The notes under the pieces: model-generated
Told to the model about the DNA's origin: nothing
Databases searched by the model: none
Seen by the model: the letters and a program-made list of their open reading frames with translations, nothing else
Made by a program: the position numbers and the translations under genes
In this document: in pieces, positions 1 to 32,170 of the stretch
How the letters are laid out: each line of letters starts with the position of its first letter
Numbering within the stretch: the stretch's first letter is position 1
Assembly: GCA_009927045.1 (NCBI GenBank)
Contig: RFNT01000210.1
Span: 1 to 32,170, forward strand
DNA: 32,170 bases
Reading direction: 5' to 3'
Origin: a bacterium
Lineage (GTDB): Bacteria > Bdellovibrionota > FAC87 > UBA2466

Positions 1-486
1 TTGAATGCGTCGGCTTTTGGTCAGACTCCTGATTTCTCCAAGGGCAATAGTGAACTCGAGAAATTACTCGCACAGTCTCAAAAGCCCGATGCAGAATCTG
101 AAAAGCTTTTGGAAGACCTCAAAAAACGGGCTGCCGAAGTCTCTCAAGTGCCTAATTCAGAGATGAAATGGGGATCACTTCCAGACTTCAATGCTTTGTT
201 TCTAGAGACCATTGCGGCACTTCAAGCGCTTCCTTCCACGCTTTCGGCACCCGAGCAGTTGATGAGGAATGCCCAAACGGTTCCGAGGCGTAGAAAACCT
301 GTGCGCCCCCTTCTAGTACCTTCAGGTCGAGGATTAGTGGCAGGGCGGTCGGATCCTTATTTGGTGGGCGGTCGAGGGCTGGCAAGTATTGCGGCGGGGA
401 CACCTAAGAAAACACCGATAGCAACAGAACTTCTCTTGGAACCTAAAACTTCGAAATCCAGAGCTTCAAAAACGCATAGGCAATAG
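1..486 (+). CDS. Hypothetical protein, possibly 5'-truncated by the window edge
   Basis: An open frame runs from the first base of the window, a TTG, to a TAG at 484-486. Because it is open at base 1, the true start may lie outside the window. The visible 161 residues fall into two parts. Residues 15-50 are charged and probably helical. The C-terminal 70 residues are rich in Pro, Arg, Gly and Lys and look disordered, ending in a basic tail. There is no signal peptide, membrane segment or catalytic motif. Its stop lies 2 nt from the stop of the convergent SirB1-like gene. I do not recognise the family. The frame is probably real because no better gene occupies the interval and the tail-to-tail packing fits the rest of the window. 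Confidence 0.5.
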   Translation: MNASAFGQTPDFSKGNSELEKLLAQSQKPDAESEKLLEDLKKRAAEVSQVPNSEMKWGSLPDFNALFLETIAALQALPSTLSAPEQLMRNAQTVPRRRKPVRPLLVPSGRGLVAGRSDPYLVGGRGLASIAAGTPKKTPIATELLLEPKTSKSRASKTHRQ

Positions 487-488
487 CC

Positions 489-1322
489 TTAGTTCAAAAT
501 TTCTCGGTATCCTTTTAACATCTGGGTGAGTTTTTTGATTTCGTGAACATCTTCAGCCTGCGGTCGGACTTCCAAGTAATGCCTGAGATCGTCCATCGCC
601 TTGGAAAAGTATTCCATTTCACAATAGAGAATGCCCCGGTCGCGCGTAAACTCTGGATTTTCCGGGAATAAAGAAGTCAGAATCTCCACAGCTCGTAGAG
701 CTTCGACTGCCTGGCTTCGTAAAATATAAATATGTTTCAGCTGTTGCACTAACCGAGCTACCAGCTGCGTTGGCTTCACTCGCTCAAACAAGCTCGCCGA
801 AAGCATCCGGCTCTTATGGAGAGCCGAACGGAACTTCTTTTGAAACTCCTCGAGCGTTAAAAGTTTTCCACTATCGAAGGGGTCTACGTAAAAATCCACG
901 CCATCGGATTGGAACCGAATCAAGTAGTAGGATGGCAATGCCAAACACTCGTATGTTAATCCGAGGCCTTCGGCAAAAATGCAATAGAGAACGGCCACTG
1001 CTAATGGGCTTCCCACTTTTTGATCTAATACCAAATGGAGGTAGTACCGATTGGGATCATCAATGACTTGCTTGTACTTATCTGTTTTTCCTTGAATTCC
1101 AAGAGATTTAAAAATGCTGTGATTGATTGAATCGATCACAGAAAAAATATCATCCGAATTTTTCTCGCAACGAATTCGGGTTTTTTCGATAGATTCTTCA
1201 ATCACCGTTCGATAGGGCTCCGTGCTAAAAGCGGAATCTTGAACTTGCCCCACTAATAAGCTTCCTTCCAGAAGATCCTGATTACGAAGACAATCTAACA
1301 AAGCAGCCTTGGCAGTTTGCAT
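489..1322 (-). CDS. SirB1-like transglutaminase-fold protein with C-terminal TPR
   Basis: This 277-residue protein has the architecture of the SirB1 / transglutaminase-core-2 family. The N-terminal part (about 90-175) carries the DPNRYYLHLVLDQKVGSPLA and DPFDSGKLL signatures that match the family's usual 'L..VL..R.G.P' and 'DPF..G..L' blocks. Residues 190-270 form tetratricopeptide-type helices with the DRGILYCEMEYFSKAMDDL pattern. The family block that usually reads GxPGHFL is LPSYYLIRF here, so the conserved His is replaced. This suggests a binding rather than a catalytic role. The molecular function of SirB1 proteins is not established. The gene is divergent from radA across about 200 bp. 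The ATG has only a weak AGAG upstream. Confidence 0.8.
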   Translation of the reverse strand: MQTAKAALLDCLRNQDLLEGSLLVGQVQDSAFSTEPYRTVIEESIEKTRIRCEKNSDDIFSVIDSINHSIFKSLGIQGKTDKYKQVIDDPNRYYLHLVLDQKVGSPLAVAVLYCIFAEGLGLTYECLALPSYYLIRFQSDGVDFYVDPFDSGKLLTLEEFQKKFRSALHKSRMLSASLFERVKPTQLVARLVQQLKHIYILRSQAVEALRAVEILTSLFPENPEFTRDRGILYCEMEYFSKAMDDLRHYLEVRPQAEDVHEIKKLTQMLKGYREILN

Positions 1323-1454
1323 AGTGACTCTTTTTTTGGATTTTGTGTTGGAGATGAATCGAAGAAAAAAGAACTTACAAATCTAAGTTTATCGTTGGCG
1401 CTAAAAAAATCAATGTCGGTTCCCTGACGCTTTTTTGGGGTTGTTTGCGGCGCA

Positions 1455-1460
1455 TACAAT
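1455..1460 (+). promoter_or_regulatory. Candidate -10 element for radA
   Basis: TACAAT (5 of 6 to TATAAT) lies in the sirB1-like/radA divergent gap, 63 nt before the preferred radA GTG. No good -35 hexamer sits at 16-18 nt; only TTTTGG-type sequence is present. This is a weak call from sequence alone. Confidence 0.25.
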
Positions 1461-1523
1461 CCACAACACCGCGCTTCCTCTTTAAAGTTGACGGGCTCGG
1501 CCCAGGCTGGGACAACCATTTCA

Positions 1524-2891
1524 GTGAAGAAACAAACCAAATTTATTTTTGCTTGCCAGCAATGTGGCCAGCAATTCTCCAAATGGGTGGGACGTTGCTC
1601 CGAGTGCGGAGAATGGAATAGCGTCGTCGAAGAAAGATTGGGATCCGCAGAAGGAGTGGGCTCAACGCTTTCCAGTGGGAGCTCTGCGGGCAAACCAGAA
1701 CCCATATCCCAAATTTTGGCGAGCGAATATCCGAGATACATTTCTGATCTTCCCGAATTGGACAATGTTTTGGGCGGGGGCTTGGTCCCTGGGAGCGTAG
1801 TACTTCTAGGAGGCGAGCCTGGAGTAGGTAAGTCTACCCTGCTATTACAAGCAGCAGATCAATTTGGAAGGTCTGGAAAAACAGTGCTCTATGTGAGTGG
1901 GGAGGAATCGAGTTCGCAGGTTGCTCTGCGGGCAAACCGGCTGGGGGTTAAAACAGACCAGCTCTTGTTTGTCTCCGAAACTGCGCTAGAACCCATCCTC
2001 GGACACATTAAGGAACTAAAACCACAAATCCTGATCTTGGACTCCGTGCAGACAGTTCACAGTCGGGAAATGGATTCGCAGCCCGGCAGCGTGGGGCAAC
2101 TTAGAGAGTGCTCAAACGCCATCATTGCTACTTGCAAAGAAAACCAACTAGCCGCTTTTCTTGTGGGCCATGTTACGAAGGAAGGGGCCATTGCGGGTCC
2201 GAAAGTATTGGAACACATGGTAGATGTAGTTCTTTATTTTGAGGGCACCTCCACACAAAATTTTAGAATTCTGCGAGCGAATAAAAACCGATTCGGCTCG
2301 ACTCATGAGATAGGCGTTTTTGAAATGAGCGGCCAAGGCATGCGTCAAGTCGCGAATCCCTCGGAACTGTTCCTGTCGGAACGCCCTAATACCATTCCAG
2401 GTTCTGTCATTGTCGCCAGCGTTGAAGGCACCCGGCCCATTCTGGTTGAAGTGCAAGCTTTAGTTTCTCAAAGCGCTCTGGCAATGCCCCGACGAACAGC
2501 CATTGGAGTAGAACAAAATCGTCTCTGCCTCTTAGTTGCTATTTTAGAAAAGCGTGGGGGCTATCGACTCTACGATCAAGATGTTTATTTAAACATTGCT
2601 GGTGGGCTTCGGATCCAAGAGACTGCAGTGGATCTCGGAGTGGTGGCCGCTCTGATTTCGAGCGAAACGGGAAGAGCGATTCCACCTCAGACCGTCTTCT
2701 TTGGAGAAGTGGGTTTAGGGGGAGAAGTGAGAAGTGTCCCCAAAGCCGCTATTCGATTGAAGGAAGCTCATCGCATCGGAGTAAAAACCGCTTATTTACC
2801 TGCGAAGACTGCAAAAGAAGTAGCCAAGGAGATTCCTAAGATGGAACTCATTGGAATCGAACATATTCGCCAACTCACAGACCAGCTTTAA
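1524..2891 (+). CDS. radA: DNA repair protein RadA
   Basis: RadA is a RecA-like ATPase that promotes branch migration and processing of recombination intermediates in the cytoplasm. From the GTG at 1524 the protein is 455 residues, close to E. coli RadA (460). In order it has a zinc finger with Cys11, Cys14, Cys25 and Cys28, a Walker A GGEPGVGKST from residue 96, the diagnostic KNRFG motif at 254-258, and a C-terminal Lon-protease-like domain (about 290-455) with the AGGLRI and FFGEVGLGGEVR blocks. A TTG at 1488 in the same frame would add 12 residues. I prefer 1524 because the first Cys then falls at position 11, as in E. coli. Neither start has a strong ribosome binding site. The gene ends 6 nt from the glpK stop, tail to tail. 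Confidence 0.96.
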   Translation: MKKQTKFIFACQQCGQQFSKWVGRCSECGEWNSVVEERLGSAEGVGSTLSSGSSAGKPEPISQILASEYPRYISDLPELDNVLGGGLVPGSVVLLGGEPGVGKSTLLLQAADQFGRSGKTVLYVSGEESSSQVALRANRLGVKTDQLLFVSETALEPILGHIKELKPQILILDSVQTVHSREMDSQPGSVGQLRECSNAIIATCKENQLAAFLVGHVTKEGAIAGPKVLEHMVDVVLYFEGTSTQNFRILRANKNRFGSTHEIGVFEMSGQGMRQVANPSELFLSERPNTIPGSVIVASVEGTRPILVEVQALVSQSALAMPRRTAIGVEQNRLCLLVAILEKRGGYRLYDQDVYLNIAGGLRIQETAVDLGVVAALISSETGRAIPPQTVFFGEVGLGGEVRSVPKAAIRLKEAHRIGVKTAYLPAKTAKEVAKEIPKMELIGIEHIRQLTDQL

Positions 2892-2897
2892 AAGCCT

Positions 2898-4385
2898 TTA
2901 AGAAAGGACTTTCAGAGCTCGAATGGCATCGTCCCAACTCTCTATTTTCGTTTTTCTCGTGCTTGCACTCATGTTGGGATCAAATACGCGGTCCGCTTTC
3001 CATTTTTTGGTGATCTCATCGAGACTCTCCCAAAAGCCGACTCCGAGTCCAGCCTGCAGGGCTGCCCCTAAAGCCGTGGTCTCTATAATCTGGGACCGAA
3101 TCACGGGAATTTGAGAAATATCCGATTGGAACTGCATGAGGAACGCGTTTTCAGCAGCTCCTCCATCCACTTTCAGTGGATTGAGTTTTTTCTGCGTATC
3201 TTTTTTCATGGCCGCAAGAAGTTCATTCACTTGAAAAACAACTCCCTCAAGTGTCGCCCGAGCAATATGAGCTTGAGAGGAGCCCCGAGTAAGTCCGGTG
3301 AGAAGCCCTTTGGCATCTGGAAGCCAATGTGGAGCTCCCATTCCTGAAAGCGCTGGAACAAACACTACGCCCCCGCTGTCTGGCACGGAGGTCGCCAAAG
3401 CTTCCACATCTGCAGATTTCGCAAACAGGCCGAGTCCTTCTCTGAGCCATTGAACAGCCGCCCCAGCAATAAAGGCACTGCCCTCTAGCCCGTAAGTCAC
3501 CCGATCTTTCAACTTCCAAGCAACAGTGGTCAACATCCCATGACGAGAGAAGACTGGCTTATTCCCCGTATTCACTAGAGCAAACGCTCCGGTGCCATAA
3601 GTACATTTGGCACTGCCTTTTTCAAAACAGGCTTGACCAAAAAGGGCGGCTTGTTGGTCCCCCACAATTCCGCTAATGGGAATCCCATCAGGCAACACTG
3701 AAAATCCTCGAGTTTTTCCATACACAATGGCTGAGGCATGAATTTCTGGAAGCATGGATTTATTAACGCCAAAGAGCTTTAAGAGATCCGAATCCCACTG
3801 ACACGTGTGAATGTCCATGAGAAGCGTCCGACTCGCATTTGAGACATCGGTTTTGTGTTCTCCCGACATCCGATACAACAAAAAGGAATCAATCGTTCCA
3901 AAACAAACTTTTCCAAGCTTTGCCTGCCGAGCAAGTTCCGGATCTGATTTGAGTCTCCAATGGATCTTTGTAGCACTGAAGTACGGATCCAAAAGGAGGC
4001 CTGTCTTCTTTTGAATTTTTTTCTCAAGACCTTTTCGTTTGAGCTGACGACAGAATTCAGCCGTGCGCCTGTCCTGCCAAACAATGGCTCGACCTATAGG
4101 CTTCCCATGGCCTTCTCTTTGCCACAGTGCTGTAGTTTCTCGTTGATTCGTAATCCCAATAGCTACCACTGCACTGGGCGCCGTAGCAGTTTTCTCAAGA
4201 ACGGTCTTCACGGCCTTCAAAACAGATTGCCAAATTTCCTCTAAATCGTGCTCGACCCAGGCGGGTTCGGGATAATGTTGCGGAAAGTCTTCTGTATGCT
4301 TTCCGACGACTTGAAGCTGGTGGTCAACTAAAAGTGCCGTAGTTCCAGTAGTTCCTTGGTCGATGGCGAGGATTACTTTTGACAT
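2898..4385 (-). CDS. glpK: Glycerol kinase
   Basis: This FGGY-family carbohydrate kinase transfers phosphate from ATP to glycerol, giving sn-glycerol 3-phosphate. At 495 residues it has the normal GlpK length. Visible landmarks are the N-terminal phosphate-binding DQGTTGTTALL, the glycerol-contact NQRET motif and WQDRRT, DPYFSATKIHW, the catalytic-Asp block GIVGDQQAALFGQ, YGTGAFALVNTG, and GAPHWLPDAKG. The position that is Arg in E. coli (GTTSSRA) is Thr here (GTTGTTA). The start ATG is supported by GGGAG 6 nt upstream. The gene stands alone: no glpF or glpD is adjacent, so glycerol uptake and oxidation must be encoded elsewhere. It is head to head with the FliG-like gene, with only 43 bp between start codons. 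Confidence 0.95.
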   Translation of the reverse strand: MSKVILAIDQGTTGTTALLVDHQLQVVGKHTEDFPQHYPEPAWVEHDLEEIWQSVLKAVKTVLEKTATAPSAVVAIGITNQRETTALWQREGHGKPIGRAIVWQDRRTAEFCRQLKRKGLEKKIQKKTGLLLDPYFSATKIHWRLKSDPELARQAKLGKVCFGTIDSFLLYRMSGEHKTDVSNASRTLLMDIHTCQWDSDLLKLFGVNKSMLPEIHASAIVYGKTRGFSVLPDGIPISGIVGDQQAALFGQACFEKGSAKCTYGTGAFALVNTGNKPVFSRHGMLTTVAWKLKDRVTYGLEGSAFIAGAAVQWLREGLGLFAKSADVEALATSVPDSGGVVFVPALSGMGAPHWLPDAKGLLTGLTRGSSQAHIARATLEGVVFQVNELLAAMKKDTQKKLNPLKVDGGAAENAFLMQFQSDISQIPVIRSQIIETTALGAALQAGLGVGFWESLDEITKKWKADRVFDPNMSASTRKTKIESWDDAIRALKVLS

Positions 4386-4413
4386 GAGGACTCCCTAAAA
4401 AGTGAACGTTTCA

Positions 4414-4422
4414 TGATACAAT
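4414..4422 (+). promoter_or_regulatory. Extended -10 promoter, predicted leaderless start
   Basis: TGATACAAT matches an extended -10 (TGnTATAAT) at all but one base. It ends 6 nt before the ATG at 4429, with only a run of A between. A start site 7 nt downstream of the -10 falls at or next to the A of the ATG. No Shine-Dalgarno sequence is present, which is consistent with a leaderless message. Confidence 0.45.
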
Positions 4423-4428
4423 AAAAAA

Positions 4429-4938
4429 ATGCAGGCCGTTAGACTCCGAGACATTCAAAGATTCAAAAAAACGCGCGCAGGCCTCATTGAATTTGCCTGT
4501 ATTTTAGAACAATCCCATCCTAAAGTGCGTGAAAAAATTCTAGAAGAGGTGGGCCAATTAGACCCTTCTTTTTTAAGAATGGCTTTACGCAAAGTGGTTT
4601 TTTTTGAAGAGCTCGTTTTTTTAGACGAGTCTTGCTTGGCTGAAATACTGACACAAGCTTCTCCAAAAATCCTTGCCTTCGCTCTGGTCCATTCGGATGA
4701 ATCATTTAAAACCAAAGTCATGGGCACTTTGGGCTATCGAAAAATGCGGCAAGTGATGGATGAGCAAGAAAAAATGGGAACTCCGGATAGTAACGAAGTT
4801 CTGGGCGCCCAAATCCAAGTACTGAAAATCGGCCGAGAGCTGGAAGCTAAAAACAAATTCATCTTTGAACTTTTAGATTGCCCCCGATTCAAAAAGGCTA
4901 CCCCCAGAAAACATCTCCGCTTGGTAGACAAGAAATAA
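4429..4938 (+). CDS. FliG C-terminal-domain-like protein (orphan)
   Basis: This is a 169-residue cytosolic protein with no signal peptide. Residues 20-145 follow the helical pattern of the FliG middle/C-terminal (torque-ring) domain: a 'KVREKILEEV' helix, then VVFFEELVFLDESCLAEIL like FliG's 'F.FED.v.LDd..iq..L', then PKILAFALVHSDESFKTKV like 'kdLa.ALKgas.e...ki', then GYRKMRQVMDEQEKMGT like 'mS.Raa..l.EdlE.mGp', then an amphipathic helix like 'VE.AQ.eIv'. The C-terminal 24 residues are basic. FliG normally forms the flagellar switch ring with FliF, FliM and MotA, but no flagellar gene is nearby and the N-terminal FliF-binding domain is absent. The partner is therefore unknown. It is the first gene of a plus-strand run with the DUF2400 gene and rlmE. 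The assignment is by eye and needs a profile search. Confidence 0.6.
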   Translation: MQAVRLRDIQRFKKTRAGLIEFACILEQSHPKVREKILEEVGQLDPSFLRMALRKVVFFEELVFLDESCLAEILTQASPKILAFALVHSDESFKTKVMGTLGYRKMRQVMDEQEKMGTPDSNEVLGAQIQVLKIGRELEAKNKFIFELLDCPRFKKATPRKHLRLVDKK

Positions 4939-4960
4939 CCTGTTAAGGTCCGGCCTGCTT

Positions 4961-5776
4961 ATGGGTCGAACACAGCACTTGTCTCAATTATTTGAAAAGG
5001 CCTACCAGGACTTCCATTCCAGACCCCATCGAGACCTCGACCCCATTAAACTGGTTCACCAATACACAGAACCTCGGGACCAGGAAGTCGCTGCTTTTTT
5101 GACTGCTTTACTGGCTTACGGCACTGTGGCCACCATTGTATCGAGTGTTGAAAAAGTTCTGGTGCCCCTTGGAAAATCTCCTCACGATTACATAAAAACT
5201 GCCGGAAATTTAAACTCGCTCTGGAAGGGTTTCACCCATCGATTCACCCGAGGAGAAGACATTGAAATTCTCGCATATTGGATTCAGGCCGCGCTCAGAA
5301 GCCATGGATCGCTCGAGGCCTTTTTCGTCCATGAATCGAAGAGTGACTCCATGAAAGATCTCCTCAGTTCTTTTGTTCAGCGCTTCACCGATCAAGACCT
5401 GCCCGGTCATCTGAGAAAAGTAGCCATCCAGAGAAAAAGAAATCTGAAATATTTGATCTCTGACCCCAATCGGGGGAGTGCATGTAAGCGTCTCAACCTT
5501 TTCCTGCGTTGGGTAGTGCGGCCTCAAGATGGAATTGATCTGGGTTTATGGAAAAAGGTGTCACCGGCACAACTGATTCTGCCCCTCGATACCCATTTAC
5601 TCAAAACACTCCATCAGTTGAAGTGGACCCGTTCGCACCAAGCCTCGTGGAAAGTAGCTGAACTCGCGACTCAGAAATTAAAGCACTATGATGCTGCGGA
5701 CCCCATCCGTTTTGATTTTGCGCTTTGCCATTTATCAATGTCTGGGTACAACCTGAAATCGATTGCTCAGGACTGA
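4961..5776 (+). CDS. TIGR02757/DUF2400 family protein
   Basis: This 271-residue cytosolic protein belongs to a conserved family of unknown function (TIGR02757, DUF2400). The recognisable blocks are RDQEVAAFLTALLAYGTV near residues 39-56 (family pattern 'D.Ei.afi.allAyG'), a central RRK-rich NLKYLISDP segment, CKRLNLFLRWVVR near 175-187 with LGLWKKVSPAQLILPLDTH just after, and the C-terminal DPIRFDFALCHLSM. The CKRLNLFLRWM.R and PLD.H blocks are strongly diagnostic. No catalytic mechanism is established. The gene lies 22 nt after the FliG-like gene and 8 nt before rlmE, so the three are probably co-transcribed. The ATG is preceded by AAGG at a rather long distance. Confidence 0.88.
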   Translation: MGRTQHLSQLFEKAYQDFHSRPHRDLDPIKLVHQYTEPRDQEVAAFLTALLAYGTVATIVSSVEKVLVPLGKSPHDYIKTAGNLNSLWKGFTHRFTRGEDIEILAYWIQAALRSHGSLEAFFVHESKSDSMKDLLSSFVQRFTDQDLPGHLRKVAIQRKRNLKYLISDPNRGSACKRLNLFLRWVVRPQDGIDLGLWKKVSPAQLILPLDTHLLKTLHQLKWTRSHQASWKVAELATQKLKHYDAADPIRFDFALCHLSMSGYNLKSIAQD

Positions 5777-5784
5777 GGCTCAAT

Positions 5785-6375
5785 ATGCGTAAATGGAATG
5801 ATGATCCTTTCACAAAAAAAGCCAAGAAAGAAAACTATGAAGCCCGCTCGATTTACAAGCTCGAAGAAATCGATAAACGGGAACAACTCTTTAAAGGGGT
5901 TCATCGTGTTCTGGATCTCGGGGCAGCCCCTGGCTCATGGACTCAATACTGTCTTAAAAAATTAGCTCCGGAAGACAAGGTTGTCGCGGTAGACCTAGCA
6001 CCTCTTGGTTTCATTCACCCTCAAGTGATTTTTATACAAAAACCCATTGAAGAAATTGATCTGGTCTCAATCCTGGGATCTGAAAAAATGGATTTAGTGT
6101 TGAGCGATATGGCTCCTAAAACCACCGGCGTTCACGACACAGATGTCGCGAGGTCGTTTGATTTGGCTTCGCTCGCCTTAGAAGCTGCTTGTAAGTTTCT
6201 CAAGCCCGGCGGATCGTTTGTAGTGAAGTTGTTTATGGGAGAATCTTTTGAGGAGTATCGAAAGCTTCTCCGCACTCACTTTGAACAGATTCGGATTCTC
6301 AGGCCAGAAAGCACTCGGAAACACAGTCGCGAAGTATTTTTTGTCGCTAAAGGATTTCGTCAGCCTTCAAAATAG
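5785..6375 (+). CDS. rlmE: 23S rRNA 2'-O-methyltransferase RlmE (FtsJ)
   Basis: RlmE methylates the 2'-OH of a uridine (U2552 in E. coli) in the A-loop of 23S rRNA, using S-adenosylmethionine, late in 50S assembly. The protein has 196 residues. The SAM-binding motif LDLGAAPGSW is clear. The K-D-K-E catalytic tetrad can be placed at the Lys of ARSIYKLEEID, the Asp of LSDMAPKTTG, the Lys of FVVKLFMG and the Glu of SREVFFVA. The ATG at 5785 is chosen because GAGG lies 7 nt upstream and the product starts with the family-typical RKWNDDPF. An upstream in-frame ATG at 5725 would overlap the preceding gene. The 3' end overlaps the convergent Nudix gene by 29 bp. Confidence 0.95.
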   Translation: MRKWNDDPFTKKAKKENYEARSIYKLEEIDKREQLFKGVHRVLDLGAAPGSWTQYCLKKLAPEDKVVAVDLAPLGFIHPQVIFIQKPIEEIDLVSILGSEKMDLVLSDMAPKTTGVHDTDVARSFDLASLALEAACKFLKPGGSFVVKLFMGESFEEYRKLLRTHFEQIRILRPESTRKHSREVFFVAKGFRQPSK

Positions 6376-6919
6376 TCCACAACTGTTCCAGAATTTTCGC
6401 AGTCGCCCCCCAAATGAGTTCGCCTTCCCAGTGAATGCCTACGCTCTCAATCCGAGCAGCACCAAAAGGAATTTGCACCGGCTGGATTCCCTTTTCCAAC
6501 AACACCTGGACCGGTAGCCAAATGGTCTTTTCAACTTCTTCAGCGTTGATCTTAAAGGTTTGGCGATGTGAGATTGCCCCCACAAAAGGTAGCATCTTCA
6601 CTTGGTTTTTTGTCCAAACTGGGTCGAGTCGTCCCAACATGCGGATTTCCTCCTGGCGCATTCCCACTTCTTCCCAAGTTTCCCTCAGAGCGGTGGCCAA
6701 CCAAGAGGTATCGGCAGGTTCCCGAAAGCCTCCTGGAAAACTCATTTGTCCCTTATGCGTCTCTACCCGCTCAGTCCGCTTAGTGAGCAATACCTGGGAA
6801 CCTCGGTCAGGTGTAGGATCCGTCATTAAAATCATTACTGCTGCCAGACTTTCGTTGCGTTCCTGCTCAGTTTCCGTTGAAATAGGGAGGAGTTTTTTTT
6901 GTAATCGAACTTGCCACAT
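6347..6919 (-). CDS. NudL-type Nudix hydrolase (probable CoA pyrophosphatase)
   Basis: This Nudix-fold hydrolase probably cleaves coenzyme A or acyl-CoA to 4'-phosphopantetheine plus adenosine 3',5'-bisphosphate. The block LLTKR...HKGQMSFPGGFRE is the signature of the NudL/YeaB (UPF0035) group, followed by the metal-binding helix ALRETWEEVGM. As in E. coli NudL, the upstream Glu of the canonical Nudix box is not conserved. From the ATG at 6919 the protein has 190 residues. An in-frame ATG at 6949 would add 10 residues but would overlap the divergent HIT coding region by 16 bp. Neither start has a ribosome binding site, so the choice is uncertain. The 3' end overlaps rlmE. Confidence 0.88.
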   Translation of the reverse strand: MWQVRLQKKLLPISTETEQERNESLAAVMILMTDPTPDRGSQVLLTKRTERVETHKGQMSFPGGFREPADTSWLATALRETWEEVGMRQEEIRMLGRLDPVWTKNQVKMLPFVGAISHRQTFKINAEEVEKTIWLPVQVLLEKGIQPVQIPFGAARIESVGIHWEGELIWGATAKILEQLWTILKADEIL

Positions 6920-6920
6920 A

Positions 6921-6926
6921 AAGGAG
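6921..6926 (+). promoter_or_regulatory. Ribosome binding site that fixes the HIT gene GTG start
   Basis: AAGGAG lies 7 nt before the GTG at 6934. It is a near-perfect Shine-Dalgarno sequence and supports a GTG start for the HIT gene. It sits inside the 5' region of the divergent Nudix gene. Confidence 0.75.
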
Positions 6927-6933
6927 TTCTGCA

Positions 6934-7302
6934 GTGGGAATTGTACCAAACAAGTCGAAGGAATGTATCTTTTGTAAAATCATTCAAGGCACATTGCCTT
7001 CACGAAAAGCTTTTGAAAATGAACATGTCTTTGCCTTTTGGGATATTGCTCCTCAAGCTCCTGTGCATATTTTGATTGTTCCCAAACACCACGTCGATGA
7101 CGTGCTGGATGTTCGGCCAGATCAAGGCATTTTATTTCAACAACTCTTTCTAGCTGCTCAACAAATAGCAGGACAGTTAGAGATTGCGGGCAGTGGGTTT
7201 CGACTGGTGTTCAACAGTGGAGATCACGCTTGCCAAACCATCCACCACCTCCATTTGCACCTTTTAGGAGGCGCTCAAATGGGGGGATCCATGGTGGGAT
7301 AA
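6934..7302 (+). CDS. HIT family protein (histidine triad, HINT/PKCI-like)
   Basis: This is a small cytosolic nucleotide hydrolase or transferase of the HINT branch, which usually cleaves purine nucleoside phosphoramidates. It has 122 residues, the normal length. The N-terminal part has the family CIFCKIIQG block and AFWDIAPQAPVHILIVPKHH. The catalytic triad motif (H-x-H-x-H-x-x) is in TIHHLHLHLLGG near residues 106-117. The usual Phe/Val before the first triad His is itself a His here, giving HHLHLH. The GTG start has a strong ribosome binding site. The gene is monocistronic and is followed by the 216-bp nrd upstream region. Confidence 0.95.
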   Translation: MGIVPNKSKECIFCKIIQGTLPSRKAFENEHVFAFWDIAPQAPVHILIVPKHHVDDVLDVRPDQGILFQQLFLAAQQIAGQLEIAGSGFRLVFNSGDHACQTIHHLHLHLLGGAQMGGSMVG

Positions 7303-7309
7303 AAAAGTA

Positions 7310-7327
7310 AACAAAACTATTTTTGTT
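7310..7327. promoter_or_regulatory. Perfect 18-nt inverted repeat upstream of nrdAB
   Basis: AACAAAA, spacer CTAT, TTTTGTT. There is no T-tract after it, so it is not a normal intrinsic terminator for the HIT gene. The ACAAAAC and TTTTTGT half-sites recur at 7422 and 7442 in the same intergenic region. It could be an operator. The inner 16 bp begin ACA and end TGT like NrdR boxes, but the core does not fit the NrdR consensus well. Confidence 0.4.
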
Positions 7328-7355
7328 GTAACAGGTCTGCGTCATTCAAACTCAA

Positions 7356-7384
7356 TTGACAGTAAAATTTCTCTTATTTACTTT
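7356..7384 (+). promoter_or_regulatory. Candidate nrdAB promoter
   Basis: A perfect TTGACA -35 hexamer lies at 7356-7361. At 17-bp spacing the -10 position reads TACTTT, only 3 of 6 to consensus. The location, about 150 bp before nrdA and after the inverted repeat, is sensible. The -10 is weak, so this is tentative. Confidence 0.35.
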
Positions 7385-7420
7385 CCCTCTTAAGATACTT
7401 TTTTAGGGCGTACAGCCTAG

Positions 7421-7471
7421 GACAAAACACCCATTTTAAAGTTTTTGTCGGCGCTTCAGGAACTCAAGCGC
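7421..7471 (+). promoter_or_regulatory. Two consecutive hairpins in the nrdA 5' leader
   Basis: GACAAAA (7421-7427) can pair with TTTTGTC (7443-7449), and GCGCTT (7451-7456) with AAGCGC (7466-7471). The stems are 7 and 6 perfect base pairs, one nucleotide apart. They end 47 nt before the nrdA ATG. I do not recognise a known riboswitch. They could be regulatory structure or paired DNA half-sites. Confidence 0.35.
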
Positions 7472-7518
7472 AGGGGATGTTTTTCCTTAAAATTTACAGA
7501 AGGGGTTGAGTAGAGATC

Positions 7519-8997
7519 ATGCACGTTATTAAGCGGGACGGAAGTAAGGAAGAAGTAAAAATTGAAAAGATTTTGCATGCCGTCAATCGTGCTTGCCGCG
7601 GCATCCCAAACGTAGAAGCTCTTGATATCGCTAAAAGAACTATTAGCGGACTTCACGATGGGAGCACCACTGAGGAACTCGACAACCTTTCCATCGCCAC
7701 TGCAGTCATGTTGATGGCCGAAGAGCCCAACTATTCCAAAGTTGCTGCCCGAATGTTGTCTGAGAATGTTCGAAAGGAAGTCGGACGGGATTCTGCTTTT
7801 AGAGATTATCTCAAACGAGCTGCTGAGCATGGGGCCTTGAGCGATAACGTTTTGGGCCTTGCGATGAAAGATGTTCAAACCATCGAATACGCTATTCGAC
7901 ACGAACGCGACGATCTCTTTGAGTATTTTGGTTTAAAAACTTTAGTCGATCGCTATTTATTACGGCATCCGGAGACTCGAAAGATCATCGAGCGCCCACA
8001 ATGGATGTTCATGCGGGTGGCTTTGGGTTTGTCAGATTCAGTTCATGAAGCCATCGAGTTTTACGATATTGTCAGCCAGTTCTTTTACATGCCGTCCACA
8101 CCGACCTTATTCAATTCGGGAACTCGGCACCCTCAAATGAGTTCTTGTTACTTACTCACGGTGGCAGAGGACAGCCTTCAAGGTATTTATAAAACCATCA
8201 CCGATTGTGCCCACCTTTCTAAGTGGTCAGGCGGTTTAGGAGTGGATTGGACCCCCGTCCGAGCTTCGGGCTCGCTGATCAAAGGCACGAATGGACTCAG
8301 CAATGGCATAATTCCTTTTCTAAAAGTGTTTGATTCTTCAGTACATGCTGTGAATCAAGGCGGAAAAAGAAAAGGGGCTGCCGCGATTTACATAGAGCCG
8401 TGGCATGCCGATATTGAATCTTTCCTTGAGTTGCGAAACAACACAGGAGCTGAGGAACGTCGGACACATAATTTAAATTTAGCGCTTTGGATTCCCGATC
8501 TGTTCATGCGTCGAGTGGAAAGTGATTCGGATTGGTCCTTGTTCAGTCCTGAAAGTACTCCCGTTCTTCTAAAAACCTACGGGAAAGAATTCGACTTGGC
8601 CTATGAAGCTTACGAAAAAGAGGGGAAAGCTTTAAAAACGGTTTCCGCGCGTCAGCTCTACTCGCGAATGATGCAGACTTTAGCTGAAACTGGGAATGGG
8701 TGGATCTGCTTCAAAGACAAGGCAAACCTCCGAGCTTCCCAAACCGCTTTGCCGGGAGCTGTGATTCGAAGTTCCAATTTGTGCACTGAAATTTTGGAAG
8801 TGACGAGTTCTGAGGAAACAGCTGTTTGTAATTTGGGCAGCATCAATTTAAGCGCCTATGTAAACGGTTCTAAGTTTGATTTTGAAAAATTGGCTGAGGT
8901 AGTTGAAAAGGCTGTTGTTTTCTTGGATCGGTCGTTGATATTAATTTTTATCCTACTCGAGAGGCAAAGAACTCGAATCACAAGTGGCGTCCCGTAG
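7519..8997 (+). CDS. nrdA: Ribonucleotide reductase class I alpha subunit, 5' part (frameshifted)
   Basis: NrdA reduces ribonucleoside diphosphates to deoxyribonucleotides, working with NrdB. This frame encodes the N-terminal ATP-cone (MHVIKRDGSKEEVKIEKI onward, about 1-95), the barrel entry with FNSGTRHPQMSSCYLL (redox-active Cys), GTNGLSNGIIPFLKVFD, the catalytic SSNLCTEIL (Asn, Cys, Glu of the active-site loop) and ETAVCNLGSINLS (second redox Cys). Homologous sequence stops at about residue 471 (base 8930), after FLDR. The remaining 22 codons to the stop at 8997 are out of frame. The family sequence continues at 8931 in another frame, consistent with one missing base in the codon at 8929-8930. 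With the base restored the joined product is 773 residues, normal for class I NrdA. Confidence 0.93.
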   Translation: MHVIKRDGSKEEVKIEKILHAVNRACRGIPNVEALDIAKRTISGLHDGSTTEELDNLSIATAVMLMAEEPNYSKVAARMLSENVRKEVGRDSAFRDYLKRAAEHGALSDNVLGLAMKDVQTIEYAIRHERDDLFEYFGLKTLVDRYLLRHPETRKIIERPQWMFMRVALGLSDSVHEAIEFYDIVSQFFYMPSTPTLFNSGTRHPQMSSCYLLTVAEDSLQGIYKTITDCAHLSKWSGGLGVDWTPVRASGSLIKGTNGLSNGIIPFLKVFDSSVHAVNQGGKRKGAAAIYIEPWHADIESFLELRNNTGAEERRTHNLNLALWIPDLFMRRVESDSDWSLFSPESTPVLLKTYGKEFDLAYEAYEKEGKALKTVSARQLYSRMMQTLAETGNGWICFKDKANLRASQTALPGAVIRSSNLCTEILEVTSSEETAVCNLGSINLSAYVNGSKFDFEKLAEVVEKAVVFLDRSLILIFILLERQRTRITSGVP

Positions 8998-9839
8998 GTT
9001 TGGGAATTATGGGCCTCCAAGATGCTTTCTTTAAAATGGGCTACGTCTTTGATTCCCCGGAAGCAAAGCGCCTCTCAGACCAAATCTCCGAAACCGTTTA
9101 CTATCATGCTTTAAAAACCAGCTCCCAGATTGCAAAAAAACAAGGAGCTTTCCCTGCATTCAAGGACTCGCGCTACGCTGCGGGCTTCACTCAAGTTCAA
9201 TTAGCCCAAGACCTTCAGCCAGAAATGCCCAAACTCAATTTTGACTGGGCTGCTTTAGCTAAAGATATTCAACGCGATGGGCTTAGAAACAGTTTGCTGA
9301 TTGCCATTGCACCGACCGCAACGATTGCTTCGATTGTCGGTTCCTATGAAAGTATTGAACCGCAGATTTCTAACTTTTTTAAGCGCGAAACTTTGAGTGG
9401 CGAGTTTTTGAACATCAACCGTTACCTGATCCAGGATCTGAAAGATCTGGGACTTTGGTCCCCGACCATGCGGGCTCAAATCATCGAACAGGAAGGTTCC
9501 ATACAAAACATCGAAGCGATCCCCTTGGAAATTCGAGCTAAATACCGAACTGTTTGGGAAGTTTCTCAAAAAACACTGATTGATATGGCGGCCACCCGCT
9601 CTGCGTTTGTTGACCAATCGCAATCCCTCAACTTGTTCTTGGAGGATCCGAGCATTGGTAAGCTTTCATCCATGTACATGTATGCTTGGAAGCAGGGAAT
9701 CAAAACTACCTACTATCTTCGATCCCGAGCAAAGACTAAAATAAAGAAAACCACAGTGGAGGAGCCCAAGAGCTATTCAGCTGAGGAAGCCGTAGCCTGC
9801 TCTTTGGAAAATCCTGAAACTTGTGAAGCCTGTCAATAA
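8931..9839 (+). CDS. nrdA: Ribonucleotide reductase class I alpha subunit, 3' part (frameshifted)
   Basis: This frame picks up exactly where the 5' frame loses homology, reading VVDINFYPTREAKNSNHKW and VGLGIMGLQDAFFKMG. It continues with APTATIASIVGSYESIEP, ATRSAFVDQSQSLNLF, the radical-transfer Tyr pair in TTYYLRSR, and the C-terminal thioredoxin-exchange cysteines CEAC. It is the intact C-terminal 300 residues of NrdA. No ribosome binding site precedes it and it is not an independent gene. If taken alone, the first start codon is the TTG at 9000. The absence of further damage over 300 codons argues against an old pseudogene. It ends 12 nt before nrdB. Confidence 0.9.
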   Translation, partial: VVDINFYPTREAKNSNHKWRPVGLGIMGLQDAFFKMGYVFDSPEAKRLSDQISETVYYHALKTSSQIAKKQGAFPAFKDSRYAAGFTQVQLAQDLQPEMPKLNFDWAALAKDIQRDGLRNSLLIAIAPTATIASIVGSYESIEPQISNFFKRETLSGEFLNINRYLIQDLKDLGLWSPTMRAQIIEQEGSIQNIEAIPLEIRAKYRTVWEVSQKTLIDMAATRSAFVDQSQSLNLFLEDPSIGKLSSMYMYAWKQGIKTTYYLRSRAKTKIKKTTVEEPKSYSAEEAVACSLENPETCEACQ

Positions 9840-9851
9840 AAGGACGACACC

Positions 9852-10859
9852 ATGATTCTCAACACGGAACTCAACCTGACCCTTCGGCCCATGCAGTATC
9901 CTCAGTTTTTCAAACTGTACAAGGACTCCATTAAGAACATATGGACCACAGATGAACTCGACTTCTCAATTGATTTTGAGCATCTGCGGGACAAGCTTTC
10001 TCCAAAAGAAGCCCACTTAATCAAAAGGCTTGTGGCTTTTTTTGCAACGGCCGACAATTTGGTTGCCCACAATTTAGTTTTGAACTTCTACAAGCATCTG
10101 AACAGTCCGGAATATCGCATGTTTTTAGGAAAACAGCTGTTCGATGAAATGCTCCACGTAGAAACCTATCTGTTGCTCGTGGATAATTACCTGCCAGACC
10201 CCGTAGAGAGAAGTGAAGCGTTTGATGCTTATCGCAGTATTCCTTCCGTGAAACTGAAAGCAGATTTTTGCTTTAAGTATATGGATTCAATTAACGAGCT
10301 CGATAAGCTCGATACCGATGAAAAGAAAAAGCAGTTCCTCCAGAACTTGATTTGTTTTGCCGCTTGTGTAGAAGGCCTCTTTTTCTTCGGCTCTTTTGCT
10401 TATGTTTACTTTTTAAGAAACAAAGGACTCCTTCCGGGACTTGCTGCTGCCACCAACTGGGTATTTCGGGATGAGACCATGCACATCGAAGCCGCAATGG
10501 CCGCCATCGGAGTCATTCGTGAAGAATATCCTCACCTGTTTGACGAAGCTTTGAAAAAGCGAACAGAAGCCATGATCGATGAAGCGATTGAAGTTGAAAT
10601 GGCCTTCTGCAGTGATGCCTTAAGTCTCGGCGTGAGTGGTATTTCTCCCACCATGATGAAAGATTATCTGATGTATTGTGCTGATAATCGCTTGGTTCAG
10701 TTGGGCTATCCCAAAAAATACCTGACCAAGAATCCTTTTCCGTTCATGGTGCTTCAGGATGTGCAGTCGTTGACTAACTTCTTTGAAAAGCGAGTAACGG
10801 AATACCAAAAAGGTTTTTCTGCTACCAAGCAAGCTGTCGTTTTTGACGAAGCTTTCTAA
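9852..10859 (+). CDS. nrdB: Ribonucleotide reductase class I beta subunit
   Basis: NrdB holds the di-metal cofactor and the radical that starts nucleotide reduction in NrdA. The protein has 335 residues. Iron ligands can be placed: Asp in ATADNLVAHN, Glu and His in DEMLHVETY, Glu in ACVEGLFFF, and Glu and His in RDETMHIE. The Tyr of DEMLHVETY lies four residues after the His, exactly where the radical Tyr122 of E. coli R2 sits. This suggests a standard Tyr-radical class I enzyme rather than a Phe-substituted class Ic type. AAAGGA precedes the ATG by 8 nt. The 12-nt gap to nrdA shows a single operon. Confidence 0.96.
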   Translation: MILNTELNLTLRPMQYPQFFKLYKDSIKNIWTTDELDFSIDFEHLRDKLSPKEAHLIKRLVAFFATADNLVAHNLVLNFYKHLNSPEYRMFLGKQLFDEMLHVETYLLLVDNYLPDPVERSEAFDAYRSIPSVKLKADFCFKYMDSINELDKLDTDEKKKQFLQNLICFAACVEGLFFFGSFAYVYFLRNKGLLPGLAAATNWVFRDETMHIEAAMAAIGVIREEYPHLFDEALKKRTEAMIDEAIEVEMAFCSDALSLGVSGISPTMMKDYLMYCADNRLVQLGYPKKYLTKNPFPFMVLQDVQSLTNFFEKRVTEYQKGFSATKQAVVFDEAF

Positions 10860-10994
10860 TGCCTGCCCTTTTTTGGCGCAAACTCACTGAATACTGGGAC
10901 TTCTCCGCCTAGAGGCTCACCATCAAAAGTGGCATCGGCTTGCATTACTCTACAGGCGACTTTGAAGTTCCATGTGCGGAACGTGAGTGGAAAC

Positions 10995-11879
10995 ATGAAG
11001 AATACAGTCACTTTCATACTGACCCTAAGCCTGATTTTGCTGGTCGGATGCCAAAAGAAAAATAATACGAGTGGCTTCAGTGGGCGGCTGGGGATCGTTT
11101 TAGACAGTTCCGTTCCCGAGGCCGAGCGGGAACTCATCGACATGGATTTGTTCCGATTGTCTGAGGTCAACCTCAACTCCGCATCTTCCCGAGATCTTCA
11201 AATTTTGGGTGTACAAGCATTTTCTGGGAACCAACTGACGAGTTGGCTGCGAACCCGAGTGAGCTTTATTGTAGGTGAAGATTTCGATTACGGAGAACAG
11301 GCTAACATCGTTGGAACTCAAACGTATCGCCCCCAAATCTTTTCAGCGAGTCTTCTCAATGAAGAGGAGATTGAACAGAACAGCTTGATCACTATCATGA
11401 TCAATATCGGCGGCGCTCTGTATCGATATGGAAAAAGAAACAATCAAGTGTTGACCCTCGACGTGGGCGGGCAGCGAGTTTATGTAAAGAGCCCCCGAGT
11501 GGGTGTGATTCAGATTGGGGAAGGTTTGTTTTCGGCGTGGTCCGTAAAAAGCTCTGCCAGAGATGCTTTAGCTAATAGCTTGATCCGACTTTCTGTTTTT
11601 TTCCATGAAGCTAGGCACAGTGATGGCAACGGAGACAACGTCACGTTTCCTCACGCCATTTGTCCGGATGGACATGATTACGCCGGAAACTACTCCTGCG
11701 ATAGCGCGGCTAATGGACCTTACGTCGTAGATTCCGTCATGCTCCGCAACTTGAGAAATGCCTGCACCGGATGCTCTAATACGGAAATACAAACTTTTAA
11801 ATCCTTTGAAGCCGATGCGCTCGACCGAATGCTGCCGGGCTCCTGGGATAAGGATATTCGACCCGAGCAAATTCCTTGA
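10995..11879 (+). CDS. Lipoprotein with HEARH zinc-protease-type motif
   Basis: This is a predicted 294-residue lipoprotein: an N-terminal hydrophobic signal ends in LLVGC with lipid-anchor Cys19. I chose the ATG at 10995 because it gives this clean signal and has GAGTGG upstream. An upstream in-frame ATG at 10929 would bury it. Near residues 204-208 is HEARH followed by SDGNGD, a fit to the HExxH zincin motif with Asp210 as a possible third ligand. The C-terminal part has four Cys, including a CTGC pair, that could form disulfides or bind metal. It ends in a LDRMLPGSWD segment. I do not recognise a named family. Peptidase activity is inferred from one short motif. Its 3' end overlaps the next gene. 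Confidence 0.7.
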   Translation: MKNTVTFILTLSLILLVGCQKKNNTSGFSGRLGIVLDSSVPEAERELIDMDLFRLSEVNLNSASSRDLQILGVQAFSGNQLTSWLRTRVSFIVGEDFDYGEQANIVGTQTYRPQIFSASLLNEEEIEQNSLITIMINIGGALYRYGKRNNQVLTLDVGGQRVYVKSPRVGVIQIGEGLFSAWSVKSSARDALANSLIRLSVFFHEARHSDGNGDNVTFPHAICPDGHDYAGNYSCDSAANGPYVVDSVMLRNLRNACTGCSNTEIQTFKSFEADALDRMLPGSWDKDIRPEQIP

Positions 11880-12442
11880 GACGAAAAAGCAAAAAGCTAA
11901 CTTACTTATTTTGGGGCATTACTTTCTTGGGCTTTACAGTGGGCCTAGGTTGGCATCTCTCCGGGAAGTATTTTCCGCAACAGGCATCTCAACACCCCGA
12001 TCCTTTTTTTGACGGATCAGCAGAATTAGTGGGCGTGGTAGAGGAGCGCGAGGCTAGCCCGGAAGAAAAACGTCCGCTGCCTGAGATCTCCCCAGAGGAA
12101 TTGAGCTTTCGTGAGCGGACGAATCGAGTGCTTGAAGATTTTCCAAAAAAAGAAATTCTTAAAGATTCAGGTCGGGACCTTCATAAGCCACCGCCAGAAT
12201 TAGTCGATGCCAGTACCGAATTGGGAGCTATTGAAGATCTGCTAGATAAGAATCCAGAACTTACAAAAGAAGGTCTCAGATTCTATAGAAAATGTGCTCT
12301 TCAAGAGGCTCTTTTGTCCTCATTGCGAGCTCTGTGCTTGCACAACTTAAAGCAGCGCGCAGAGAGAGCAGGTCTCACTAAAAAAATTAATTGGAAGCAA
12401 TTCCCAGATAAATTGCATCGAATCGCCGATCGGCTCAAATAG
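11876..12442 (+). CDS. Hypothetical single-pass membrane protein
   Basis: The TTG at 11876 overlaps the TGA of the HEARH lipoprotein (TTGA), which suggests translational coupling. The 188-residue product starts with a basic MRRKSKK, then one hydrophobic segment (about 9-30), then an acidic, Pro- and Glu-rich stretch (about 45-105). It ends in a predicted helical domain with two Cys (about 115-188). A signal anchor with the bulk of the protein outside the cytoplasm is likely. There is no recognised domain. The tight overlap suggests that it works with the lipoprotein. It ends 5 nt from the stop of the convergent barrel gene. Confidence 0.65.
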   Translation: MRRKSKKLTYLFWGITFLGFTVGLGWHLSGKYFPQQASQHPDPFFDGSAELVGVVEEREASPEEKRPLPEISPEELSFRERTNRVLEDFPKKEILKDSGRDLHKPPPELVDASTELGAIEDLLDKNPELTKEGLRFYRKCALQEALLSSLRALCLHNLKQRAERAGLTKKINWKQFPDKLHRIADRLK

Positions 12443-12447
12443 AAGAT

Positions 12448-12885
12448 CTAAAATCGAAACTTCACATTACCGACCCAATGAAAAACTCGGTTATAAACCC
12501 CTGCTATTTGCGGGGCTTCTTCAATGCTGGAAAGACCCCATCCGTACCGAACACTCGCACCCAGTTCCAGGTTTTGGGATAAAATAATATCCAAACCCGC
12601 ACCCACATAGAGACCGTATTCAAATCGATTGGTCGTGGAGGTTTTATCAAAGCTCACTCCGGAATCGACTTGAGTAGCGGAGTGTAGATACGCAATAGAG
12701 GGCCCCGCAAAGAGGCTGGGCGCTAAGTTATTCCAGTGGGCTCTTGCCTTTAAAAACAACGGAACCTCTAAATACTTCAGACTGGCTCCGTCTCGAACCG
12801 GTAAAAGGCTCGGGCGAAAATAACCTTTTTCGATGTAATTTAACTCGGCTTGAATGGAAATGTGTTCATCAACTGAAGCTCCACC
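12448..12885 (-). CDS. Outer-membrane beta-barrel protein, C-terminal part (frameshifted)
   Basis: From base 12885 downward this frame reads GGASVDEHISIQAELNYIEK, then alternating hydrophobic and polar strands, LEVPLFLKARA, FAGPSIAYLHS, GLYVGAGLDIIL, LELGASVRYGWGL, and ends NVKFRF. This is the look of a small eight-stranded porin-like or OmpA-like barrel with a terminal Phe. It continues the gene whose signal peptide lies at 13166. One base appears to be missing at 12886-12887. Joined, the product would be 239 residues. If called alone, the first start would be near 12759. Function unknown. Confidence 0.75.
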   Translation of the reverse strand, partial: GGASVDEHISIQAELNYIEKGYFRPSLLPVRDGASLKYLEVPLFLKARAHWNNLAPSLFAGPSIAYLHSATQVDSGVSFDKTSTTNRFEYGLYVGAGLDIILSQNLELGASVRYGWGLSSIEEAPQIAGVYNRVFHWVGNVKFRF

Positions 12886-13166
12886 AATGCACCACCCGTA
12901 AAAGAAGTTCTGGATTGGTCGCCACTTTCTGAAATTTCTGTGACCGTTTGTCCAACCTGAAACCCCACTGCCAAGAGTCCTGAAGAGGTTCCTGCAACGG
13001 CTGGTTCCGGAGCCGCAACGGGGGCTGGTGCCGCCGGAGGAGCAGCGGATTCCTGAACGGGGGCTGAAGCTTCTTCTGTAGCTGGAGCTTCAGATTCGGG
13101 TTCGGGCTCAGCCAAAAGCGGTGAAGTCAGCGCTAAGAAAAAGGTTAACAATAGGCTCAGTTTCAT
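12840..13166 (-). CDS. Outer-membrane beta-barrel protein, N-terminal part (frameshifted)
   Basis: The ATG at 13166 starts a clear Sec signal peptide (MKLSLLLTFFLALTSPLLA, cleavage before EPEPE). A low-complexity Glu/Pro/Ala linker (about 20-58) follows, then the first barrel strands LLAVGFQVGQTVTEI and RTSFTGGAL. After base 12886 this frame leaves homology and stops at 12840, while the other frame continues the barrel. The gene lies 54 nt after tRNA-Phe on the same strand. The Pro/Ala linker may tether or space the barrel from the periplasm. Single-base error is more likely than true loss, because the downstream frame is undamaged. Confidence 0.75.
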   Translation of the reverse strand: MKLSLLLTFFLALTSPLLAEPEPESEAPATEEASAPVQESAAPPAAPAPVAAPEPAVAGTSSGLLAVGFQVGQTVTEISESGDQSRTSFTGGALVELQLMNTFPFKPS

Positions 13167-13220
13167 AAGGACCCCCGTTGAATTAATTATATGGATAAAT
13201 GAGCCGTGTGTAAAAAAATG

Positions 13221-13293
13221 TGCCCAGGGACGGAATCGAACCGCCGACACGAGGATTTTCAATCCTCTGCTCTACCGACTGAGCTACCTGGGC
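13221..13293 (-). tRNA. tRNA-Phe (GAA)
   Basis: The minus strand folds as a complete cloverleaf. The acceptor is GCCCAGG/CCTGGGC with discriminator A, the D stem GCTC/GAGC, the anticodon loop TTGAAAA with anticodon GAA, and the T loop TTCGATT. The length without CCA is 73 nt. CCA is not encoded; the next bases read CAT. A run of seven T follows. Confidence 0.96.
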
Positions 13294-13345
13294 AAATAAG
13301 GACCCTTCAAAAGAGCTAAGAAGGTATCTGCTAGGGTAGGGGTGG

Positions 13346-13942
13346 TCAAGAGAGCTTGTGGGGATTCTTTTGAACCCATTCCAGGAAGGCCGCTACGGCT
13401 CGGGCTCGGTGGCTGACTTGGGATTTTTCAGCATCTGTGGCCTCCCCAAAAGACTTCCCCAAATCAAAGGAAAAAAAGAGCGGATCATAGCCAAACCCCT
13501 GAACGCCCGAAGGTGCTAATTGAATTTTTCCTTCGGTGACCCCCTCAAAAAACAGGGGTTCTCTAGTACCTCCAACCCAACACAACACCGTCCGAAATCG
13601 TGCTGTCCACTGGGCAGGTGGAAAGGGCCGAAGCAGGTCATAGAGAAAGGCAAATCGCTCAGACCACGAAAGGGTGACCCCTCCCCATCGGGCGCTCAAA
13701 ACCCCGGGAGCCCCTTGGAGCACATCAATTTCCAAGCCTGAGTCATCCGCAAGAACGGGTTTTTGAAGCCATTTAAAATAGCCTTGGGCTTTCAAAAGCG
13801 CATTTTCAGCGTAAGTGGCTCCCGTCTCGTCAATTTCAGGAGCGGCGGGGTCAAGCGGTAAGCATCGGAAGGAGGGTGCCAAGAGATCAGCAAATTCTTT
13901 CCATTTGCCGATATTTTTTGAGGCAATTCTCAGCTCGATCAC
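13346..13942 (-). CDS. rdgB: XTP/dITP pyrophosphatase RdgB
   Basis: This is the house-cleaning nucleotide pyrophosphatase of the Ham1 family. It hydrolyses dITP, dXTP and ITP to monophosphates and so keeps deaminated purines out of DNA. The 198 residues carry the full set of family motifs: the N-terminal [39 protein letters not shown] and the C-terminal SHRARA. The start codon overlaps the rph stop as ATGA (13939-13942), so the two are translationally coupled. The rph-rdgB pairing is common in bacteria. Confidence 0.96.
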
Positions 13943-14655
13943 TTCATTAAAACCTGTTTTTGTAACCGGAAAAGTTCTTGAATTCCTTGCTCGGCAAGCG
14001 CCAATAAACTTTCAAGATGATTTCTATCGAAGGGCTCTCCTTCGGCAGTCCCCTGCACTTCCACGAACTTGCCTTCGGAAGTCATCACCACATTCATATC
14101 CACTTCGGCATCTTTATCTTCGATGTAATCCAAATCCAAAACAGGAGTTCCCTTCACTACGCCAACAGAAACAGCAGCTACTGCTCGCTTTGAAACTTGG
14201 CTGAGCGACGGAATTTTTTGAGAGAACTTTTGTAAGGCTAACATCACCGCCACGTAACTCCCTGTGATTGATGCGGTTCGAGTGCCCCCATCGGCATCGA
14301 TGACATCACAATCGACGAGAATTGAACGTTCTCCTAATGCACTCAAGTCGATGGCGGCTCGAAGGGATCTACCTATCAGGCGTTGAATCTCCATGGTGCG
14401 GCCGCCAATTTTATTCCGCTCGCGCTGGATGCGTTGTCCAGAACTGGCTGGGAGCATCGAGTACTCGGCTGTCAGCCACCCTTTGCCCTGGCCCTTCAAC
14501 CAATTGGGGATTGTTTCTTCAATCATGGCAGAACAAACCACTCGCGTACCTCCCATTTCAATCAAACAGGATCCCGGAGGATGAGAGAGATAATGGGGAG
14601 TGATTTTTAAAGGACGCAGTTGCATGGGAGTGCGTCCACTGTGCCGTGATGCCAT
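13939..14655 (-). CDS. rph: Ribonuclease PH
   Basis: RNase PH is a phosphorolytic 3'-5' exoribonuclease that trims tRNA 3' ends and degrades structured RNA. The protein has 238 residues, full length. Recognisable blocks are [64 protein letters not shown] and the C-terminal [16 protein letters not shown] lies 8 nt before the ATG, inside the end of the amidase gene 4 nt away. The tRNA-Phe gene 45 nt beyond rdgB lacks an encoded CCA, so its 3' end needs processing and CCA addition. Confidence 0.96.
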
Positions 14656-14659
14656 AAAG

Positions 14660-15667
14660 TTATCCTAGCTTTCTTGTTCTGAGACCAAATTCAATAATGC
14701 CGGAGCTTATAGCACTGGCGAGACGTTTTAGGTAGGCTTCTTTCGTGAGAAGAAAAGATTCCTGAGGGTGGGTTACGTACCCCACTTCCACTAATATCGC
14801 TGGCATGTTCGTTCCATGAAGTACCGTGAAGGGTCCTTGTCGCACCCCTCGACCATTCGAGAGAACACGCTTTGAAATCGAAGTGAACATGTCTTCAGCA
14901 AACTGAGCACTTTCGTTTGTATGAAAGGTCGTTCTGACATCCGAAAGAATAGATAACACATCTGATTTTTCTGAGGGCAACTGGCCTTCACTTTCTTTGA
15001 GTGCCAGGCGCTCAGTTTCAGGATCGGAAGCTTCAGGACTTAAAAAATAAACTTCAAACCCGCGCGCTTTCGGCACCGGCGAGGAATTCAAGTGAATGCT
15101 GACAAACATGTCAGCACCCCAATTGTTTGCCATTCGAACACGCTCTTTAAGAGGAATAAACGTATCGTTTTCCCGAGTGAGTTGCACTTCCAGGGGATAT
15201 CCCTGTTTTTTAGCAATGCTCTCCACTTCACGTTTGATCTTTTTTGCCAGGAGCAAGCTCACTTGTTTTTCACGGATGCCATGGCGTCCGGCAGCTCCAT
15301 CATCTTTGCCTCCGTGCCCCGGATCCAACATCACCTTTAAACGATATTGGGTGCTCTGAGAAGCTGTCGGGACCGTTTTGATTTTGCTATCAGAAGGCGC
15401 TGGTTGGTCTGGACGCACGGAAATCATATTGACGGGGTTCATCAGCTGATTCTGTACGGGGTCGGTATGGTGCGGTGTTCGATCGGTTGAGGTTTCGAAG
15501 GGCGAGGGAATCTCTTTTGCTACACCGCGCTCACTCATGACGCTCACCAAAATAAATAAAGCAAGGAATGGAATGGAGAGCCATTTTAAGGGCGTGTTAG
15601 AATGGAACTTCCATCTGAGTTGATTCTTAATTTTTCCCTGGAATTTTTGATGAGAACAAAAAGCCAT
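14660..15667 (-). CDS. N-acetylmuramoyl-L-alanine amidase (Amidase_3)
   Basis: This zinc-dependent amidase cleaves the amide bond between MurNAc and the stem peptide. From the ATG at 15667 it has 335 residues. A basic N-terminus and one hydrophobic segment (about 28-45, [12 protein letters not shown]) act as signal or anchor. A Pro/Ser/Thr-rich linker is followed by the Amidase_3 domain (about 108-330) with the zinc motifs DPGHGG, the Glu of REND, SIHLNS and the catalytic Glu block LVEVGYVTH. The start region overlaps the divergent spoIID-like gene by 18 bp, and no later start keeps the hydrophobic segment. It is the first gene of an amidase-rph-rdgB operon. Confidence 0.92.
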
Positions 15668-16807
15668 CACCACTACCTTTTCGTGCTTGTTTTTTGTCTG
15701 GGATTTGTTGCGATTAACTGTGAGGGTGTCTCAACTGTTAGTGATCATAGCACAGCAGTACGAGTACTTCTAGACAAGGCGATCCCAAAAGGAAAGGTTC
15801 GGTCATTGCTCTACGCTACTTATTATCGCACTCAGCCAGAGCGAGGTTGGCTGACGGGTGAACGGGAACTTGAAATTGCCAGCGCTCAACAAGCACCTCA
15901 TGAAATCAGTGTGAATCAGAAATCGTTTTCGGATCCTTTTGTTTTCATTCGCGCAGGGCAAAGCCCTTCCGACAAGTTGAGCTTTCAAGGACGAGTTTTT
16001 CGTGGAGCTCTCAAGTGGGTAAAAAAGAAACTGGGGTTTTCTGTCATTAATTATTTAACGCTCGAAGATTATTTGCTTGGCACGTTAGGAAGCGAAATGA
16101 GTGCGTCCTGGGAAATAGAGGCATTAAAAGCCCAGGCAGTGGCCTCTAGAACATACGCACACTACATGATCCAGCACCCACGAAATGAGGAGTATGACTT
16201 AGAGAAAACCACACAAGATCAAGTCTACGGAGGAGTGGAAACTGAGGACCCACGAATTCAAGAAGCGGTTCGAAGCACGCGGGATCAAATTTTGGTCTTT
16301 AATGCTCGCCCCATTAAAGCTTTCTTTCATTCTAGATGCGGGGGCAGCACAGAGACTCCAGCATTTGTTTGGAATCACCGGCAGGGATTTCCCCAGAGAA
16401 AAGTTCAGTGCCCTTATTGCCAACAAAATCCATTTCCATGGGAAACTTTCGTCAAAGCCGAGGAACTCTTGCGATGGACAGGGTTAGACACCCGAACTGG
16501 ATTGAAGATTGAACCGGGACACACTAGCACTTCGGGCCGCCTCGCGAGTTTGAATTTTGTTGTTGGAACCCAGCGGGCCACAATCGATACCGATTCGCTT
16601 CGCAGCCATTTGGGCTATACCCGTTTAAAAAGCGCAAAGTTTGCGTGGAAACACCAGGGAGATTCGATCACTTTTCAAGGCGTTGGAAACGGGCACGGAG
16701 TGGGCATGTGCCAATGGGGCGCTCGATTCCTCGCACAACAAGGAAAGAACTACCGTCAAATCCTGGCCCACTATTATCCTGGTGCCACTCTACAAGTTTC
16801 CCACTAG
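15650..16807 (+). CDS. SpoIID/LytB-domain protein
   Basis: SpoIID-type proteins bind or cleave peptidoglycan glycan strands whose stem peptides have been removed. The product has 385 residues from the ATG at 15650, chosen because it gives a clean signal peptide (YLFVLVFCLGFVAINC; the Asn before Cys is poor for a lipobox). The domain spans about 125-380 with VINYLTLEDYLLGTLGSEMS (the Glu is the expected catalytic residue), AQAVASRTYA, FFHSRCGGSTE and GHGVGMCQWGARFLAQQG. A CPYC pair near residue 260 may form a disulfide. Its neighbour, the divergent amidase, makes the stripped glycan substrate that SpoIID enzymes prefer, so the pairing makes functional sense. Confidence 0.92.
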   Translation: MRTKSHHHYLFVLVFCLGFVAINCEGVSTVSDHSTAVRVLLDKAIPKGKVRSLLYATYYRTQPERGWLTGERELEIASAQQAPHEISVNQKSFSDPFVFIRAGQSPSDKLSFQGRVFRGALKWVKKKLGFSVINYLTLEDYLLGTLGSEMSASWEIEALKAQAVASRTYAHYMIQHPRNEEYDLEKTTQDQVYGGVETEDPRIQEAVRSTRDQILVFNARPIKAFFHSRCGGSTETPAFVWNHRQGFPQRKVQCPYCQQNPFPWETFVKAEELLRWTGLDTRTGLKIEPGHTSTSGRLASLNFVVGTQRATIDTDSLRSHLGYTRLKSAKFAWKHQGDSITFQGVGNGHGVGMCQWGARFLAQQGKNYRQILAHYYPGATLQVSH

Positions 16808-16840
16808 CTTTTTTTCCTCGGGCCCTTTATTTTCCCAATC

Positions 16841-17851
16841 GTGTTACTTTCTGAATTTGATTACGCTTTGCCAGAACGGTTGATTGCAAAGGAGCCTGTC
16901 ACTCCACGAGATCATTCCCGACTGCTGGTGGTGAATCGTCATACGGGAGAAATTGCTCACCGACGGTTTTTTGAGCTTCCAGATTTGATTCATTCCGGAG
17001 ATTGCTTAGTAAGAAACACCTCTCGAGTCATTCCTGCACGATTGCGAGCAGTCAACTCAGCGGAACAGCCTGTGGAATTGTTTTTACTTAAAAAGTTATC
17101 GTCCTCATCTTCCCGATGGCAATGCTTGGTGAAACCTGGAAAACGTGTAAAAGAAAGTACACGTCTTCGATTGCAAGATGGCTCCTGGGTGGAAGTTTTC
17201 AGAACAGGGGATTCCTTTGAAGTTGTTCTTCCAGAAAAAGAGTCGTTTTGGTCTTGGTTAGATACCGTAGGAGAGCCTCCCCTGCCTCCCTATATCAAAC
17301 GGGAAGTAACGGCGTCCGATTATGAGAAGTATCAAACGGTTTATTCCTCACAAGCGGGGTCTATAGCAGCTCCCACGGCTGGCCTTCACTTTACCGATGA
17401 ACTCATCGACCGATTAACTCAACAGAAAGTCCAGTTTGCTGATGTGGTTCTACACGTGGGCTACGGCACCTTTTCACCGATTCGAAGCGCTCATGTGGAA
17501 GATCACGCCATGCACTTTGAAACGTACTCAATCCCTCCAATCACTCTAGAGCTGGTAAAAAAAACTCGAGCGGCAGGAAAAAAAGTGATCGCGATTGGGA
17601 CCACCTCGGTCAGAACGCTTGAATCTCAGAGCATTTTGGGATCAGAAGGAGAGACGAATCTGTACATCACTCCAGGCTACGAATTTAAGGAAATCGATGG
17701 CTTAATCACTAATTTCCATTTGCCCCAATCCACGTTGTATGTGCTCGTAGCCTCCCTGCTGGGCCTGGAGCTCTGCCGAAAAGCTTACGAAACGGCTATT
17801 GCCCAGGAGTACCGGTTTTTTAGTTACGGTGATGCCATGCTGATCCTTTAG
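16841..17851 (+). CDS. queA: S-adenosylmethionine:tRNA ribosyltransferase-isomerase QueA
   Basis: QueA transfers and isomerises the ribosyl group of SAM onto preQ1-modified tRNA to form epoxyqueuosine at wobble position 34. The 336-residue protein has the normal length and motifs: LSEFDYALPERLIA at the start, NTSRVIPARL, PTAGLHFTDEL, HVGYGTFSPIRS, EDHAMHFE, GTTSVRTLES and TNFHLPQSTL. It starts at a GTG 33 nt after the spoIID-like gene with no clear ribosome binding site. The position is set by homology of the first residues. It is probably co-transcribed with its upstream neighbour. Confidence 0.96.
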   Translation: MLLSEFDYALPERLIAKEPVTPRDHSRLLVVNRHTGEIAHRRFFELPDLIHSGDCLVRNTSRVIPARLRAVNSAEQPVELFLLKKLSSSSSRWQCLVKPGKRVKESTRLRLQDGSWVEVFRTGDSFEVVLPEKESFWSWLDTVGEPPLPPYIKREVTASDYEKYQTVYSSQAGSIAAPTAGLHFTDELIDRLTQQKVQFADVVLHVGYGTFSPIRSAHVEDHAMHFETYSIPPITLELVKKTRAAGKKVIAIGTTSVRTLESQSILGSEGETNLYITPGYEFKEIDGLITNFHLPQSTLYVLVASLLGLELCRKAYETAIAQEYRFFSYGDAMLIL

Positions 17852-17970
17852 CAATCGCTCCTTGACGATCGGGCCCCACCCCCAGTAGCCTTGAACCCTT
17901 TAACAGGCTAGCTGCCTCCCTGATGTCAGAGAGTGCTGGCTACTACTTACTTGATTGGAGTGTGATTCCT

Positions 17971-18171
17971 TTGCCAAGCCTGAAGGTAAAAGATAACGAA
18001 CCGTTTGAAGGTGCTCTTCGCCGCTTTAAAAAGCTCTGCGAAAAAGGGGGCATCCTTTCTGAAGTGCGTCGCCGAGAGTTTTATGAAAAACCCTCAGTAC
18101 GCCGGAAGAAAAAATCAATAGCGGCTCGTAAACGAGCTACCAAGCGCGTTTTCGAACGTCGCTCAGGGTGA
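17971..18171 (+). CDS. rpsU: Ribosomal protein bS21
   Basis: This is the small basic 30S protein near the anti-Shine-Dalgarno end of 16S rRNA. The match to the family is strong: [20 protein letters not shown], then [17 protein letters not shown], then a Lys/Arg-rich tail. The TTG at 17971 is chosen as start because it gives a normal 66-residue protein with the typical PSLKVKD opening, and GGAG lies 10 nt upstream. A longer in-frame ATG at 17923 would add 16 residues with no counterpart in bS21. It is followed 10 nt later by yqeY, the first step of the rpsU-yqeY-dnaG-rpoD order. Confidence 0.93.
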
Positions 18172-18181
18172 GAAAGTTCCT

Positions 18182-18634
18182 ATGGACTTAAAAACCACTC
18201 TGCAAAATGACATGAAATCCGCTATGAAGTCGCAAGAAGCCACACGTTTGGGCTGCTTGCGGATGCTCATAGCGGAGATCAAAAAGCGCGAAATTGATAA
18301 ACGTTCAGCGCTCGACACCGCTGAAATTCAAAAAGTGATCGGAACTCTGATCAAACAAAGAACTGAATCCATTGTCGCCTTTGAAAAAGGCGGCCGAGCC
18401 GATCTCGCTGACAAAGAAAAAGCAGAAGTTGAAGTTCTCAAGGCCTATTTGCCAGAGCAACTTTCGCCTGCAGAAACCGAAAGCTTAGTCATGGCCGCTA
18501 TTCAGGAGTCTGGCGCTAGTGGTCCTAACGACATTGGGAAAGTGATGAAAGCCGCTCTGGCGAAAGCAGACGGTCGAGCAGATGGTAAGTTGATCAATGA
18601 AATTGCCCGAAAAAAGCTCACTCCCGGATCCTAA
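18182..18634 (+). CDS. GatB/YqeY domain protein
   Basis: This is a 150-residue protein of the YqeY family, a stand-alone version of the tRNA-binding tail domain of the GatB amidotransferase subunit. The landmarks are LGCLRMLIAEIKKREID, VIGTLIKQRTESI, KAYLPEQLS and the C-terminal GKVMKAALAKADGRADG. The cellular role is not settled; RNA or tRNA binding is assumed from the domain. Its place between rpsU and dnaG is the widespread arrangement. The gene overlaps the following aag gene by 38 bp. Confidence 0.94.
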   Translation: MDLKTTLQNDMKSAMKSQEATRLGCLRMLIAEIKKREIDKRSALDTAEIQKVIGTLIKQRTESIVAFEKGGRADLADKEKAEVEVLKAYLPEQLSPAETESLVMAAIQESGASGPNDIGKVMKAALAKADGRADGKLINEIARKKLTPGS

Positions 18635-19229
18635 TTCCATTCCTCCCCTGAAATCTGAGTTTTTCCAAAGAGATACTGTGACAGTTGCGCGCGAACTCTT
18701 GGGCAAAGGACTCTTTCTTCGAAATAGAAAACACTCCTTTTTATGTGAAATTGTAGAAGTGGAGGCCTATTTACCGCAAAACGATGAGGCCAGTCACAGC
18801 TTCAAAGGACTCACGCCCCGCAACCAATCGATGTTTGAAGTGGGTGGTACTGCTTATGTGTACCTCATTTATGGCATGTACTGGTGTGTGAACGTGGTTA
18901 CGGAGCCCCAAGGAACAGGAGCCGCTGTGCTCCTTCGAGCTGCTATTCCGCTTCTGGGACTCAAAGAAATGCAAAAAAATCGGGGGCTTAAGCCAGGCTC
19001 CTCAGAGCGTGCCCTTTTGAGTGGACCAGGTAAACTCACCCAGGCTTTAAATATTAATCGGTCTTTTGACGGGGTGAAATTTAATCAAGCGGACTTCAAA
19101 ATCATCGACTTAGGAAAAGTTTTGGGCGAGTCTGACATCAGTTCATCACCTCGTATCGGCATCAGTAAGGCACAAGACAGACCGTTGCGGTTTTTTGTTA
19201 AAAATAGCCCATGGCTTTCTAAGCAATGA
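18597..19229 (+). CDS. 3-methyladenine DNA glycosylase (AAG/MPG family)
   Basis: This base-excision repair enzyme removes alkylated and deaminated purines. Its 210 residues match the AAG fold: ARELLGKGLF, EIVEVEAYL with the water-activating Glu, DEASHSFKG, TPRN, YVYLIYGMYWCVNVVT and LLSGPGKLTQAL. The ATG at 18597 lies inside the end of yqeY. Later ATG or GTG codons would cut into the conserved domain, so a 38-bp overlap seems genuine, although a non-ATG start after the overlap is possible. The gene is an insertion between yqeY and dnaG in an otherwise conserved cluster and is probably co-transcribed. Its stop overlaps the dnaG ribosome binding site. Confidence 0.93.
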   Translation: MKLPEKSSLPDPNSIPPLKSEFFQRDTVTVARELLGKGLFLRNRKHSFLCEIVEVEAYLPQNDEASHSFKGLTPRNQSMFEVGGTAYVYLIYGMYWCVNVVTEPQGTGAAVLLRAAIPLLGLKEMQKNRGLKPGSSERALLSGPGKLTQALNINRSFDGVKFNQADFKIIDLGKVLGESDISSSPRIGISKAQDRPLRFFVKNSPWLSKQ

Positions 19230-19234
19230 AAGGA
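19229..19234 (+). promoter_or_regulatory. Ribosome binding site that fixes the dnaG TTG start
   Basis: AAAGGA (19229-19234) lies 8 nt before the TTG at 19243. It supports this start over the upstream in-frame start at 19195, which lies inside aag. The first base is also the last base of the aag stop codon. Confidence 0.65.
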
Positions 19235-19242
19235 AACGTATT

Positions 19243-19707
19243 TTGTTTTCTGAGTCGACACTCAATGAAATCAGAAGCCGATTCGATATTGTCGATTTGA
19301 TAGGCCGATATGTCACTTTGAAGAAAAGTGGCCAAGGGTATCAAGGCCTGTGCCCGTTCCACAAAGAAAAGACTCCTTCCTTTCATGTGCACCCCGCTAA
19401 ACAAGTGTATCGCTGTTTCGGCTCTTGTGGAAAAGGGGGGAATATTTTTACTTTCCTCATGGAGTATGAAGGCATTTCGTTTCCTGATGCCGTCCGAAGA
19501 CTCGCGAAAGATGTGGGCGTTCGTATTGAGGAAGACAAAGCGTTTAGTCGTCCCCAACAAAAGCCTGTGGCTCCCCAACAGGAACGCGCACTGAAAGCTT
19601 TGGAGTTTGCCGGAAAGTACTTTCATTTTTGCTCACCAAGATCCTCAGTATCGATTTGCTTGGAAGTACTTAGAAAACCGAGGGCTTTCAAAAAAATCGA
19701 TCGATAA
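19243..19707 (+). CDS. dnaG: DNA primase, 5' part (frameshifted)
   Basis: DnaG makes the RNA primers for DNA replication. This frame, starting at a TTG, encodes the N-terminal zinc-binding domain (about 1-100): the opening TLNEIRSRFDIVDLIGRYV, then CPFHKEKTPSFHVHP and CFGSCGKGGN, which give the CHC2 zinc ligands, then FPDAVRRLAKDVGVRIEED. Homology continues to KYFHF near base 19627 and then breaks. The remaining codons to the stop at 19707 are out of frame. At the break there is a run of five T (19626-19630). Removing one T joins the frames and keeps the same spacing as E. coli DnaG between the FY-like motif and the YLE.RGLS block. Confidence 0.92.
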   Translation: MFSESTLNEIRSRFDIVDLIGRYVTLKKSGQGYQGLCPFHKEKTPSFHVHPAKQVYRCFGSCGKGGNIFTFLMEYEGISFPDAVRRLAKDVGVRIEEDKAFSRPQQKPVAPQQERALKALEFAGKYFHFCSPRSSVSICLEVLRKPRAFKKIDR

Positions 19708-21064
19708 GTTTCAGTTGGGGGTTTCCCCTCGGGGCTGGAACACACTCATGACTTTGATGATTTCCAAAGGCTTCACTTGGGACGACTTGCTGACCGCAGG
19801 TTTGGTTGTGGCAAAAGAAGATAGCAAACACCAAGGTTATGACCGCTTTCGCGAGCGACTGATGTTTCCCATTCGGGATAAAAATGGATCTGTCGTCGGA
19901 TTTGGGGCAAGAGCCCTCAAAGAAGGGGATGAGCCCAAGTATCTCAATTCTCCTGAAACCCCGTTGTTCAATAAAAGTAAAATTCTCTATGGTCTTTTTG
20001 ATAATCAACGAGAAATCCGATTGCGTTCTGAAGCTCTTGTTGTAGAGGGCTATATGGATGTGGTGGGTCTCTCCGAGGCTGGAGTTAGCAATGCAGTGGC
20101 GCCCATGGGAACTGCTCTTACCCCGGAACACTGCCGAGAGATCAAGTCGTTTACACAAAAAGTGATCACGGTGTTTGATCCTGACACTGCAGGAGTCAAT
20201 GCTTGGCATCGAAGCATCCCCTTGTTTTTAGAAGCTGGATTGTTCGCTAAGGATGTTTCTCTCACCGGCGGAATGGACCCAGATGAATTTGTTAAAAAGG
20301 AAGGTGCTGAAAAATTTTACGGCTTGTGCGATCAAGCGCCGTTGCAGGTTACCAAATACCTCAAGGAGATTGCGGAAAAGGGCGCTTTGGGGGAACGGGA
20401 GCGATCAAAAGCCTTACAAGAACTGACGCCTGTTTTGCTTGCAAGTCGCCGACTTCCGGACAAGGGGGCTTTCCTGTGGGACGATGTCTCCAGAGTGTTA
20501 AACATTTCTTTTGATGGATTACAAAAACTGATTCAGGATTCACCCCTGCGACATCAAGCTTCGGCACCCGTTCGTACCGAACGCCAGCCCGCTCGTCGTC
20601 CCATGCCCACTCTGGACCGATCTAAAAAATTTCCTCTGGATTGGGAATTTTTTCGAGCGGCTCTTCATGAGCCCCAAGCTTTTTTTCAATTTCCTAAAGA
20701 ACACTGGGTGGGCTTTTTGAAAGACCCCGAACTGGAGCAATTACTCGTTCGGGCTTGGGAAACGCAATCTCCGGAAAAGCTCACCGCTTTGCTGGAAGAA
20801 CTGGTAGTCGCACAAAACCATCCGGATATTATTGGGGCACTTACGGAAGCTCTTTTGCCCCCTACGGAACCCGGTGGAACCACCCCTTTTGGCTTCCAAG
20901 AACTTGCAAAACGAATGGCAGAACGTCGTCAAAAGGCCGAAATCCGGGGACTGGCTAACCAGGTCCGTTTGAGCCAACGTTTGGGCGAAAGCGAAGAGCA
21001 GCTTAAGTTATTGGAACAAATAAGGATTTTGAAGAGGTCCCCTAGCGAGCCCCCCCTGAAATAA
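19631..21064 (+). CDS. dnaG: DNA primase, 3' part (frameshifted)
   Basis: This is the continuation of DnaG from base 19631: AHQDPQYRFAWKYLENRGLS, KFQLGVSPRGWNTL, FPIRDKNGSVVGFGARAL, the TOPRIM Glu block EALVVEGYMDVVGLSEAG, APMGTALTPEH and the Asp pair FDPDTAG (usually FDGDxAG; the Gly is Pro here). Residues beyond about 430 of the joined protein form the less conserved helicase-binding tail, with a Pro/Arg-rich linker. The joined protein would be 606 residues. Taken alone, the nearest ATG is at 19607, but it lies inside homologous sequence and has no ribosome binding site. A second, real initiation there is unlikely. Confidence 0.92.
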   Translation, partial: AHQDPQYRFAWKYLENRGLSKKSIDKFQLGVSPRGWNTLMTLMISKGFTWDDLLTAGLVVAKEDSKHQGYDRFRERLMFPIRDKNGSVVGFGARALKEGDEPKYLNSPETPLFNKSKILYGLFDNQREIRLRSEALVVEGYMDVVGLSEAGVSNAVAPMGTALTPEHCREIKSFTQKVITVFDPDTAGVNAWHRSIPLFLEAGLFAKDVSLTGGMDPDEFVKKEGAEKFYGLCDQAPLQVTKYLKEIAEKGALGERERSKALQELTPVLLASRRLPDKGAFLWDDVSRVLNISFDGLQKLIQDSPLRHQASAPVRTERQPARRPMPTLDRSKKFPLDWEFFRAALHEPQAFFQFPKEHWVGFLKDPELEQLLVRAWETQSPEKLTALLEELVVAQNHPDIIGALTEALLPPTEPGGTTPFGFQELAKRMAERRQKAEIRGLANQVRLSQRLGESEEQLKLLEQIRILKRSPSEPPLK

Positions 21065-21133
21065 GCGAGTCCAAAATCCGGTCTCGGAACCATTGAAACC
21101 CCGCACAACCAATGATAGGAATGGAAGCTTATT

Positions 21134-21161
21134 TTGACAATGCGGAAGCCTGCTCTAAAGA
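21134..21161 (+). promoter_or_regulatory. Candidate rpoD-proximal promoter
   Basis: A perfect TTGACA lies at 21134-21139 in the 112-bp dnaG-rpoD gap. The best -10 is TAAAGA at 16-bp spacing, a weak match. A dedicated rpoD promoter inside the cluster is common in bacteria, but this one is not well supported by sequence. Confidence 0.3.
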
Positions 21162-21176
21162 GGGAGTGACAACGCC

Positions 21177-23018
21177 ATGCCCAAAATCGACAAGAAAAAA
21201 GAACTTCAAAAACTAGTTCTCTTGGGAAAAGAAAAAGGATTTCTTACTTATGAAGAAATCAATGATGCACTTCCTGAGGAAATTTCTGAAGGGGACTCCA
21301 TCGATGAAGTGATGTCTCTTCTCGAAGACAACGACATCGAAGTGGTTGAAAACGAAAAGCAGTTTAAACAAGCCAAAAAACAAGTGGCTGCGGATAAAGA
21401 GGAACTCGAAAAAGAGGACACTCTGAGCCGTGGCTTGGATCCCGTACGTCTTTATTTGAAAAAAATGGGCTCGGTGGCTCTGTTAACCCGCGAAGGGGAA
21501 ATTGAGATTGCCAAGAGAATCGAAGATGGTGAAGCCGAAGTCCTAGACGTGATTTTAAATTCCTCCATGGGCGTGAAGGAATTCTTGGCCATTGGAGACA
21601 AAATCGATAAAGGCAAGTTGAGAGCCCGTGACGTACTCCGAGGCGCTGAGAGCGAAGGCGAGAGCAGCGAAGAAGGAGAAACCGCCGTAGAGGCTTCTGT
21701 TGAAGGAGAAGGTGCGGAAGAAGAGACAGCAGAAGAAAAAGAAGCCGGTGCAACTCTGGTGGGTGGCCTAACGGAAGCAGAAGCCCGCGTAAAAATTCTG
21801 GAAGGGATGGCTCTCGTTCGTTCCTTTGAAAAAACTTTGAGCGGCGTAGAAGCCAAGCTTTTGAAATCAGGTCTCGATGCAGATGAGCGCAAAAAGCTGC
21901 GTGAGAAATTAGCGACTAACCGGAAAAAGATCGTCAATGTTTTCCAAGACATTAACTTCAATCGGAAGACAATCAATAAGATCGTTGCGAAGTTCAAGCA
22001 ACAAGTCAGCCGCATTGAGGAAGCCGAAAGAGAAGTTTACGGCGCATTGAGAAAGGTCGGCACCGATCAAATCGGCAAGTTCAGAAACTTGCTAAAAGAT
22101 GCTAAGAAAAACAAAAAAGTTGAAGAGCAAGTTAAAGCCAAGCACGGGCTCGACTATCAGGGGCTTTTAGAGATTGAGCACATCATTAATCAAGCAGCAG
22201 AAAAAATTGATGTCGTTGAAAAGGAAGCTAACTTAAGAGCTCGTGAGCTCAAAGACATGTACGAAGCGATTGTTGCCGGAGAAAGAAAATCCGATATCGC
22301 TAAAGCTGAATTAGTGGAAGCCAATTTGCGGTTGGTGGTCTCTATTGCCAAAAAGTACACCAATCGTGGCCTTCAGTTCTTGGACTTAATCCAAGAAGGC
22401 AATATTGGTCTTATGAAAGCTGTGGATAAATTCGAGTACCGTCGGGGTTACAAGTTCTCGACCTACGCTACTTGGTGGATTCGGCAAGCCATCACGCGGG
22501 CAATTGCTGATCAAGCACGCACCATTCGTATCCCTGTGCACATGATTGAAACGATTAACAAGCTCATCAGAACCTCCCGTTACCTGGTTCAGGAGCTGGG
22601 ACGAGAACCCACACCGGAAGAAATTGCAGAGAAAATGGAAATGCCGGTCGATAAAGTGCGCAAGGTCCTTAAGATTGCTAAAGAGCCGATTTCCCTCGAA
22701 ACACCGATTGGGGAAGATGAAGATTCTCATTTGGGAGATTTCATCGAAGATAAGGCCATGCTGTCCCCTTCGGATGCAGTCACCAACGTCAATCTGTCTG
22801 AACAGACCAGAAAAGTATTGGCAACTTTGACCACGCGGGAAGAAAAGGTGCTGAGAATGCGTTTTGGAATTGGCGAAGCTTCGGACCATACTCTGGAAGA
22901 AGTGGGACAAGATTTCAATGTGACTCGGGAGCGAATCCGGCAAATTGAAGCAAAAGCATTGCGCAAACTGCGACATCCGAGCCGCAGCAAACGGTTAAAA
23001 GCGTTTATAGAAAACTGA
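21177..23018 (+). CDS. rpoD: RNA polymerase primary sigma factor (sigma-70/RpoD)
   Basis: This is the housekeeping sigma factor, 613 residues. Region 1.1 is at about 1-80 and region 1.2 ([20 protein letters not shown]) at about 86-110. A very acidic insert rich in Glu and Ala (about 160-195) lies within the non-conserved region. Regions 2.1-2.4 are [12 protein letters not shown] through [17 protein letters not shown]. Region 3 is [20 protein letters not shown]. Region 4 ends with the helix-turn-helix [20 protein letters not shown]. The region 2.4 and 4.2 recognition helices are standard, so normal -10 and -35 recognition is expected. AGGGAG precedes the ATG by about 10 nt. It is the last protein gene of the rpsU cluster. 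Confidence 0.98.
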
Positions 23019-23027
23019 TCTTACCGA

Positions 23028-23104
23028 GGGCCCATAGCTCAGTTGGTTAGAGCAGTCGGCTCATAACCGATAGGTCCTAGGTTCAAGTCCTAGTGGGCCC
23101 ACCA
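23028..23104 (+). tRNA. tRNA with CAU anticodon (Ile2 or elongator Met)
   Basis: This is a complete cloverleaf: acceptor GGGCCCA/TGGGCCC, D stem GCTC/GAGC, anticodon stem GTCGG/CCGAT with loop CTCATAA, T arm CTAGG-TTCAAGT-CCTAG, discriminator A and encoded CCA (77 nt). It is not an initiator: base 1 pairs with 72 and the three G-C pairs are missing from the anticodon stem. The G/C acceptor with C4-G69 and C5-G68 resembles tRNA-Ile2, whose CAU is converted to lysidine-AU by TilS. Elongator Met cannot be excluded. It starts 9 nt after rpoD. Confidence 0.95.
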
Positions 23105-23110
23105 TATTTC

Positions 23111-23707
23111 TCACATAGAAAGCGATTCGGCTGAGGACGCGATGATAGTACACATCATCTGATGGAGCGCTGGAGTCGTCAGACCCCCAGTTCTTTTTAA
23201 ATTTAAAAACACACTGATCTCATCAGCAGAGAGAGCTCTGCCCAGAAATTTCTGCGAATAAAAATTTCCGGCCGTATTAACTGCCACATTTTCGGAAGGC
23301 GTGGAGGTTGCTGAAGACGTTGCGGTAATAGTCGGCAACCCTGGACTCGATTTGATGTAATCACACACTTTGGACGCTAGAAAAAAAGCAGCATTCATAG
23401 AAGTGGAAGTAACTTCTTCTACCGTCCCAGTTTTGGGAAATTGGGCCTTATGCCTTTCAGCCTCAGCTTCAATATCAGCGATCTGAACTGAATCCGTAAT
23501 ACCGGCCATTGCAATCAGAGAGCCGGTAATTTGACGGAAGTTCAACGGAGTGGGTGAATAGCCCGTGGCTGGCCGAACTGTAGGGTCATCGCCGCCACCG
23601 CCACCGAGGTTGCTGGTCCCATTGGCAAGCACCGAAATACTTTTTTTTGCACAGCCGACAGAAAGGGCCATGGCTAAGAACATCCCAAAAACGCTGGTTA
23701 GTTTCAT
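23111..23707 (-). CDS. Small lipoprotein of the haem/Tat locus
   Basis: A 198-residue lipoprotein with signal and lipobox LSVGC (Cys19). After the anchor comes a glycine-rich linker (five consecutive Gly near 33-37). A probably helical domain follows with two Cys (VCDY near 116 and MMCT near 187) and a late LSADEISVFL segment. It has no CxxCH motif and no recognised family. The ATG at 23707 overlaps the TGA of the upstream one-haem gene (ATGA), so the two products are probably made in equal amounts and may work together. A longer reading frame from 23725 would spoil the lipoprotein signal. Confidence 0.75.
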   Translation of the reverse strand: MKLTSVFGMFLAMALSVGCAKKSISVLANGTSNLGGGGGDDPTVRPATGYSPTPLNFRQITGSLIAMAGITDSVQIADIEAEAERHKAQFPKTGTVEEVTSTSMNAAFFLASKVCDYIKSSPGLPTITATSSATSTPSENVAVNTAGNFYSQKFLGRALSADEISVFLNLKRTGGLTTPALHQMMCTIIASSAESLSM

Positions 23708-24876
23708 GAGGGTTCCCCCAAACACTCGGGCTGTATTGCCACTTCAATAAACAGTTTCTTCAGATTGTGATTATCCACTACAAATCGATCGGCTAAGCGA
23801 TCTCTCAGAACCGGTGGAATGTGATTCGCTTTTTTCTTACAAACCAATTCCCAAACTTGATCAACTGCGCACCGGCTAAAAGCACCAGCATGGGCAATCA
23901 ACCGACCGAAATCTTTGGCTCCGCTCCCAGTTACTCCAATGCTGGCATCCCATTGAAAGTACGTTTGGTTGCTTCCACCCGTTGCAAAGTTCATCCAATT
24001 GGAATCGGCAACCACACTCCCTAGAGGTTGTGGTTCTCCAGCCATCACGGCAGGGACCCGATTGATCTTAGCCCTCACAACTCCCGGCGAGTAAACCGGT
24101 CGGTTAGTAGCTGCATCAAAATCATGGAAGGCAAAGGCTTTGCGGAGCGGGTCTAATACTTGGTGACACGTACGACACTCACTCATGAACTTAGGCGCAT
24201 CGCCCCCAGGGGCCCTAGACACATCTTTGGTGATTAAACTCTCGGCGACGGCACCGGAAAGGCGCATTTGAGAAATATCTCGGCATAAAAAGTTTCTGAA
24301 TGCATATTGAACAATTCTTCGATTTGTCCCATTGATAGCATGCTCAGACAAAAACTGCTGCGAGGTCAGAGCTCCCGCAGCGTCTGGAAAACTCGGCCGC
24401 TGCGGCCGGCTAATCGTCAAATTAGTATTCGTTAATCGTCCGGAAGGGAGGGTACTGACTGTGAAGTCGCCCTCTACCATCTCTGTGTAGGGTTGATCGG
24501 CAATCGTGTTGGCAATGCCCATCGCAATAAAATCATTCATTGGCGTGTCCGGACTTTCGCTTCTCACCGACTTGGGCGCAAAAAACTGAAAAAGATTCAC
24601 GTTGATAAAATCCTCATTGGTGAGCTCTACTCCGCCGGGGGTTGCTGCAGGCACAATGACAGCTCTCTTAGCAGCTTCATATAAGCGGTTGGCCTCTAGA
24701 TGCCCGGCCATGAGTGAGATCCGAGCATCTTGAAGCGGCAGTTTCACACCCGCAATGTGCGAGTACAGCCGTTGGGCCAATCTTCTTGAGGCAACCGTTT
24801 CTGAAAACGCTTCGCCAGTCAAAAGTATCCCCACCAGCAAAATGAAGTGCGGATTTAACGGAAGCAACAGTTTCAT
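23704..24876 (-). CDS. Secreted one-haem protein, DUF1588-like
   Basis: This is a 390-residue exported protein with a Sec signal peptide (hydrophobic from about residue 10, cleavage near FSETVA). It contains one c-type haem motif, CRTCH, at residues 234-238, set in FMSECRTCHQVLDPLRKAF and followed by HDFDA. This resembles the DUF1588-type 'CA.CH...DP.GfAfE.fDa' block of planctomycete and myxobacterial cytochrome-like proteins. A second, CAVDQVWELVCK, near 345 may be a disulfide pair. The ATG at 24876 is chosen because GAGGG lies 6 nt upstream. It is the first gene of the leftward unit, divergent from the Tat-substrate gene. Function unknown; probably electron transfer or oxidation in the periplasm. 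Confidence 0.75.
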   Translation of the reverse strand: MKLLLPLNPHFILLVGILLTGEAFSETVASRRLAQRLYSHIAGVKLPLQDARISLMAGHLEANRLYEAAKRAVIVPAATPGGVELTNEDFINVNLFQFFAPKSVRSESPDTPMNDFIAMGIANTIADQPYTEMVEGDFTVSTLPSGRLTNTNLTISRPQRPSFPDAAGALTSQQFLSEHAINGTNRRIVQYAFRNFLCRDISQMRLSGAVAESLITKDVSRAPGGDAPKFMSECRTCHQVLDPLRKAFAFHDFDAATNRPVYSPGVVRAKINRVPAVMAGEPQPLGSVVADSNWMNFATGGSNQTYFQWDASIGVTGSGAKDFGRLIAHAGAFSRCAVDQVWELVCKKKANHIPPVLRDRLADRFVVDNHNLKKLFIEVAIQPECLGEPS

Positions 24877-25192
24877 GATCAACCCTCGAATAGACTGGCA
24901 ACACTCTACTGACCTGCTAAAAAAGTGCCAACGTTCTGTCCGGTTGTAGCTTTTACAAACATCTGCCTAGATTTTAGAGAGATCCAATTGTGCTCTTGGT
25001 TCTTTTCGCTACCAATTCAAGCCTCACAAACTGTACTGAGAAACAACACGCGCTTCTCTAAATAAATGATTTTCTGCGATTTTTTTTTTTTTTGAGGAAG
25101 TGTCTATGCTTCAACCACTGCTTTCTCTGTTATTTCCAGTGTTTATTGAATTGTGAACGTGGCCTGTCGAAAAGTTATGCATCGGCCTAATT

Positions 25193-25210
25193 GTTTTTCA
25201 ACTGAAAAAC
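25193..25210. repeat. Inverted repeat next to the sigma-54-type promoter
   Basis: GTTTTTC, spacer AACT, GAAAAAC: seven perfect pairs, ending 4 nt before the -24 element. It could be a protein-binding site or a small hairpin. It is too close to the promoter to be a typical enhancer site for a sigma-54 activator. Confidence 0.35.
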
Positions 25211-25213
25211 TTT

Positions 25214-25229
25214 TGGCACTAGCCTCGCA
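25214..25229 (+). promoter_or_regulatory. Sigma-54-type -24/-12 promoter
   Basis: TGGCAC, 5-nt spacer, TCGCA. This matches the consensus TGGCAC-N5-TTGCA at all but one base. The GG and GC dinucleotides have the required 10 nt between them. A start about 12 nt after the GC would fall near 25240, leaving a 19-nt leader that includes the ribosome binding site of the gene at 25259. Confidence 0.45.
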
Positions 25230-25258
25230 TCACTAGAACGTTATTCGTAGGGGAATCC

Positions 25259-26791
25259 ATGATCATCAAATCGCAGAAGAGTAAGCGGGATCTGACCCGG
25301 GAACACGAGCACCACCAGAAACAAATGCCGGGAGACTACTACACGCGTAGAGAATTTCTCGAGCGTGGTCTTGTTGGAATTTCGAGCAGCTTGGTGGTTC
25401 CTTCCATTTTTTCCATTTTTACACAATCGGAAATAGCAGCTGGAATTACTAATGATATTAAAAAAGTATTTATTGTGGACCTGCCAGGCGGGGCCGGAAT
25501 AGGAGCAGAGATTGCACTTTTGATGGCAAATGGAACCATGCCATCTGGACCAACCTATTTTAGAACCGGCGCACCTGATAACCGGTCGGTGAATACTCAG
25601 TTTGGAGCACCCATTTGGAGTGTTGGGCTTCTGAATCAAGCGTTAACAAGCACTTCAGCGTTGGCGAACACTCCTAACACAGCCAGCATTTTCAATGCGG
25701 TTGCGCCCACGCAGATTACAGTGGCATCGACTGAAGTTCGACAGCGCCTGAAAATCATCGTCCTTCAGCACCCCAACAGCATGGATGATTTGAGTTCTAA
25801 CCCGACGCTAGGAACCCAATCCATTGCCAATGCCGCCATAGTGGCGCAGATGCCTTATAAAGTGAAGGGTGGATTGCAGGGCCGGTCGCGCACCAACTTT
25901 GGAACGGGTGGCTTTGCTCAACCCGCTTTCACTTATGAGGGTTTGAATCCCGCAATTACTAATGAGTTGTCCCAACTTGAAAATTTGTTCAAGCTCAACC
26001 AAGGCGCGCTCGCTTCGCTCAACGCTTCTCAACTGCAACAAGTGGCCAATGCTTCTTTTGCTTTTTCAGAAGCTGTAAAGAGGACGTTGGGGGCTGTAAA
26101 TCCGCTCGCGGGTAAGGCCTCAAACGGTTCCAAGAATCTCCAGGAACTTGCCAGCAATACGCCCGATTTAGACCTCACCCGAGCTACTCACCCCGAACGA
26201 ACTTTCTATAATGATATTTTTCGATTCTCAGGGCTCAATAATTCGACGCAGGAAAATAGAAATCTAGCCATAGCGGCGAATACCAAAGCAGTTTTGGATG
26301 GACTTACCCCGCTTGCGGTTTTTTCGGAAAACGACCAATTGTATGACTATCACATTCCCAATCCTGTTGATGGCTGGCGCACGGTGCAACACCCCATGAT
26401 GATTGATCAGACCATGAAACTCCTCAATGCCTTAGCGGCCAAAAATCAATCTGGCATTGTAGCTTGGCACACCAATGGGGCAATTACATTTGGACCTGGA
26501 CAAACAGCTGACGGCGATGGGGGTTCCTATCATGCTGGAGTTTTGTTTGTATTGAGTAAGCCAGGAGATCCCGTGCCTGAATCTTTTAGAGTGGGTGGCG
26601 CTAATAACGAGGGCGGAGGCGACAGCGATATCAATACGAATATTCTGGCCCGCAACCCCAGTTTTGAAGGACATGCGCTTTTGGCGAATCTGCTCTCACT
26701 GAGTGGCGTTCCCAAATCTGATTTTAGCCGGTTTATGCCTGGAAATATCTCGTTAGCGGAGTTTCAAGCACTGAGTAAGTTTAGAACCTAG
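25259..26791 (+). CDS. Probable Tat-exported protein, DUF1501-like
   Basis: A 510-residue protein with a long N-terminal region that ends in TRREFLERGLVGISSSLVVP (residues 29-48), a twin-arginine signal. It resembles the RR-F-L motif of DUF1501 proteins, and the next block KKVFIVDLPGGAG is similar to their 'k.vI...L.GG.' segment. The rest has no clear metal or haem motif. His-containing blocks occur at VQHPMMID and VAWHTNG. The resemblance to DUF1501 is suggestive only. The gene starts the rightward unit, directly behind the sigma-54-type promoter, and the unit also encodes TatC. In planctomycetes and others, DUF1501 genes pair with haem-motif genes, as they do here. Function unknown. Confidence 0.7.
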   Translation: MIIKSQKSKRDLTREHEHHQKQMPGDYYTRREFLERGLVGISSSLVVPSIFSIFTQSEIAAGITNDIKKVFIVDLPGGAGIGAEIALLMANGTMPSGPTYFRTGAPDNRSVNTQFGAPIWSVGLLNQALTSTSALANTPNTASIFNAVAPTQITVASTEVRQRLKIIVLQHPNSMDDLSSNPTLGTQSIANAAIVAQMPYKVKGGLQGRSRTNFGTGGFAQPAFTYEGLNPAITNELSQLENLFKLNQGALASLNASQLQQVANASFAFSEAVKRTLGAVNPLAGKASNGSKNLQELASNTPDLDLTRATHPERTFYNDIFRFSGLNNSTQENRNLAIAANTKAVLDGLTPLAVFSENDQLYDYHIPNPVDGWRTVQHPMMIDQTMKLLNALAAKNQSGIVAWHTNGAITFGPGQTADGDGGSYHAGVLFVLSKPGDPVPESFRVGGANNEGGGDSDINTNILARNPSFEGHALLANLLSLSGVPKSDFSRFMPGNISLAEFQALSKFRT

Positions 26792-26817
26792 TAAACACTT
26801 TGACGGGAGCAGTACGT

Positions 26818-27963
26818 TTGAATTTTCAGACTTTCATTCTCTTTTGTCTGAGTTTCCTTGTGCTGGTGGGTTGCCAGGGTAAGCTGCGCTTCAGTACAGA
26901 CGGCGGTCAAGTTCGTAGTCTCTTTAACCTAGAAATTCACCCTGGACTTCAGGAAAGCTGTGTTCGATGTCACGATCCCCTTTCCTCAGATCCGGGAGCA
27001 AAATTATTTCCGTTTGCACAGAGCAATGAAAACGCCGCTTACGAAGTTTTAACGGCTGATCCGGGTCGCCTCCAACGCATGATAGAAAGAATTGAAGGCC
27101 GAGAACATCCGGAGCCCTCTTACTTACAGGGGAGAATCAAAGATTCTCCAGAAGGTTTTGTGGCCCAGTTAAAGGATTTGCAAGATAGACTGTGCAAACG
27201 CGATAACCGCTTTTGTCCCAAGCCCGCAATCTACAAAGACACCACTCTAGTTCAATTGGAAGATGTCCCGCTCAATCAGTTCAAATACGTTCGTTTTGAT
27301 TTGGGGCGTTTGGGGTTTCCCGGAGCTCAAGCAGAAATCGGTTACACCCGAAACACCCTTTCCGGTTTACAATTTGGTCGGTTACGAATCCATTCGCCGG
27401 GAGGTGCGCTAGAAGTTGGCGGAGTCACTTTGGCTCTTGTCACCGAGGATCGAGGTGAAACCATTACGCTCCTTGCCCCCTTGCCCTCCATCACCGTTCC
27501 TCAAGCAGATCAGCCCACACCTTCCGTTACTGCTCCTATGGCAGGAATCAATGATTTAATGCTGAGTGGAGGGTCGGCTAACGAATCTCCTTCCAGTATC
27601 CCCGCAAGTGAACTACCGCTCATCAAGCTCAAATTTGGAGCTATTAACTATAGGCCTCAAACACCCCAGCAGAGGTTCCTGTTAACAGTAAAACCTATCC
27701 TGTCTAGAAGCTGTTTGGGATGTCATGCCGGCGGTAATCCAGGTGCTTCCGCAGCTATGTCCCTGGGGACGAGTGGAACAATCAGTAGTGACACAGTCCT
27801 CTATACCACTGTTGGACAACGAATCATTCAAGGAGATGTCGCCAACTCTAAAATCATTCAAAAAGCTGGAAATGGATCAGGGGGCCACTTGCAGCTCCTC
27901 ACTGGAACTGATTTGGCAGCTGTCAGAGACTGGATTCTCGCTGAGGGTTCCCAGAGTCCTTAA
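26818..27963 (+). CDS. Two-haem c-type cytochrome lipoprotein
   Basis: A 381-residue lipoprotein starting at a TTG with GGGAG 8 nt upstream. This start gives a clean LVLVGC lipobox with Cys19. An upstream TTG at 26800 lacks a ribosome binding site. Two c-type haem motifs are visible: CVRCH at 48-52, close to the membrane, and CLGCH at 299-303 near the C-terminus. The middle (about 120-270) is a beta-rich, Ser/Pro-containing domain. The architecture resembles planctomycete-type cytochrome c lipoproteins. Electron transfer at the outer face of a membrane is expected. It lies 26 nt after the Tat substrate and 22 nt before tatC, and is part of the same transcription unit. Confidence 0.85.
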   Translation: MNFQTFILFCLSFLVLVGCQGKLRFSTDGGQVRSLFNLEIHPGLQESCVRCHDPLSSDPGAKLFPFAQSNENAAYEVLTADPGRLQRMIERIEGREHPEPSYLQGRIKDSPEGFVAQLKDLQDRLCKRDNRFCPKPAIYKDTTLVQLEDVPLNQFKYVRFDLGRLGFPGAQAEIGYTRNTLSGLQFGRLRIHSPGGALEVGGVTLALVTEDRGETITLLAPLPSITVPQADQPTPSVTAPMAGINDLMLSGGSANESPSSIPASELPLIKLKFGAINYRPQTPQQRFLLTVKPILSRSCLGCHAGGNPGASAAMSLGTSGTISSDTVLYTTVGQRIIQGDVANSKIIQKAGNGSGGHLQLLTGTDLAAVRDWILAEGSQSP

Positions 27964-27985
27964 GGCGAGTTAATATAGGACTTCA

Positions 27986-28753
27986 ATGGAAACTTATCAG
28001 GAACAATCTGAGCCTGTGCGCTTGCAAAGCTTGGTGGAACATTTAGGAGATTTGCGAGCTGTCCTTATTCGGTCAGCAGTTGCTGTCGTGATCGCCTTTT
28101 TTGCCTCTTTTCATTACGCGGATCGAATCATTGCATTTTTAAAGGCCCCGCTCCTTTCTGCACTGCCTGAGCACAGCCGAAAACTCTATTACATGGGACT
28201 CACAGAACAGCTTTATTGTTACATGAAAGTTTCTCTGTTCGCAGCTCTAGCATTTAGTTTTCCTTTTTTGCTCACTCAGCTGTGGATTTTCATTGCGCCC
28301 GCATTAAAAAAAAACGAGAAGCGTTTAGTGGTCCCTTTCATCGTGGCTTCGATTTCTGCTTTTATTCTGGGATTTTTCTGTGCTTATCGGTGGGGGCTTC
28401 CGTATGTTTTCCAATTTCTCTTGTCCTTCAGTCCAACCCCAGATGAAGTGCCCCTCATCCGGCTTTCCGATTATTTAACGCTGGTTCTCCAGCTCCTTTT
28501 AGGTACGGCCTTGCTTTTTGAGATTCCGGTTTTACTTTCTCTTTTAGGCAAGCTGGGAATTATCAATGCAGCACTGCTCAAGCACTATCGACCCCAAGCC
28601 TATGTAGGGTTGGCTATTCTTGCCGCCGTATTGACTCCAACTCCTGATGCCTTTTCCATGATTCTGGCCCTCATCCCGCTCTTCTTCCTGTATGAACTGA
28701 GTGTGTTTTGTGTGCAGTGGGTTGCATCAGAAAATGGAGGCGTAACAAAATGA
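27986..28753 (+). CDS. tatC: Sec-independent translocase protein TatC
   Basis: TatC is the polytopic receptor that recognises twin-arginine signal peptides and works with TatA/TatB. The 255-residue protein has six predicted membrane segments. Conserved blocks are EHLGDLRAVL at the N-terminus, FPFLLTQLWIFIAPALKKNE before the second loop (Glu111 present) and LTPTPDAFS near the end. The N-terminal family motif HLxELR reads HLGDLR, so the conserved Glu is Asp22 here. No tatA or tatB is in the window. AGGA lies about 6 nt upstream of the ATG. Its place in a unit with a twin-arginine substrate and haem proteins suggests local co-regulation. It could be the only TatC or a second copy. Confidence 0.95.
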   Translation: METYQEQSEPVRLQSLVEHLGDLRAVLIRSAVAVVIAFFASFHYADRIIAFLKAPLLSALPEHSRKLYYMGLTEQLYCYMKVSLFAALAFSFPFLLTQLWIFIAPALKKNEKRLVVPFIVASISAFILGFFCAYRWGLPYVFQFLLSFSPTPDEVPLIRLSDYLTLVLQLLLGTALLFEIPVLLSLLGKLGIINAALLKHYRPQAYVGLAILAAVLTPTPDAFSMILALIPLFFLYELSVFCVQWVASENGGVTK

Positions 28754-29232
28754 GGAAAGTTTTATTTTTTATATTTCTGTCTGCCCTTGTCTGGGGAAAT
28801 GAAGTGGAAATTAAAGTCACTTTGAATCCAGCCGGCTCCTTTACTGCAAAAAGTAGTGAAGTGCTAGTGGAGGGCAGTCTTCAAGTGAGCAATTCACAAT
28901 TGAAGGCAAGTCGGATTGTTTTACCGATCAGCTCTCTAGAAACGGGACTTTCTTTACGAGATAGTCATATGAAAACCAATTACTTTGAAGTCGCTCAGCA
29001 TCCCAAAGCAGTCTTGCTGGAGGCAGTAGGGGCTGGAGGCAGGTTCACCGGCAAGTTAGAGGTCCACGGCGTTCAGAAAGAAATCCGTGGGAAATATCGA
29101 ATCAAACAAGGTGTTTTTGAAACGAAATTTAGCTGCCGCCTCAGCGATTTTAAGATAAAAGAAGCTAATTACATGGGAGTAGGAGTCGAGGACGAAGTGA
29201 CGGTCTCTACTAAAATTAGGATCCCCGAATGA
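28750..29232 (+). CDS. YceI family periplasmic protein
   Basis: A lipocalin-like YceI protein, 160 residues with a short signal peptide (FFIFLSALVWG). YceI folds bind isoprenoid-type lipids, and several are involved in base or stress responses or quinone-like ligands. Blocks include LVEGSLQVSNSQLKASRIVL, the SRDxHM-like LRDSHMKTNYFEV, and the closing SDFKIKEANYMGVGVEDEV. The ATG at 28750 overlaps the tatC TGA (ATGA), with GGAGG 10 nt upstream, so it is translationally coupled. A ligand that shuttles electrons would fit the neighbours, but this is an inference. Confidence 0.93.
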   Translation: MRKVLFFIFLSALVWGNEVEIKVTLNPAGSFTAKSSEVLVEGSLQVSNSQLKASRIVLPISSLETGLSLRDSHMKTNYFEVAQHPKAVLLEAVGAGGRFTGKLEVHGVQKEIRGKYRIKQGVFETKFSCRLSDFKIKEANYMGVGVEDEVTVSTKIRIPE

Positions 29233-29549
29233 AGTTAAGTCCTTTTTATTTCACAGTGTTTTTCTTTTCCACTCTGGCGGGTTTAGTTCTTCTTTCTAAT
29301 TGTGGGGGGGTCGATTCGGTTTACTATGATGGGCGAACGTGTGTTCCGGGTATTGGCTCCGCGAGCACTGGAGCGGAAATCTATCAAGCAGCTTGTGCCA
29401 GCTGTCATGGTCAGCTTCAGAATTGGAACAAAGGAAAAGTTTCCGCCTCTACCATACAGATGGCTATCTCATCCACTATTCCCTCCATGCGATATCTCAA
29501 CTGCCTAACGACAGACCAGATTAACAGCATTGCTACCGCTCTTCCTTAG
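29229..29549 (+). CDS. Small mono-haem cytochrome c, probably membrane-anchored
   Basis: A 106-residue protein with a hydrophobic N-terminus ending LLSNC. The Asn before Cys25 makes a poor lipobox, so it may be a cleaved signal or an uncleaved anchor. The haem motif is CASCH at 56-60, and Met87 in IPSM is the likely axial ligand. The size matches a single class I cytochrome c domain. The ATG overlaps the yceI stop (ATGA) and the TAG overlaps the stop of the convergent barrel gene by 4 nt. It is the last gene of the rightward unit. Confidence 0.9.
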   Translation: MKLSPFYFTVFFFSTLAGLVLLSNCGGVDSVYYDGRTCVPGIGSASTGAEIYQAACASCHGQLQNWNKGKVSASTIQMAISSTIPSMRYLNCLTTDQINSIATALP

Positions 29550-30154
29550 AAGTGAATATTGAAATCCATGGCGGAATAAAAAGCCCGCGTCGTGTTAAGA
29601 AACCCCAGTTTTGGAGTAAACACAAAGCGGTTCCGACGCAGCCTCAAGGCTAAAAAAGCGCCATAACTCAAAGTGGATGTTTTATTGAGTGTATAGCCCG
29701 AGGCCAGGCCCTTATTCAGAAAAAAAGTTCCTATCAGCGGAATGCCGAGCCCAATGCCGACTCCTTCTTGCAGGCGAATGAGCCACGAGAAATCTAGGCC
29801 AACTCCCACTGAAGATAGGTTTTGCCCCGAAAAGTCTACAGCTGCCACTTGATCTGGCCGAAAGCCGATATCTGAATTTCCATAAATGACTTGGCCACGA
29901 ATCACAAAAGATGCCCAATCTGTTGGTAAGACATAACCCAATCCCAAACCGAGTCCCAAAGTAGTCGAGTTCAAATCATAGTTGGGCCCTGCTGAGCTCG
30001 TGATTCGGCAGGCCTCCTGCCAGTTGCCCAAGCTAATAGAGTAAAAGCTTCTTTGAGGCGCTTTCGGACGTGATGGTCTTCGCTGAACTGCGGAGGTTGC
30101 TGGAAGAGCCAAAACACATCCCAAAATGATAATGACTGCTTTATATCCAAACAT
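29546..30154 (-). CDS. Outer-membrane beta-barrel protein
   Basis: A 202-residue exported protein: signal peptide (residues 5-22, cleavage near ATSA), a short basic linker, then alternating strands with Gly/aromatic endings (LGLGLGLGYVLP, FVIRGQVIYG, SSVGVGLDFSW, LSYGAFLALRLR, FVFTPKLGFL) and a terminal Phe (MDFNIHF). This is typical of a small outer-membrane barrel. The start overlaps the end of the haem-barrel gene by 14 nt, so the two are probably coupled. No ligand or enzyme motif is visible. Confidence 0.75.
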   Translation of the reverse strand: MFGYKAVIIILGCVLALPATSAVQRRPSRPKAPQRSFYSISLGNWQEACRITSSAGPNYDLNSTTLGLGLGLGYVLPTDWASFVIRGQVIYGNSDIGFRPDQVAAVDFSGQNLSSVGVGLDFSWLIRLQEGVGIGLGIPLIGTFFLNKGLASGYTLNKTSTLSYGAFLALRLRRNRFVFTPKLGFLNTTRAFYSAMDFNIHF

Positions 30155-31289
30155 GGGTCTGCACCTGAATCAAATAAGAGGACGGGGCTACGCTGGGTAG
30201 GCCCATCGATTGAGTTGCTAAAAAATCCATCCGAAGCTCTACTTTTGAAAATGGCAAGTATTCCAAAGAAGGCCCCGCTCTAAACAGTCGCGTGCTTCCG
30301 TCTTTTAAATTTTCAACATAGTGTTCAAAAGTAGTTAAAGCGAAGAGACCTCGAACGAGTTGGTGTCGACTTTGAACCAGCGAAACACTTCCTAAGTGAT
30401 ACGAATCAATTCCGGAAAGAGTCTGCCGAAACAGGCCCAATTGGGCAACTAATGAAGACGCCTTACCCATTTGAAATCTGCCATGGATGGCTCCCATTTG
30501 ACGAGCTCTGAACTCGCTCTGAGACACCAAGACAGAAAAACCACCCCGACTATTTTCACCCAGTTCAAACTCAGAGAATAAAGAAAGGCCTTTTTGCCGA
30601 ACCGCAGCTTCCTGCTGAAACTTGCCTAGGAACGCCTGAATACCTAATTCGCCGGTTTGCCAATCTCTGTGAAAAAGAATGCCATGGGTTTGGTCATTTA
30701 TATTGAGATACTGAGTCGAGCGGATATAGGCATTGTGATCCGGTATGCGTAAACCGAAGGCAACGTCCATCAAACCGACGTAGAATCCAAGACCTTTCTC
30801 TGGAGTAATTCCTACGTAATGTTCTCGGGAAATAAGATTTCCTAATCTGTCTTTTTCGGCAGGACTCAAACTCTCAGGAAGGGGCACATAGCCCCCTGAG
30901 GCCACAGCCACCAACTTTTTACCGAAGCTCAAAGCGACTGCGCCATCTGCTTGCATGTGGATCCACCGCGACCTGGCTTGGGCTTGCAACCCCTGGCGCA
31001 AGTAAAGTCCTCTGTAATTGAGCTGCAATTGAAGCCATTCGGGAAGCGGTCCGAATACAAATGCGGAATGGTTCGCTAAAGCTTCTGGCTCAGCACCAAA
31101 GAGATTGCCAGAAATTTCAGTAGCTTGGACGGCTCTGCCATAGCTGTTGATGGGCCCGTTTCCCAAAGGATTGTAGTGGCAAGTTCGACAGGAAGCGTAT
31201 CCATAGGAGATATAGGCCGGATAAGCTTGAACCTGCCGGCTCAATTTCCCCATCCCACAGAGTAATAAGCAGATCGCTAATCGTTTCAA
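30141..31289 (-). CDS. Haem-motif outer-membrane barrel (porin-cytochrome-like)
   Basis: A 382-residue exported protein. A signal peptide (residues 1-22) is followed at once by a haem motif CRTCH at residues 34-38 in YASCRTCHYNPLG, then NSYGR, a block shared by single-haem proteins that precede barrels. From about 75 on, alternating strands fill the protein (LQLQLNYRGLYL, VALSFGKKLVAVASGGYV, LGFYVGLMDVAFGL, GGFSVLVSQS, LVAQLGLF, VELRMDFLATQ) up to an aromatic end VWI. A haem at the periplasmic mouth of a barrel is the picture. The start codon is a TTG with no clear ribosome binding site, so the exact start is uncertain. It is convergent to the TatC unit. Confidence 0.75.
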   Translation of the reverse strand: MKRLAICLLLCGMGKLSRQVQAYPAYISYGYASCRTCHYNPLGNGPINSYGRAVQATEISGNLFGAEPEALANHSAFVFGPLPEWLQLQLNYRGLYLRQGLQAQARSRWIHMQADGAVALSFGKKLVAVASGGYVPLPESLSPAEKDRLGNLISREHYVGITPEKGLGFYVGLMDVAFGLRIPDHNAYIRSTQYLNINDQTHGILFHRDWQTGELGIQAFLGKFQQEAAVRQKGLSLFSEFELGENSRGGFSVLVSQSEFRARQMGAIHGRFQMGKASSLVAQLGLFRQTLSGIDSYHLGSVSLVQSRHQLVRGLFALTTFEHYVENLKDGSTRLFRAGPSLEYLPFSKVELRMDFLATQSMGLPSVAPSSYLIQVQTHVWI

Positions 31290-31375
31290 AGTGGTTTCAG
31301 CTTAACGGGAGTCCCAACTTCTGTAAATGAAAGGGAATTATAAAGAAATCTTCATATAAAATTTTCAAGTTTTCA

Positions 31376-31388
31376 CGGTGCGGCACCG
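31376..31388. repeat. Palindrome between the haem-barrel and bactofilin genes
   Basis: CGGTGC, central G, GCACCG: a perfect 13-nt palindrome in the 129-bp divergent gap, 30 nt before the bactofilin ATG. It is much more GC-rich than the surrounding sequence. It could be an operator for either gene. Confidence 0.4.
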
Positions 31389-31418
31389 ATACCTTTTACA
31401 TCGAAGGAGAACCTAACC

Positions 31419-31994
31419 ATGAGCTTATTTGACCTCATCAGCACAAAAGAATCTGATCGTTCCGAAATGAACAATGAAACCAACCCAAATCCGAACGCGC
31501 CGGCGGCAAAGGTGGTCCCTTTTCCAACTGGGTCAGCAAAATCTAATCATTTTCTTCACGGCAGTCGTCTTAAGGGAGACATTGTAGTTACTTGTGATTT
31601 GGAGCTGAGTGGAGAAGTTGTTGGAAATATTTCTTCCAAAGAAAATTCCAGTATTTTCATGAAGGGCTCTTGCAAAGGAAATATTGAAACAGCAGGGGGC
31701 AACGTTCATTTAGAAGGAGATCTCAGCGAAGGCAATATTCGCGCTGGAGGTGACGTTCACGTGACTGGAAAATTCTTTGGGGGTTCTATCATAGCCGGTG
31801 GAAAATGTTACATTAATGGTGAAGTCACTGGGACTTTAGAAGCCACAGATATTGAAATCGGACCCGATGCTAAGTTCCAAGGAGAAATTCATTATCGCGG
31901 AAGTCTGAGCATCATCAAAGGGGCTCAAGTCCAATCGAAGCTGACTCAATGCTTGGTGGAAGCAAAACCAGAACCTATCAAAGTCAGAGCATAA
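31419..31994 (+). CDS. Bactofilin
   Basis: A polymer-forming cytoskeletal protein of 191 residues. The bactofilin domain (about 45-170) is a right-handed beta-helix recognisable from hydrophobic and Gly repeats: GDIVVTCDLELSGEVVGNI, SIFMKGSCKGNIET, NVHLEGDLSEGNI, DVHVTGKFFGGSII, KCYINGEVTGTL. The N-terminus is Asn/Pro-rich and the C-terminus basic; both are typically disordered. AAGGAG precedes the ATG by about 9 nt. Bactofilins act in cell shape, stalk formation or polar localisation. The role here is unknown. It is followed by a strong terminator. Confidence 0.94.
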   Translation: MSLFDLISTKESDRSEMNNETNPNPNAPAAKVVPFPTGSAKSNHFLHGSRLKGDIVVTCDLELSGEVVGNISSKENSSIFMKGSCKGNIETAGGNVHLEGDLSEGNIRAGGDVHVTGKFFGGSIIAGGKCYINGEVTGTLEATDIEIGPDAKFQGEIHYRGSLSIIKGAQVQSKLTQCLVEAKPEPIKVRA

Positions 31995-32014
31995 TTCCTT
32001 CGTTTATCTGTACG

Positions 32015-32053
32015 GTAGCTCGGCAACTCGTTGCCGAGCTACTCGTTATTTTT
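32015..32053 (+). terminator. Intrinsic terminator of the bactofilin gene
   Basis: GTAGCTCGGCAAC pairs perfectly with GTTGCCGAGCTAC, giving a stem of at least 12 bp with a CTCG tetraloop. A T-rich tract follows (32045-32053). It starts 20 nt after the bactofilin stop. Confidence 0.88.
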
Positions 32054-32170
32054 CTGGCCCTGCGGCGCCAGGGATCGCAAAACGGCCTCATACAGTCCGC
32101 TTTTTTCTAGAAACTCTCGTATCACCCTCTGTTCGGAAACGCCCTCCTTCAAAGCCTTTAAGGCGTGGAT
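32039..32170 (-). CDS. C-terminal fragment of an unidentified protein
   Basis: The minus strand is open from the window edge to a TAG at 32039-32041, giving 43 residues with helix-like content (IHALKALKEGVSEQR, then VIREFLEKSGLYEAVLRSL) and a short polar tail. Codons look normal and the frame is convergent with bactofilin. Most of the gene lies outside the window and I do not recognise it. Its stop codon sits inside the stem of the bactofilin terminator. Confidence 0.5.
   Translation of the reverse strand: MHALKALKEGVSEQRVIREFLEKSGLYEAVLRSLAPQGQKNNE

Follow-up and report, generated by a model that had tools for sequence, protein, structure and literature searches.

The window, a 32,170-nucleotide stretch of DNA from a member of the Bdellovibrionota, carries nine adjacent genes at positions 23111-31289, and all nine open reading frames of the original prediction were confirmed at their coordinates. 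On the reverse strand lie A2 (23111-23725), a lipoprotein without haem of about 198 amino acids (aa) when read from the likely ATG at 23707, with the lipobox SVGC/A, and A1 (23704-24882; 392 aa), a mono-haem periplasmic protein typed as PSCyt3 from a weak PSCyt3/DUF1588 match and by hhalign. An intergenic region of 376 nt with a run of 14 T (24883-25258) parts A1 from five forward-strand genes, namely those encoding A3 (25259-26791), a Tat-exported protein of 510 aa with the motif T29RREFL; A4 (26800-27963), an outer-membrane-type haem lipoprotein of 387 aa with two CxxCH motifs; TatC (27986-28753; PF00902, E 2e-59); a periplasmic lipocalin-like protein of the YceI family (28708-29232, likely ATG at 28750; PF04264, E 5e-17, 63 bits against a cut-off of 23.7); and a small mono-haem cytochrome c lipoprotein of 106 aa (29229-29549). 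Two reverse-strand genes complete the set: one for an outer-membrane barrel-like protein of 202 aa that ends in F (29546-30154), and one for the haem-barrel (30141-31289), a barrel-like outer-membrane protein of about 382 aa with one N-terminal haem site. The predicted Tat signal, TatC, YceI, lipoproteins and two barrels were thereby all recovered from the sequence, and seven of the nine proteins (all but TatC and YceI) had no Pfam or NCBIfam model above cut-off.

The overlaps of 4-14 nt that had been described between genes hold as well: given likely internal ATG starts, 4 nt are common to A1 and A2, TatC and YceI, YceI and the small cytochrome, and the small cytochrome and the barrel, and 14 nt to the two barrel genes. 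Promoter and terminator scans returned sites no commoner than in shuffles. Lipoboxes were found in three proteins, A2, A4 and the small cytochrome, the A2 lipobox Cys being C25 in the GTG/TTG-started reading and C19 from the likely ATG. In E. coli, the residue at position +2 governs lipoprotein sorting, and the residues found there, A, Q and G, predict the outer membrane.

Five CxxCH motifs occur in four of the proteins, as originally reported: C236RTCH in A1, C54VRCH and C305LGCH in A4, C56ASCH in the small cytochrome and C34RTCH in the haem-barrel. Shuffles of the same proteins contained a mean of 0.0098 such motifs (maximum 1), and none was present in the other upstream open reading frames of at least 100 aa in the window. 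The haem ligands are kept in relatives. C236, C239 and H240 of A1 are invariant across 20 sequences; the lipid Cys25, the CxxCH and Met87 of the small cytochrome are all invariant, Met87 being the probable axial haem ligand; and the haem-barrel has the N-terminal motif GYxSCxTCHxNPxGNGxxxxYGR, with Y31, C34, C37, H38, G43, G45, Y50 and R52 invariant. The first haem motif of A4 is likewise invariant, and the second varies among relatives.

When DUF1588 and planctomycete cytochrome families were searched, as had been proposed, A1 matched the PSCyt3 profile. Taken alone, the A1 of the window gives a weak PSCyt3/DUF1588 match below the Pfam cut-off; aligned by hhalign to PSCyt3 proteins, the A1 profile reaches 98.2% (E 3e-14, 223 columns), against at most 7% for unrelated-family controls, and 11 of the 20 members of its family match PSD2/DUF1585. 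These comparisons show true homology between A1 and the PSCyt3 proteins of planctomycete type. Its neighbour A2 has an invariant lipid Cys in a family alignment of 16 sequences, and in one relative (G004:C33) a single open reading frame of 555 aa encodes A1 with A2 attached at its C-terminus.

The 510-aa protein A3 has a twin-arginine signal, lies beside A1 in 24 other loci, and belongs to a family specific to these loci. An alignment of 21 members shows conserved GG77-78, DD177..N181, D363-Y-H365, (D)G406-407 and D420; the A3 of the window has N406, where 19 of the 20 other members have D. Membership of DUF1501, for which an HMM check had been suggested, was not borne out. A3 had no Pfam match to DUF1501 or DUF1552 and the own-genome search was empty; a first positive of 94.7% rested on the Tat signal region and was rejected, the A3 profile without its signal peptide giving only 0.4-3.5% by hhalign, which is not significant. 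Outside the family, DUF1501 proteins head the weak matches of the A3 profile (E 0.0017 at best, then 0.023, 0.031 and 0.11). A bridge to DUF1501 via L125 and L126 was likewise discarded: both DUF1501 matches stem from these two, which a core A3 profile built without them misses and which were probably misplaced in the alignment. At best, A3 would be a twilight relative of DUF1501. Searches of solved structures with the A3 and haem-barrel profiles gave chance matches only, and single-sequence AlphaFold models were unusable (pLDDT 34 for A3 and 30 for the haem-barrel).

Eight of the nine families, TatC being left out, are found together repeatedly in Bdellovibrionota. Among the loci read, nine (G000, G034, G035, G041, G048, G057, G071, G074 and G081), drawn from five bacterial families within the phylum, contain the complete set of eight; one of the nine very probably belongs to Bdellovibrio bacteriovorus HD100. 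The canonical order is A1-A2-A3-A4 (module A), with YceI, the small cytochrome, the barrel and the haem-barrel (module B) beside it. Homologues scattered in relatives, or haem motifs that are not conserved, would have spoken against a shared locus; we found both the neighbourhood and the haem ligands conserved. The predicted layout of two divergent units, however, is not ancestral, as A1-A2-A3-A4 are co-directional in 24 other loci: A1-A2 are inverted in the window and the divergent units are a local rearrangement, the 376-nt region between them having arisen through that inversion in this lineage.

A1 and the haem-barrel lie at most 12 kb apart in 15 of the 30 genomes that have both, against 0.39 expected and a maximum of 6 in 200,000 simulation runs, although genomes with a common layout are kin and the 30 are hence not independent tests. 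Haem-barrel homologues occur in 61 of 97 genomes, and across the phylum almost every genome that has YceI or the haem-barrel has the two side by side. The cluster is not a chance neighbourhood. Several genomes (G022, G029, G045, G062 and G090) have module A but lack module B, and the converse is seen in others, such as G001, so the two are partners rather than one obligate machine. A stricter reading takes module A, module B and, here, tatC as two or three independent conserved operons that simply often adjoin one another in the phylum. Of the genomes with both modules, about half indeed have them at separate places, and TatC adjoins in only four relatives, but co-location exceeds expectation by a factor of about 40 and persists in five families with differing internal arrangements, and small planctomycete-type cytochromes are found in both modules; we consider separate operons distinctly unlikely.

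The proposal that the locus has its own Tat receptor was partly upheld. The TatC of the window is the sole TatC found in the assembly and belongs to a clade of paralogues separate from the probable housekeeping TatC. It is nonetheless lineage-limited: TatC or tatAC stands beside cluster genes only in four near relatives (G000, G009, G014 and, beside module B, G001), and a search of related loci with TatC returned mostly housekeeping TatC loci. We found no TatA in the 95%-complete assembly, where TatC is present; in the sister species G001, tatA lies directly upstream of tatC-yceI. In the cluster of the window, TatC is an insertion.

Ubiquinone-8 is a ligand of YceI proteins, which have links to cytochromes; together with the gene for a cytochrome partner, YceI/BcnA makes up an established antioxidant pair of Gram-negative bacteria (PMC9113575). 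The cluster might accordingly defend the outer membrane against lipid peroxides, with YceI acting like BcnA, its bound quinol quenching lipid peroxyl radicals, c-type cytochromes replacing the cytochrome b561 LcoA as re-reductant, and the barrels as outer-membrane partners. The near-constant adjacency of YceI and the haem-barrel agrees with such a role; yet the window cluster has no cytochrome b561 gene, the BcnA-type system has no c-type haem on a barrel, and the PSCyt3/Tat pair, also found alone, would be left unexplained; we consider this defence unlikely. Another YceI precedent suggests that the cluster may feed electrons to secreted enzymes that oxidise polysaccharides or polymers, the role put forward for Cellvibrio Cbp2D/E: a single polypeptide, Cbp2D, contains a YceI UQ-8 domain, the c-type cytochrome X183 and DUF1587, and X183 hands electrons to an LPMO (PMC8981238), while PSCyt proteins of Verrucomicrobia carry carbohydrate-binding modules (PMC5615132). 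However, the clusters scanned contained no recognisable LPMO, glycoside hydrolase or carbohydrate-binding module, and the carriers of the cluster are predators living on other bacteria; we consider a role in polymer oxidation improbable.

Outer-membrane barrels with c-type cytochromes nearby also recall an extracellular electron transfer conduit of the porin-cytochrome type, and 4 of 15 A4 members weakly match an MtrC/MtrF-like domain (best 1.7e-4). Proteins of the window have at most 2 CxxCH each, and those of the relatives read at most 3; with a single haem in the barrel and one to three in each partner, the outer membrane cannot be bridged as it is by the haem chain of MtrAB, and a multihaem (MtrA-like) protein is absent from the cluster. 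We rejected an Mtr-type conduit as the primary reading for want of that partner, and regard any such conduit as very doubtful. One to three haems per protein instead suggest a periplasmic oxidoreductase with an outer-membrane gate rather than an electron wire across the membrane.

The explanation we favour, tentatively and at slightly less than even confidence, is that the locus is a rearranged copy of the conserved eight-gene cluster, working at the outer membrane as a periplasmic quinone-to-cytochrome relay that serves the A1/A3 pair. Conservation, gene order, conserved haem ligands, the A1-PSCyt3 homology and the one A1-A2 fusion are observed; the steps that follow are inferred. YceI would carry isoprenoid quinone between the inner membrane and the periplasm; the small cytochrome and A4, predicted at the periplasmic face of the outer membrane, would exchange electrons with YceI and connect to the A1/A2/A3 unit, of which A3, folded before Tat export, may be the enzyme-like or substrate-binding component. 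The haem-barrel would be an outer-membrane pore with its N-terminal haem at the periplasmic mouth, linking the relay to the entry of a substrate that is small or hydrophobic, and TatC an added convenience for A3 export in this lineage rather than a core part. Phylum-wide co-occurrence and invariant haem-binding residues support the shared envelope redox function originally put forward; nothing specific to its other option, metal or haem uptake, was found.

The eight-gene envelope set is so far undescribed. Literature on the HD100 locus tags bd2519-bd2528, an interpolated position, yielded only bd2524, a PilZ gene (PMC2797640), and no cluster phenotype, which suggests that the interpolation is off by some genes. 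A fuller version of the favoured relay, possible though somewhat unlikely, is a redox system of Bdellovibrionota in which the haem-barrel gates substrate entry and exchanges electrons, by way of the lipoprotein cytochromes and the quinone carrier YceI, with a Tat-exported enzyme; this enzyme would belong to a new family and have the PSCyt3 cytochrome as its partner. If true, this gated system would be the first place to solve the function of widespread PSCyt/Tat-partner pairs. The pair comes here with a constant complement of genes for the outer membrane, the periplasm and quinone carriage. The very probable presence of this set in HD100, a genetically tractable predator, would make an orphan family open to experiment, and the cluster may expose envelope redox chemistry of predatory bacteria.

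The locus indeed corresponds to no oxidase, reductase or Mtr-type set that is known, but the original judgement to that effect missed two precedents, the uncharacterised PSCyt3-type pair and Cellvibrio Cbp2D. A1 shares homology with the C-terminal half of the PSCyt3 proteins of Planctomycetes and Verrucomicrobia (PMC5615132) and, like them, adjoins the gene for a Tat-exported partner. Unlike those pairs, A1 is without the N-terminal domains of large PSCyt3 proteins, A3 is no recognisable DUF1501 or DUF1552, and the cluster adds the A2 lipoprotein, the A4 haem lipoprotein and links to YceI and the haem-barrel; the phylum has canonical PSCyt3-DUF1501 pairs as well (for example, G006:C31 and G001:C4). 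Cbp2D of Cellvibrio japonicus (CBM2-YceI/X158-FN3-X183-DUF1587; PMC8981238) likewise combines a YceI-type quinone-binding domain with a small c-type cytochrome and planctomycete-type domains; it is, however, one secreted protein with neither Tat protein nor barrel, whereas the cluster encodes eight separate envelope proteins and no carbohydrate-binding module. With BcnA-LcoA (YceI lipocalin and cytochrome b561; PMC9113575), the cluster has in common a YceI gene linked to a cytochrome, but periplasmic c-type cytochromes and outer-membrane barrels stand in place of an inner-membrane b561. MtrCAB and the porin-MHC conduits of Verrucomicrobia (PMC5615132) also encode an outer-membrane barrel with c-type cytochromes; unlike these, the cluster has, instead of a multihaem cytochrome, a single haem on the N-terminus of the barrel itself.

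All nine adjacent genes of the original prediction are present in the window, with five CxxCH motifs in four of the nine proteins, compared to a mean of 0.0098 in shuffled versions. The first four, which we term module A, encode a lipoprotein (A2, 23111-23725, -), a PSCyt3-like cytochrome (A1, 23704-24882, -), the 510-aa Tat protein (A3, 25259-26791, +), and a haem lipoprotein (A4, 26800-27963, +). These are followed by TatC (27986-28753, +) and by module B, comprising YceI (28708-29232, +), a small cytochrome (lipoprotein, 29229-29549, +), a barrel (29546-30154, -), and an outer-membrane barrel-like protein with an N-terminal haem site (haem-barrel, 30141-31289, -). Only TatC and YceI passed the cut-off in a Pfam/NCBIfam scan of the nine proteins. 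The window corresponds to contig C144 of a Bdellovibrionota draft genome of 2.39 Mb (95% complete) that falls in one genus with G002; G002 and a MAG labelled 'Bdellovibrio sp. ZAP7' have identical TatC proteins. Elsewhere in the window, dnaG (19195-21064, +) is broken, with its zinc-binding N-terminus (19195-19707) and primase core (19607-21064) in differing frames; the apparent frameshift near 19640 in this essential gene probably reflects misassembly.

Gene-neighbourhood comparison confirmed the observation and widened it to a phylum-wide cluster of eight conserved envelope proteins. Homologues of A1 and the haem-barrel were found in 36 and 61 of 97 relatives' genomes, respectively, while single-sequence searches recovered close homologues of A3 in nine genomes and of A4 in eight. 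Among 38 loci in which gene order was read with family profiles, A1-A2-A3-A4 were co-directional in 24, and all families except TatC were united in nine (the window, G034, G035, G041, G048, G057, G071, G074, and G081). In G034, which has the window order but lacks both TatC and the inversion, A1-A2-A3-A4 are followed by YceI and the small cytochrome, and these six genes converge on those for the barrel and haem-barrel. A1 lies within 12 kb of the haem-barrel in 15 of the 30 genomes having both, against 0.39 expected under random placement, which is an effect size rather than a clean probability because the genomes are related. A1 and A2 are fused into a single 555-aa protein in G004 (C33). At four loci, L134 (G047), L139 (G084), L129 (G042), and L138 (G090), the A2 or A4 position is filled by very large proteins (916-1801 aa) bearing between one and three CxxCH.

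One of the nine loci belongs to G074, probably B. bacteriovorus HD100, in which the positions of the tatA/tatE homologues (2.486 and 2.096 Mb) agree with the published tags bd2572 and bd2196 (PMC3539863). Its cluster occupies approximately 2.4312-2.4403 Mb, with haem-barrel and barrel on the + strand and YceI, a one-haem protein, A4, A3, A2, and A1 on the - strand; interpolation places it at roughly bd2519-bd2528, uncertain by several genes. Within the library covered, our literature search found no publication on these genes. The cluster is flanked by a trypsin-like protease and a BNR-repeat protein (15226-16026 and 13516-15174 of the locus read), with GTP cyclohydrolase I on the opposite side.

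The window lineage is rearranged. A1-A2 are inverted relative to A3-A4, resulting in a divergent 376-nt intergenic region; a 14-T run between A1 and A3 (25080-25094) is a possible slippage tract. The cluster had been proposed to carry its own Tat receptor; TatC is encoded between A4 and YceI and is not core to the cluster. The interpretation given in the original prediction is supported in part. In sister genome G001, tatA-tatC-YceI-small cytochrome converge on barrel and haem-barrel, with module A absent at that place, and in G009 and G014 tatA and tatC adjoin module A. In a TatC tree, the window protein clusters with the YceI-linked copy of G001, and the module-A-linked copy of G009 joins them one step deeper (support 97/95); the same family contains another TatC group, which resembles the housekeeping TatC. 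Searching the window genome returned no TatA/B gene and a single TatC, although two of each are encoded by sister species G001 and G002; contigs missing from the assembly are a probable cause.

Conserved haem sites occur in four of the eight cluster proteins. The two haem lipoproteins, A4 and the small cytochrome, are related to cytochrome domains of the cbb3-type/PSCyt1 kind, and the haem-barrel combines an invariant N-terminal motif (Y..C..CH....G.G....Y.R) with a barrel-type C-terminus. The window genome also has another haem-barrel-YceI pair (C117, 1262-3696), more divergent and accompanied by two small one-haem proteins; pairs of this second type occur in most family members. In G011 (C90, 5114-6580, -), the gene directly upstream of module A encodes a barrel-like protein of 488 aa that contains two CxxCH and appears to be a haem-barrel variant with two haems. 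Members of the YceI family bind isoprenoids such as ubiquinone-8 and are paired with cytochromes (PMC9113575), and in Cellvibrio Cbp2D a YceI quinone domain is joined to a DUF1587 domain and to a c-type cytochrome able to reduce LPMOs (PMC8981238). Here, YceI may carry quinone across the periplasm and swap electrons with lipoprotein cytochromes beneath the outer membrane, on which an A1/A2/A3 unit would draw, while the haem-barrel would let in or sense substrate. A trans-membrane electron wire is unlikely because the barrel has one haem; the main rival to this reading of the cluster as a quinone-cytochrome relay is lipid-peroxide defence.

Profile comparison showed A1 to be a homologue of planctomycete-type PSCyt3 proteins, matching their C-terminal half over 223 columns (hhalign 98.2%, E 3e-14; at most 7% in controls), and 11 of 20 A1 family members matched PSD2/DUF1585. 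A3 has a Tat signal, and across its family G77, G78, D177, N181, D363, H365, D406, G407, and D420 are invariant or near-invariant, with position 406 being N in the window copy and D in 19 of 20 other aligned members. A relationship of A3 to DUF1501 is no more than suggested: the best weak matches to the A3 profile were DUF1501 proteins (E 0.0017 downwards), but profile comparison with the signal peptide removed was not significant. True PSCyt3-DUF1501 pairs were found elsewhere in Bdellovibrionota, including G001. At L126 (G004, C485), L125 (G018), L137 (G086), and L146 (G027), module B is adjoined by different Tat proteins, of which some match DUF1501 or DUF1552, and at L125 and L126 a PSD2-type protein accompanies them; other PSCyt-type pairs seem to stand in for module A. 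The cluster is a variant of the already known, functionally orphan kind that joins PSCyt proteins with Tat partners.
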